Shown: positions 1 through 53,243 of the stretch, piece after piece | How positions within the stretch are numbered: position 1 is the stretch's first letter | How the letters are laid out: every line of letters starts with the position of its first letter | Source: an uncultured Oscillospiraceae bacterium | Lineage (GTDB): Bacteria > Bacillota > Clostridia > Oscillospirales > Oscillospiraceae | Length of the DNA stretch: 53,243 nt | NCBI GenBank assembly: GCA_947587025.1 | Contig: CANPXW010000004.1 | Span: 1-53,243, forward strand | Reading direction: 5' to 3' | Notes under the pieces: model-generated | What the model saw: only the letters and a program-made list of their open reading frames with translations | The model's database searches: none | Told to the model about the DNA's origin: nothing | Made by a program: the position numbers and the translations under genes

Positions 1-1292
1 GCCTCCCGCTTCCTGCCGGCCAGGGCGGCGAAGATCAGCGTCAGGCCGCCCGCCCGGCCAAAGAACATGAGAAATATGAGGATGCCCCGGCTGAGCTGTC
101 CCAGCGTGGGCGTGATGCCCAGAGACAGGCCCACCGTACCGATGGCTGAGGCTGTCTCGAAAAGGCACGTCCCCAACGGCAGCGCCTCCGCCCGGCTGAT
201 GACCGCCCCGCCTAAGAGAAACAGGGTCAGATACATCACCAGCACTGTGGCGGCGGTGCGCACCGCGCCCTCCTCCAGCCGCCGCCCGAAGAGGCTCGTA
301 TGCTCCCGGCGGCGGAACACCGCCCATGCGGTGGCGGCCAGCGCCGCCAGCGTCGTGGTCTTCATACCGCCTGCGGTGGAGCCAGGTGATCCGCCGGTGA
401 GCATCAGGGCGATGGTGAGGGCCTGGCCTGTGCCGCTCAAGGCCGCCTGGTCCACAGTGTTGAAGCCCGCCGTCCGGGGCGTCACCGCCTGAAAAAGGCT
501 CAGCCAAACCCGCTGGCGCATGGGGTAAGCTACAAACTCGCCAAAGAAGAAGTACGCTGCAGGGAGCGCGATGAGAAGTCCTGTAACGGACAGTATCACC
601 TTGCTCTGCATACTGTAGCGGCGCAAATGCACACTGTGGCTCCGCACATCCTCCCAAGTGAGAAAGCCGATACCGCCCACTATGATGAGCGCCATGACGG
701 TGAGATCGATGACCGGCTGGGCGGCAAAGGACGTCAGCGAGGAAAAAGCCTCCTCCCGGCCCATCAGGTCGAAGCCCGCGTTGCAGAAGGCGGATACGGC
801 ATGAAACAGGCCGTACCATATCCCTTCTTTCAGCCCATAGCGTCGGCAGAACACCGGGGCCATGACCGCCGCGCCGGTCAGTTCAATGACGACTGTGGCA
901 CAGATGATGGTCCCCGCCAGACGGACGATGCCGCTGATAGAGTGGGCGGAGAGCGACTGCTGGATGGCTGTGCGCTGCTTCAGGCTCACGCGCCTGCCGG
1001 TCAGGGCGACCATGGCCATCGCCGCCGTCACTACTCCCATGCCGCCGATCTGGATAAGCAGCAGCAGCACCCCCTGGCCGAAGCCGCTCCAATAGGTGGC
1101 GGTGTCCCGCACCACCAGCCCGGTGACGCACACGGCGGAGGTGGCAGTGAACAGTGCGTCGGAAAAGTTTGCGCCGCGCCCGTCACGGGTGGAAATGGGG
1201 AGCATGAGCAAAAGACTGCCCAGCAGGATGAGGGCCATAAAGCCCAGAATGATGATCTGCGATGTGGACAGGTCTCTCTCCATCCTGCGCAC
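1..1292 (-). CDS. ktrB: KtrB/TrkH-family potassium uptake membrane subunit (3' end cut off)
   Basis: Pore-forming subunit of a Ktr-type K+ uptake system in the cytoplasmic membrane. The translation has the first pore segment with a TSAVCVTGL filter, a following LLIQIGGMG segment, the RTAGFNTVD pore loop, the GGSPGSTAGGMKT loop and near the cut end ETASAIGTVGLS and FFGRAGGLTL; these four pore repeats are diagnostic of KtrB. The frame is open from position 1 to 1292 and only a few C-terminal residues should be missing. I chose the GTG at 1292 because a GGGGG Shine-Dalgarno lies 8 bases before it; an in-frame ATG follows at 1283 and another GTG lies at 1301. The regulatory partner KtrA is not in the window and may lie to the left. 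The gene is divergent from gltB. Confidence 0.95.
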   Translation of the reverse strand, partial: MRRMERDLSTSQIIILGFMALILLGSLLLMLPISTRDGRGANFSDALFTATSAVCVTGLVVRDTATYWSGFGQGVLLLLIQIGGMGVVTAAMAMVALTGRRVSLKQRTAIQQSLSAHSISGIVRLAGTIICATVVIELTGAAVMAPVFCRRYGLKEGIWYGLFHAVSAFCNAGFDLMGREEAFSSLTSFAAQPVIDLTVMALIIVGGIGFLTWEDVRSHSVHLRRYSMQSKVILSVTGLLIALPAAYFFFGEFVAYPMRQRVWLSLFQAVTPRTAGFNTVDQAALSGTGQALTIALMLTGGSPGSTAGGMKTTTLAALAATAWAVFRRREHTSLFGRRLEEGAVRTAATVLVMYLTLFLLGGAVISRAEALPLGTCLFETASAIGTVGLSLGITPTLGQLSRGILIFLMFFGRAGGLTLIFAALAGRKRE

Positions 1293-1451
1293 GGCTCTCA
1301 CCCCCTTGATTGCATCCTATTGTGCCATAAAAGGTGTGAAATGTGCGTTAGCATTTATCTTGCCGGTATAAAGATCGCATTAAGAACAGGCGGCCGCACT
1401 ATGGGCGATTTTGCCGGGTTTTTTCCGGCATATTTGGCCTGGACTAGGCAT

Positions 1452-1481
1452 TTTATACCAAAGTAAAAAATGCCGTTGCAA
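1452..1481 (-). promoter_or_regulatory. Putative ktrB promoter sharing its -35 with gltB
   Basis: Read on the minus strand, TTGCAA (1481-1476) is followed after 18 bases by TATAAA (1457-1452). The -35 hexamer is its own reverse complement and is the same six bases used by the gltB promoter. About 160 bases separate it from the ktrB start. Confidence 0.5.
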
Positions 1482-1504
1482 TCGGGCCAAAAGGGCGCTA
1501 TAAT
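1476..1504 (+). promoter_or_regulatory. gltB promoter (TTGCAA-17-TATAAT)
   Basis: TTGCAA at 1476-1481, a 17-base spacer and a perfect TATAAT at 1499-1504, about 77 bases before the gltB ATG. This is a vegetative sigma-A pattern. No riboswitch was recognised between the promoter and gltB. Confidence 0.85.
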
Positions 1505-1581
1505 CATTAGAAAATGTCATATTACGCATTAGATTAGTTTTATTAATACCTGCGCCGCGACGCGGCGGGAGGGAGTCAAGT

Positions 1582-6111
<4,530 letters not shown>

Positions 6112-6112
6112 C

Positions 6113-7507
<1,395 letters not shown>

Positions 7508-7520
7508 AAGAGCATAAAGA

Positions 7521-7556
7521 AAGGGACCTGGAAGCTGGGCTTCCAGGTCCCTTTTT
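7521..7556. terminator. Bidirectional intrinsic terminator after gltD
   Basis: A perfect 14-bp stem (7521-7534 with 7540-7553) around a CTGGG loop, followed by a T run on the plus strand and by Ts on the minus strand. It serves gltD and the convergent gene ending at 7558. Confidence 0.93.
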
Positions 7557-7557
7557 G

Positions 7558-10500
7558 TCATTCCAGAATGTCGTAGGCGGCGTCGAATTCCTCCCGGACC
7601 ACGAAGTTGAAGTCCACGGCGGCGATGCCGCCGCCGGCGTCCCGGTCCACCTGGTAGAACACCACCGCCGCGTCCCTGGGCGCGGTCAGCCGCGTGCCCC
7701 ACTGCCGGGCGGAGAAGTACCGCTCCGGGTCCGCCGGGTCCAGGTGCAGCAGCCCCTTTTCCAGAGCGAAGGCCATCACCTCCGTGAGCGGCTGGCCGTC
7801 CAGCCAGGCGCTGCGGGGCGTCGGGCGCTGCGCATACGTATCTGCCCGCAGACGCTCGTGCTCCTCCAGGAAGAACGCCCGCCTGTTGGGGTAGGGCCAT
7901 CCGCCGGCGTCCAGCTTCACATAGTCGCCGGCCTGGGCCAGCTCTCCCTCGCCGCCGGATGTCTCCCTTGAGGACACCTCATAGCCGCCGTCCGGCCGCT
8001 TTGCCAGCCGCCCCTGGGCGATCAGCGCCGCCTCCAGGGGGTGGTCCTGACCCAGGGGGAAGGCGGTCACGGGCAGGCCGGGCTTTTTTTGCACCCACAT
8101 GCCCTGGCCGCCGCCGGGCTCCGGATAGGGGCCCAGCCACCGGGCCAGCTGCCGGAGCCGCTCGGCCTCCTCCGCGCCCAGGCCGCCGGCCGCCAGCACT
8201 CTGTCTATCCCGGCCCGGACCAGCGTCTTTTCCTGGCGGTCCATGGCGGGCAGATACCGGCAGGGCCGGTCGTACTTCTTCGGGTCCGGACGCCGGGCGT
8301 TGTCCGCCCGGTCCGGGTCGTCCTTTTCGATGTACAGCCGGGCGGCGGTGATCATGTCCAGCATGTCGTGACGTTCCGGGTCCTGATAGGGGCACGGGGC
8401 AGCCTCCACCAGGCAGGGGTGCAGCCGGTAGGGCACGTCCTTCAGTCCGTTTATCTTGGGTACCGCTGGCAGGCCCGGCTGTCCGCCGGCGGCCTGGCGC
8501 ACCTGGCCGTTGGTCCTGGCCCGGAGCACGCCGGCGGCGTTCGGCAGAAAGCGGGTCACCTCGTCGATGGAGACGAAGGGACGGGTGAAGCCGCTGATGC
8601 GCATGAAGGCGCACCAGCGCCGATGCTCCAGCCAGCTGAGCCGGTCCGCGAGCCGGCTGTCCTCCTGGATGCGGCGGTGATAGGTCAGCAGCTCCTCGGC
8701 CGTCAGCGGCCCCTGGGCCGTCTCCGGGAGGACCGGCTCCGCCGTCTGGGCCCGCAGACACCGGGCGCTGAATAGCTTATAGGGCAGATGGAACAGCCGC
8801 GCTGCGGTGGACCAGTCGTCGTAAAGGGGGTCCCGGGGCTCGTTGGCGTCCGCCACGCCGTGCTCCCGCTCGCTGAGCGCCGGGTCCTGCCGGGAGCGCC
8901 TGAGCTGGGTCTCGTCCAGAGAGACGTTGCGCCAGCTGAACTGCTCCCGCAGACCGCCGAAGGGGTGCATCTCCGGGGCGGTGACCACCGTCGGCGGCAG
9001 GGCCACCTCCCGGCTCTTGGCGAACCGGTCCCGGACCACCTCCAGAAGGCTTTCGCTGCGCACGGCGAAGCTGATGACCTGCCGGCCTGCCTGCCTGGCG
9101 GCGGGCCGGCGCAGATGCAGGCCGATCAGGCTGCTGCGGATGCTGTCGGCCAGGGCGATGTTGTCCAGGTCGTCTTCCTCCATCACCAGGAAGTAGTCGC
9201 TGTCCGCCAAAGGCCAGCGCTCCTCCGTGCCGTCGTGGAACTGCCGCCTGTCCCCGGCCAGCAGCGCCCGCAGGTCCGGCTCGTCGTCGGTCTCGATGAA
9301 GGACAGCCGGGCGTAGGGAGGAGCGAACTTATCCTCGCCGGGATAGACGCGCAGGCACTCCGGGCCCTTCCCCCCGGCGGGCAGGACGCAGCTGGCGGCG
9401 ATCTCCGGGCTGAGCCGGTCCAGCCACCGCAGAAACGCCGGCCGTTCCTCGCCGCCGTCTGCGCTCCGGCGGCAGACCACGGTGATGTACAGCTGTACGT
9501 CCAGCATCTGGCCGCACCAGAACACGGTCTTGAACATCTCCCTGGCAAAGGGACCGCCGCCGAACAGCACCACCCGCAGCGGCACGGGCGCGGCGGGGGC
9601 CTCCGAGGCCAGCAGGGGCAGATACAGGGGCCAGCGCTCCATCAGGCTCAGCGCGGCACGCGCGTAGTCCCGGAACACATGCAGCTCCGCCTCCCGGACA
9701 CGGCCGGGCTCTGCCGGACCGTTTGCCGGGCGCTCCCGCTTTTGGCAGAAGCTCTTTTTCAGGGAGCGGACGTTCTCGATGGTCTCCACGCTGTTGGTGA
9801 AAAAATAGATGACGCAGCCGACGTCGCCGTCCCACAGCAGCGGCTGCTCCCCGCCGGGCAGCAGGCCGTGGAGGGTGACCAGGTTCTGCCGGTCGTCGAA
9901 CTGGCCGTCGCCGTCCATGTCGATGAGGAAGAAGCGGCACTTTTTCGACCGGCGGAAGCTGGGACAGTGGAGCATGTCGTCCTGCAGACAGATGGCCCCC
10001 GCCGATCGGGCCCGCAGGAGCAGCTCCGTCTGGGCCTCCTCGGTGCCGTCCGCGCGCGTGTCGGTGAATACGATGGCGTACCGCCGGCGCTCCGGCAGCT
10101 GGGCGATGCTCTCGGCCAGCAGCACGCTGCGCTCGTTCAGCTCCGAGAACACGTACAGCTCCCGCCTCTTGCAGCGGCTCATGGCCAGGCGGGGGGACAC
10201 GCCCGCCAGCACCTGGTATATCACCGCGCCGCCGACGATGGGGGCGGCGGTGTAGATGACGAAGGCGTACACGGTCAGCAGGACCCGCACCGCCTGGGGG
10301 AAGGCGGTCCAGCGGCGGCCGAAGACGCCGCCGTAGTCTGCGTCCAGGCTGAACGCCTGCATCGCGTCGGTCAGCAGCGTCCATGAGAACTGCCGTCTGT
10401 AGGCGGCATAGGCCAGGTCCAGCGCCAGTATGGCGGCGATCAGCGACCCGGTCAGCCACAGCAGCCGATAGGTCAGCCGTCTGCTCCGGCGCAGGCGGAA

Positions 10501-10569
10501 GCACTGTGCCGGGCCGATCACGGCGGCCGCCACAGAGACCAGCAGCAGAAAAACGCTCAGTATCTCCAT
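7558..10569 (-). CDS. Membrane-anchored protein with Rossmann/TrkA-N-like and RyR-like features
   Basis: A 1003-residue protein of no established function. Visible: three hydrophobic segments near residues 2-20, 34-57 and 93-121 anchor the N terminus. A TrkA-N/Rossmann-like strand-helix (ELYVFSELNERSVLLAESI) begins near 137. A second Rossmann-like unit with GGGPFAREM begins near 331. Residues 646-655 read WLEHRRWCAF, followed by a Gly-Phe and an HPCLV element near 717. That order recalls bacterial RyR-type modules, but this assignment is from pattern memory. A large C-terminal region (about 880-1000) is unassigned. There is no ion-channel selectivity filter. The ATG is preceded by AGGGGAG at 9 bases. 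It lies 84 bases downstream of the Clp-FtsH fusion gene on the same strand, so it is probably its membrane partner or sensor. Confidence is high for the CDS and moderate for the domains. Confidence 0.75.
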   Translation of the reverse strand: MEILSVFLLLVSVAAAVIGPAQCFRLRRSRRLTYRLLWLTGSLIAAILALDLAYAAYRRQFSWTLLTDAMQAFSLDADYGGVFGRRWTAFPQAVRVLLTVYAFVIYTAAPIVGGAVIYQVLAGVSPRLAMSRCKRRELYVFSELNERSVLLAESIAQLPERRRYAIVFTDTRADGTEEAQTELLLRARSAGAICLQDDMLHCPSFRRSKKCRFFLIDMDGDGQFDDRQNLVTLHGLLPGGEQPLLWDGDVGCVIYFFTNSVETIENVRSLKKSFCQKRERPANGPAEPGRVREAELHVFRDYARAALSLMERWPLYLPLLASEAPAAPVPLRVVLFGGGPFAREMFKTVFWCGQMLDVQLYITVVCRRSADGGEERPAFLRWLDRLSPEIAASCVLPAGGKGPECLRVYPGEDKFAPPYARLSFIETDDEPDLRALLAGDRRQFHDGTEERWPLADSDYFLVMEEDDLDNIALADSIRSSLIGLHLRRPAARQAGRQVISFAVRSESLLEVVRDRFAKSREVALPPTVVTAPEMHPFGGLREQFSWRNVSLDETQLRRSRQDPALSEREHGVADANEPRDPLYDDWSTAARLFHLPYKLFSARCLRAQTAEPVLPETAQGPLTAEELLTYHRRIQEDSRLADRLSWLEHRRWCAFMRISGFTRPFVSIDEVTRFLPNAAGVLRARTNGQVRQAAGGQPGLPAVPKINGLKDVPYRLHPCLVEAAPCPYQDPERHDMLDMITAARLYIEKDDPDRADNARRPDPKKYDRPCRYLPAMDRQEKTLVRAGIDRVLAAGGLGAEEAERLRQLARWLGPYPEPGGGQGMWVQKKPGLPVTAFPLGQDHPLEAALIAQGRLAKRPDGGYEVSSRETSGGEGELAQAGDYVKLDAGGWPYPNRRAFFLEEHERLRADTYAQRPTPRSAWLDGQPLTEVMAFALEKGLLHLDPADPERYFSARQWGTRLTAPRDAAVVFYQVDRDAGGGIAAVDFNFVVREEFDAAYDILE

Positions 10570-10573
10570 GCTC

Positions 10574-10624
10574 TCATGCTCCCCTGCCGGCCGGCCGGCC
10601 GCTGTTCACAACATCGCTGCGCAT
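10574..10624 (-). CDS. Possible 16-residue coupling ORF
   Basis: An ATG with AAAGGA upstream opens 16 codons ending in a TGA four bases before the ATG of the 1003-residue protein. It could couple translation across the 84-base gap of the operon. No homology can be judged at this length and it may be chance. Confidence 0.25.
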   Translation of the reverse strand: MRSDVVNSGRPAGRGA

Positions 10625-10653
10625 CTTGAATGGTCCTTTCTCTCCGGATGGGG

Positions 10654-13600
10654 TCAGCCCCTGACGGCGTCGGCAAAGAAGCGGTCCAGGGTATCCTGGT
10701 CCAGGCACTTCTCCCGCAGCAGCAGCTCCACCAGCCCGTCCATGGCGTCCCGGTTCTTGGCGATGATGTCCCGCGCCCTGACCAGCTGCTCCTGCATGAG
10801 CGCCTCGCCGGCCTGGCTGATCTTGGGCAGGAACAGGTCCTGGCCCATGCCGTAGTCCTTCAGGCAGGTGCGCACAAAGTGGCGGGCCTTTTCCAGGTCG
10901 GAGCTGGCGCCGGTGTTGAGCCCGGCGTCCTCACCAAAGAACTCCAGCTCCGCCGCCCGTCCGGCCAGACACCGGCAGATGACGTCCTTCAGCTCGCTGA
11001 AGGTGAAGGTGGCCTTGTCCTCGGAGGAGGTCTCCATATAGCCGCCGTAGCCGCCCCGGGAGACGATGGTCAAAAACAGGGGCTTGACCCCGCAGACCCA
11101 GCTGACCAGAGCGTGGCCGGCCTCGTGATAGGCCGTCTGGCGCATCTGCTCCTCGCTCCAGGTCTTCTCGTCGCCGAAGCGGTACTGGTCCAGGGCGTCC
11201 AGCAGGCTCTTGCCGGTGGGGGCCTGCTCGCCGATGTCCCTGGCGTACATCTCCACGATCATGCTGATGTCCGCGTTGCTCAGCCCGCCGGAGCGGGCGG
11301 CGATGTTCTGCAGGATGGACTCGTGCTCGCCGCCAAAGCGGATGCCATGGCGCTCGAGAATGCGGCTGAACAGCTCATACCGGGCCTCTTTGTCCGGCAG
11401 AGGCACCAGTATCTTCCTATCGAACCGGCGCACGAAGGCCGGATCCAGCACCCGGCTGCCGGCGCCCTCCACCTCGTAGTTGGTGGCGGCCATGATGAAC
11501 ACGGGGCGCTTTTCATCCACCTGAAAGCCGTCCATCTCCGCCAGCAGGGCGTTAAGGGCGTCTTCGTTGTGCACGGAGCTGACGCCGCCGGTGCGCTGGC
11601 GGGCGATGGCGTCCACCTCGTCGATGAAAATCACCGAGGGAGCGTAGCGCCGGGCCTTTTTGAACAGGTCCCGGATGTTCTGCTCCGTCTGGCCCACCAG
11701 ACTGGCGAAAAAGCTGGTGGCGGTGGTGGGCAGGAAGGTGGCCTTGGCCTCGTTGGCCATGGCCTTGGCCAGCATGGTCTTGCCGGTGCCCGGCGGGCCG
11801 TACAGCAGCACGCCCTTGGGGATGCGCTTGCCGGCCAACAGGCACTTGCGGGGGTCCTCCAGGATGCGGCAGAACTCTCCCAGGGCCTTCTTGGCGCTCT
11901 CGCAGCCCACGATGTCGGCAAAGGTGACGGCGCTGTTCTCCCCCGGCCGGCTGACCAGAGCCATGTCTCCGCCCTGGTAGGCGGTGCGGATATGCAGCCG
12001 GGAGAAGCAGACCTCCATGGTCTGCTCGTCCACCATGTACTGGGCGCAGTTGTAGCTGAGATACTTGCCGGAGCGGGCCAGCTGATAGACGCTGTTGCCG
12101 ATCAGGGCGTTGACCGCCAGCTTTTGCAGCTGTCCGTCCGGGACCTGGCCGTCGGTCAGGGGCAGCACCTGGCGCGCGCCCCGGGACAGCAGAGAGGAGA
12201 AGTCCCGCAGCGCGTACCGGCCCGTGTCCAGTATGTACAGGGGTATCTCCGGGAAGAATTCCGTCAGGTAGTGGAACATCTCCATGCCGTCGGAGCGGAT
12301 GTCCTCCACGTCCGAGGGCAGGCGCTCGCCCGGCTGATAGCCGCAGTAGGGGTCCAGCAGGATGAAGTCCACCACGCCCCGGACCAGCTTTTGCAGCCGG
12401 TCGGCCGAGTCGGTGACGCAGATCTGCATCTCCGGGCCGGACAGGCCCTCCAGCGCCCCGGCGTCGGCGGAGAACACCACCGCCTGGGCGTTGCGCGTCT
12501 GGTGGAACAGGGCCCGTATCTCGTCGGACATGTCCTGCTCGTCCAGGGTCATGTATATCTTTTTCAGCGCGCCGACGGACTGCTCCGGCGCGGCGTCCAG
12601 GTGCAGCGCCACGTCCTCGATCTCCCGGATGACGGCGCCGCGTGCCAGGCCCCGGAGGGTCCGGGCGTCCGCCGCCCCGCCGCCGGCGTACAGGATCAGC
12701 GCCGGTATCCGGGCGGCGTCATATTCCACGGCGATGCCGGTGGAGGCGGTGAACAACCCCAGCTGGCGGTCGATCTCGTCCCGCACGATCTCCATCAGGG
12801 CGTAGGGCTCCAGATGGTTGAACATGATGATGTGGCCGTTGGCCATGCGGGTGGTGATGCTGGCGGGGAACATGGGCTCACCGCCGAAGGAGCCGGGCCG
12901 GGCCTCCGTTTTCAGCGCGTCGATGAGGGCGCTGCGGGGGATGTTGGACAGATTGCGGTCCTCGGTGCTGTCGTACAGGGACGCGCCGGCGTTGGTGGTC
13001 ATGATGACGATCACGTCCCGGCAGGAGACCTCCGTCTGGGGGGCCAGGCGCTGGGGGTTGGGCGGGGTCATCAGCCGGCCGAAGTCCAGTATCTGCAGGA
13101 AGATGTGGATGACGTTCAGGTGGGCCTTCTCGATCTCGTCGAAGATGAGGATGGCATTGGGATGCTGGGTGACGAAATCCGTCACCGCCGCGCTCATGCT
13201 CAGGTTGCCCAGGTTATCGGAAAACTCGCTCATGTCCAGGGTCAGCACCGGCCGGCCGGACAGCTCGGCGAACTGGGTGGCCAGGTACGTCTTGCCCACG
13301 CCGGAGGGGCCCATGAACAGGAACGTGGCCAGCGGGCCCCTGCGGTCCGCGTCGTCCCTGGCGAACAGCTCGCTCTCGAACACGCCGCTGACCAGCTCCG
13401 TGACCGCGTGGTGCTGGCCCCGGACCTTGCCCAGCAGCTGGTCGGTGACGGCGCGCAGCTGACCGGTGAGCGCGCCCAGACGCTCCTCCGCCGGCGGCTG
13501 CTCCTCCGCCGGAGCCTGGGGGGCGGGCGTCCGCTCCGTGGGCGCGGCTGTCTGCTCCGCTGCCGGCTGCACCGGGGCGGGCTTTTCCGCCGGGGCGGCG

Positions 13601-13965
13601 TTCGCCGCCGACAGGTCGATGCTCTGGCGGAAGGCGGGCCGGTCGGCCAGCACGTGGACGACGTCGGGCTTGAGGTTTTTCACATCCTCCGGGGAGAGGT
13701 CCTTCACGGTGACCACGAAGCGGCTGCCGGAGGGATGCCCGTCCTCGGACTGGCCGCCGCTGGCGAGACCGGCGAGGATGTCCCGGACCCGGTCCGGCAG
13801 CTGCTCGCCGCCGCCGTCGGGCAGATACAGCCGGCACTGGAAGTTGCCCAGCTTTTCCGCGAACACGTCAGACGCGCCCAGCTGCGCCTTTACAGCGTCG
13901 GCCAGCGCGTCCCAGCTGACGCGGACGTTGAAGTCCTTGAGGATGACGGAGATCTGTAAGATCAT
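10654..13965 (-). CDS. Double AAA+ Clp-FtsH fusion zinc protease
   Basis: A 1103-residue protein likely to unfold and degrade substrates. Domains in order: unassigned N-terminal region 1-120; Pro/Ala/Glu-rich linker 121-162; Clp-type AAA+ with Walker A GPSGVGKT at 219-226, Walker B ILIFDE at 272-277 and a TTN sensor near 323; receiver-like segment about 495-610 with Asp538 in FILLDP; FtsH-like AAA+ with Walker A GPPGTGKT at 723-730, Walker B VIFIDE at 778-783 and RRFDR at 846-850; M41 peptidase with HEAGH at 947-951 and the expected third zinc ligand Asp1023. Odd points: no transmembrane segment, unlike normal FtsH; the pore-loop phenylalanine of FtsH appears to be leucine (LVG, 756-758); and the arginine-finger region is two residues shorter than usual. 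It is the first gene of a two-gene operon with a membrane protein. All catalytic residues are present, so it is probably active. Confidence 0.88.
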   Translation of the reverse strand: MILQISVILKDFNVRVSWDALADAVKAQLGASDVFAEKLGNFQCRLYLPDGGGEQLPDRVRDILAGLASGGQSEDGHPSGSRFVVTVKDLSPEDVKNLKPDVVHVLADRPAFRQSIDLSAANAAPAEKPAPVQPAAEQTAAPTERTPAPQAPAEEQPPAEERLGALTGQLRAVTDQLLGKVRGQHHAVTELVSGVFESELFARDDADRRGPLATFLFMGPSGVGKTYLATQFAELSGRPVLTLDMSEFSDNLGNLSMSAAVTDFVTQHPNAILIFDEIEKAHLNVIHIFLQILDFGRLMTPPNPQRLAPQTEVSCRDVIVIMTTNAGASLYDSTEDRNLSNIPRSALIDALKTEARPGSFGGEPMFPASITTRMANGHIIMFNHLEPYALMEIVRDEIDRQLGLFTASTGIAVEYDAARIPALILYAGGGAADARTLRGLARGAVIREIEDVALHLDAAPEQSVGALKKIYMTLDEQDMSDEIRALFHQTRNAQAVVFSADAGALEGLSGPEMQICVTDSADRLQKLVRGVVDFILLDPYCGYQPGERLPSDVEDIRSDGMEMFHYLTEFFPEIPLYILDTGRYALRDFSSLLSRGARQVLPLTDGQVPDGQLQKLAVNALIGNSVYQLARSGKYLSYNCAQYMVDEQTMEVCFSRLHIRTAYQGGDMALVSRPGENSAVTFADIVGCESAKKALGEFCRILEDPRKCLLAGKRIPKGVLLYGPPGTGKTMLAKAMANEAKATFLPTTATSFFASLVGQTEQNIRDLFKKARRYAPSVIFIDEVDAIARQRTGGVSSVHNEDALNALLAEMDGFQVDEKRPVFIMAATNYEVEGAGSRVLDPAFVRRFDRKILVPLPDKEARYELFSRILERHGIRFGGEHESILQNIAARSGGLSNADISMIVEMYARDIGEQAPTGKSLLDALDQYRFGDEKTWSEEQMRQTAYHEAGHALVSWVCGVKPLFLTIVSRGGYGGYMETSSEDKATFTFSELKDVICRCLAGRAAELEFFGEDAGLNTGASSDLEKARHFVRTCLKDYGMGQDLFLPKISQAGEALMQEQLVRARDIIAKNRDAMDGLVELLLREKCLDQDTLDRFFADAVRG

Positions 13966-14003
13966 GTCTTTCTGTGTCCTTTCAAATAATGGGGACGGAG
14001 GTC

Positions 14004-14099
14004 AAGGCCTGACCCCAGGAGCGCATCCCGAGATCAGGCCTTGTCATCGCAGCTAGCTTGCATCGGCTCATCGTTCCCGTCCCGGCCAAAGGCGGCCGG
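14004..14099 (-). other. Structured 5' leader of the Clp-FtsH operon
   Basis: Between the promoter and the start codon are a CCGGCC/GGCCGG hairpin (14082-14099) and a 9-bp inverted repeat (14004-14012 with 14034-14042) that can close a 21-base loop. No U tract follows, so it is not a terminator. I could not match it to a known riboswitch class. Confidence 0.45.
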
Positions 14100-14113
14100 T
14101 TTTCTTTGATACG

Positions 14114-14143
14114 ATTATATAACAGTTTTTCCGCATCTGTCAA
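14114..14143 (-). promoter_or_regulatory. Promoter of the Clp-FtsH operon (TTGACA-18-TATAAT)
   Basis: Both hexamers are perfect on the minus strand: TTGACA at 14143-14138 and TATAAT at 14119-14114, with an 18-base spacer. The predicted leader is about 140 bases and contains two clear hairpins. Confidence 0.85.
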
Positions 14144-14147
14144 CGGC

Positions 14148-14174
14148 GGCCCCGGCGCACAGAGCGCCGGGACC
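14148..14174 (-). other. GC-rich hairpin after the pot operon
   Basis: An 11-base arm at 14148-14158 pairs with 14164-14174 (one mismatch), a few bases beyond the potCD stop. It has no U tract, so it may be a weak terminator or an mRNA end-stabilising hairpin. It directly abuts the -35 of the Clp-FtsH promoter. Confidence 0.4.
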
Positions 14175-14181
14175 GCGTCTT

Positions 14182-16155
14182 TCAGTTGATCTTCAGCGTC
14201 TCCCAGAGGGAGTTGATGTAGTCCAGCAGATCCCCGTCCAGGTTCCGGTAGGCGTAGGCGTTGTACTTCTCGGCAAAGTCGCCCCAGTCGGGGTAAAGGA
14301 TGGCCATGGCCTCCTCGCCCATCTCGTCGATGTAGTCCGGGTCATTGTACACCAGGGTGTTGGGGGAGGCGTACCAGGTGTATTCGGCGTTGGCGATGGC
14401 CGGCTCCCGGGAGAGCATGTAGTTGATGAATATCTCCGCCACCTCCTTATTCTGGCAGCAGGTGGGGATGCACATGGCGTCGATGTAGAAGTTGGTCTCG
14501 TCGGGGTAGTAGAACCGCAGGTCCACGGTGTCGGCCTGGGCGTCGGCCATGGTGAAGTAGTCCCCGGCGTAGTAGGCGGCCACGGCGCCCTCGCCGGACT
14601 CCATCATGTTGTACACCTCGTCCATGACGTAGCTCTTCACCAGCGGGCGCTGGGCCAGCAGGTCCTCCAGCGCCGCGTCCCAGACAGAGCGGTCGGTGGT
14701 GTTCACGTCCGCTCCGGCCCGGTATAGGGCCGTGCCGAAGGCGTCACGGGAGTTATTGAACTGCAAAATGCGCCCGGCATACTTCTCGTTCCACATCAGC
14801 TCCCAGCCGTCCGCGTCGGCCTCGTCCACCTCGTTGGCGTTGTATATGACCCCCACGATGCCGTAGGCGTAGGGCACGGAGTAGGCGTCCTCCGGGTCGT
14901 AATAGAGCCCGTGGAAGTCGTCAGCGATGTACTGGTAGTTGGGGATGTTGTCGAAGTCCAGGGGCAGGAGCATATCCTCCTCGATCATGCGGGCGATCAT
15001 GTAGTCGGAGGGTATCACCACGTCGTAGCTGACCGCGCCGGAGGAGAGCTTGGCGTACATGTCCTCGTTGGAGGCGAAGGTGGTGTAGTTGACCTGAACC
15101 GGCCGGCCGTACTCCTGCTCGTACCAGGCGGCGAATTCTTTCACCACGTCCATGGAGCCCTCGGAGCCGTCGGAGATATACTCGCCCCAGTTGTAGACGT
15201 TGAGCACCTGGGGCTTATTGTCCGTCTCTGTGACGGCGAACACCGCCGCCGCGATCACCGCCGCCAGGGCCAGACCGCCCCCGCAGCCGTAGAGGATGCG
15301 GCGCTTTTTCGGGTCCATGGGGGGCCTGCCGGATGCGGCCCGCTTGGCCTTCCGGGCGGCCCGGAGACGCTGGCTGTCCTCGCTGTCGGTGAGGTTGGAG
15401 AGCAGCAGCAGCGCCAGGATGACGAAGAAAATGAGGGTCGCCAGGGCGTACATGTCCGGGGTGACCGTCTTTTTCGTCATGTTGTAGATGCGGATGGGCA
15501 GGGTCTGGAACCCGGTGCCCGTGGTGAAGTAGCTGATCACGAAGTCGTCCAGGGAGAGGGTGAAGGCCATGATCATGCCGGTGACGATGGCGGGCATGAT
15601 CTCCGGCAGCTCCACCTTCCAGAACGCCCCCCAGGGGGTGCAGCCCAGGTCCATGGCCGCCTCCGGCAGGGACTTATCCATCTGCCGCAGCTTGGGCAGC
15701 ACCTGCAGTATCACGTAGGGCAGGCAGAAGGTGATGTGGGCGATGAGCAGGGTGATGAAGCTCAGGCTGTTGGCAAGGCCGAACAGGCGGCTTGCGAACA
15801 CGAACATCAGCATCATGGAGATGCCGGTGATGATGTCCGGGTTTATCATGGGGATGTTGGTGACCATGTCCATGGCCGAGCGCAGGTACTTCGAGCGCAT
15901 GCGGTGGATGCCCACGGCGGCGGCGGTGCCCATGACGGTGGACACGCCGGAGGCGCACACCGCCAGGATGAGAGTGTTGCGCACGGTCTTGAGGGTCTCC
16001 GTGTCCCGGAAAAGCTCCCGGTACCACTTCAGGGAGAAGCCGGAGAACACGGAGAGGCTCCTGGCCTCGTTGAAGGAGAACAGCAGCAATATGGCGATGG
16101 GCGCGAACAGGAACGCGAACATCAGCCCGGTGAATATCTTGGAAGCTCTTTTCAT
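14182..16155 (-). CDS. potC-potD: Fused PotC permease and PotD polyamine-binding protein
   Basis: A single 657-residue protein combining the second permease and the extracellular binding protein of a spermidine/putrescine ABC importer. Residues 1-265 are a PotC-type permease with six membrane segments and the EAA loop (EAAMDLGCTPWGAF). A basic linker of about 30 residues follows. A transmembrane helix near 290-312 then carries the substrate-binding domain (LNVYNWGEYISDG onward) to the C terminus, so the binding domain is tethered outside. The fusion keeps both parts full length, with no frameshift. The start overlaps the potB stop as ATGA. It is the last gene of potA-potB-potCD. Exact polyamine preference cannot be read from sequence. 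Confidence 0.94.
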   Translation of the reverse strand: MKRASKIFTGLMFAFLFAPIAILLLFSFNEARSLSVFSGFSLKWYRELFRDTETLKTVRNTLILAVCASGVSTVMGTAAAVGIHRMRSKYLRSAMDMVTNIPMINPDIITGISMMLMFVFASRLFGLANSLSFITLLIAHITFCLPYVILQVLPKLRQMDKSLPEAAMDLGCTPWGAFWKVELPEIMPAIVTGMIMAFTLSLDDFVISYFTTGTGFQTLPIRIYNMTKKTVTPDMYALATLIFFVILALLLLSNLTDSEDSQRLRAARKAKRAASGRPPMDPKKRRILYGCGGGLALAAVIAAAVFAVTETDNKPQVLNVYNWGEYISDGSEGSMDVVKEFAAWYEQEYGRPVQVNYTTFASNEDMYAKLSSGAVSYDVVIPSDYMIARMIEEDMLLPLDFDNIPNYQYIADDFHGLYYDPEDAYSVPYAYGIVGVIYNANEVDEADADGWELMWNEKYAGRILQFNNSRDAFGTALYRAGADVNTTDRSVWDAALEDLLAQRPLVKSYVMDEVYNMMESGEGAVAAYYAGDYFTMADAQADTVDLRFYYPDETNFYIDAMCIPTCCQNKEVAEIFINYMLSREPAIANAEYTWYASPNTLVYNDPDYIDEMGEEAMAILYPDWGDFAEKYNAYAYRNLDGDLLDYINSLWETLKIN

Positions 16156-17039
16156 GCCGCCGCGCCTCCGTAGGTGTACTTATCCGTGAGCCTGCGCATC
16201 AGGGCCATGGCCGCCAGCAGCGCCACCATCAGGATGAAGGCGATGGCTGCGGCGAAGTGCAGATTGTTGGCGGTGTACTGCCCCTCGATGGCGTCGCCCA
16301 AGAGGAAGAACATGCCGTCGCCCAGCTTCTGGGAGATGTAGAAGGTGCTGATGGAGGGGATGAGGACCATGGTCACGCCGTTGACCACGCCGGGCATGCT
16401 CAGGGGCAGGATCACCCGCCGCAGCACCCCCGCCGGGGCGCAGCCTAAGTCGCGGGCCGCCTCGATGAGCCGTCCGTCCATCTTGGCCATGATGGAATAA
16501 AGGGGCAGGATCATGTAGGGCAGATAGTCGTACACCATGCCGATGACCACGGCGGTCTGGGTGCCGATGATGTGCACATGCCCCAGGTGCAGCATGCCCA
16601 GCAGATTGTTGAGGATGCCCGTGTCCTGCAATATGGTCATCCAGGCGTAGGTGCGTATCAGGAAGTTCATCCACATGGGTATCATGATGAGGGTCATCAT
16701 GGTCTTCTGGGCCCTGGGGGAGGCACGGGAGATGAAGTAGGCCAGGGGGTAGCCCAGCAGCAGGCACACCACCGTGGAGATCACCGCCAGCTTCACGCTG
16801 CGCCAGGTGATGACCAGGTAGGTGCGCACCTCGTCCGAGGCGCCGTCCGGGCCCACGATGGAGGAGGTGGCGGTGAAGAAGCGGGTGATGTTGTCGGTGG
16901 TGAAGCGGAAGCTGTTGTCGGTGAAGGCGTAGTAGGCCACGAAGGCCAGGGGCACCAGGATGAATATCACCGCCCACAGCTGGTACGGAGCGCTGGCCAG
17001 GCCCGTGACCACGGCGCCCCGGCGGGTCTTTTTGTTCAT
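16152..17039 (-). CDS. potB: Spermidine/putrescine ABC transporter permease PotB
   Basis: First permease subunit of the polyamine importer, in the cytoplasmic membrane. The 295-residue protein has six hydrophobic segments. Its EAA coupling loop reads [20 protein letters not shown], which contacts the PotA ATPase. I start it at the ATG at 17039, whose last two bases overlap the potA stop (ATGA); the longer open frame to 17213 runs through potA and lacks a ribosome site. Translational coupling to both neighbours fixes its role. Confidence 0.95.
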
Positions 17040-18154
17040 TCTTGCGCCTCGCTTTCCGGCTCGGACAGCTCGTCGAACTCGTTGGAGAAGCTGGCATAGT
17101 CCCCGTACAGTCCGGAGTACTTGCTCTTTCTCATGATGTGGATGGCGTCCGGCTCGATGTACAGGCCGATGCGGGCGCCCTCGCCCACGTAGTCGGTGGT
17201 CTGGATCATCCACTTGAAGCCGCCGATGTCCACGATCACCTCATAATGCACGCCCATGAAGGTGACGGAGGTGACCGTGCCCCGGAGCATGCCGGCCTGC
17301 TCGGACACGATGTCCACGTCCTCGGGCCGCACCACCACGTCCACCGCCTCGTTTTTGCCGAAGCCGGCGTCCACGCAGTCGAAGGTGTGGCCGGAGAAGG
17401 ACACGGACCGGTCGGCCAGCATCACTCCGTCCACGATGTTGCTCTCGCCGATGAAGTCGGCCACGAAGGCGTTTTTCGGCTCGTTGTACACGTCCTGGCT
17501 GGTGCCGATCTGCTGGATGCGGCCCTCGGACATGACCACGATGGTGTCGGACATGGAGAGGGCCTCCTCCTGGTCGTGGGTGACGAAGATGAAGGTGATG
17601 CCCGTGGCCTTCTGGATGTTCTTCAGCTCCTGCTGCATGTCCTTGCGCAGCTTCAGGTCCAGGGCTGCCAGCGGCTCGTCCAGCAGCAGCACCCGGGGCC
17701 TGCCCACCAGGGCGCGGGCGATGGCCACCCGCTGCTGCTGGCCGCCGGACAGGCTGGTGACGGCGCGGTGCTCAAAGCCCTTGAGGGCCACCATGGTAAG
17801 CATCTCCTCCACACGGGCCTCGATCTCGTCCCGGGGCACCTTGCGCTCCCGCAGGGGGAAGGCCACGTTCTCGAACACGTTCAGGTGGGGGAACAGGGCG
17901 TAGCGCTGGAACACGGTGTTCACGTTGCGCTTGTGGGGCGGCACGTCGTTGATGCGCTGGCCCATGAACAGCACGTCGCCGGCGTCGGGGGTCTCGAACC
18001 CGCCGATGAGCCGCAGGGTAGTGGTCTTGCCGCAGCCGGAGGGGCCCAGCAGGGTGATGAACTCGTTGTCATAGATGTCCAGACTGATGTTGTCCAGCAC
18101 CACCTCGCCGTCAAAGCTCTTGGTGATGTTCCGCAGCTCGATGATCTTGTCCAT
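17036..18154 (-). CDS. potA: Spermidine/putrescine ABC transporter ATP-binding protein PotA
   Basis: ATPase that drives polyamine import, peripheral to the inner face of the membrane. The 372-residue protein has Walker [10 protein letters not shown], signature [15 protein letters not shown], Walker B VLLLDEP, a switch histidine in [10 protein letters not shown], and a C-terminal TOBE-type regulatory domain (VVRPEDVDI onward). The ATG at 18154 has an AGGAGG site; an upstream in-frame ATG at 18199 lacks one and falls inside the terminator hairpin. It is first in the operon, behind a leader of about 370 bases that ends in an intrinsic terminator. Confidence 0.96.
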
Positions 18155-18532
18155 GGGCGCCCTCCTGAAAATAAAAAACAAGTGGAACATGCCGGGCACG
18201 TTCCACTTGCGATGCTGTTACGGTCTGCCGCCAAAGACGGCGTTCCGTCCCAATGGATTTGAGAGTTTTCTGAAAGCAAAGATGCCTTTACCTACTCTTA
18301 CTGACCATTTTACAAGTTTTCGTGCCGCCCGGCACCGGTTATAAAGTAACCAACTTATAAAACTTGAGCCCTGGGCCATGGCGGCCCAACTCAATCAATA
18401 AGGCAGCTCGCGCTGCCAGCCGCTCACGCGGCGATCGGCATTCGACCCGGCTGTCCGTGTGGCCTTGGCCGTCCCGTGGGACGGCGGTCGCATCCTGCTT
18501 TGGAAAGGCTCTTTCCAATTGAGACGGGCTAC
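18155..18532 (-). other. Hairpin-rich leader of the pot operon
   Basis: About 370 noncoding bases. On the minus strand I see in order: an 8-bp hairpin around 18500-18522; an almost perfect GCCGTCCC palindrome at about 18468-18485; a GCTGGCAG/CTGCC hairpin near 18400-18420; a TTGAG..CTCAA compound stem near 18362-18395; and a three-way-junction-like unit closed by CAAGTTTT/AAAACTTG (about 18313-18367). The last arm, AACTTG, could alternatively pair with the CAAGT of the terminator. No named riboswitch or T-box was recognised. Confidence 0.5.
18173..18209 (-). terminator. Attenuator-like terminator directly before potA
   Basis: A perfect 10-bp stem (18179-18188 with 18200-18209) around an 11-base loop is followed on the minus strand by TTTTTTATTTT and then the potA ribosome site. 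Since the only good promoter lies upstream of it, it should stop transcripts unless overridden. Confidence 0.85.
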
Positions 18533-18561
18533 ATTTTATCAACAGCCGGGCCCCTTGTCAA
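18533..18561 (-). promoter_or_regulatory. pot operon promoter (TTGACA-17-TAAAAT)
   Basis: On the minus strand TTGACA at 18561-18556 and TAAAAT at 18538-18533 are 17 bases apart, just downstream of the terminator of the preceding gene. Confidence 0.85.
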
Positions 18562-18579
18562 GGGCAAACGCGAATTATG

Positions 18580-18618
18580 ACAAAAAAGACAAAAGGACGG
18601 ACCCGGCTGGGTCCGTCC
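18580..18618 (-). terminator. Terminator of the CAP-domain surface protein gene
   Basis: A perfect 10-bp GC-rich stem (18595-18604 with 18609-18618) and a GGCT loop (AGCC on the minus strand), followed on the minus strand by TTTTGTCTTTTTT. Confidence 0.93.
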
Positions 18619-18640
18619 TCAGTGTTTGTGTTCCGCTCGT

Positions 18641-20884
18641 TCACCGCTGGCGGCGGCGTCTGCCGGCCAAAGTCAGGGCCAGCGCGCCGGCGCACAGGGC
18701 CAGCAGCGAACCGTACAGCGCCAGGGGCGTTTCATCTCCTGTGGGCGGCACCGGAGAGGTGGGCACAGGCGTGGGCACGGCGGTAGGTACGGCCGTGGGC
18801 ACGGGCGAGGGAGAAGGCGTGGGGTCCGGGGCCCGGATGACGAAGTCCTTGCTGGCGGCGATGCCGATATAGTCGTTCGAGCCGGATATGTAGGCCGTGG
18901 CGGTGCCGGGGCCCAGGTTGTTGGCGTAGGAGACGGTGTAATCCGTCTCCGGCGTCAGCGCCGCGCCGTTGACGCTGACCGTCACCGGCGGCGTCACGGG
19001 CGCGCCCTGGTACACCTGTTCGGGGATGTCGGCCACCGTCACGTAATCCGTCCGCCGGGCGGCGGTCACGATGGCGAAGGTGGAGAACTGGTCGGTGGTG
19101 AAGCGGACGGAGCCGTTCTCCACCGTGGCGGGCAGACCGGTGAGCGTGCCGTCGTGCCAGCGTATCACCTGCACCAGCTGGCCGTCCACCCCCGCCGGCA
19201 GAGACACGGACAGGGTGATAGGCTGGCTGGTATGGGTGATGGAGCCCACGGTCGTGCCGTCGACGCGCACGTCGATGCGCACGTCCAGATACTGGTGCAC
19301 CGTGTAGCCGCCGCCAAGAGCGGTCTCGATCTGGGCCGCGTCCGCCGGGTCCGCCGTCGGGACGGCGGTCAGGTCGGCGGAAAGGCTCACCGACGCGCCG
19401 TCGGCCGCCCGCTGCATGGCGTCGCGGATGGCCTGGGCCGTGCTCTCGGACAGGCCGTCGGCGCTCTGGCCCGCCGCCAGCCGGTCCAGGATGGAGGTGA
19501 TCTCTTTCTCCAGCACTTCCACCTGGTCCCAGCCGGACACGCTGCCGGCGCTGACGGTGATGTTCGGCGTCGGCTTCGGCGTGGGCGTCGGTGTGGCTGA
19601 GGGCTCGGGTGTAGCCGTGGGTTCGTCGATGCCGGGGCCCTCCTGCTGGCCGGGGTCCATGACGGGCGTGGCCGTCGGTGTGGGTATGGGAGTAGGCGTC
19701 GGCGTGGGTTCCGGCGTAGCCGTGGGTGTGGGTTCGGGCGTAGCTGTAGGCTCAGGCGTAGCCGTCGGTTCAGGCGTGGCGGTGGGCTCGGGCGTAGCTG
19801 TAGGCTCAGGTGTGGCGGTGGGCTCAGGCGTAGCCGTGGGCTCAGGCGTAGCCGTGGGCTCGGGTGTGGGCTCCGGGGTCGGTTCCGGGGTCGGCTCGGG
19901 CGTAGGCTCAGGAGTGGGTTCCGGCGTAGGCTCCGGCGTGGGCTCGGGGGTCGGTTCAGGGGTCGGCTCCGGGGTCGGCTCAGGAGTGGGTTCCGGCGTA
20001 GGCTCCGGCGTGGGCTCGGGGGTCGGTTCAGGGGTCGGCTCCGGGGTCGGCTCCGGCGTGGGCTCGGGGGTCGGTTCCGGGGTCGGTTCCGGGGTTGGCT
20101 CCGGAGTCGGCTCTGGGGTGGGCTCCGGCGTGGGCTCTGGTGTCGGTTCAGGAGTGGGTTCAGGGGTCGGTTCCGGGGTGGGCTCGGGCGTGGGTTCCGG
20201 CGTGGGCTCAGGGGTCGGCTCGGGTGTGGGTTCCGGAGTGGGCTCAGGAGTCGGTTCGGGAGTCGGCTCGGGCGTGGGCTCGGGTGTGGCCAGGGGGTCC
20301 GCGATGTCGGAGGGGGTCCGGCCGAATTCCATCACCCAGAAGGTACAGCCCTCATACTCGATGCAGGCGATGCCCACGGACTGGTATTCCGGGTCCAGCA
20401 TGGTCCGGCGCTGGCCCTGGCCCTCGAAGGGCATATCGTCCTGCCGCCAGGCGAGGAAGACGCTGTCGGCGCTGCCATCCTCGCCGCTGCCGGCGGCGAT
20501 GTTCTCCGCGTCGGACTTGAAGTCCTCGTAAGTGGCGCTGTCCCAGCTGCTGCCGTCGGGGCGCTCGCTGCCGTACTTGGCGACGATCTCCGCAGCCCGC
20601 TGCATGGCGATCTGTTCCAGGGCGTAATCGTAGGTCAGCGGCTCGCTCAGGACGGTGCTCTGGGTGCCGTCGGCGTTGTTGATGGCGGCGCCGTTGGTGC
20701 GGAAGGAGTTGAGCTGCTCCAGCAGGCTGCGGGCGGCCTCCACGTCGTACTCGCCGCCGGCCTTGGCGTCCTCGGCCGAGGGGGCGGTGGGGTAGGGCGG
20801 CTGCTCCGCCTCCGCCAGGGCGCTCACGCCCAGGCTCAGCAGCACGGCCAGCGTCAGCAGCAAACAGCTTATGCGCGTTTTCAT
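18641..20884 (-). CDS. Cell-surface CAP/SCP-domain protein with long Thr-Pro-Glu-Pro stalk
   Basis: A 747-residue exported protein. A signal peptide ends near Ala24 (ALA). A CAP/SCP-like domain occupies about 45-165 (LLEQLNSFR, then AENIAAG and QSVGIACI). Then comes an uninterrupted Thr-Pro-Glu-Pro run of roughly 35 units and several Thr-Ala-Thr-Pro-Glu-Pro units. A folded C-terminal part of about 230 residues includes an Ig-like piece ([18 protein letters not shown]). The end is VPPTG (712-716), a hydrophobic stretch and RRRRQR. This is a sortase-type wall-anchoring signal with Val in place of the usual Leu. The Pro-rich stalk probably projects the CAP domain through the wall. The start at 20884 has AAGGA; the longer open frame continues upstream into mgtE and is rejected. 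Function is unknown; CAP proteins range from adhesion to hydrolase-like roles. Confidence 0.9.
19670..20295. repeat. 12-base and 18-base tandem repeats coding the Pro-rich stalk
   Basis: A degenerate 12-base unit coding Thr-Pro-Glu-Pro runs through about 19860-20295. A related 18-base unit coding Thr-Ala-Thr-Pro-Glu-Pro covers about 19670-19860. Synonymous third positions vary between copies, with blocks of several units repeated together, which indicates past unequal exchange. Copy number is likely to vary between strains. Confidence 0.93.
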
Positions 20885-20938
20885 GTTCGGCCCATCCTTT
20901 CTGTCCCGCTGGGGGACCCGGTCGCTTTCTCTGTTCTC

Positions 20939-20967
20939 ATTATAGCGCGATGTCCGCCGGCGCGCAA
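20939..20967 (-). promoter_or_regulatory. Promoter of the CAP-domain gene (TTGCGC-17-TATAAT)
   Basis: Minus strand TTGCGC at 20967-20962 and TATAAT at 20944-20939 with a 17-base spacer, 55 bases before the start codon. Confidence 0.8.
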
Positions 20968-21001
20968 GAAAAACGAGCGGCCCGGCCAGAGGCCGGACCG
21001 C
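20967..21001 (-). terminator. mgtE terminator
   Basis: An 11-base arm at 20977-20987 pairs with 20991-21001 (one mismatch); TCGTTTTTC follows on the minus strand. It separates mgtE from the CAP-domain gene. Confidence 0.88.
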
Positions 21002-21015
21002 AGTCGTTGGTATCG

Positions 21016-22395
21016 TTATAGTTTCAGTATCGCCACGGCGAACCGGAAGTATATCAGCAGGGACAAAGCGTCCACGATGGTGGTGATGAACGGCGAGCTC
21101 ATCACCGCCGGGTCGAAGCCCAGCTTCTCCGCCAGCATGGGCAGCGAGCAGCCCACTACCTTGGCGCACAGCACCGTGCACACCAGCGTGATGCATATCA
21201 CCGCCGCCACGGTGACGGTCACGTCTGGGTTGTGGAACAGCATCCGGTCCACCAGCATCAGCTTGACGAAGTTGGCCGCCGCCAGGGCCGCGCCGCATAT
21301 CACCGCCACCCGTATCTCCTTCCAGAGGACCTTGAAATAGTCCTTGAACTCGATGTCGTTCAAGGATATGCCCCGGATGACGGTGACGCTGGCCTGGGAG
21401 CCGGAGTTGCCGCCGGTGTCCATGAGCATGGGGATGTAGGCGGTGAGCACCGCCGCAGCGGCCAGGGCGTTCTCAAAGCTGGCGATGATCTGCCCCGTGA
21501 AGGTGGCGGAGATCATTAAGAGCAGCAGCCAGGGGAACCGGGCCTTGAAGGTCTCCCAGACGGAGGTCTTCAGATAGGGCTTGTCGGTGGGCGTCATACC
21601 GCCCATGATCTCGATGTCCTCGGTGGTCTCCGTTTCCAGCACGTCCAGCGCGTCGTCCACGGTGATGATGCCCACCAGACGATTCTCATTGTCCACCACC
21701 GGCAGCACCGTCAGATCGTACTTGGAGAACAGCGCCGTGGCGTCCTCCTGGTCGGTGAGGGTGCCCACGCTGACCACGTTCTCCGCCATGATGTCCGACA
21801 CAGGCTCGTCGTCCTCGGCCAGGATCAGGGTGCGGATGGACACGGTGCCCAAGAGATGCCTGCCGTCGTCGATGACGTAGCAGATGTTGATGGTCTCCTT
21901 GTCGGTGCCGGTGCGCTTGATGCGCTTGACGGCGTCGGCCACGGTCATGGTGGGCAGCAGGTCCACGAACTCCGTGGTCATCAGTGACCCGGCGCAGTCG
22001 TCCGGGTACTGGAGGATGTTGTTTATCAGCTTGCGGGTCTCCGGGTCGGCCTGCTTGAGGATGCGCCGCACCACGTTGGCGGGCATCTCCTCCACCAGGT
22101 CCACCGCGTCGTCCACGTACAGCTCGTCCACGACCTCCTTCAGCTCGCTGTCGGAGAAGCCCCGGATGAGCAGCTCCTGGAAGTCCGGTTCCATCTCCAC
22201 GAAGGTCTCCGCCGCCATGTCCTTTGGCAGCAGCCGGAACAGCAGCGGCAGGGTGTGCTCGTCGTCCATCTCCTCGAACAGGGCGGCGATGTCCGCCGGG
22301 ATCATGGTCACCAGGATGTCCCGCAGGGTGGCGTATTTCTTTTGTTCGACCAGCGCCAGTACAGTCTGGTCCAGGGATATGGTGCGCTCAGCCAT
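21016..22395 (-). CDS. mgtE: Magnesium transporter MgtE
   Basis: Mg2+ channel of the cytoplasmic membrane, 459 residues, as is usual. Residues 1-130 form the MgtE N domain. Two CBS domains span about 135-255 and act as the cytosolic Mg2+ sensor. The C-terminal half has five membrane helices, including the conserved pore segment with [14 protein letters not shown]. An excellent GGAGGAAGG ribosome site precedes the ATG. The upstream leader of about 400 bases carries tandem repeats, a small ORF and a large hairpin, so expression is probably controlled after transcription starts. I saw no M-box sequence. Confidence 0.97.
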
Positions 22396-22426
22396 CGTCC
22401 TTCCTCCTTTTTTGGGTATTCGGAAG

Positions 22427-22492
22427 GCACAAAAAGGCCGTCAGAAGTCAGCGGGCGATGAACGCCCGCACGGTTCGGCCTCGTTTTGTGCC
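22427..22492 (-). other. Large hairpin in the mgtE leader
   Basis: On the minus strand GGCACAAAA..GGCCG is mirrored by CGGCC and TTTTTGTGCC, enclosing a strong GCGGGCG/CGCCCGC hairpin with a TTCAT loop. The CGGCCTTTTT edge resembles an intrinsic terminator. It lies about 30 bases before the mgtE start and overlaps the small leader ORF. Confidence 0.6.
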
Positions 22493-22513
22493 GGTACTAT
22501 CGCCAGCGTCCAT
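22448..22513 (-). CDS. Putative 21-residue leader peptide before mgtE
   Basis: The ATG at 22513 has AAAGGAG at 8 bases and opens 21 codons (MDAGDSTGTKRGRTVRAFIAR) ending in TGA inside the leader hairpin of mgtE. Ribosome progress through it would disrupt that hairpin, the logic of translation-controlled Mg2+ leaders such as mgtL, although it shares no evident sequence with mgtL. Whether it is translated is not known. Confidence 0.45.
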   Translation of the reverse strand: MDAGDSTGTKRGRTVRAFIAR

Positions 22514-22530
22514 CGTCTCATCTCCTTTCT

Positions 22531-22790
22531 CAGCGGGTCTGTTTCCGCGATGCCGCGTCAGGCGGCTTGGCAATACACAAAGTATTCCCTGCGCCGCCTT
22601 CCTCGCCTCGTGAAAACATCCCTCGCTGCGGTTCATCAGCGGGTCTGTTCCCGTGATGCCGCGTCAGGCGGCTTGGCAATACACAAAGTATTCCCTGCGC
22701 CGCCTTCCTCGCCTCGTGAAAACATCCCTCGCTGCGGTTCATCAGCGGGTCTGTTCCCGTGATGCCGCGTCAGGCGGCTTGGCAATACAC
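22531..22790. repeat. 106-base tandem repeat, 2.5 copies, upstream of mgtE
   Basis: Copies start at 22531, 22637 and 22743. The first two differ at two bases; the third stops after 48 bases. On the minus strand each unit can form a hairpin from GGCGGC..GCCGCC, with a pairing GGGAATAC/GTATTGCC arm inside. A second hairpin forms from CATCACGGG/CCCGCTGATG across the unit junction. I see no coding or CRISPR character. Confidence 0.92.
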
Positions 22791-22803
22791 TCTGTGTGCG
22801 CTC

Positions 22804-23493
22804 TCACATGAGCATCACGTTGAAGGGGACGCAGTTCCAGTCCTCGTCGGGACCGGCCAGGATGTCGATGGTGAAATAGGGCTCCATGCCGTCCAGGACA
22901 TCTTCGAATTCCCGGCGGCTGACCGTTTCCATGTCCACGGTGTATTCTGCGTCGTCCTCCTGACCGTATGTACCGGAGCGGTCCAGCATGATATTATCCT
23001 CGCCCAGTTCCGTCTTGCCCTCTTCCAGGGAAAAGTAGTCATAGCGGTCGTAAAAACCGGAGCCGTCCGGCTCGCTGGACGAAATGAGCACGCCCAGCTG
23101 TCCGTCCCGGTCCACCAGGGATACGGTGCCGCTGTTGCCGCCTACCTCGTGGAACAGCACGCCGAGGCCCACCTGTTCGGATCCGTTCGTCTTCTCGTCG
23201 ATGAGCCAGACCTCTTCAAAGACATAGTAGTCCTCTTTGTCCTGGCACTCATACACGGCCAGCAGCTCCCAGATGCCGTCATCGTTCTTGTCGGTGACGC
23301 TGACCAGCGGCTCAAAATCCCACTCCTGCCGGAAGTCCTTCTTGTCGATGATGTCCCGGAGAATGGAAACGACGGCTTCGCCGGGCAGCGGCTTGTTGTC
23401 CGCCAGGGCCTGGACAGGGGCCAGCGCCGAAACGGCCAGCACCGCTGCCAGCAGGATGGCCAGCATCCTTGCCTGTTTTGCGCTCTTCTGCAT
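22804..23493 (-). CDS. Secreted protein of unknown function
   Basis: A 229-residue protein I do not recognise. Residues 1-35 are a Sec signal peptide (basic start, hydrophobic ILLAAVLAVSALAPVQALA with a likely cut after ALA). The mature part is acidic and beta-rich, contains an EF-hand-like TDKNDDGIWEL stretch near residue 70 and repeats Tyr/Asp-rich segments. It resembles small clostridial exported proteins without a catalytic motif. The ATG at 23493 has AAAGGAG at 7 bases. The stop is followed at once by the repeat array of the mgtE leader. The EF-hand-like stretch could be a dockerin-style calcium loop, but there is only one. Confidence 0.8.
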   Translation of the reverse strand: MQKSAKQARMLAILLAAVLAVSALAPVQALADNKPLPGEAVVSILRDIIDKKDFRQEWDFEPLVSVTDKNDDGIWELLAVYECQDKEDYYVFEEVWLIDEKTNGSEQVGLGVLFHEVGGNSGTVSLVDRDGQLGVLISSSEPDGSGFYDRYDYFSLEEGKTELGEDNIMLDRSGTYGQEDDAEYTVDMETVSRREFEDVLDGMEPYFTIDILAGPDEDWNCVPFNVMLM

Positions 23494-23537
23494 GGTACAC
23501 TCTCCTTTCAGAATGTGGGCCTGCCTGCCGGCCCGTA

Positions 23538-24185
23538 TCAGGCCAGCAGATACGCCGCCAGATCGGCGGGGGTGCCGGCCACGTACTCGGCCCCGGCCGA
23601 GAGCAGCTCTTCCCGGCTGCCGTAGCCGTAGCCCACCCCCACGCAGGGGATGCCGCACTGGGCCGCCCCCAGGGCGTCGAAGCTGCGGTCGCCCACCATC
23701 ACCGCTCTGGCCATGTCGATGCCGAACTTATCCCGGGCGGCGCGTATCACGTCCGCCTTGGTGCTGTCGGCCCGGTCCGGGTCGCTGCCGGAGACGGTCA
23801 AAAAATACTGCGCCAGGCCGAACCGCTCCACGATCTGCTCGGACATATACGTGGGCTTGGAGGTGGCCACATAGAGCTTGCAGCCGGCGGCCTGCAGGGC
23901 CGCCAGGGCCTGGGGGATGCCGGGATACACGCTGTTTTCAAAGATGCCCTTCGGCGCGTAGTATTCCCGGTAATCGGCCAGGATAGCCTTGGCCTCGTCC
24001 AGGCTCACGCCCCAGTATTCCACGAAGCTCTGGGGCATGGGCGGGCCTATGAACTTATAATAGTCCTCATTCCGGCCGGGGTCAAGCCCCCGTTTTTTCC
24101 GGGCGTACATGATGGCGTTGGTGATGCCCACGCCGGGGTCCGTCAGCGTCCCGTCCAGATCGAAAAAGATGTGATCGAAGCGCAT
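23538..24185 (-). CDS. HAD-family phosphatase (Gph/PpaX-like)
   Basis: A 215-residue soluble hydrolase of the HAD superfamily. Motif I is DLDGTLTD (Asp9 nucleophile, Asp11 acid), motif II is the Thr-Ser in VATSKP, Lys in DSTKADV matches the motif III lysine, and motif IV is VMVGDRSFD. An alpha-helical cap follows motif I, typical of phosphoglycolate phosphatase and nucleotide phosphatases. Its ATG abuts the stop of nupQ (TAAATG), so it ends the purine uptake operon. A role in dephosphorylating a purine nucleotide is a reasonable inference but not shown. Confidence 0.9.
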   Translation of the reverse strand: MRFDHIFFDLDGTLTDPGVGITNAIMYARKKRGLDPGRNEDYYKFIGPPMPQSFVEYWGVSLDEAKAILADYREYYAPKGIFENSVYPGIPQALAALQAAGCKLYVATSKPTYMSEQIVERFGLAQYFLTVSGSDPDRADSTKADVIRAARDKFGIDMARAVMVGDRSFDALGAAQCGIPCVGVGYGYGSREELLSAGAEYVAGTPADLAAYLLA

Positions 24186-25169
24186 TTATCTCTCCTCGCG
24201 GAAGTAGCTCAGGCCCAGGCTCTTGGGGGGCTGGGACTCCTTGGACCGGCGCATGCTCACCGCCACCAGCACCAGAATGGTGACCAAGTAGGGCAGCATC
24301 TTGAACAGCTCCACGCTCCCCCGGCTCAGGCCGGTGATGTAGTTGTACGCCCAATAGAGCACGCCGAAAAGGTACGCCGACCAGATGGCCCGCAGGGGCC
24401 GCCAGGTGGCGAAGATGACCAGTGCCACCGCCAGCCACCCCAACGCCTCGGCGGTGCCGTCGATGGACCAGGTGCCCTTGATGTAATCCATGGTGTAATA
24501 TAGCCCGCCCAGGCCGGAGATGGCAGCGCCCACGCAGGTGGCTAGGTACTTGTAGCGGGTGACGTTGATGCCCGCCGCGTCGGCGGTGGCCGGGTCCTCG
24601 CCCACGGCCCGCAGGTTCAGCCCCACACGGGAGCGGCCCAAAAACCAGCTGGCGGCGACGGCGATGGCGATGGCGAGATAGGCCATGAAGCCGAAGGAGA
24701 AAAACAGCTTTCCGAAATTGCCCAGCCCGCCCAGTGCCGGGATGTAGGCCCGGTAGGCCCGGCTGGTGACGGCCACGCTGATCTGGCCCACTCCGCCGGC
24801 CAGGTTGTTGAGGCTGCCGCCGAATAGGTTGGCCAGGCCAGCCCCGAAAATGGTCAGGGTAAGCCCGGTGACGTTCTGGTTTGCCCGCAGGGTGATGGTG
24901 AGAAAGGCGTATATGAGCCCGCCCAGCATGGAAGCGGCGACAGCCGCCAGGAAGCTGAGAACAAGGCCGATCGCCCCCACCGGCTCGGCCGCGTGCATCT
25001 CATAGAAGAACGCCGCCGCCAGGCCCGCGATGCCGCCCAGATACATGATGCCGGGCACGCCCAGATTGAGGTTGCCGGACTTTTCTGTGATGATCTCGCC
25101 CACCGCGCCGTAGAGGATGACCGTGCCGAACACGATGGCGCTGGTGAGCAGGGAGATGAGCTGTGTCAT
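24186..25169 (-). CDS. nupQ: Nucleoside ABC transporter permease (NupQ-like)
   Basis: A 327-residue membrane protein with about eight hydrophobic segments. The GEIITEKSGNLNLGVPGIM start region and the NLRAVGEDPATADAAGINV loop are characteristic of the second permease in BMP-dependent nucleoside importers. The start overlaps the stop of the other permease gene as ATGA. With NupO, NupP and NupN it makes a complete importer. Confidence 0.93.
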   Translation of the reverse strand: MTQLISLLTSAIVFGTVILYGAVGEIITEKSGNLNLGVPGIMYLGGIAGLAAAFFYEMHAAEPVGAIGLVLSFLAAVAASMLGGLIYAFLTITLRANQNVTGLTLTIFGAGLANLFGGSLNNLAGGVGQISVAVTSRAYRAYIPALGGLGNFGKLFFSFGFMAYLAIAIAVAASWFLGRSRVGLNLRAVGEDPATADAAGINVTRYKYLATCVGAAISGLGGLYYTMDYIKGTWSIDGTAEALGWLAVALVIFATWRPLRAIWSAYLFGVLYWAYNYITGLSRGSVELFKMLPYLVTILVLVAVSMRRSKESQPPKSLGLSYFREER

Positions 25170-26269
25170 GCCTCTGCCTCCTTTTGATGGGTGTGGGAGC
25201 GGAACCGGAGCCGGTACTGGATGAAAAACTCGCTTCCCAGCAGGAAGAACAGGATGATGCCCTTGACCACCTCGGAGGCGTAGTCGTTCAGGTGGAACTG
25301 GGAGGCGATCTGGGTGGCACCCTTTTCCAGAAACACCAGCAGCAGGGCGATGAGGATCATCACGAAGGTGTTAAATTTGGCCATCCAGGCCACGATGATG
25401 GCGGTGAAACCCCGGCCCCCGGCGGTGCTGGCGGAGATGGTGTGGCTGGCACCGGACACGGCGATGAAGCCGGACAGGCCGCACACCGCGCCGGACAGGG
25501 CCATGGTGCGTATGATCACCCGCCGGACGGAAATGCCCGCGTACCGGGCGGTGTTCTCGCTCTCGCCCACCACGGATATTTCATAGCCCTGCTTGGTGTA
25601 TTTCAGGTACAGGAACATCCCCACGGTGAGGGCCAGCACGATGATCACGTTGAGCAGATACTGCTGGCCGAACAGGGAGGGGAACCAGCCGGCCTGGGTC
25701 TGCTGGTTGATGATGCCCACGGAGTTGGAGCCCTTGGGGTTCTCCCACTTGGCCACCAGGAAACAGGTCAGCTGGATGGCGATGTAGTTCATCATCAGGG
25801 TGAACAGGGTCTCGTTGGTATTCCAGCGGGCCTTGAAGAGCGCGGGGACGAGCCCCCACAGCACCCCGGCGGCGATGCTGGCCGCCGCGCCGATGAGAAG
25901 CAGCGCGGGGGTGGACAGGGCCCTGCCGCAGTAGATGAGCACGGCGGCGGTGGCGCAACCGCCCATGAGCACCTGGCCCTCCGCGCCCACGTTCCAGAAG
26001 CGCATCATGAACGCCGGGGCCAGTCCCACGCCGATACACAGCAGAATGGACGCGTCCCGGACGGTGATCCAGCTGCGCCGGGCGGAGCCGAAGGCCCCCT
26101 GCCACATGGCGGCGTACACCTTCACCGGGTTGAGCTTTGTCAGCCCGTAAATGAACAGCGCGCACACGATCAGCGCCAGCACGGCCGCCGCCAGGCGTAT
26201 CAGCCAGGCGCGCCACCAGGCCATGCCGTCCCGCCGGGCGATGTGGATGAGCGGTTCGTGATTGGTCAT
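25166..26269 (-). CDS. nupP: Nucleoside ABC transporter permease (NupP-like)
   Basis: A 367-residue membrane protein with a first helix near residue 25 and about nine more segments. Motifs WNVGAEGQVLMG, TLMMNYIAIQL and the GESENTARYAGI coupling loop mark the larger permease of BMP-type importers. ATGA overlaps join it to both nupO (upstream) and nupQ (downstream), giving tight translational coupling. Confidence 0.93.
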   Translation of the reverse strand: MTNHEPLIHIARRDGMAWWRAWLIRLAAAVLALIVCALFIYGLTKLNPVKVYAAMWQGAFGSARRSWITVRDASILLCIGVGLAPAFMMRFWNVGAEGQVLMGGCATAAVLIYCGRALSTPALLLIGAAASIAAGVLWGLVPALFKARWNTNETLFTLMMNYIAIQLTCFLVAKWENPKGSNSVGIINQQTQAGWFPSLFGQQYLLNVIIVLALTVGMFLYLKYTKQGYEISVVGESENTARYAGISVRRVIIRTMALSGAVCGLSGFIAVSGASHTISASTAGGRGFTAIIVAWMAKFNTFVMILIALLLVFLEKGATQIASQFHLNDYASEVVKGIILFFLLGSEFFIQYRLRFRSHTHQKEAEA

Positions 26270-27810
26270 ATGCCGGCCTCCTTATGCTCCAGGGTGGTCA
26301 TCATATAGCCCACCTGCTCCTTGGTGGCGGTGCGGCCGTCCAGCACGCCGCTGAGACGGCCGCCGCACAGCACCGCGATGCGGTCGCACAGCTGCAGCAG
26401 CACGTCCAGGTCCTCGCCTACGTAGATAACGGCGACGCCCGCCTTTTTCTGCTCGTTCAGCAGCCGGTAGATGGTGTAGGAGGTGTTGATGTCCAGGCCC
26501 CGGACGGCGTAGGCGCTCATGAGCACGGTGGGGTGGGCGGCGATCTCACGGCCCACCAGCACCTTCTGCACGTTGCCGCCGGACAGCTTGCGCACCGGGG
26601 TGTCGATGCTGGGGGTGACCACCTCCAGCTGGCGGACGATCTGCTCGGCCAGTTCGTGGGGGTGCCGGCGGTCCACCAGCGGGCTCTTGCCGGCGCGGTA
26701 CTGTTTGAGCATCATGTTGCCCACCAGGGTCATGCTGGCCACCAGGCCCATGCCCAGCCGGTCCTCCGGCACGAAGGCCAGGCGCACGCCCTTTTCCGCG
26801 ATGGTGCGGGGGTTCTGGCCCACCAGCTCCTCCGCCGGACCGTCCGGTCCGGTGGGGCGGTACTTGACGCTGGAGCCGGAGACGGCGGACTGCAGGCCCG
26901 CGATGGCCTCCAGCAGCTCCTTCTGCCCGCAGCCGGATATGCCCGCCACGCCCAGAATCTCCCCGGCGTACACGTCCAGGTTGATGTCGTCCAGCCGCAC
27001 CACGCCCTCCTTGTCCTTGACGGTGAGGTTTCGTATCTCCAGCCGCCGCTGGGGGGAGACAGGCTGGTCCCGCTGGATGTTCAGCGTCACGGTCCGGCCC
27101 ACCATCATGTCGGTGAGGGCCCGGGCGTCGGCCTTGGACGTGTCCATGTCGCCGATATACTCCCCGTGGCGCAGCACCGTCACCCGGTCGGAGATGGCCA
27201 GCACCTCATTGAGTTTGTGGGTGATGATGATGATGCTCTTGCCGTCGTCGCGCATGTTGCGCATCACGGCGAACAGCTTCTCCGTCTCCTGGGGGGTGAG
27301 CACGGCGGTGGGCTCGTCCAGGATGAGTATCTCCGCGCCCCGATAGAGGGTCTTGACGATCTCCAGTGTCTGCTTCTCCGAGACAGACATGTCGTAGACC
27401 TTCTTGTCCGGGTCCACGTCGAAGCCGTACCGGGAGCAGATGTCCCGGACCTTTTTCGCCACGGCTTTCCGGTCCACCACAACGCCGCCAGGCAGGCCCA
27501 GCACGATGTTCTCCGCCGCAGTGAGCACGTCCACCAGCTTGAAGTGCTGGTGCACCATACCGATGCCCAGGGCGTAAGCGTCGTGGGGGGAGGCGATGGT
27601 CACCTCGCGGCCGCCCACGAATATCTGGCCCTCGTCGGGGAAATAGATGCCGGAGAGCATGTTCATCAGGGTGGTCTTGCCGCTGCCGTTCTCGCCCAGC
27701 AGGGACAGTATCTCGCCCTTTCGCAGCTCCAGATAGACCTTGTTGTTGGCCATCACGTGGCCGAAGGTCTTGGTGACGTTCACCATCCGGACGGCAAATT
27801 CCTCTGCCAT
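26266..27810 (-). CDS. nupO: Nucleoside ABC transporter ATPase with two ABC domains (NupO-like)
   Basis: A 514-residue protein holding two ABC domains in tandem, as usual for this class. Domain 1 has Walker A GENGSGKTTLM, a short MSVSEKQTLEI signature and Walker B LILDEP. Domain 2 has the degenerate Walker A GISGCGQKE and a LSGGNVQKVLVGREI signature; its usual QPTRGLD reads SAYAVRGLD. Only domain 1 is therefore likely to hydrolyse ATP well. The ATG at 27810 has GGAGG at 7 bases; an ATG at 27834 lacks one. It follows nupN after a 224-base gap filled with hairpins. Confidence 0.94.
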   Translation of the reverse strand: MAEEFAVRMVNVTKTFGHVMANNKVYLELRKGEILSLLGENGSGKTTLMNMLSGIYFPDEGQIFVGGREVTIASPHDAYALGIGMVHQHFKLVDVLTAAENIVLGLPGGVVVDRKAVAKKVRDICSRYGFDVDPDKKVYDMSVSEKQTLEIVKTLYRGAEILILDEPTAVLTPQETEKLFAVMRNMRDDGKSIIIITHKLNEVLAISDRVTVLRHGEYIGDMDTSKADARALTDMMVGRTVTLNIQRDQPVSPQRRLEIRNLTVKDKEGVVRLDDINLDVYAGEILGVAGISGCGQKELLEAIAGLQSAVSGSSVKYRPTGPDGPAEELVGQNPRTIAEKGVRLAFVPEDRLGMGLVASMTLVGNMMLKQYRAGKSPLVDRRHPHELAEQIVRQLEVVTPSIDTPVRKLSGGNVQKVLVGREIAAHPTVLMSAYAVRGLDINTSYTIYRLLNEQKKAGVAVIYVGEDLDVLLQLCDRIAVLCGGRLSGVLDGRTATKEQVGYMMTTLEHKEAGI

Positions 27811-27829
27811 AAGCTTTCCTCCATTAACG

Positions 27830-28032
27830 AACATAGGGGCGCCCGGAGACGCCCCTATGTTATCTTTTGCCTCGCAGAGTTCGCGCCCGCAGGCGCGAAT
27901 GAAATTGGATCATTTTTTCCGGGGGCGTGTACCTCGGAAAAAATTCTCCTCGGCCTGCAAACGTGCGAGCGCAGCGAGTGCGCTGCAGCAGGCCGTGTCC
28001 CCTCTCGTTTGAAAGGCTCTGCCTTTCAAACG
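27830..28032 (-). other. Hairpin cluster between nupN and nupO
   Basis: This short gap holds at least four strong inverted repeats: 28006-28032 (11-bp arms, loop of 5), a TTTTTTCCG-armed stem around 27913-27943, 27880-27899 (TTCGCGCC arms, loop of 4) and 27830-27861 (12-bp arms, loop of 8). None has a U tract on the minus strand. They resemble mRNA-stabilising or processing hairpins that let the binding protein be made in excess over the ABC subunits. Confidence 0.65.
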
Positions 28033-28034
28033 AT

Positions 28035-29267
28035 TTAGCTCAGCTCGGTGATGCCGTCGATGCGCAGGCTGAAGTAGGGAGCGGAGCGCAGCTCGGGGTC
28101 GGACTCGTAGAACACGCCGTCCCGGATGGCCTCGCCCTCGTCGCCGTTGAAGTCGCCGTCCAGGTCGATGGCCAGGAAGGACTCGGGATGCTCGCCCTCC
28201 ACGGTGAAGGTGGAGCAGTCGAACACCTGCAGGCTGCCGTCGGTCAGGCCGGCCTCTACCTCCTCGACCTTCTCAGCGGTACCCTCGGCGCAGGCGTCGC
28301 CCAGGGGGAAGATCTTGTTGGCGCCCTCGCTGTAGCCGGCGGACCAGTCGGTGGCGATCTCGTCGCCGTCGAGCATGCACTGCAGGGCATAGGTGTAATA
28401 AACGCTCCACTCGTTGCCGGCGGAGGTCAGGGCCACGTCGGGGGCCACCTCCAGCATGCTGATGTTGTAGCCCACGCAGAAGACGGTGTGGCCGGCTTCA
28501 TGATAGGCCTGCACGGCGGAGGGAGCGCCGGTGGAGTCGGCGTGCTGGCTGATGATGACGCAGCCGTCGCTCATCAGGGCGTTGGCGGCCTCGCCCTCGC
28601 CGGTGATGTCGAACCAGGAGTTGGTGTAGCGCACGTCCATGACCACGTTCTCCACGATGGAGCGGATGCCCAGGAAGAAGGCGGTGTAGCCGGAGACCAC
28701 CTCGGCATAGGGGTAAGCGCCCACATAGCCGATCTTCACGTTGCCGTCGTCGTCGAAGTTCTCGTCGGCAAGCTCGTCGTTTTCGATGAGCTCGGCCAGC
28801 TTCATGCCGGCCACCACGCCGGAGACGTAGCGGGACTCAAAGGTGTGGGTGAAGGCGTTTTTCAGGTTCGGCAGACCGGACAGCGCGGCCTGGTCGCCGG
28901 TCATGGCCACGAAGGTCAGCTCGGGGTACTCGCTGGCCACCTGCTGGGTGTAGGACTGATGACCATAGGAGTCGGTGAAGATGATCTGGCAGCCGTTCTC
29001 AGCCAGGTCATAGCAGGCGTCGGCAGCGGTCTCGTCCTCGCCGATGTTATACTTGTAGGTGACGTTCTCGGCGGGCACGCCCAGAGCCTCCATGGCCTTC
29101 TCCAGACCATCGATATGGGCGATGTCGTAACCGGAGTTGTTGTCGCCGATGCAGACCATGCCGATCTTCAGGTCCTCGGGGGCGATGCCGCCCTCGTCGG
29201 CCAGAGCGCCGGCGCACAGGCTCAGCACCATGCACAGAGCCAGGAGCAGGGAAGAGAGCTTTTTCAT
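28035..29267 (-). CDS. nupN: BMP-family nucleoside-binding protein
   Basis: A 410-residue extracellular substrate-binding protein of the BMP/PnrA family, which binds purine nucleosides for NupOPQ. The signal peptide is MKKLSSLLLALCMVLSLCAG; a cysteine lies in LSLC, but the -1 Leu is not a good lipobox, so either an atypical lipoprotein or cleavage after ALA is possible. The mature domain has KIGMVCIGDNNSGYD, IIFTDSYGHQ, GYVGAYPYAEV and DVALTSAGNEW, all typical. The ATG at 29267 has TAGGAGG; the upstream ATG at 29309 does not. Only 64 bases separate it from xpt, without a clear promoter, so it is probably cotranscribed. Confidence 0.93.
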   Translation of the reverse strand: MKKLSSLLLALCMVLSLCAGALADEGGIAPEDLKIGMVCIGDNNSGYDIAHIDGLEKAMEALGVPAENVTYKYNIGEDETAADACYDLAENGCQIIFTDSYGHQSYTQQVASEYPELTFVAMTGDQAALSGLPNLKNAFTHTFESRYVSGVVAGMKLAELIENDELADENFDDDGNVKIGYVGAYPYAEVVSGYTAFFLGIRSIVENVVMDVRYTNSWFDITGEGEAANALMSDGCVIISQHADSTGAPSAVQAYHEAGHTVFCVGYNISMLEVAPDVALTSAGNEWSVYYTYALQCMLDGDEIATDWSAGYSEGANKIFPLGDACAEGTAEKVEEVEAGLTDGSLQVFDCSTFTVEGEHPESFLAIDLDGDFNGDEGEAIRDGVFYESDPELRSAPYFSLRIDGITELS

Positions 29268-29331
29268 GTTTTGCCTCCTAAAAAATTTTTTATTTGTATA
29301 GGAAAACACAGGGATGACAGAGAAAAGAAAG

Positions 29332-29904
29332 TCAGTCCATGAAGGTGAGGCTGTCCTCGGTCATGGACTTGATGCGGGCCAGCGACTCGATGCGCAGACC
29401 CTTCGAGCGCAGCCGCTCGCCGCCGGGCTGGAAGCATTTCTCCACCGCGATGCCCGCGCCCACCAGCGCGGCCCCCGCCTGGTGCACCAGGTCGCACAGC
29501 CCCTCCAGGGCCGCGCCGTTGGCCAGAAAGTCGTCGATGAGCAGCACCCGGTCCGTGGGCAGCAGATACTCCTTTGCCACGATCACCTCGTAGGTGGTGC
29601 CGTGGGTGTAGCTGGCCACCTGGGTCTTGTACACCGAGCCGTCGATGTTTTTGGTCTTTGTCTTTTTAGCGAATAAAACAGGGCACCCGAACTCCTGGGC
29701 GGCGATACACGCCAGCCCGATGCCGGATGCCTCTATGGTCAGTATTTTATTCACGTCGTCGTTTGCAAAGGCCGCGTGCCACTGCTTGGCAAGCTGCGCG
29801 AACAGCTCCACGTCCATCTGGTGGTTCAGAAAGCCGTCTACCTTCAGAATGCCGCCCGCGCGGACCTTACCATCCCGCAGGATGCGCTGCTCCAACAGTC
29901 TCAT
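29332..29904 (-). CDS. xpt: Xanthine phosphoribosyltransferase
   Basis: Converts xanthine and PRPP to XMP in purine salvage; cytosolic. At 190 residues it matches the family. Visible motifs are the PRPP loop VLLIDDFLANGAALEGL and the N-terminal ILRDGKVRAGGILKVDGFLNHQMD typical of Xpt. EASGIGLACIAA and the flexible loop AKKTKTKNIDG are also present. The ATG at 29904 has GGAGGT at 8 bases; a longer frame to 29949 covers the promoter. It begins the operon with the nucleoside transporter, so salvage and uptake are made together. No purine riboswitch is visible. Confidence 0.95.
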   Translation of the reverse strand: MRLLEQRILRDGKVRAGGILKVDGFLNHQMDVELFAQLAKQWHAAFANDDVNKILTIEASGIGLACIAAQEFGCPVLFAKKTKTKNIDGSVYKTQVASYTHGTTYEVIVAKEYLLPTDRVLLIDDFLANGAALEGLCDLVHQAGAALVGAGIAVEKCFQPGGERLRSKGLRIESLARIKSMTEDSLTFMD

Positions 29905-29947
29905 GGCGGTAGACCTCCGAAACTTGGGACGAGCCCTTCGATAATCC

Positions 29948-29977
29948 ATTCTACTACGTTTTTCGGGGCCATTTCAA
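29948..29977 (-). promoter_or_regulatory. xpt operon promoter (TTGAAA-18-TAGAAT)
   Basis: Minus strand TTGAAA at 29977-29972 and TAGAAT at 29953-29948, 18 bases apart, 44 bases before xpt. The surrounding 140 bases are AT-rich compared with the window. An AGATATT/AATATCT inverted pair lies farther upstream (about 29983 and 30060), possibly an operator. Confidence 0.6.
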
Positions 29978-30084
29978 TTGACAGATATTAACATGTTTCC
30001 GGTGAATTTGTGTGTTTTTTCACCAACTTCCACAAGGAAAAAGCGTTATGTAAATCCCAATATCTGGAACAGCGAAAAACCCTT

Positions 30085-30630
30085 TCACCAGGGCACGATA
30101 CCATCCCTTGTGACCAGCCAGGCATGGGCCGCCAGGGCGGCCATGGGACTGTCCGAGCGGGAGTCGGACCAGAACCCCTCCACAGGGGCGTCGCCGTACC
30201 GTTCCCGGAACCGGCGCACCTTCTCCCGGCCGTGGCAGTTCTCCCCGCCGTACCGGCCGGTGGCCTGGTCTACGGGGGAGGCCATCAGGGCAAAGCCCAG
30301 CGATCTTGCCGCCGGGGCCAGCAGGAACTCCGGCGAGGCGGAGATGACCAGATCGTCCGGCCGCTTCTGGTCCAGATACCAGGGACATATGTCCTGGATA
30401 TGCGCCCGCCAGAACGTCTCCGGCGCGTCCGCCGGCACGCGGCGCAGAAAGCGGTAGAATATCTGCTTGCAGGCGGTCTTGGGCTTTATTTTCAGCCCCA
30501 TGCAGAAAAAGGCCCAGGCGGTGCAGGGCAGGGTCAGCCATGTCCCCGGATACCGGCGCAGGCACCAGAGGTAGAACTGGGCGGTGCTGTCACGGGGGTA
30601 GATGGTCTTGTCGAAGTCGTATACGTTCAC
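30085..30630 (-). CDS. HAD-IB family phosphatase
   Basis: A 181-residue HAD hydrolase. Motif I is YDFDKTIYPRDS (nucleophile Asp5, acid Asp7), motif II is the serine in VISASPEFL, and FWSDSRSDSPM carries the motif IV aspartates. This is the form seen in phosphoserine-phosphatase-like HAD-IB enzymes; the substrate is unknown. A hydrophobic stretch (about 28-45) sits in the cap region. I start it at the GTG at 30630 because GGAGGGG lies 8 bases upstream and the codon overlaps the acyltransferase stop as GTGA. Last gene of the trmB unit. Confidence 0.85.
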   Translation of the reverse strand: MNVYDFDKTIYPRDSTAQFYLWCLRRYPGTWLTLPCTAWAFFCMGLKIKPKTACKQIFYRFLRRVPADAPETFWRAHIQDICPWYLDQKRPDDLVISASPEFLLAPAARSLGFALMASPVDQATGRYGGENCHGREKVRRFRERYGDAPVEGFWSDSRSDSPMAALAAHAWLVTRDGIVPW

Positions 30631-31799
30631 GTGCCTGTCCCCTCCGTTCCGGCCCGCAGCTTCCGCAGACCCAGCCGCTGCAGGGGCTTTTCCACCAGAT
30701 AGGTCAGCAGGGCGCAGAAGGCCGCGACGCCGAAAAAGCACAGCAGGGTGTATCGCGTCTGCCAGGGCTGCTCATAGGCCTGGTTGGGCAGCTGGGCGGT
30801 GTAGGACGGGATGTGCCAGTCCTTCAGCCGGCAGGCCAAAAACTGGTGCCAGAGATAGAAATTATAGGATATGTCGGACAGAAACCGGGTCACCGGGTTG
30901 CCCAGAGCTTTCGCCAGGCCTGCCGGGGCCATGCACCCGCACACCAAAAACGCGCCCCCCAGCAGCCCCAGCGGCAGCCGCCAGAGCATCTGGCCGTAGC
31001 GGATGCCGGGGTAGTCGCCCGTGGGCTGCAGATACATCACCTGGCACATCAGGCTCAGGCTGAGGACCATGCCCAGGGGGGAGAGCCATCGGCGCACCTT
31101 CGGGCCGGGCAGAGCCTCCCGCTCCAGGCGGACGGTGACGTACGCGGCGGCCATGCCGCAGGCGTACAGGTCCAGCTGGGCGGGCAGCTGGTTGAAATAG
31201 AAGGACGTGTCGCTCAGCCCGGACACCCAGAGCCGATAGCCCAGCGCCGCCGCCGTCATGCCCAGGCAGGTCTGGCCCGGCCGTCTGGCGAAGAGCCGGG
31301 CGATGGCCGGCCACAGCGCGTAGAACAGCACCTCCACCGACAGGGTCCAGATGGTGGCCGACATGGGGGACAGCAGATAGGTGTCGTAGGCCAGAGTGTG
31401 GGTGAATGTGGCGTGCATCAGCAGATCCTTGACCATGAAGCCCGTGGAGCTGTACAGCCTGCGGGGGATGGCGTAAAGGATGGTAGTTGACATAATACAA
31501 ATATAATACGAGGGGGCGATGCGCCAGAAGCGCTTGAGGAAGAAGTGCTTCGGCGCGCCGATGGCATCCGCCTGTAAACCTTGCCGCACAACGGGAAGAG
31601 CCAGCAGGAACCCGGACAGGAGCAGCATCAGGTCCACCATCATGTAGCCGTGCCGCACCACTTGCTGCATATTTACATAACAATTTCCTATCCGAAAACC
31701 GGGGTCCAGCCAGCTCTGCTGCCATATGTGGAACCAGCCCACGATGAAGATGGCCGCCACCCGCAGCACGTCCGGCGCGGCCAGCCGCTCCTGCTTCAT
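30627..31799 (-). CDS. Acyltransferase 3 family membrane protein
   Basis: A 390-residue integral membrane protein with about ten hydrophobic segments. The N-terminal RVAAIFIVGWFHIW holds the conserved family histidine; LLSGFLLALP, FFLKRFWRIAPSYY and SATIWTLSVEVLFY are also typical. Such proteins move acyl groups onto cell-surface sugars, peptidoglycan or secondary metabolites. The ATG overlaps the trmB stop as ATGA and its own stop overlaps the HAD gene, so the three are translated together. The target is unknown. Confidence 0.9.
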   Translation of the reverse strand: MKQERLAAPDVLRVAAIFIVGWFHIWQQSWLDPGFRIGNCYVNMQQVVRHGYMMVDLMLLLSGFLLALPVVRQGLQADAIGAPKHFFLKRFWRIAPSYYICIMSTTILYAIPRRLYSSTGFMVKDLLMHATFTHTLAYDTYLLSPMSATIWTLSVEVLFYALWPAIARLFARRPGQTCLGMTAAALGYRLWVSGLSDTSFYFNQLPAQLDLYACGMAAAYVTVRLEREALPGPKVRRWLSPLGMVLSLSLMCQVMYLQPTGDYPGIRYGQMLWRLPLGLLGGAFLVCGCMAPAGLAKALGNPVTRFLSDISYNFYLWHQFLACRLKDWHIPSYTAQLPNQAYEQPWQTRYTLLCFFGVAAFCALLTYLVEKPLQRLGLRKLRAGTEGTGT

Positions 31800-32494
31800 G
31801 GGGCATCCTCCCGGGGGGCGTGGCGGCGGGGCTGCTCGGGCAGGGGCGCGTGCTCCGGCCGGGTCTTCACGGCGACGCACCGGCATATGGGCGTGCCCTG
31901 CTCGTAAAAGCGCTGCTCGTAGTTGGTCATCACGCCCACGGGCCCGCCGGCGTGCAGGTCGCGTGTCACCTCCTGCAGCTCGTAGCCCAGGGCGGCGAAC
32001 TGCTCCAGGGACCAGTCGAACAGCCACTGCTGGTCGGTCTTGTACTCGATGCGTCCGCCCAGCGCCAGCGCGTCCCAGTACAGCGCCAGGAAGCTGGGGG
32101 CGGTGAGCCGGTGCTTGGCCTCTTTTTTCCGGGGCCAGGGGTCGGGGAAGTTGATATAGAAGACCGACACCTCGCCGGGGGCGAAGATGTCCGCCAGGCC
32201 GGCCGCGTCGGCGTCGATGAAGCGCACGTTGGGTATCTCTTCGGCGCAGACCCGCTCCATGGCGGTGACCATGGCGTTGGGGACCTTCTCGATGGCCACC
32301 AGCAGCGCATCCGGCGAAGCCTGGGCGGTGGCGGCGGTGAAGGCGCCCTTGCCGCAGCCGATCTCCGAGCGGACCTGGCCGCAGCCGGGCAGCAGGTCCG
32401 CCCAGCGGCCCCTGTGGGCCTGGGGGTCCTTCACCTGCACCGCCGCGCACCGCTCCATCCGGGGTATGAGATTTTTCTTGTTCCGCATCCGCAT
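31796..32494 (-). CDS. trmB: tRNA (guanine-N7)-methyltransferase
   Basis: SAM-dependent enzyme methylating G46 of tRNAs. The 232-residue protein has the SAM-binding SEIGCGKGAFT motif, VAIEKVPNA, the family hallmark NFPDPWPRKKEAKHRL and a C-terminal TNYEQRF segment. The ATG at 32494 has GAGGA at 8 bases; an in-frame ATG two codons on is less well placed. First gene of a three-gene coupled unit. Confidence 0.95.
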   Translation of the reverse strand: MRMRNKKNLIPRMERCAAVQVKDPQAHRGRWADLLPGCGQVRSEIGCGKGAFTAATAQASPDALLVAIEKVPNAMVTAMERVCAEEIPNVRFIDADAAGLADIFAPGEVSVFYINFPDPWPRKKEAKHRLTAPSFLALYWDALALGGRIEYKTDQQWLFDWSLEQFAALGYELQEVTRDLHAGGPVGVMTNYEQRFYEQGTPICRCVAVKTRPEHAPLPEQPRRHAPREDAP

Positions 32495-32527
32495 ATCACG
32501 TGTCCTCGCAGGGAAAAGTATCGACTT

Positions 32528-32556
32528 ATTATAAAATAACGCCGCGCCGTTTGCAA
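32528..32556 (-). promoter_or_regulatory. trmB promoter (TTGCAA-17-TATAAT)
   Basis: Minus strand TTGCAA at 32556-32551 and TATAAT at 32533-32528 with a 17-base spacer, 34 bases before the start codon. Confidence 0.85.
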
Positions 32557-32690
32557 GGGTGAAGGGGCCGGGGAGCCGTCCCGGCGGAGCGGTCCGCATC
32601 TTTTTCGCAAAATTTCATCATTCGGACACAAAAACAGTTGCATTTGGGTGTACAATAGGCTCCGTGAGACGACCCAAGGGAGGCGATCGC

Positions 32691-33677
32691 GTGATAGAGG
32701 TGCGCCATCTGACCAAGCGCTACGGCCGATACACGGCGGTGGAGGATCTGAGCTTCACCGTCCAGTCCGGCGCGGTATACGGTTTTCTGGGCCCCAACGG
32801 CGCCGGCAAGACCACGACCATGAACATCCTGACCGGGTGTCTGGCCGCCACAGAGGGCCAGGTCACCATCGACGGACACGATATATTCGACGAGCCGACC
32901 AAGGCCAAGGGCCTCATCGGCTATCTGCCGGAGCAGCCGCCGCTGTACATGGGTATGACCGTGCGGGAGTACCTGACCTTCGTGGCCAGGGCCAAGGGCG
33001 TGAAGACCCGGCAGCTGGACGGCCAGCTGGAGCGGGCCATGGCCGTCACCGGCACCGCCGACGTGGCTGACCGGCTGATACGCAACCTGTCCAAGGGCTA
33101 CCGCCAGCGGGTGGGCATCGCCCAGGCTCTGCTGGCCGACCCGGCGGTGATCATCCTGGACGAGCCCACCGTGGGCCTGGACCCGCTGCAGATCGTGGAG
33201 ATACGGCAGCTCATCCGCTCCCTGGGCCGGGAGCACACGGTCATCCTGTCCAGCCACATCCTCAGCGAGGTGCAGGCGGTGTGCGACCGCATCCTGCTCA
33301 TCCATAAGGGCCGCCTGGTGGCCGACGGCACGGCCGAGGAGCTGGAGCGGCGCTTTGCAGGGAAGGTGACCTACCGGCTGACGGTGAAGGCGGACGCGGT
33401 ACATGCCCGCCAGGCGCTGGAGGCAGTGGAGGGCGTGCTGGACGTGCAGACGAAGACCGACGGCGGCCGGACCCGGATCGAGCTGACCGCCTCGGACGCC
33501 GGGCCCGCCATGGACGAGCGGCTCAGCTTCGCCCTGAGCGACGGGCGCATCCCGGTGCTGCGCATGGAGCGGGAGCAGGCCAGTCTGGAGGACGTGTTCC
33601 TGGCGCTCACCGCCGAGGGCAGCCAGGAGCGGCCCATGGAGAAAAAGAGCGGACGGAAGGGGGGCAAAAAGCCATGA
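32691..33677 (+). CDS. ABC transporter ATP-binding protein (GldA-like)
   Basis: A 328-residue ATPase with Walker A GPNGAGKTTTMN, signature LSKGYRQRVGIAQAL, Walker B VIILDEP, an H-loop in VILSSHIL, and a C-terminal extension of about 100 residues as in GldA/CcmA-like exporters. The start is a GTG at 32691 with GGGAGG at 7 bases; the open frame upstream has no ribosome site. It is first of four overlapping genes whose order (ATPase, permease, GldG-like, DUF4340) matches the Gld-type ABC systems. A TACAAT near 32650 may be the -10, but I see no convincing -35. Confidence 0.92.
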   Translation: MIEVRHLTKRYGRYTAVEDLSFTVQSGAVYGFLGPNGAGKTTTMNILTGCLAATEGQVTIDGHDIFDEPTKAKGLIGYLPEQPPLYMGMTVREYLTFVARAKGVKTRQLDGQLERAMAVTGTADVADRLIRNLSKGYRQRVGIAQALLADPAVIILDEPTVGLDPLQIVEIRQLIRSLGREHTVILSSHILSEVQAVCDRILLIHKGRLVADGTAEELERRFAGKVTYRLTVKADAVHARQALEAVEGVLDVQTKTDGGRTRIELTASDAGPAMDERLSFALSDGRIPVLRMEREQASLEDVFLALTAEGSQERPMEKKSGRKGGKKP

Positions 33678-34549
33678 CGGCCATATACGAGCGGGAGCTG
33701 GACAGCCAGCTCAACGGCCTGACCGGGTATATATACGGCGCGCTGATGCTGCTGTTCGGCGGCATTTACGTGATGGTGTGCCACCTGGAGCAGGGGGCCA
33801 CGGACTTCACCTACGTGCTGTACAGCCTGACGTTCATCTACCTGATCGGCATCCCCCTGCTGACCATGCGCTCCGTGGCGGAGGAGCGGCACCAGAAGAC
33901 GGACCAGCTGCTGTACAGCCTGCCCCTGTCCATGACCAAGATCGTGCTGGGCAAGTACCTGGCCCTGGTGACGGTGATGGCCATGCCCCTGGTGCTGCTG
34001 GGGCTGTATCCGCTGCTCATCAACGCCCTGACCACCTCCGGGGCCATCCCCCTGAAGGCGGCCTACGGCGCGCTGACAGGCTTCTTCTTTTTGGGCATGG
34101 CGCTGACGGCCATCGGACTGTTCATCTCCTCGCTGATGGAGAACGTGGGCCTGGCGGCGGGTGCCTGCTTCGTGGTGATGCTGCTGCTTTATTTTCTCAC
34201 CTCTCTGGCCGGGTACATCACCGACGCGGCGGCGGTGAGCCTGGCGGGCTTCGCGGTGTGCACCGCCCTGTTCGGCCTGATCCTGTGGCGGCTGACCCGC
34301 AACGGGCCCTTCGCCCTGGCGCTGACGGTGGTGCTGGAGGCGGCGCTGGGGGTGTGTTTCGCCCTTTTCCACAGCCGGTTTGAAGGACTTTTTGCCGACG
34401 TGGTGGGGCAGCTGGCCGTTTTCGACAGATTCGACAGCTTCAGCTATGGTATATTCGACATACGCTCCGTCGTGTATTTCCTGTCTGTGGCGGGCCTGTT
34501 CCTGTTTTTGACGGTGCAGACCATGGAACGCAGGAGGTGGGCCTCGTGA
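33674..34549 (+). CDS. ABC transporter permease (GldF-like)
   Basis: A 291-residue membrane protein with six or seven hydrophobic segments in an ABC-2 arrangement and the conserved PLLTMRSVAEERHQKTDQLL segment after the second helix. ATGA overlap with the ATPase gene and GTGA overlap with the next gene show coupled translation. The substrate is unknown. Confidence 0.9.
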   Translation: MTAIYERELDSQLNGLTGYIYGALMLLFGGIYVMVCHLEQGATDFTYVLYSLTFIYLIGIPLLTMRSVAEERHQKTDQLLYSLPLSMTKIVLGKYLALVTVMAMPLVLLGLYPLLINALTTSGAIPLKAAYGALTGFFFLGMALTAIGLFISSLMENVGLAAGACFVVMLLLYFLTSLAGYITDAAAVSLAGFAVCTALFGLILWRLTRNGPFALALTVVLEAALGVCFALFHSRFEGLFADVVGQLAVFDRFDSFSYGIFDIRSVVYFLSVAGLFLFLTVQTMERRRWAS

Positions 34550-36006
34550 AAAAGCTGCGGAAGAGCCTGCGCGCCTGCTTTGCCACCCGCTCCTGGCGGG
34601 CGGGAGCCTACAGCGTGTTCGCGGCGGTGCTGGTGGCGGCCATCGCGGTGGTGGCCAATCTGGCCGTGTCGGCGCTGCCGTCGTCGGTCACCCAGCTGGA
34701 CCTGTCGGAAAACCAGCTGTACTCCATCTCCGAGGGCACCGGCCAGGTGCTGGCCAGCCTGGACCGGGACGTGCAGATCTACTGGCTGGTCCAGGAGGGC
34801 AGCGAGCAGAACACCCTGCGCCAGCTGCTGAGCCGGTACGCGGAGTACCAGCGGGTGTCCGTCACCCAGGTGGACCCGGTGCGCTACCCCGGCTTTGCGG
34901 GGGACTATACCGACCAGGAGGTCACCGACAACAGCGTGGTGGTGGTCTGCGGCGAGCGGAGCATGTACGTGCCCTATGAGGACATGTGGACCTACTCGGA
35001 CTACGAGATGTATAACTACTACATGGAATACTACGGCCAGCCATACCTGGATGTGTTCACCGGGGAGGAGAAGCTGACCGGGGCGGTGCTGTACGCCTCC
35101 AGCGACCAGCTGCCGGTGCTGTATACCCTCACCGGCCACGGGGAGACCGGGGTGTCGGACAGCGTGCTGTCCTCCCTGGCGCTGGAGAACATCCAGACCG
35201 AGGAGCTGAACCTGCTCACCGCCGAGGCGGTGCCGGCCGACTGCGCGGTGCTGGCCCTGTTCGGCCCGGTGAAGGACCTGACCGACCGGGAGCTGGCGCT
35301 CATAGAGGACTACGCGGAAAAGGGCGGCCGGCTGCTGGTCACCACAGAGTATACCGCCCAGCCGCTGAAAAACTTTTCCAAGCTGCTGGCGGACTTTGAC
35401 CTGGACCTGGTGGGCGGGTATGTGATGGAATCCGACCCCAGCTACTACCGCTACGGCTATATCGACCTGGTGCTGCCCTCCCTGGGCGCCCACGCGGTCA
35501 CCGCGCCCATGCTGGCGGCGGAGGGCGGCTACACCGTGCTCATGCCCGACGCCCAGGCGCTGCGGGATACCGCCGACGAGCGCACCGGCGCGTCCGTGAC
35601 GGCGCTGCTGTACAGCTCCGGGACGAGCTACGTCAAGCAGAACGTGGAGGGCCTTACCAGCTACGAGCAGGACGACGAGGACGAGACCGGCTCGTTCCTG
35701 CTGGCGGCGGCATCGGAGGATAAGGATACCGGCGCGCGGCTGGTGGCGTTCGGCTCCAGCCAGTTCATGGAGCCGGAGTTCAGCGACATGGTCTCCGGGG
35801 CCAACCTGGACCTGTTCCTCAACGGAGCGGACTGGCTGGTGGACCAGGAGCAGAGCATATCCATCCATCCCAAGACCCTGTCCAGCGACTATCTGTCCTT
35901 CACCGACAGCACCGCCAACGTGCTCAAGGGCGCGCTGACGGTGGCGGTGCCGGTGCTGTTTTTGGCGGCGGGCGTGGGGATATTCGTGAAAAGGAGGCGG
36001 CGCTGA
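34546..36006 (+). CDS. GldG-like ABC auxiliary protein
   Basis: A 486-residue protein with a membrane helix near 24-48, a long extracytoplasmic part and a second helix near 460-480 followed by a basic tail (KRRRR). The DLSENQLYSISEGTGQVL motif just after the first helix and LTGHGE in the middle mark the GldG-type ABC auxiliary family. I start at the GTG at 34546, which has AGGAGG at 8 bases and overlaps the permease stop as GTGA; a GTG at 34537 is too close to that site. Confidence 0.88.
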   Translation: MKKLRKSLRACFATRSWRAGAYSVFAAVLVAAIAVVANLAVSALPSSVTQLDLSENQLYSISEGTGQVLASLDRDVQIYWLVQEGSEQNTLRQLLSRYAEYQRVSVTQVDPVRYPGFAGDYTDQEVTDNSVVVVCGERSMYVPYEDMWTYSDYEMYNYYMEYYGQPYLDVFTGEEKLTGAVLYASSDQLPVLYTLTGHGETGVSDSVLSSLALENIQTEELNLLTAEAVPADCAVLALFGPVKDLTDRELALIEDYAEKGGRLLVTTEYTAQPLKNFSKLLADFDLDLVGGYVMESDPSYYRYGYIDLVLPSLGAHAVTAPMLAAEGGYTVLMPDAQALRDTADERTGASVTALLYSSGTSYVKQNVEGLTSYEQDDEDETGSFLLAAASEDKDTGARLVAFGSSQFMEPEFSDMVSGANLDLFLNGADWLVDQEQSISIHPKTLSSDYLSFTDSTANVLKGALTVAVPVLFLAAGVGIFVKRRRR

Positions 36007-37415
36007 TGAAGCGTGGCGCGAAACTGGCGGTGCTGGCCGTGGCGCTGCTGGTGCTGGTGGGCGCGTGGTATCTGGCCGCGACGCTCTCCCGCCGTCAGCA
36101 GGACGAACAGGCGGACGCCCACGCCGAGACCATCGACATCTCCGCCGGCACGGCGGAGGAGCTGACCGCCATCGCCTGGGATTACTTCGGCGACGCGGTG
36201 AGCCTGGCGAAGGACGGCGGCGAGTGGGTCAACGCCAACGACGAGGCCTGTCCCATCGACAGCGCGGCCGTATCCGCCCTGGCCGAGACCCTGGGCTCCG
36301 CCGCTGCGGTGGATAAGATAGAGCACGTGGAGGACTTCGCCCAGTACGGGCTGGAAAACTGCGCCTTCACCGTGGTGGCCCAGGCCGGCGATAAGGCGAT
36401 CTCCTATGAGATCGGCGGCGCCGCCTCCAACGGCGGGCAGTACGTGCGCCTGGACGGCGAGGACACGGTGTACGTGGAGACGGGGGCGCTGGGCCCGGCC
36501 TTCACCATCGACATACAGGACGTGCTGCGGCTGGAGACCATGCCCCAGGACATCGACATGGTTACGGGCCTGGCCGTCCAGTCGGACGCGGGGGTATACG
36601 AGCTGCGGTACCTGGACGACGCATCCGACGTGTGGTACACCAACGCGGACCCGTGGTTTTTGATGGACGGGGACAGCCAGCCGCTGTATCCGCTGGACAG
36701 CGACGGGGTGCGGGCGCTGTATGAAAACGCCACAGGGCTGCTGCTGCAAAACTGCCAGGAGTGGAACATGACCGAGCCGGCCAAGTACGGCCTGGACGAG
36801 CCCCAGGGCACGGTGCTGCTGGGGTACGTGACGGAAGACGGCAAGGAGCAGTCCACGGTGCTCCAGTTCGGGGACTATGTGGACGGGGACGTATATGTGT
36901 GCCTGGAGGGCTCCAAAATGGTCTACCGGGTCAGCGGGGCGGTGCTGGACGCGCTCATGTACCCGGACTTCGACGCCATGGCCACCATGGACCCCTGCGC
37001 ACTGGATTGGGACAAGCTGCAGAGCGTGACGCTCCAAACGGACGGGGACAGCTATGAGATCGTCCGGTCCGTATCCACGCCGCTGACGGAGGACGAGCAG
37101 CCGGAGGACATCTATACCTGCGGCGAGCGCAGCCTGGACGCCGACGCGGTGGCCCGGTGGCTGCGGGAGCTGACGGAGCTGCCGGCGGAGAGCCGCGCGG
37201 ACGCGCCCTCCGACCGGGAGGAGCAGTTCTCCCTCACCTTCCGCCAGGACTCCGAGGCCTTCCCGGAGGTGACGGCCGTGTTCCGGGCCTACGACAGCGC
37301 CCACTGGCTGTGCGCGGTAAACGGCGAGCAGTTCTATCTCATCTCCCGCACCGCTGCCGCCGACGTGGTGGACGACGCGCTGGCCTTCCTCGTCGAGCTG
37401 CCGGATATGGACTGA
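36006..37415 (+). CDS. DUF4340-type membrane-anchored protein
   Basis: A 469-residue protein with one N-terminal membrane helix (about 7-26) and a large outer part made of repeated beta-rich units, as in DUF4340 proteins that close Gld-type ABC operons. Typical phrases are YGLENCAFTV and YGLDEPQGTV, the family's recurrent Tyr-Gly-Leu-(Glu/Asp) turn. Its ATG shares one base with the previous stop (TGATG). The function is not known; it probably forms an outer complex with the GldG-like protein. Confidence 0.85.
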   Translation: MKRGAKLAVLAVALLVLVGAWYLAATLSRRQQDEQADAHAETIDISAGTAEELTAIAWDYFGDAVSLAKDGGEWVNANDEACPIDSAAVSALAETLGSAAAVDKIEHVEDFAQYGLENCAFTVVAQAGDKAISYEIGGAASNGGQYVRLDGEDTVYVETGALGPAFTIDIQDVLRLETMPQDIDMVTGLAVQSDAGVYELRYLDDASDVWYTNADPWFLMDGDSQPLYPLDSDGVRALYENATGLLLQNCQEWNMTEPAKYGLDEPQGTVLLGYVTEDGKEQSTVLQFGDYVDGDVYVCLEGSKMVYRVSGAVLDALMYPDFDAMATMDPCALDWDKLQSVTLQTDGDSYEIVRSVSTPLTEDEQPEDIYTCGERSLDADAVARWLRELTELPAESRADAPSDREEQFSLTFRQDSEAFPEVTAVFRAYDSAHWLCAVNGEQFYLISRTAAADVVDDALAFLVELPDMD

Positions 37416-37427
37416 GCAGCTTTGAAC

Positions 37428-37463
37428 ATGAAAAAACGCCGCCAGCAGGCGGCGTTTTTTCAT
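37428..37463. terminator. Bidirectional terminator between the ABC operon and the K+ channel
   Basis: A 16-bp stem with A and T tracts at its ends (37428-37443 with 37448-37463, loop AGCA). It serves both convergent genes; the channel stop codon lies within it. Confidence 0.95.
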
Positions 37464-38659
37464 ACCGGTATCTCCAGCGCGTCGGGGATGGCATGCTTGG
37501 AATAGAGCAGCACCGTGTCCCCGGCCAGCAGCGTCAGGTCCCCTGAGGGGATGAGGGTCCTGCCCTGGCGGCGGACCATGACGATCAGGCTCTGGCGGGA
37601 GATGTCCAGGTCCCGGATGGGCTGCCCCGCCCAGGGGTGGCGCTCGCCCAGCACCAGCTCCTTCAGCTCGATGCCGGCGTCGTCCTTGTAGCTCTCGGCC
37701 CCCAGCACCATCCAGTCGCCCTCCAGGATGACCGTGTCCCCCCGGGGCACCACCACCTTGCCCTGGCGCTGGATGACCGCCAGCAGCAGTCCCGGCGGCA
37801 GAGGCAGCTCCGCCACCGTCCTGTTCAGCCAGGGGTGGCCGGCCGTAGCCTGCAAGCGGATGAAGCGGATGTCCGCTTGGGCGGCGTAATCCTCCAGCCG
37901 CTTGAGCCGGCCGTACTGCTCCACGAAGCCGGCGGAAAGGATACCGGTGGGGATGGCCACCATGCCCACGCCCAGGAACGTCAGGATGGTGCCGAATATC
38001 CGTCCCGGCATGGTCACCGGGTAGATGTCGCCGTAGCCCACCGTCAGAAGCGTGGACACCGCCCACCAGAAGCCGGAAAAGGCGTTGCGGAACACCTCCG
38101 GCTGGGCCTGGTGCTCCAGGCTGTACATGACCAGGGACGAGGCGGTCATCAGGATGAGGATGATGAAGATGGAGCTGAGCAGCTGGTCCCGCTTGCTGCG
38201 CAGTACGCCGGCGATCACGTTCAGGGCGTCGTAGTAGGCGTTGATGCGGAACAGCCGGAAGATGCGTATGACGCGGAGCATGCGGAAAGCCACCAGTCCC
38301 GAGGGCAGGAAGAAGGGCAGATAGTAGAAGGCAAAGCACGCCAGCTCGATCAGCCCGTTGAAGCTGAGCGCGTACCGCAGCGCCGCCCGGCCGCCGGACA
38401 GGCCGGGGTACAGGTACTCCGCCGTCCACAGCCGCAGGATGTACTCCACGGTGAAGACTACCACCGTCACCAGCTCCACGGCGGCCATCAGGTCGTGCCA
38501 GGGGGCGGAGGCGTCGAAGGTGGAGAAAATGGCGATGAACAGGTTGGCCAGGATCATGGCGATCAGCACGATGTCGAACAGGCGGCTGGGCCAGTCGCCG
38601 GCGTTGCCGATCTGGATGATGTCGAATATCCGTTTTTTTCGGGCCCGCAGTGTTTCCAT
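37460..38659 (-). CDS. Voltage-gated-type K+ channel with two RCK-C domains
   Basis: A 399-residue channel of the cytoplasmic membrane. Helices S1-S6 span about 26-245. S4 carries five arginines at regular spacing (126-138), and the selectivity filter TVGYGD is at 206-211. After S6 come two TrkA-C (RCK-C) modules, about 260-345 (strands VVVPRGDTVILEGDWMVL) and 345-395 (TLIPSGDLTLLAGDTVLL). No full Rossmann RCK-N domain is present between pore and RCK-C. Such modules bind regulatory ligands, for example c-di-AMP in some Firmicutes; no binding evidence exists here. AAGGAG precedes the ATG at 5 bases. A terminator hairpin sits directly upstream with no room for a promoter. Confidence 0.92.
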   Translation of the reverse strand: METLRARKKRIFDIIQIGNAGDWPSRLFDIVLIAMILANLFIAIFSTFDASAPWHDLMAAVELVTVVVFTVEYILRLWTAEYLYPGLSGGRAALRYALSFNGLIELACFAFYYLPFFLPSGLVAFRMLRVIRIFRLFRINAYYDALNVIAGVLRSKRDQLLSSIFIILILMTASSLVMYSLEHQAQPEVFRNAFSGFWWAVSTLLTVGYGDIYPVTMPGRIFGTILTFLGVGMVAIPTGILSAGFVEQYGRLKRLEDYAAQADIRFIRLQATAGHPWLNRTVAELPLPPGLLLAVIQRQGKVVVPRGDTVILEGDWMVLGAESYKDDAGIELKELVLGERHPWAGQPIRDLDISRQSLIVMVRRQGRTLIPSGDLTLLAGDTVLLYSKHAIPDALEIPV

Positions 38660-38674
38660 GGCGTCTCCTTACAG

Positions 38675-38712
38675 AAAAAGAGACCAAGCCCCCGGGGACT
38701 TGCTCTCTTTTT
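38675..38712 (-). terminator. Terminator-like hairpin between the E2-like gene and the K+ channel gene
   Basis: AAAAAGAGA (minus strand, from 38712) pairs with TCTCTTTTT ending at 38675, enclosing CAAG/CTTG and CCCC/GGGG pairs. It ends with a T run six bases before the channel's ribosome site, so it can end the upstream transcript or attenuate the channel gene. Confidence 0.85.
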
Positions 38713-38724
38713 GTTTTTGGGTGT

Positions 38725-39609
38725 TTACAGCGCGTCCTCCAGCACGTTTTCCGGCGCGGTCTCCAGCGCCTCGGGGTTCTTCAGGAAGTACCGGAAGTAG
38801 CGGAAGGCGCTGCCCACGTAAGCGGTGTCGGCGATGCGCCCGTCGAAGGTGGCGGTAAAGTCGATGTACTTGCGCTCCTGCAGCTGTCCATCCTTGTCCG
38901 GCTCCGCTGCGGTGCGGACCCGGCCCAGGGACAGAGCTACCGGCAGCGCGCCGGTGCTGTTGAGGCTGCGGCGGACGGGGGGCAGATGGTAGGCGCCCTC
39001 GTCGGAGATGAGCACGGAGCCGTGGTAGGGGCTCTTCTCGGTGAGAGAGCGGCTCAGCCAGCCGTGATAGTCCAGCCAGCGCAGCACCGCCATCGCCCCG
39101 CGCAGGATGAACCGGGGCGTCTTCACCAGCGTGCCGGCCACCCGCTCCAGCCGGTCGGCGGACTGGTCCGCCTTCAGGTTGTCCACACGGGCGTTGATCT
39201 TCCGGTACACGTCGTACACGGTGTCGGTGCTCTGGAAGTGGACGGTGACGGACAGGCCGTTGGCGTCGGCCGTGCCGCTGCCGCCGGAGGACAGCACCAC
39301 GTCGATGCCGTCTCGGGCGTAGATGAACCGCCCGGCCACGAACCGGTTCAGCGCCGGACGCAAGGCCAGCGTGCGCACGTAGGCGGCGATGACCACGTGC
39401 AGCAGGGCCATGTTCTCCATCCCCTCGCCGCGTCGTATCCGCAGCCACGCCTCCACAGGGGCGGCGTCCACGCTGTCGGTGAAGGAGCAGGCCGCGTCGG
39501 ACGGCTCCCGCACGGCAAAGGGGGACAACTGGAAGATAGGGGATATGGTGCGCAGACGGCGGCCGTCTCTGCGGTCCGTCATCCGCCGGCGGACAAAACG
39601 TTCAGGCAT
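38725..39609 (-). CDS. Degenerate E2/CAT-like acyltransferase homologue
   Basis: A 294-residue protein resembling the catalytic domain of 2-oxoacid dehydrogenase E2/chloramphenicol acetyltransferase folds, without lipoyl or E1-binding domains. Seen: HVVIAAYVRTLALRPALNRFV (helix followed by the substrate strand) near 71-91 and a C-terminal helix KNPEAL. The E2 catalytic box D-H-R-x-x-D-G reads D256-G-R-I-A-D-T here, so the catalytic histidine is replaced by glycine. Acyl transfer by the usual mechanism is unlikely. Neighbours do not suggest a pathway. Own promoter 45 bases upstream. Confidence 0.75.
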   Translation of the reverse strand: MPERFVRRRMTDRRDGRRLRTISPIFQLSPFAVREPSDAACSFTDSVDAAPVEAWLRIRRGEGMENMALLHVVIAAYVRTLALRPALNRFVAGRFIYARDGIDVVLSSGGSGTADANGLSVTVHFQSTDTVYDVYRKINARVDNLKADQSADRLERVAGTLVKTPRFILRGAMAVLRWLDYHGWLSRSLTEKSPYHGSVLISDEGAYHLPPVRRSLNSTGALPVALSLGRVRTAAEPDKDGQLQERKYIDFTATFDGRIADTAYVGSAFRYFRYFLKNPEALETAPENVLEDAL

Positions 39610-39653
39610 AGAGCACCTCCCGTGTGTATGCGGCGAAATCCAATATTTATGCC

Positions 39654-39682
39654 ATTATAGCGCGAAAGACGCGATTCGTCAA
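39654..39682 (-). promoter_or_regulatory. Promoter of the E2-like gene (TTGACG-17-TATAAT)
   Basis: Minus strand TTGACG at 39682-39677 and TATAAT at 39659-39654 with a 17-base spacer. Confidence 0.85.
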
Positions 39683-39739
39683 TCAATGGGCCGCGCCCGC
39701 CGCTCAACCGCCGGTAGAGGGGGCCCGAAGAGCCCGCCA

Positions 39740-39768
39740 TTGTATTTTCCGCCGGATGGTGCCACAAT
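39740..39768 (+). promoter_or_regulatory. Putative promoter of the XRE-TPR regulator
   Basis: TTGTAT at 39740-39745, a 17-base spacer and CACAAT at 39763-39768, 43 bases before the ATG. The hexamers are only fair matches. Confidence 0.45.
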
Positions 39769-39811
39769 GGCCCCATCGGGCCCGAAGATCACGAATAAGG
39801 AGATTTGACGG

Positions 39812-40840
39812 ATGGATATAGGCAAGCAGATCAGAGCCCTGCGCATCCGCCGGGGCGTCACCCAGGAGGCCATGGCCGGGCAGCTGGGCGTGAGCGCCCA
39901 GGCGGTGAGCAAATGGGAGCGTGGCGCGGCCGCCCCGGACATCGGCATGCTGCCGGCGCTGAGCGTCTACCTGGGGGTGAGCATCGACGAGCTGTTCTCC
40001 CTGTCGGAGGACGCCCGCATGGAGCGGATACAGAACATGCTCTGGGATAAGCGGGCGCTGAGCGCGGCGGAGGCGGAGGACGCCCGTGCGTTTTTGCTGG
40101 ACAAGGCCCGGCGCGAGCCGTTGAGCGGCGAGCCGCTGGCCCTGCTGGCGGACATGGAGAACCACATCGCCCGCAGCCACCGCGCCGCGGCGGCGGAGCA
40201 CGCCATGGAGGCCCTGCGCCGGGACCATACGCTCAAGCACGCCCATGGGGAGCTGACGGAGGCCATGGGCGGCGCGGCAGACTGGTGCGTGCGGGAACAC
40301 AGCGGCCTCATCGGGTTTTATGAGGAACTCATCGCCGGATGCCCGTCGGAGCCACGGCCCTATTGGTTTTTGCTGGACCAGCTCATCGAGGACGGACGGC
40401 TGGCGGAGGCGCGGACCTATCTGGACGCGCTGGCGCGCATCGACGAAAGCTACCGGCCGACCCTCTACCGGGGGCGCATCGCCGCCCGCGCCGGGCAGCG
40501 GGAGCAGGCGGAGGAGGCCTTCCGGCAGGTGCAGGAGCGCTGGCCGGAGGACTGGCGGGCAGCGTTCGACATGGGGGACGTGATGGCCCGTGCCGGGGAA
40601 TATGAACGGGCCAAGACCTTCTACCGCGCGTCGATGCAGCTGCAGAGCCCGCCCCGGTACACCGACGGGCTGACCTCTATCTCCCTGATTTGCCAGATCG
40701 AGGGGGACCTGGACGGGGCCATCGCCGCGGCCGAGGAGGAGATCGCCGTGCTGGCCGCCGACTGGGGCACCACCGCCGGCGAGAGCGTGGACCAGCACCG
40801 CCGGCGCATCGCCCGTCTGCGGGAGAAAAAGAACAGCTGA
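39812..40840 (+). CDS. XRE-family regulator with TPR-like C-terminal domain
   Basis: A 342-residue protein. Residues 5-60 are a classic helix-turn-helix (RRGVTQEAMAGQLGVSAQAVSKWERG). A short ELFSL linker follows. The remaining 270 residues are helical, with at least three TPR-like units (for example LAEARTYLDALARID near 210, AGQREQAEEAFRQVQERWP near 235). Such proteins often sense a peptide or a metabolic signal through the TPR part; the target genes are unknown. It is a single-gene unit between a promoter and a strong terminator. AAGGAG lies 9 bases before the ATG. Confidence 0.9.
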   Translation: MDIGKQIRALRIRRGVTQEAMAGQLGVSAQAVSKWERGAAAPDIGMLPALSVYLGVSIDELFSLSEDARMERIQNMLWDKRALSAAEAEDARAFLLDKARREPLSGEPLALLADMENHIARSHRAAAAEHAMEALRRDHTLKHAHGELTEAMGGAADWCVREHSGLIGFYEELIAGCPSEPRPYWFLLDQLIEDGRLAEARTYLDALARIDESYRPTLYRGRIAARAGQREQAEEAFRQVQERWPEDWRAAFDMGDVMARAGEYERAKTFYRASMQLQSPPRYTDGLTSISLICQIEGDLDGAIAAAEEEIAVLAADWGTTAGESVDQHRRRIARLREKKNS

Positions 40841-40850
40841 CAGATACGAT

Positions 40851-40882
40851 GACGGCGGCGTCTGAGTGACGCCGCCGTCGTT
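40851..40882. terminator. Bidirectional terminator after the XRE-TPR regulator
   Basis: A perfect 12-bp stem (40851-40862 with 40868-40879), loop TGAGT, followed by GTTCTTTG on the plus strand. The convergent ArsC/Spx-like gene ends at 40888. Confidence 0.85.
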
Positions 40883-40887
40883 CTTTG

Positions 40888-41238
40888 TTATTGCAGGGCC
40901 GCTGCCCAATCCGCCTCCCGGAAGCCCACCAGCACGGCGCTGTCCGTCACCAGGATGGGGCGCTTGACCAGCATCCCGTCGGAGGCCAGCAGGGAGAACT
41001 GCTCGTCCTCCGTCATGGCCGGCAGCCGGTCCTTCAGGCCCAGGGCCTTATACTGCAGGCCGCTGGTGTTGAAAAACCGCTTAAGCGGCTGGCCGCTCCT
41101 CTCGTGCCAGGCGCGCAGCTCCGCCTCGGTGGGCCTGTCCAGCTTGATGTCGCGCAGCGTATAGTCAAGCCCTCTCTCGTCCAGCCACTGCTGCGCCCTC
41201 CGGCACGTGCTGCATTTGGGGTAACATATAAAAAGCAT
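40888..41238 (-). CDS. ArsC/Spx-family thioredoxin-fold protein
   Basis: A 116-residue protein with an N-terminal CSTC (Cys9, Cys12) in YPKCSTCRRAQQWL, then RDIKLDRPT, FFNTSGLQYK and KRPILVTDSAVLVGF. This is the YffB/ArsC-like family, in which the first cysteine acts as a thiol redox site. The distant relative Spx binds RNA polymerase; which role applies here cannot be decided. The ATG has AAGGAG at 7 bases. Confidence 0.92.
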   Translation of the reverse strand: MLFICYPKCSTCRRAQQWLDERGLDYTLRDIKLDRPTEAELRAWHERSGQPLKRFFNTSGLQYKALGLKDRLPAMTEDEQFSLLASDGMLVKRPILVTDSAVLVGFREADWAAALQ

Positions 41239-41266
41239 GATGGGACTCCTTGATTTTTACCTATTT

Positions 41267-41566
41267 TCAGCCCGCGTTTTCCGCCAGAATGCCCTCCGCG
41301 TAGAGGGTATCCGGTGCAATATCAATATCTCTGCCGCACCATACGGCCGTGCCGTAGTCGATATAGACGCCTCTGAACACATCCATATCTGCCAGCGGCG
41401 CAAAGGCGGGCATACTCAGCAAGGGCTTAAAGTCGAACACTTTCGCCTCCCCTGTGCTGAACCGGACCCACAGCCGGTGATCCTCCATCGGCCGGACGCC
41501 GGACACGCTCACAGCATGTGAGGGCACTCCCGCATACGCGATCCCATCCACGATATACACGGTCAT
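41267..41566 (-). CDS. DUF2442 domain protein
   Basis: A 99-residue protein. LWVRFSTGEAKVFDFKPLL, FAPLADMDVFRGVYID and GRDIDIAPDTLY match the DUF2442 pattern closely. The family is often paired with a DUF4160 partner in toxin-antitoxin-like pairs; none is next to it here. The ATG lies only two bases after AAAGGAG, so the GTG two codons later (41560) may be the true start. Confidence 0.85.
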   Translation of the reverse strand: MTVYIVDGIAYAGVPSHAVSVSGVRPMEDHRLWVRFSTGEAKVFDFKPLLSMPAFAPLADMDVFRGVYIDYGTAVWCGRDIDIAPDTLYAEGILAENAG

Positions 41567-41584
41567 CTCTCCTTTTTCGATGTT

Positions 41585-41613
41585 ATTATACCCTGGCGGT
41601 CGTAAAAGTGCAA
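41585..41613 (-). promoter_or_regulatory. Promoter of the DUF2442 gene (TTGCAC-17-TATAAT)
   Basis: Minus strand TTGCAC at 41613-41608 and TATAAT at 41590-41585, 17 bases apart and about 20 bases before the start codon, so the leader is very short. Confidence 0.8.
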
Positions 41614-41708
41614 GGAGGGACTACGGCTGCCGCCCAATCAGATTGCCGCCCTGGCGGCACATTGTTGACGGGGCCCCTACGCGGCACGCTTGTCGCGTGG
41701 GGAAAGGA

Positions 41709-41773
41709 AGAACGGCTCTGGCCGATGAATAGTCCTCACTTGTGAGGACTATGAATCTCCAGAGCCGTTCTGA
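41709..41773 (-). terminator. Long double-stem hairpin after tRNA-Leu
   Basis: An outer 13-bp stem (AGAACGGCTCTGG with CCAGAGCCGTTCT) and an inner 10-bp stem (ATAGTCCTCA with TGAGGACTAT) are separated by an internal loop of six to seven bases. On the minus strand a pyrimidine-rich TTCCTTTCCC follows. It starts next to the tRNA 3' end, so it is likely its terminator, though unusually long. Confidence 0.65.
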
Positions 41774-41858
41774 CGTGGTGCGGGTAACAGGATTTGAACC
41801 TGCACGGTCGCCCAATGGAACCTAAATCCATCGTGTCTGCCAATTCCACCATACCCGC
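41774..41858 (-). tRNA. tRNA-Leu (anticodon UAG)
   Basis: An 85-base tRNA with encoded CCA. The acceptor arms GCGGGTA and TACCCGC pair perfectly, the anticodon stem is ATGGA/TCCAT around TTTAGGT (anticodon TAG), and the T loop is TTCAAAT. The variable region is of the longer leucine type. It reads CUA and probably other CUN codons. Confidence 0.97.
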
Positions 41859-41869
41859 GTGGTGGGTCC

Positions 41870-41898
41870 ATTATAGCCGATGGCGGGGGCGGTTGCAA
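41870..41898 (-). promoter_or_regulatory. tRNA-Leu promoter (TTGCAA-17-TATAAT)
   Basis: Minus strand TTGCAA at 41898-41893 and TATAAT at 41875-41870 with a 17-base spacer, just upstream of the tRNA. The rest of 41614-41708 shows only a CCCCTACGCG/CGCGTGGGG hairpin and no gene. Confidence 0.88.
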
Positions 41899-41927
41899 GA
41901 TAGGCGCGGCAAAATTCCCCGGCGGCG

Positions 41928-41956
41928 TTGACGAAAGGGGCAAATCCTGCTATTAT
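41928..41956 (+). promoter_or_regulatory. Promoter of the cytidylate-kinase-like gene (TTGACG-17-TATTAT)
   Basis: TTGACG at 41928-41933 and TATTAT at 41951-41956, 17 bases apart, 60 bases before the ATG. It lies back to back with the tRNA promoter. Confidence 0.75.
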
Positions 41957-42016
41957 TATTGGTACAGAAACGCCAGAGCGCCGGAGCCGGAAAGGTTCCG
42001 GGGAAAGGAGCAGGAT

Positions 42017-42601
42017 ATGGCGCATAAGGTCATCACCATCAGCCGCGAGTTCGGCAGCGGCGGCCGGACCGTGGGCAAGCATGTTGCGGAGAAGCTGGGC
42101 ATCCCCTGCTATGACAACGAGCTTTTGGAGAAGATCGCTGAGGAGAGCGGTCTTGCCAAGGAATACATAGCCGAGCGGGGAGAATACACTCCCAAGGGTG
42201 GCTGGCTGGCCACCGCCTTCGCTGACCGGTCCGTCAACGGCCTGTCCGTGCAGGACTACCTGTGGACCGTGCAGCGCAAGCTCATCCTGGAGCTGGCGGA
42301 GAAGGAGGACTGCGTCATCGTGGGCCGCTGCGCCGACTACATCCTGGAGGGCAAGGCGGAGCTTTTGAAGGTGTTCATCCACTCGCCCATGGAGATGCGT
42401 GCCGAGCGCATCGTCAAGCTCTACGGCGAGCGGGAGGACTCCCCGGAAAAGCGCCTGCGTGACAAGGACAAGCGCCGGGCGTCCTACTACCAGTTCTACA
42501 CGGACATGGAGTGGGGCAAGGCCCAGAACTACCACGTCTCTCTGGACAGCGGCAAGCTGGGCATCGACAAGTGCGTGGACATCATCTGCAGCCTTTACTG
42601 A
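42017..42601 (+). CDS. Cytidylate kinase-like family protein
   Basis: A 194-residue P-loop-type protein of the cytidylate-kinase-like group common in Firmicutes. It starts VITISREFGSGGRTVGKHVAEKL, in which GSGGRTVG replaces a standard Walker A. Then come CYDNELLEKI, a VIVGRCADYIL core strand and the basic LRDKDKRRASYYQFYT lid. It is not the housekeeping Cmk; its substrate is unknown. AAAGGAG lies before the ATG. It is upstream of the thi genes, with a weak hairpin between them. Confidence 0.88.
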   Translation: MAHKVITISREFGSGGRTVGKHVAEKLGIPCYDNELLEKIAEESGLAKEYIAERGEYTPKGGWLATAFADRSVNGLSVQDYLWTVQRKLILELAEKEDCVIVGRCADYILEGKAELLKVFIHSPMEMRAERIVKLYGEREDSPEKRLRDKDKRRASYYQFYTDMEWGKAQNYHVSLDSGKLGIDKCVDIICSLY

Positions 42602-42623
42602 CAGGCGGACCCTACAACTTACA

Positions 42624-42657
42624 GCGGGAAGCTGCCGAGGGCGCTTCCCGCGCTTTT
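42624..42657 (+). terminator. Weak terminator-like hairpin before thiE
   Basis: A 9-bp stem (42624-42632 with 42643-42651) followed by GCTTTTA, then the thiE ribosome site. The short T run suggests partial termination. I see no TPP (THI-box) riboswitch here. Confidence 0.5.
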
Positions 42658-42668
42658 ATGGAGGAGAT

Positions 42669-43325
42669 ATGCGCTATACACGGGAGGATATACGCCGGGC
42701 CATGGCCCTGTACGCGGTGACGGACCGGGCCTGGCTGGTGCCGGGGCAGGGCCTGGCGGCGGTATGCGCCCAGGCGCTGGACGGCGGGGCCTCGTTCCTG
42801 CAGCTGCGGGAGAAGGACCTGGACAAGGAAAGCGTGCTGGCCGAGGCCGGAGCGCTGCGAGAGCTGTGCCGGGCGCGGAGGGTGCCCTTCGTGGTCAACG
42901 ACAGCGTGGAGCTGGCCCTGGCGGCTGATGCGGACGGGGTGCATCTGGGCCAGTCCGACATCCACGGCCGCAACGTGCGTGCGCTGATAGGACCGGATCG
43001 CATTTTGGGCATCTCCGCCGGCACGGTGGCCGAGGCGGTGGCCGCAGAAGCGGCCGGAGCGGACTATATCGGCGTGGGGGCGGTGTTCCCAACGGGCACC
43101 AAGCTGGACGCCAAGCCCATGCCCATGGAGCTGCTGCGGGCTATCTGTGGGGCCGTATCCATCCCGGCGGTGGCCATCGGCGGCATCAACGCGGGCAATA
43201 TCCGCTCTCTGGCGGGCACCGGCATAGCCGGCGTCGCGGTGGTGTCCGCCATCTTCGCGGCGGCGGACGTGACCGACGCGGCCCGGCAGCTGCGCACGCT
43301 GGCGGAGGTGACGGTCCATGGATAA
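42669..43325 (+). CDS. thiE: Thiamine-phosphate synthase
   Basis: Joins HMP-pyrophosphate and thiazole phosphate to thiamine monophosphate in the cytosol. The 218-residue protein shows LQLREKDLD, FVVNDSVELAL, GVHLGQSD, IGVGAVFPTGTKLDA and AIGGINAGNI, the phosphate- and pyrophosphate-binding motifs of ThiE. The ATG at 42669 follows GGAGGAG closely; the long frame upstream is out-of-frame cytidylate-kinase-like sequence. Its end overlaps the HAD gene by eight bases. Confidence 0.96.
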   Translation: MRYTREDIRRAMALYAVTDRAWLVPGQGLAAVCAQALDGGASFLQLREKDLDKESVLAEAGALRELCRARRVPFVVNDSVELALAADADGVHLGQSDIHGRNVRALIGPDRILGISAGTVAEAVAAEAAGADYIGVGAVFPTGTKLDAKPMPMELLRAICGAVSIPAVAIGGINAGNIRSLAGTGIAGVAVVSAIFAAADVTDAARQLRTLAEVTVHG

Positions 43326-43947
43326 GCCCTTCGCCATATTCGACATGGACGGCACCCTGGTGGACTCCATGGGCTACTGGGACGCGCTGACCACGGAGTA
43401 CCTGCACAGCCGGGGGATAGAGCGCGTGCCAGAGCAGCTGCTGCAGCGCACCGCCAGCATGACCATAGCCGAGACCATGGCGGTGTTCATCCGGGAGCTG
43501 GGCCTGAAGGATACCCCGGAGCGGGCCCAGGCGGAGCTGCAGGCCATCATGGAGGGCCACTACCGGCGGGATGTGGAGCTCAAGCCGGGGGTGACGAAAC
43601 TGCTGACTGACTTGTTCTGCCGGGGGACGCAGATGTGCGTGGTATCCGCCACGCCGGAGCCGCTGATGGAGTTATGCCTGACCAGACTGGAGATACGGGA
43701 GCGATTCCGATTCATCCTCTCCTGCGAGAGCGTGGGGGCCGGGAAGGACCGGCCGGACATCTACTATGCTGCCGCCGCACGGCTGGGCGCGGCGCCGGAG
43801 GATACGGCGGTGTTCGAGGACTCCCTGTCCGCCGTGCGCACGGCGAAATGGGCCGGCTTTTACGTGGTGGGCGTGCGTGACGCCGCCGAGGGGAGCCGCT
43901 GGGAGACCATACGCGAGATCGCGGACGAGACCGTCATATTTGCCTGA
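43318..43947 (+). CDS. HAD-IA phosphatase within the thi operon
   Basis: A 209-residue HAD hydrolase, beta-phosphoglucomutase-like. Motif I is FDMDGTLVDS (Asp9, Asp11), motif II is the serine in VVSATPE, the motif III lysine is in GAGKDRPD, and motif IV is VFEDSLSAV. Its ATG lies inside the end of thiE and thiD follows 15 bases on, so it is made together with thiamine enzymes. The pathway has ThiN, which needs free thiamine, while ThiE makes thiamine monophosphate. A dephosphorylating step is therefore required and this enzyme is the obvious candidate (inference). Confidence 0.9.
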   Translation: MDKPFAIFDMDGTLVDSMGYWDALTTEYLHSRGIERVPEQLLQRTASMTIAETMAVFIRELGLKDTPERAQAELQAIMEGHYRRDVELKPGVTKLLTDLFCRGTQMCVVSATPEPLMELCLTRLEIRERFRFILSCESVGAGKDRPDIYYAAAARLGAAPEDTAVFEDSLSAVRTAKWAGFYVVGVRDAAEGSRWETIREIADETVIFA

Positions 43948-43962
43948 CAGGGGGGCGGAAGG

Positions 43963-44769
43963 ATGAGAACAGCGCTATCCATCGCCGGGAGCGACCCCAG
44001 CGGCGGGGCCGGTATCCAGGCCGATCTGAAGACCATGACCCTCAACGGCGTGTACGCCATGAGCGCTATCACGGCGCTGACGGTGCAGAACACCACCGGC
44101 GTACAGGACGTGCTGCCGGTGCCGCCGGCCTTCCTGGCAGGGCAGATCGACGCGGTGTTTCAGGACATCCGCCCCGACGCGGTGAAGGTGGGCATGGTGC
44201 CCTCCGCCGCCCTGGCAGAGGCCGCTGCGGAGCGGCTGGCGTTCTATAAGGCGGAGAACATCGTGGTGGACCCGGTGCTGGCGTCCACCAGCGGGCACGA
44301 TCTGACCGGGGCGGAGGCTGTCTCGGTGCTGCGGGAGCGGCTGCTGCCCCTGGCGGCGCTGGTCACCCCCAACATCCCGGAGGCAGAGGCACTGTCCGGC
44401 GTGGCCATCCACAGCCCGGCGGACATGGAGACCGCCGCCCGCATCATCGCGGACAGCTGCGGCTGCGCCGTGCTGGTCAAGGGCGGCCACGCCGCCGGCG
44501 GCGCGGACGATCTGCTGTGGGCCGGCGGCCGGGCCGCGTGGTATCCCGGCCGGCGGGTGGAAAACCCCAACTCCCACGGCACCGGCTGCACCCTGTCCAG
44601 CGCCATCGCGGCTGATCTGGCCAAGGGCTTTGCCCTGGAGGAGGCGGTGCGGCGGGCCAAGGACTACGTCACCGGGGCCCTGGAGGCCATGCTGGACCTG
44701 GGGACCGGCAGAGGACCCATGGACCACGCCTTCGATGTGCACAGCCGGTTCACAGAGGAGGCGGACTGA
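43963..44769 (+). CDS. thiD: Hydroxymethylpyrimidine/phosphomethylpyrimidine kinase
   Basis: Phosphorylates HMP and HMP-phosphate to HMP-pyrophosphate for ThiE. The 268-residue ribokinase-like protein starts SIAGSDPSGGAGIQADLKT, has VGMVPS and DPVLASTSGHDL in the middle, and ends with the anion-hole motif NSHGTGCTLSSAIAA. Length and motifs are normal, with no fusion to ThiE. Confidence 0.97.
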   Translation: MRTALSIAGSDPSGGAGIQADLKTMTLNGVYAMSAITALTVQNTTGVQDVLPVPPAFLAGQIDAVFQDIRPDAVKVGMVPSAALAEAAAERLAFYKAENIVVDPVLASTSGHDLTGAEAVSVLRERLLPLAALVTPNIPEAEALSGVAIHSPADMETAARIIADSCGCAVLVKGGHAAGGADDLLWAGGRAAWYPGRRVENPNSHGTGCTLSSAIAADLAKGFALEEAVRRAKDYVTGALEAMLDLGTGRGPMDHAFDVHSRFTEEAD

Positions 44770-44770
44770 T

Positions 44771-45400
44771 ATGGCGCGGTGCGTGATCGTGGGCGGCGGG
44801 CCCATCGGGGACTACGGCCGGGCCAGGGCGGCCCTGGGGCCGGAGGATTATATGATATACTGCGACGGCGGGCTGCACCACGCCCCCGGCCTGGGGGCGG
44901 CGCCGGACCTGATCGTGGGGGACTTCGACTCCCACGAAAAGCCGCAGACGGACGCAGAGACCATCGTGCTGCCCTGTGAGAAGGACGACACGGACACGGT
45001 GTACGCCGCCAAGGAGGCGCTGCGCCGGGGCTTCGGGGAATTTCTGCTGCTGGGCGCGGCGGGCGGCCGGCTGGACCACACTCTGGCCAACATCGGCGTG
45101 CTGCTGATGCTGGACGGAGCGGGGAAGAGAGCCGTGGCCCTGGACGACTTCTCGGAGATGGAGATCGTCTCTGACACGGCACAGGTGCCGGACCGCTGGC
45201 CCTTTTTCTCCCTGCTGAGCGTGGACGGTCCGGCGGAGGGCGTGACCATCCGGGACGCCAAATACTCCCTGGAGGACGGCCGCATCGAGGCCGGGTACCA
45301 GTACGGCGTGAGCAACCAGCCCCTGCCGGGCAGAACGGCGGAGATAAGCGTGAAAAAAGGCCGGCTGCTGCTGGTCAGGGTGGCAAGAGATATGGAATGA
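44771..45400 (+). CDS. thiN: Thiamine pyrophosphokinase
   Basis: Transfers pyrophosphate from ATP to thiamine, giving the cofactor TPP. The 209-residue protein has the family marks YCDGGLHHA, DLIVGDFDSH, CEKDDTDTVYA and GGRLDHTLANI. The ATG at 44771 lies one base after the thiD stop and has GAGGAGG nine bases upstream; the open frame before it overlaps thiD. The operon ends here in a strong terminator. Confidence 0.95.
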   Translation: MARCVIVGGGPIGDYGRARAALGPEDYMIYCDGGLHHAPGLGAAPDLIVGDFDSHEKPQTDAETIVLPCEKDDTDTVYAAKEALRRGFGEFLLLGAAGGRLDHTLANIGVLLMLDGAGKRAVALDDFSEMEIVSDTAQVPDRWPFFSLLSVDGPAEGVTIRDAKYSLEDGRIEAGYQYGVSNQPLPGRTAEISVKKGRLLLVRVARDME

Positions 45401-45431
45401 AAAAGACAGCGGATGTGTCCGCTGTCTTTTT
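45400..45431. terminator. Bidirectional terminator after thiN
   Basis: A perfect 14-bp stem with A/T ends (45400-45413 with 45418-45431), loop TGTG. It ends the thi operon and the convergent phosphoesterase gene. Confidence 0.95.
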
Positions 45432-46020
45432 AAAATTCGATGATACAGTGGTCGAAGGCGTTGATGACGGTGGTGCCGCCGTAATGGTCGGTCTGGGGGA
45501 TATGGGGGCCGTAGGAGCGGTGGATATGGCCGTGGACGAAGTATTTCGGCCGGTATTTGTCCAGCAGCTCCCGGAAGCACTCGAAGCCCCGGTGGGAGAG
45601 TGTGTCGAAGTCGTTCAGGCCCCGCATGGGGGCGTGGGTGAGCAGGATGTCGAAGCCGCCGGACCGGCGCAGCTGGCGGCCCGCCATCATGATGCGCAGG
45701 GCCATCTGCCGCTCGGTGTACATGCACTGGCCCTTTTTATAGCGGAAGGACCCGCCCAGGCCGAAGATGCGCACGCCGCCCACGGTGACCACGGTGTCCT
45801 CGGCGCAGACGCACCCCTCCGGCGGCGCTTCCAGGAACTCGTCGTCGTGGTTGCCCCGCACGTACACCAGCGGGCACCGGGCCATGGTCACCAGAAATTC
45901 CAGATACACCCGGCGCAGATCGCCGCAGGCCAGTATCAGGTCGAACCCGTCCAGGCAGCCCGGCTGGTAATACTCATAATACAGCGGCGCGGGCACGTCG
46001 GAAACGGCCAGTATCTTCAT
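45430..46020 (-). CDS. Calcineurin-like metallophosphoesterase
   Basis: A 196-residue protein with most of the metallophosphoesterase motifs: ACGDLRR near 32, GNHDDEF near 57, LLTHAPM and the C-terminal HGHIH. The first motif, normally D-x-H, reads D8-V-P, so one metal ligand is missing or supplied elsewhere. The ATG overlaps the stop of the ParB-BMP gene (ATGA) and has GGGAGGG upstream. The substrate is unknown; coupling to the BMP-like sensor suggests a shared pathway. Confidence 0.88.
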   Translation of the reverse strand: MKILAVSDVPAPLYYEYYQPGCLDGFDLILACGDLRRVYLEFLVTMARCPLVYVRGNHDDEFLEAPPEGCVCAEDTVVTVGGVRIFGLGGSFRYKKGQCMYTERQMALRIMMAGRQLRRSGGFDILLTHAPMRGLNDFDTLSHRGFECFRELLDKYRPKYFVHGHIHRSYGPHIPQTDHYGGTTVINAFDHCIIEF

Positions 46021-47951
46021 GCGCCGCCCTCCCGGAAGGACTCCGGCAGCATCACGCCGGCGATCTGCACGGTGTCGCGGGCGGTGTCGTCCAGCTGCTC
46101 CAGGGTGGGGATGGACCCGGTCACGTTCTCGTTCAGCCAGGCCATGTCGATGACCTGCTCGGGGGTGAGGGCCTTGTCCTTCTCGATGACCAGACGGCCC
46201 TTCTGGTCGTGGAGCGGGCCTCGGAAGGGCTCGCAGATGCCGGCCTTGATGCCGCGCTCGATGAGCCCGGCCAGCTTGCGGGTGGCGTCGGGCAGCTTGT
46301 CGGAGTAGCGCATCTCCACCACGCCGGCCCGCATGCCCCAATAGTAGTTGAGGGCCTTGGCGCTGCCGGTGGACTCCGCCTGGAAGCTCTTATCCTGGAT
46401 GCGCCGCAGGAGCGTCTCGTAGTACACGCCCCACTGCCACACGGGCATGGCCAGGGTGGTGCGGCTGCCGCCGTCGACGATGGCCAGGCCGAAGGGGGTG
46501 TGGCCCTGGTCCCGGAGCCGGGCCAGGTCCTGGGAGGATACCAGCCGGATGCCCCGGTCCGTCAGCCGATCCGTGGCGGCCCGCAACCCGCCCACAGAGG
46601 ACCACTCCAGATATACCTTTGCCCGGGGATTGACCGTCTGCACGCCCAGGGCGAAGGCGTTGATGCCCGCCACCTGGCCGTAGATGGGATAGTCGCACAC
46701 GTAGCCCACGTCGTCCTGCCCGGACAGGGTCCCGGCTATCACGCCAGCGATGAACTTGGCCTCGTACATCCGGGCGTAGTAGGTGCGGACGTACCGGTGG
46801 GAGATGTTCAGCGCGCAGTTGAGGATGACGGTCTTGGGGTGGGCCGCCGCTGCCCGGAGGCTGGCGGGCAGCAGCCGGGGAGAGGTGGTGAACAGCACGT
46901 CGCTGCCATCTGCGATGGCCTGGGCGATCACCCCGTCCGCGTCGGCGTCCAGGGCGTTGAAGTAGGCGGCCGTCTCGATCTGCTCGCCAAATACCCGCTG
47001 CACATGCTCCCGGCCCAGCTCGTGGCCGTATGTCCAGCCGGACAGGGCCGGGCTCTTGTCGTGGATGAAGGCCACCCGCAGCTTTTTCGGCTCGCCCTTG
47101 GGCAGGACCTTGGACAGGATGCCGGGCTTTTCCGGCTGGGGGTCCAGCTTCACGTCGATGGGCTCCGGCTCCTGCTGCAGGGCGATCTCCTCCCACACAC
47201 GGGCCAGGGCCTTTTTCATATCCGCCTCGGTCATGGTGCGCAGCTCCTGGTAGCCGTAAAACTCCAGGCACGCCAGCAGCGCGTCGCCCACCGTGGAGCT
47301 CAGCCGCTTGCCGCCCTTGGCCTCGTATGCCTTGCGGAAGTAGTAGTACGCCGCGTGGAACTGCCGGCGCTCCTCCTCGGTCCACACCTCGTTGACCGCC
47401 TTGCCCAGCAGCTGGGCCAGGCGGGCGTATCCACCCGGCTTGGTAAATTCGATATAGTTCACCCGGCTGACCCGGTAGAACTCCAGAAACTCGTAGTACA
47501 GCGCCGTCTCCCGGTCGCCCCGGTCCTCCGGCATGATGCGTGTCACATGGGCCTCCACCGCGTCCGCGCCGAAGAATTTAAGCACGCTGACCCGCTTGTT
47601 GCCCTCCTCCACATAGTAGCGGTTGAGGTACTCGTAGGCCTTGATCGGCTCCCGGATGCCCTCGCTCAGGTGGGCCTGGCACAGCCGCTGCCACTTGTCG
47701 GCGAACTCGGTGTTCGTCTCCATCAGGGGCATGAAGCCTCGGGCGAAGGCGTTGGTGCGCCCGGCGGTGCGGGTGCCCACCACGAACTCCAGGGGGACGG
47801 ACACCACGCCCAGATCGACGCCGCCCGCCAGCTTCTCCGGGGGCAGAAAGTCGTCCAGCACCGGGGGATAGGGGTACTGTCCCGCAGCGGTGCAGCGGCG
47901 GAATTCCTTCTGTGCCAGCTTGAGCGCTTCCGCATAATAGGTGGTCTGCAT
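46017..47951 (-). CDS. Cytosolic ParB-like/BMP fusion protein
   Basis: A 644-residue protein without a signal peptide. Residues about 48-150 resemble a ParB-N/sulfiredoxin fold (PLEFVVGTRTAGR, IKAYEYLNRYYVEEGNKRV and SVLKFFGA). A helical middle of about 130 residues follows. From about 293 to 600 there is a BMP-type purine-nucleoside-binding domain (KLRVAFIHDKSPALSGWTYGHELG, VGYVCDYPIYGQVAGINAFALG and LAIVDGG). A ligand-binding fold normally outside the cell is thus kept inside, probably as a sensor. I start at the ATG at 47951 because AAAGGA is 7 bases upstream; the GTG at 47957 is too close. Coupled to the phosphoesterase gene. Function unknown. Confidence 0.85.
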   Translation of the reverse strand: MQTTYYAEALKLAQKEFRRCTAAGQYPYPPVLDDFLPPEKLAGGVDLGVVSVPLEFVVGTRTAGRTNAFARGFMPLMETNTEFADKWQRLCQAHLSEGIREPIKAYEYLNRYYVEEGNKRVSVLKFFGADAVEAHVTRIMPEDRGDRETALYYEFLEFYRVSRVNYIEFTKPGGYARLAQLLGKAVNEVWTEEERRQFHAAYYYFRKAYEAKGGKRLSSTVGDALLACLEFYGYQELRTMTEADMKKALARVWEEIALQQEPEPIDVKLDPQPEKPGILSKVLPKGEPKKLRVAFIHDKSPALSGWTYGHELGREHVQRVFGEQIETAAYFNALDADADGVIAQAIADGSDVLFTTSPRLLPASLRAAAAHPKTVILNCALNISHRYVRTYYARMYEAKFIAGVIAGTLSGQDDVGYVCDYPIYGQVAGINAFALGVQTVNPRAKVYLEWSSVGGLRAATDRLTDRGIRLVSSQDLARLRDQGHTPFGLAIVDGGSRTTLAMPVWQWGVYYETLLRRIQDKSFQAESTGSAKALNYYWGMRAGVVEMRYSDKLPDATRKLAGLIERGIKAGICEPFRGPLHDQKGRLVIEKDKALTPEQVIDMAWLNENVTGSIPTLEQLDDTARDTVQIAGVMLPESFREGGA

Positions 47952-47994
47952 AGACACGTCCTTTCACGATAGACCCATACTTATTCAAGGTGCA

Positions 47995-48024
47995 ATTGTA
48001 CATCATCCGCCGTGTGGTGCACAA
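47995..48024 (-). promoter_or_regulatory. Putative promoter of the ParB-BMP gene (TTGTGC-18-TACAAT)
   Basis: Minus strand TTGTGC at 48024-48019 and TACAAT at 48000-47995, 18 bases apart, 44 bases before the start. Confidence 0.6.
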
Positions 48025-48038
48025 GGGGAATTTTTGCC

Positions 48039-48067
48039 AAAAAGCCCCCGGTTCTCCGGGGGCTTTT
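48039..48067 (-). terminator. Terminator after the anti-sigma gene
   Basis: An 11-to-12-bp GC stem (48039-48051 with 48056-48067) followed by a T run on the minus strand. Confidence 0.92.
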
Positions 48068-48095
48068 CGCGGTTATAACGGGGACGTGAAACGTT

Positions 48096-49097
48096 TCACT
48101 CCAGCGGGAAGGTGACCTCCCAAGGCCCCTGGACCGGGTCGCTCCGGGTCACGAACCAGCCGCAGAGGGTGAGCGTTTCCGCCTCCGCCGGCGTGACGTC
48201 GAAAATGAAGTCCTCGCAGATCGTCCTGTGGTCCAAGGCGTATTGGGGGCTCCGGGCCCAGTCGAAGACGTCGCCCTCGTCCATCCCGTCGGCCGGCGCG
48301 TCGTCGAGATACACGATGCCGCTGGTATAGGGACCGGTGCGTATCTGCACATGGAGCATGCCGTCGATCCAGCCCAGGCCGGTCACCTCCGCGCCGGGGC
48401 ATATCTCCGTGACGGTCTCGCCGAGAGGCAGGCAGTCTATGCGGTCTGCGGACGGTTCCGCGTCCGTGTTGAAGAAGGACGCCTCCATAGACACGGTGTC
48501 GGCCGCCTCGCCCACCGACGACAGGTCCACGCCCCGGACGGGGCCGTCCCGCAGGGTCGAATGGCCGGAAAACTCCCCGAGACGGAACGTCACCTTGCCC
48601 GGCCGGATGACGGTGCCGTCCAGGGGGGCCAGCTGGGTGAGAAAGACGGCGGTGCGGGCGTCCTCGTCGTAGTCCTCCAGCGCGCAGGTGCCGCCCACGA
48701 CGGAGGCGTCGAAGCCCTTTTTGACGTCGTAGCTGTCGCACAGGTCGATGGAGCCGTCGAAAAGGTCCCCCTCCAGGTCCGTCAGGGCGATGCGGATATA
48801 GGCGGCGTTTTCTTCGATGACGGCGCCGTCCACCGTCATGCGCACGCCGTTTGCCTCGCAGGTCTCGTTGACGGGCTTGAGGGCCTGGGCTATGGCGGGG
48901 GACAGGGCGTACAGGATGGCATAGCCCGCGTCGGTATAGGCCGCCGCCGTGGCGGCCAGGGCCAGGCACAGGACCAGCGCCGCCGCCAGCGTCCCCAGCC
49001 AGCGGACCGGCCGCCCTATGCGGACAGGCGCGGCCGCGTCGGAGATGTAGTCGTCCCGCACGTCTCCCAGGGCGTCCAGAATGTGTTCCGCGTTCAC
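48096..49097 (-). CDS. Membrane anti-sigma-type protein (DUF4179-like)
   Basis: A 333-residue protein. A cytosolic N terminus of about 30 residues precedes one membrane helix (about 33-53, ending in TAAAY). The outer domain begins ALSPAIAQALKPVNETCEANGVRMTVDGAVIEENAAYIRI, the pattern of DUF4179/RsiV-like anti-sigma proteins of Firmicutes. It begins with GTG at 49097, which overlaps the sigma factor stop (GTGA) and has GGAGGAGGG in front. It probably holds the ECF factor at the membrane until a surface signal arrives. Confidence 0.85.
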   Translation of the reverse strand: MNAEHILDALGDVRDDYISDAAAPVRIGRPVRWLGTLAAALVLCLALAATAAAYTDAGYAILYALSPAIAQALKPVNETCEANGVRMTVDGAVIEENAAYIRIALTDLEGDLFDGSIDLCDSYDVKKGFDASVVGGTCALEDYDEDARTAVFLTQLAPLDGTVIRPGKVTFRLGEFSGHSTLRDGPVRGVDLSSVGEAADTVSMEASFFNTDAEPSADRIDCLPLGETVTEICPGAEVTGLGWIDGMLHVQIRTGPYTSGIVYLDDAPADGMDEGDVFDWARSPQYALDHRTICEDFIFDVTPAEAETLTLCGWFVTRSDPVQGPWEVTFPLE

Positions 49098-49651
49098 AGA
49101 AATCCCTCCTCCTTCAGGTGGGCCGCCAGCTTTTTCCGGGTCCGGGCCAGCATGGACTTTACCTTGCTCTGGGAAAAGCCGAAGCGCCCGCAGATGGCAC
49201 CGATGCCGTCCAGATACCAGTACCGGCGCAGGAACACCCGCCGCTCCGTGTCCGGCAGCGCGGCCAGGAACCGGTCCAGGCATTCGGTGAGCGCCCTGCC
49301 CTCCAAAGCCCGGGCCGGGTCGGTCCCGCCGGGCAGGACATGGGCCAGCTCCTCCAGGGCCGCCTCGGTCTGGCCGCCGCCCCGCTTTTGAGCGCTTGCT
49401 GCCCGCCAGCGCTTGAGCGCCGCCCGGCGGGTGAGCTTGGCCAGATACGTGCCCAGATTCTCCGGCTGATGGGGCGGGATGGAGCCCCAGGCGGCCAGAA
49501 ATGCGTCGCTGACGGCCTCGTCCGCGTCCCGGCCGTCGGGCAGGATGTTGGCAGCTGTGACCCGGCAGTACCGGCCGTATTTGGCCTCGGTCTCGGCCAG
49601 CGCCTGCTCCGAGCGGGCAAAATACAGCGCCACGATCGCGCCGTCGTCCAT
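49094..49651 (-). CDS. ECF-type RNA polymerase sigma factor
   Basis: A 185-residue sigma-70 family protein. Region 2 carries DADEAVSDAFLAAWGSIP and the following helix; region 4 has LPDTERRVFLRRYWYLDGIGAICGRFGFSQSKVKSMLARTRKKL, a clear helix-turn-helix. The ATG at 49651 has AAAGGTGGT at 8 bases. It is coupled to its presumed anti-sigma partner. No confident vegetative promoter is seen upstream, consistent with self-activation from an ECF promoter I cannot define. Confidence 0.93.
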   Translation of the reverse strand: MDDGAIVALYFARSEQALAETEAKYGRYCRVTAANILPDGRDADEAVSDAFLAAWGSIPPHQPENLGTYLAKLTRRAALKRWRAASAQKRGGGQTEAALEELAHVLPGGTDPARALEGRALTECLDRFLAALPDTERRVFLRRYWYLDGIGAICGRFGFSQSKVKSMLARTRKKLAAHLKEEGFL

Positions 49652-49720
49652 ATGGCGTCACCACCTTTGTGTGATATACCCCTATACTGCCGAAAAAACG
49701 GCTCCGGTCGCAAAAGCCGC

Positions 49721-49749
49721 TTGCGCGGCGGAGCCGCACGCGCTATTAT
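49721..49749 (+). promoter_or_regulatory. Promoter of the MATE gene (TTGCGC-17-TATTAT)
   Basis: TTGCGC at 49721-49726 and TATTAT at 49744-49749 with a 17-base spacer, 34 bases before the ATG and divergent from the sigma factor gene. Confidence 0.7.
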
Positions 49750-49783
49750 TAAGTATACCATATTGAATTCGCGAGGCGCTGCT

Positions 49784-51136
49784 ATGATACGGGAAAAGCG
49801 GTTTTACCGCTCCTTTTTCGCGCTGGCCCTGAGCCTGGCGCTGCAAAATCTGCTGGTGTACGGCGTGAACATGATGGACACGCTGATGCTGGGCCGCTAC
49901 AGCCAGGACGCCATGAGCGGCGTGAGCCTGTGCAACCAGGTGCAGTTTTTGCTGCAGATGCTGGTGGTGGGCGCGGGGGAGGGGGCCGTGGTGCTGGGCT
50001 CCCAGTACTGGGGCCAGGGCCGGCTGGAGCCCATCGGCCACATCATCGGCGCGGCGCTGCGGTTCGGCACGGGCATGGGGTTGGTGCTGCTCGCGCTGGT
50101 GCTTGCCTTTCCCGGCGGGATACTGCGGCTGCTGTCCAACGACGCCGCCGTCATCGCCCAGGGCGTGGCCTATTTCCGCATCATCTGCTTTTCCTACCTC
50201 ATCTTCACCGTCACCAACATCCTGGTGGCGTCCCTGCGGTCCGTGGGCATCGTGCGCATCGGGTACGTGATCAGCTTCTCCACCCTGTGCATCAACGTGT
50301 GCCTGAACTGGCTGCTGATATACGGCCATATGGGCTGCCCGGAGCTGGGAGTGCGTGGCGCGGCCGTGGCCACGCTGGTGTCCCGGACGGTGGAGCTGGC
50401 CATTGTGGTCTATTATCTCAAGTACCGGGAGAAGAAGCTGCGCCTGACGGTGAAAAAGCTGGTGTTCATCGACCGCAGCTATCTGAAGGACTATTTCCAC
50501 GTCAGCTTTCCCGTTCTGCTCAACCAGGCCCAGTGGGGCCTGGCCCAGATGGTGCAGACGGGCATATTGGGCCACCTGGGCGGCGACGCCACCGCCGCCA
50601 ACGCCCTGGCGGTGCAGCTTTACCAGGTGCTGAGCGTGGTGTGCTACGGCGCGGCCTCCGCCGCCGGCATCGTGGTGGGCAAGACCATCGGCGCGGGGGA
50701 CCGGGCCGGTCTGCGGCCGCTGGTGACCACTCTGCAGGTGCTGTTCGTGTCCATCGGCCTGGTGTCGGGGGCGGCCATATTGCTGGCCCGGGGGCCCATG
50801 CTGGCGCTGATGGGCGGCAGCCTCACCGCCAACGCCCGCACCCTGAGCGGCCAGTTCATCGCCATCATCGCCGTGACCACCGTGGGCACCAGCTACCAGA
50901 TGGCCTGCGACAACGGCATCATCCGGGGCGGGGGAGACACGGCCTTCAGCGCCAAGATGAACCTTATCAGCATGTGGCTCATCATCGTGCCCCTGTCTGC
51001 GGCGGCGGCCTTTTGGTGGAAGCTGAGCCCGGCGGTGGTGTTCTTCCTGCTCAAGTGGGACCAGCTTTATAAGATCGTCCCCGTGGCCATCCGGCTGCAC
51101 AGCTTCAAGTGGGTCCGCTCTGTGACCCGGCCGTGA
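49784..51136 (+). CDS. MATE-family efflux transporter
   Basis: A 450-residue membrane protein with twelve predicted helices in two similar halves. Half 1 contains NMMDTLMLGRYSQDAMSGVSL and GSQYWGQGRLEPIGHI. Half 2 contains LNQAQWGLAQMVQTGILGHLGGDATAANALAV and GKTIGAGDRAGLRPL. These are the repeated MATE motifs. It should export cationic compounds using a Na+ or H+ gradient; the substrate is unknown. I start at the ATG at 49784, just downstream of the promoter; the long upstream frame is the antisense of the sigma gene. Confidence 0.94.
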   Translation: MIREKRFYRSFFALALSLALQNLLVYGVNMMDTLMLGRYSQDAMSGVSLCNQVQFLLQMLVVGAGEGAVVLGSQYWGQGRLEPIGHIIGAALRFGTGMGLVLLALVLAFPGGILRLLSNDAAVIAQGVAYFRIICFSYLIFTVTNILVASLRSVGIVRIGYVISFSTLCINVCLNWLLIYGHMGCPELGVRGAAVATLVSRTVELAIVVYYLKYREKKLRLTVKKLVFIDRSYLKDYFHVSFPVLLNQAQWGLAQMVQTGILGHLGGDATAANALAVQLYQVLSVVCYGAASAAGIVVGKTIGAGDRAGLRPLVTTLQVLFVSIGLVSGAAILLARGPMLALMGGSLTANARTLSGQFIAIIAVTTVGTSYQMACDNGIIRGGGDTAFSAKMNLISMWLIIVPLSAAAAFWWKLSPAVVFFLLKWDQLYKIVPVAIRLHSFKWVRSVTRP

Positions 51137-51179
51137 AAAATGCCGCCGGCGGACCGCTTGCCGGCCATATGATTGGGAT

Positions 51180-51300
51180 ATATTGGATTTTTTACGTAAA
51201 ATAATTGAAAATTTCCGTAAAAATTTCCGTAAAATTTTCAATACATTTCCGAGAATTTTTGAAATCTGCCAATCTTGAGCGGCCAATAATGTTGAAATTG
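51180..51300 (+). promoter_or_regulatory. AT-rich repeat region, possible operator
   Basis: A strongly AT-rich stretch in GC-rich surroundings. ATTGAAAATTT at about 51204 is mirrored by AAATTTTCAAT ending near 51242. Between them ATTTCCGTAAA occurs twice, and related TTTACGTAAAA and CATTTCCGAGA lie on either side. It could bind a regulator of the downstream transporter. The rest of 51137-51420 holds no gene. Confidence 0.5.
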
Positions 51301-51330
51301 CTGAAAATGGTTTTTTGAAAAGCAAAGCGA

Positions 51331-51359
51331 TTGACGAAAACATCGGGACTTGGTATAAT
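51331..51359 (+). promoter_or_regulatory. Promoter of the iron-type ABC permease (TTGACG-17-TATAAT)
   Basis: TTGACG at 51331-51336 and TATAAT at 51354-51359 with a 17-base spacer, 61 bases before the start codon. Confidence 0.88.
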
Positions 51360-51420
51360 TTTTGTGCGTAATGAACAACGAAAACGTGTCCGAACCATAG
51401 CGCGAAAGGAGAGTCCAGAT

Positions 51421-53243
51421 GTGAAAAGCAAGCGAGAGCACCGGCCGTTCAATCCCACCCGGCTGAAAAACCAGGTCCTGAACGTGGTGAAAAACCCGTT
51501 CAACATGATCGTGGCCATCAGTCTGGTGATATTGTTCTGCCTGATCGTCATCCCCCTGCTGCAGATGATCGCCACCACCTTCACGGTGGCCAAGGGCGAG
51601 CTGCGGCGTATACGCGGGGCGGAGGTCGGCGACTTCACCCTGTACTATTGGAAGTACATCCTCACCAGCGGCATGGCATCCGCCACCCTGTGGGGGCCGC
51701 TGAAAAACTCCCTGGTGGTGGGCTTCTTCACCGTGCTGGTGAGCGTGCCTCTGGGCTCGGTGCTGGGCTGGCTGATCGTCCGGTCCGACATCCCCGGCAA
51801 GAAGCTGCTGGGCATGCTGGTGGTCATCCCCTACATGGTGCCGTCCTGGTGCAAGGCCCTGTCCTGGCTGGCGGTGTTTCGCAACAAGACCTCCGGCTCC
51901 CTGGGCTTTCTGGCCGGTCTGGGCATACCGATACCGGACTGGCTGGCCTACGGTCCCATCGCCATCGTGCTGTGCATGAGCCTGCACTACTACGCGTTTT
52001 CCTACATAAACGTGTCCTCGGCCCTGCGGAGCATCAACTCCGAGCTGGAGGAGATGGGCGAGATATGCGGCGCCAATAAGATACAGATCCTCAAATCCAT
52101 CACCCTGCCCCTGGTGCTGCCCAGCGTGCTTTCCTCCATCGTCATGACGCTGTCGAAATCCATCGGCACCTACGGCGTGGCGGCCAACCTGGGCAACCGT
52201 ATCGGTTACTTTACCCTGGCGACAAAGATGAAGACCTTCATCAACGGCTCGCCCCAGGCGGTGGGCTACGCCATGAGCCTGGTGCTGATCGCCCTGGCGG
52301 CGCTGATCATCTTCGCCAACCAGAAGATCATCGGCGTGCGCAAGAGCTACGCCACCATCGGCGGCAAGGGCGGCCGGTCCACGGAGATGAAGCTGGGCAA
52401 GGCCAAGGTCCCCCTGATGATCTTCCTGGTGATATTCCTGTTCTTCGCCATGGTGGCCCCCATGTTCGTGCTGGTCATGGAGACCTTCCAGATCACCACC
52501 GGCAACGGCTACGGGCTGGATAACCTGACGCTCTACAACTGGATCGGTACCGTGGACCAGGCCCAGCGGTACATCAACTATCCGGGCATCTTCCGCAACC
52601 CCGAGTTCACCCGGGCCATCTGGAACACCATCCGGCTGACCTTCATCGGCTCCGTGCTCACCGCCCTGTGCGGCCAGTTCCTCGGCTACATCTCCACCCG
52701 CGGCCGCGGCAAGTGGTACGGCTCCGCCACCGAGCAGCTGGTGTTCATCCCCTATCTGATGAGCGGCGTGGCCTTCTCGGCCATGTACGTGGCCATGTTC
52801 AACCGGCCCCGGCTGGGCGGGCTGATCCCGTCGCTGTACGGCACCTTCGGGCTGATCGTGCTCACCAGCGTGGTCAAGCACTTCCCCTTCGCCAGCCGGT
52901 CCGGCACCGCCAACATGATGCAGATCTCCACGGAGCTGGAGGAGGCGGCGGACATCAACGGCGCCAACTTCTGGCAGCGGATGGCAAAGATCGTCCTGCC
53001 GCTGGCGAAAAACGGCTTCATCTCCGGCTTCATGCTGACCTTCATCAGCATCGCCAAGGAGCTGGATCTGATCATCATCATGATGGACAAACGGACCCAG
53101 ACCATGAGCTACCTGGCGTTCACCTACTCCCAGGAGGGGTACAACCAGATGGCCGACGCCATTTCGGTGTGCGTGCTGCTGTTCATCCTGGTCTGCTATA
53201 TCATCGCCAACAAGTTCGGCGCGGATATAGGCAAGGCGTGGTA
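51421..53243 (+). CDS. Double-permease ABC transporter protein, Fe3+-type (3' end cut off)
   Basis: At least 607 residues, still open at the window edge. Two permease units lie in tandem, as in FbpB/AfuB-type ferric iron importers. Unit 1 is about residues 25-305 with EAA loop EEMGEICGANKIQILKSITLP. Unit 2 begins near 335 with EAA loop EEAADINGANFWQRMAKIVLP. The start is a GTG at 51421 with AAAGGAG at 9 bases; the ATG at 51419 is in a frame that stops at once. The ATPase and binding protein should lie beyond the window. Phosphonate or other anion substrates cannot be excluded. Confidence 0.9.
   Translation, partial: MKSKREHRPFNPTRLKNQVLNVVKNPFNMIVAISLVILFCLIVIPLLQMIATTFTVAKGELRRIRGAEVGDFTLYYWKYILTSGMASATLWGPLKNSLVVGFFTVLVSVPLGSVLGWLIVRSDIPGKKLLGMLVVIPYMVPSWCKALSWLAVFRNKTSGSLGFLAGLGIPIPDWLAYGPIAIVLCMSLHYYAFSYINVSSALRSINSELEEMGEICGANKIQILKSITLPLVLPSVLSSIVMTLSKSIGTYGVAANLGNRIGYFTLATKMKTFINGSPQAVGYAMSLVLIALAALIIFANQKIIGVRKSYATIGGKGGRSTEMKLGKAKVPLMIFLVIFLFFAMVAPMFVLVMETFQITTGNGYGLDNLTLYNWIGTVDQAQRYINYPGIFRNPEFTRAIWNTIRLTFIGSVLTALCGQFLGYISTRGRGKWYGSATEQLVFIPYLMSGVAFSAMYVAMFNRPRLGGLIPSLYGTFGLIVLTSVVKHFPFASRSGTANMMQISTELEEAADINGANFWQRMAKIVLPLAKNGFISGFMLTFISIAKELDLIIIMMDKRTQTMSYLAFTYSQEGYNQMADAISVCVLLFILVCYIIANKFGADIGKAW

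Follow-up and report, generated by a model that had tools for sequence, protein, structure and literature searches.

Among described systems, the nearest to the gene studied here are FtsH and the Clp/Hsp100 family. With FtsH (TIGR01241), its product shares the FtsH-type AAA domain, the HExxH motif with a third Asp, and the contiguous AAA-M41 order, but it has no membrane helix and carries an extra Clp-type motor and a receiver-like domain in front. With Clp/Hsp100 (the D2 part of ClpA/ClpB), it shares an AAA_2 module in which the Walker, sensor and finger residues are kept, but it has a single Clp module, no GYVG pore loop, and its own fused peptidase. To our knowledge, the known bacterial AAA+ proteases use one motor clade per machine. 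A two-motor Clp-type/FtsH-type/M41 architecture was not described in the literature searched (top-ranked matches and few subscription papers).

Tandem AAA proteins with an FtsH-type AAA also occur in the FtsH-containing MoxR-vWA ternary systems, which are predicted conflict loci (accessible text of PMC7159879). In those systems, as far as that text goes, both AAA domains are of the FtsH type, the first one is inactive, and the MoxR-vWA genes define the system. The tandem AAA is the shared trait, whereas the first AAA described here is Clp-type with intact motifs. Thoeris (PMC11204291) and the nuclease-protease pairs (PMC12799240), as presented in the accessible parts of both papers, are comparable in that some relatives have a TIR gene, a Macro gene or a nuclease beside them. 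Unlike in Thoeris, a TIR gene lies within three genes of the protease at only 3 of 22 loci, and Pfam recovered neither TIR nor CARF in the 16 ORFs scanned in the window, i.e., the whole stretch of 53,243 nucleotides analysed. YbjN-type (TY-) chaperones have been predicted in ADP-ribose-centred immune neighbourhoods (accessible text of PMC9503650), and a small YbjN-type gene similarly adjoins nine of the 22 protease loci, the label being weak in three; the words RyR, FtsH, TrkA, AAA+ and Clp do not appear in the main text of that paper. Finally, a 2026 preprint (PMC13232231) reports phage proteins with RyR domains that break down or sequester the immune signals 2'/3'cADPR.

Domain architecture of the protease

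The protease gene (10654..13965, minus strand, as are all window features given with coordinates below) starts with ATG and encodes 1103 aa arranged as Clp-D2-type AAA, receiver-like domain, FtsH-type AAA and M41 peptidase. The codon-position GC of this frame (0.66/0.43/0.93) indicates that this strand is the coding one, and GC3 rules out the 1109-aa open frame on the opposite strand. The original prediction had proposed a soluble protein in which a Clp-type module is fused to an FtsH-type AAA+/M41 module, with two complete and different AAA+ domains in one frame. Both domains are recognized by Pfam above its cut-offs (AAA_2 and AAA), and the fusion defines a conserved family rather than being artefactual: the suggested survey for the same domain order found 19 genomes with a whole frame and five more in which it is interrupted or contig-cut. 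An assembly chimera or join is excluded because relatives with the same architecture and similar length occur in independent assemblies. The predicted absence of a membrane helix was also borne out, as the highest 19-residue hydropathy of the window protein is 1.47 and no segment of any of the 20 aligned proteins (an alignment without L091, L127 and L128) exceeds 1.6, so that no FtsH-like N-terminal membrane anchor was detected. A full-protein structure model from a two-row alignment was unusable (pLDDT 34.7), and the Rfam search of the window returned a tRNA and an ldcC-type sRNA, and nothing else. The best explanation of 10654..13965 is a soluble, self-contained AAA+ zinc protease, its activity being predicted from sequence.

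The N-terminal domain (residues 1-168, 13462..13965) belongs to no recognized family, and a profile search with the window subclade gave no fold. For the other large subfamily, Clp_N was matched by Pfam in 0/10 proteins, and a short, weak PDB match to the ClpA N-domain was obtained (E 0.0075). The first AAA+ module follows (residues 169-470, 12556..13461); the domain-by-domain profile check that had been suggested found it as AAA_2 at residues 211-335 (E 3.1e-27, 96.1 bits for a Pfam cut-off of 27). In NCBIfam it resembles the D2 part of ClpA, ClpB and ClpV, with scores (107, 84 and 93 bits) far under the respective equivalog cut-offs (993, 1232 and 885). Its Walker A motif is where it had been placed (residues 219-226, 13288..13311), and the sensor Asn and the finger and sensor-2 Arg are each present in 19/20 rows of the alignment. 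The usual Clp pore loop is GYVG, and this loop is absent from the first ring in the alignment.

The FtsH-type AAA (residues 719-856, 11398..11811) is matched by Pfam AAA with an E-value of 9.5e-49, above the cut-off, and its Walker A (residues 723-730, 11776..11799) again coincides with the predicted position; the Walker residues of both modules are kept in at least 19 of the 20 aligned proteins. Peptidase_M41 covers residues 936-1046 (10828..11160; Pfam E 6e-25, above the cut-off). The zinc site lies exactly as proposed, with HEAGH at residues 947-951 (11113..11127) and Asp1023 (10897..10899) in the column of the third zinc ligand, both HExxH and this Asp being conserved in 20/20 proteins. 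The NCBIfam model FtsH_fam (TIGR01241) spans residues 676-1085 with 308.8 bits, under its equivalog cut-off of 600. The replacement of the pore phenylalanine by leucine stands for the window protein itself (Leu756, 11698..11700), but it is a trait of the window's subclade and not a family-wide one, since position 756 is Leu in four of the 20 rows, aromatic in 13, and another residue or a gap in three. In the distant relative L129, the second AAA is degenerate. Judging from the intact motifs only, both motors of the window protein may work, and the protein may have its own substrate path.

Between both AAA+ modules, the expected receiver-like domain was located at residues 484-640 (12046..12516) from matches of relatives and of the family profile, with Asp538 (12352..12354) at the position previously given, in the phospho-Asp column of receivers. 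The window copy itself has no Pfam match at E 1, while Response_reg was matched in 6/17 relatives scanned (best 6.6e-5); the receiver alignment has 17 rows and does not include L122, L124 and L126. Searched against the PDB, the family profile retrieved weak matches, mostly to receivers: the top one was a de novo design (E 1.3e-4), followed by NtrC1 (E 0.0012), and single-domain E-values ranged from 0.01 to 0.2. When this profile was aligned with one real receiver, the probability was 0.6% and the alignment was limited to the Asp region. The proposal of a phosphorylation switch at Asp538 was not upheld: the Asp is present in 20/20 proteins, yet two hallmarks of working receivers, the acid pair of beta-1 and the Lys of beta-5, show no conservation when the alignments are inspected by eye. 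Asp538 is therefore as likely to bind a ligand or to serve a structural role.

The downstream gene and its co-occurrence with the protease

Directly downstream of the protease, a gene at 7558..10569 encodes a TrkA_N/RyR-like membrane protein of 1003 aa, with three hydrophobic segments, a TrkA_N-like middle part (assigned via relatives) and a RyR-like C-terminal part. The window's own copy of this partner has no Pfam match, neither to RyR nor to TrkA_N; within its family, TrkA_N was found in 3/7 members (best E 1.1e-5) and RyR (PF02026) in 1/7 (E 0.089). The RyR-like signature, EHxRW ... LHPCLV, lies at residues 648-721 (8407..8628), and its E, H, R, W and second H are invariant in the seven members; the pattern used for comparison was that of the His/Trp/His ligand contacts reported for RyDEP. 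The alignment of this part with three single RyR proteins by hhalign was weak (probability 26.8%, E 6.8e-4), as was its match in the PDB (E 0.14), and the single-sequence structure model of the fragment was unusable (pLDDT 37.1). The RyR label of this partner, drawn from the conserved residues and the weak hhalign and PDB matches, is a lead. A sigma-70 promoter-like site (12/12, spacer 18) is located upstream of the protease gene at 14114..14143; shuffled versions of the scanned 7.1 kb gave a mean of 0.3 promoter-like sites. The 84 bp between the two genes contain no terminator-like site on the coding strand. A stem of 16 pairs that resembles a terminator (7520..7554) lies 3' of the partner gene. 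These sequence features point to an apparent operon of the protease and the TrkA_N/RyR-like gene.

At the genome level, a profile search recovered the TrkA_N/RyR-like partner in 17/24 carriers of the protease and in 2/76 non-carriers, the profile being made from protease loci only and the non-carriers hand-picked from lists. The first set accounts for 16/21 carriers against 2/59 non-carriers (three weak partial matches with E-values of 1e-10 to 1e-18, in the non-carriers G020, G294 and G010, are left out of this tally), with a Fisher p of ~1e-10 that is no true probability because the genomes are related. In the further set, the partner was found in 1/3 carriers and 0/17 non-carriers, the latter taken out of 20 listed. 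Within the 17 carriers, it is located beside the protease in seven, elsewhere on the same contig in two, and on another contig in eight. Card1-like genes are mildly enriched in carriers (8/21 against 8/59 non-carriers, p 0.025), and none was found in the window's own genome, which is 80% complete. A role as type III CRISPR effector was rejected, as no Cas10 exceeded the TIGR02578 cut-off in the 21 carriers; eight of them have weak partial matches below it, and several genomes are incomplete.

Neighbours and distribution of the relatives

Within three genes of 22 protease loci, we found YbjN-type genes at nine, TrkA_N/RyR-like genes at five, and single RyR, Card1-like and TIR genes at three each. 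At least one of these classes is present in 16/22 loci, and all are on the strand of the protease except for one TIR. Among the loci counted, the frame is interrupted at L091 and contig-cut at L122, L107 and L123 lie on short contigs, and L128 and L129 are short search loci that were not widened; L127, L212 and L213 are left out. No partner class was found in four loci (L118, L122, L128 and L129), and at L124 and L126 a small gene of unknown nature is the only neighbour noted. For each of three classes, one member was labelled from L092, with RyR (PF02026, E 7e-37), TIR_2 (E 1e-18) and a nuclease matching the PADLOC CARF-PDDEXK model (E 3e-34). The Card1-like genes score 24.0 bits with Pfam Card1, under the cut-off of 26.4. 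The YbjN label is weak in three of the nine loci (L114, L119 and L125), and of two such proteins scanned, one was below the cut-off and one had no match. A Macro gene comes after a kinase-fused carrier, and at L212 there is a weak vWA match after the Macro gene. On the tree, carriers with the same partner label do not group together. The TIR and RyR models built from protease loci had no match in 79 control loci from other taxa, which total 1.24 Mb.

The protease is patchily distributed, its carriers, own genome included, amounting to 4/35 genomes in the genus, 4/300 in the family and 13/394 in the order. When the proteins of the loci were clustered, two AAA proteins of non-carrier type (L010 297-2522 and L119 2323-4929) were grouped with the core cluster; they are not counted. 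Two of the four genus carriers have an interrupted frame, and these interruptions may be draft-assembly errors. Four comparisons gave dN/dS values of 0.033-0.103, indicating purifying selection, and the low values hold also for the compared parts of the interrupted copies. Besides this gene, the host genome has two FtsH-like loci and two Clp-like ones. A phage or plasmid gene was rejected as an origin, since tblastn against plasmids and phages gave no record in which one place covers 80% of the query; in viral contigs, the protease scan gave partial AAA or FtsH matches only (at least 26 loci) and the partner scan no matches.

Possible functions and significance

Related genes occur with, or in the same genomes as, likely ADP-ribose-type sensor genes, suggesting a signal-controlled protease, maybe an immune one, and the operon layout together with the genome-level co-occurrence points to an ADP-ribose or nucleotide-signal context. 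With about even confidence, we consider this protein a two-motor AAA+ zinc protease of an ADP-ribose/nucleotide-signal system, probably immune, its ligand and defence role being putative. In such a module, mobile and serving stress response or immunity, the RyR-like membrane protein would sense a signal that is either NAD-derived (of the ADP-ribose type) or an oligonucleotide. The protease would form a hexamer with two stacked rings, in which the first ring and the variable N-domain, or the YbjN-type chaperone in relatives, would pick and pre-unfold the substrate, and the FtsH ring would pass it into the zinc chamber. The receiver-like domain may be a non-canonical regulatory joint between the rings. 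Selected proteins would thereby be degraded, the protease being itself the effector or releasing one.

A housekeeping or stress quality-control protease, whose motors act one after the other on damaged soluble proteins and whose signalling neighbours are incidental, seems rather unlikely to us. ClpK and FtsH genes annotated as neighbours on plasmids, the YbjN-type genes beside 9/22 loci, and a gene that recurs in some loci and by eye resembles a sigma factor (no Pfam match) would fit it; however, the genome is already equipped with its other FtsH-like and Clp-like loci, two of each, the gene is rare and patchy, its co-occurrence with the TrkA_N/RyR-like gene is strong, and its relatives have RyR, TIR and CARF neighbours. 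The three hydrophobic segments of the partner, TrkA_N in 3/7 of its members (best E 1.1e-5), the shared apparent operon and the co-occurrence would suit a membrane-linked regulated protease with no immune role, in which the partner is a metabolite-answering ion channel or transport regulator and the protease governs its turnover or is itself under its control. This is unlikely, as it leaves the TIR and Card1-like nuclease neighbours and the patchy spread unexplained. That the gene is a degenerating accessory one with no current function in the genus is most improbable: interrupted copies (2/4 in the genus) and the degenerate second AAA of L129 could be read this way, but the zinc-site residues are kept in 20/20 proteins, dN/dS is 0.03-0.10 even in the compared parts of interrupted copies, and the interruptions themselves may be draft-assembly errors.

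A more specific form of the signal-controlled reading is a doubtful possibility. Here a new class of AAA+ protease would unite motors of two different AAA+ clades and a zinc chamber in one soluble chain. It would be controlled through a joint derived from a receiver and through a RyR-type membrane partner that senses ADP-ribose, such that an NAD-derived immune signal triggers ATP-driven proteolysis. If true, the ligand domain of the ryanodine receptor would be tied to controlled proteolysis in the immunity of bacteria. The RyR-like tie, together with the TIR, CARF nuclease and Macro genes in relatives, suggests that energy-driven proteolysis may be wired to nucleotide signals in this family, and the intact Clp-type and FtsH-type motors in one chain make it testable how motors of two kinds can work on the same substrate and serve a single chamber.

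Domain architecture and conservation of the protease

The frame at 10654-13965 of the minus strand encodes 1103 residues, in which Pfam AAA_2 (211-335), AAA (719-856) and Peptidase_M41 (936-1046) were each matched above the cut-off. NCBIfam matches to the D2 part of Clp proteins (~170-455) and to FtsH (676-1085) scored below their equivalog cut-offs, and hydropathy showed no membrane segment in the protein. The original prediction of a Clp-type motor fused to an FtsH-type/M41 module stands on these domain matches, on the motif positions, whose coordinates proved correct on the translation and the alignment, and on conservation in relatives. Among AAA+ proteases, it represents a novel variant. 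Elsewhere in the genome of the window there are further FtsH-like and Clp-like loci, two of each, together with a single weak AAA match. The opposite strand has a 1109-aa open frame (10630-13959, plus), which was rejected as a shadow of high GC, since codon-position GC (0.66/0.43/0.93) indicates that the minus strand is coding at this locus.

Protease relatives are present in 24 genomes, of which 21 came from the samples taken at genus, family, order, class and phylum level, two belong to another family, and one is the named MAG Acetatifactor sp. MB2.86 (locus L010). Carriers amount to 4/35 genomes in the genus sample, 4/300 in the family, 13/394 in the order, 3/391 in the class and 3/398 in the phylum, counting the genome of the window where sampled, and to 4/207 in the family of genome G585. 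The frame is whole in 19 of the 24 carriers, cut by a contig end in G552, G1194 and G1466 (M41 was only partly seen in the last two), and interrupted in two, where a frame break near residue 363 (G095) or a single stop within the N-domain (G302) disrupts it. These interrupted copies represent two of the four in the genus and occur in draft assemblies.

In an alignment of 20 proteases from 19 genomes, the zinc-site columns (HExxH and Asp1023), the Walker A Lys of both motors and Asp538 are each conserved in 20/20 sequences, and Walker B in 19/20 for both motors, the exception (locus L129) being a distant relative whose second AAA looks degenerate. Pairwise dN/dS ranged from 0.033 to 0.103 in four comparisons. 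The pore position of the FtsH-type ring is aromatic in 13/20 and Leu in 4/20, including the window. The GYVG loop is absent from the Clp-type ring in this alignment, and relatives with a longer loop present a Lys-x-Tyr segment at the corresponding place. The search with the N-domain of the window's subclade found nothing alike; that of the other large subfamily weakly resembles the ClpA N-domain in the PDB (E 0.0075), and Pfam Clp_N matched none of 10 of its N-domains. In a quick tree, the 20 proteases fell into the six-member clade of the window, a larger one and a pair standing apart. Members of one GTDB family are split between two clades and one genome (G330) carries members of two, a pattern consistent with horizontal spread of the protease family.

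The receiver-like domain between the motors, originally suggested as perhaps a phosphorylation or signal switch at Asp538, had no Pfam match in the window, and Response_reg was matched by 6/17 relatives (best E 6.6e-5). PDB matches of its profile were mostly receivers (a de novo design first, NtrC1 next), and in these alignments Asp538 occupies the phospho-Asp column of receivers. Asp555 and Tyr577 are likewise invariant across the 17 aligned domains. Nevertheless, the receiver Lys has no counterpart in the profile-PDB alignments and inspection of the protease alignment by eye shows no conserved acid pair, so a canonical phosphorelay through this domain is unlikely. The domain may bind a ligand or play a structural role.

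The partner gene and its co-occurrence with the protease

The protease gene is followed, after an 84 bp gap, by the gene of a TrkA_N/RyR-like membrane protein, the partner (7558-10569, minus strand). The protease gene is preceded by a 12/12 promoter, and a terminator-like stem of 16 pairs follows the partner gene; two weaker same-strand terminator-like sites fall inside the two genes, and the gap between them is free of any. The partner contains three hydrophobic segments. TrkA_N was matched by 3/7 members of its family, the window's partner not among them. A C-terminal signature, EHxRW and then a second His, is invariant (7/7) and was aligned by hhalign, at E 6.8e-4 and a probability of 26.8%, with the single-domain RyR proteins encoded at related loci; against the PDB, the family profile scored best with a ryanodine receptor (E 0.14). 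These similarities make the RyR assignment of the window's partner a good lead, not proof.

Other features were observed upstream. The protease leader includes a long near-perfect hairpin (14003-14043, minus), single copy in the window, and folds better than 200/200 shuffles (z -3.2). A single frame at 14182-16155 (minus) combines polyamine-type ABC transporter permease and substrate-binding domains, and an SpF59/ldcC sRNA match (18435-18490, minus; Rfam RF02440, 66.3 bits) sits upstream of a polyamine-transporter-like ATPase gene.

Long matches to the partner profile were found in 16/21 carriers versus 2/59 non-carriers, setting apart three weak partial matches in the latter (Fisher p about 1e-10, to be read knowing that the genomes are related, the non-carriers hand-picked and the profile built from protease loci). 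Among carriers of at least 90% completeness, 11/15 have the partner. In 20 further genomes it was present in 1/3 carriers and 0/17 non-carriers, giving 17/24 versus 2/76 overall, for related genomes, hand-picked non-carriers and the same protease-locus profile. In the 17 carriers, the partner lies beside the protease in seven (directly before it in G1466), elsewhere on the same contig in two and on another contig in eight. It was not found in G095, G571, G1021, G1194, G1401, G1603 and the Acetatifactor MAG; among these, the protease is interrupted in G095 and kinase-fused in G1603.

Signalling neighbours

The signalling neighbours of the protease are a stronger surprise than its architecture. 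We surveyed 22 protease loci to a distance of three genes and found YbjN-type genes at 9, TrkA_N/RyR-like at 5, and single RyR, Card1-like CARF nuclease and TIR genes at 3 each. At least one of these five classes occurs at 16/22 loci, always on the protease strand bar one TIR; of the other six loci, an unknown small gene is all that two show, and four have none. Outside this count, L127, with an interrupted protease frame, contains Card1-like and TrkA_N/RyR-like genes.

The neighbour labels are based on scanning some members per cluster. In the first YbjN cluster, 4/6 proteins, all of those scanned, were above the Pfam cut-off; of two scanned in the second (L114, L119, L125), one was below it and one had no match. 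The one Card1-like protein scanned of four was below the Pfam cut-off and matched PADLOC CARF-PDDEXK (E 3e-34), the four sharing 33-37% identity and conserved D and K positions. One of the three single RyR genes was scanned (Pfam E 7e-37). No Cas10 was above the cut-off in the 21 carriers, eight of which showed weak partial matches. Single RyR and TIR genes also occur at three and two, respectively, of 13 partner loci that lie apart from the protease or belong to non-carriers, and TIR and RyR profiles trained on protease/partner loci had no match in 1.24 Mb of control DNA from other taxa (79 loci). In G1603, a 2015-aa frame (L212, 1420-7467) places a protein kinase ahead of a whole protease, with a KAP NTPase gene before and a Macro gene after it.

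Additional genes recur at these loci. Tubulin_2-like proteins lie near TrkA_N/RyR-like genes (L195 11576-15172; L092 8424-9494, a weak match of 24.6 of 27 bits followed by a TIR domain), as do transglutaminase-like large proteins or their blastp relatives (L092 16425-19898, L203 11357-16828, L200, L194). A small protein of an unknown family immediately precedes short-subfamily proteases (L124 8202-8495, L126 8482-8811). A gene that is sigma-factor-like by eye, with no Pfam match in the two proteins scanned, recurs near proteases or the partner (L117 6325-7230, L123 495-1409, L125 339-1139, L203 10129-11166), with a small neighbour in 3/4 loci.

Possible mechanism and role

AAA+ motors of the Clp and FtsH kinds are hexamers that thread their substrate, and M41 cuts the threaded substrate. 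The architecture, the conserved catalytic residues, the operon-like layout and the co-occurrence were observed here. In the proposed model, the protease would stack two such motors, the substrate being chosen by the first ring or by a chaperone, the receiver-like domain could serve as a regulatory joint, and the RyR-like partner would sense a signal. According to a preprint, RyR-domain proteins encoded by phages act on 2' and 3'cADPR by degrading or sequestering them, contacting the ligand through His, Trp and His (PMC13232231), and YbjN-type chaperones are predicted, in another report, in ADP-ribose-centred immune neighbourhoods (PMC9503650). In contrast, the FtsH-containing ternary systems (PMC7159879) differ from this protease in having two FtsH-type AAA, the first inactive, and MoxR-vWA. 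We regard a role of the protease system in defence as a hypothesis with the chances for and against it about evenly balanced.
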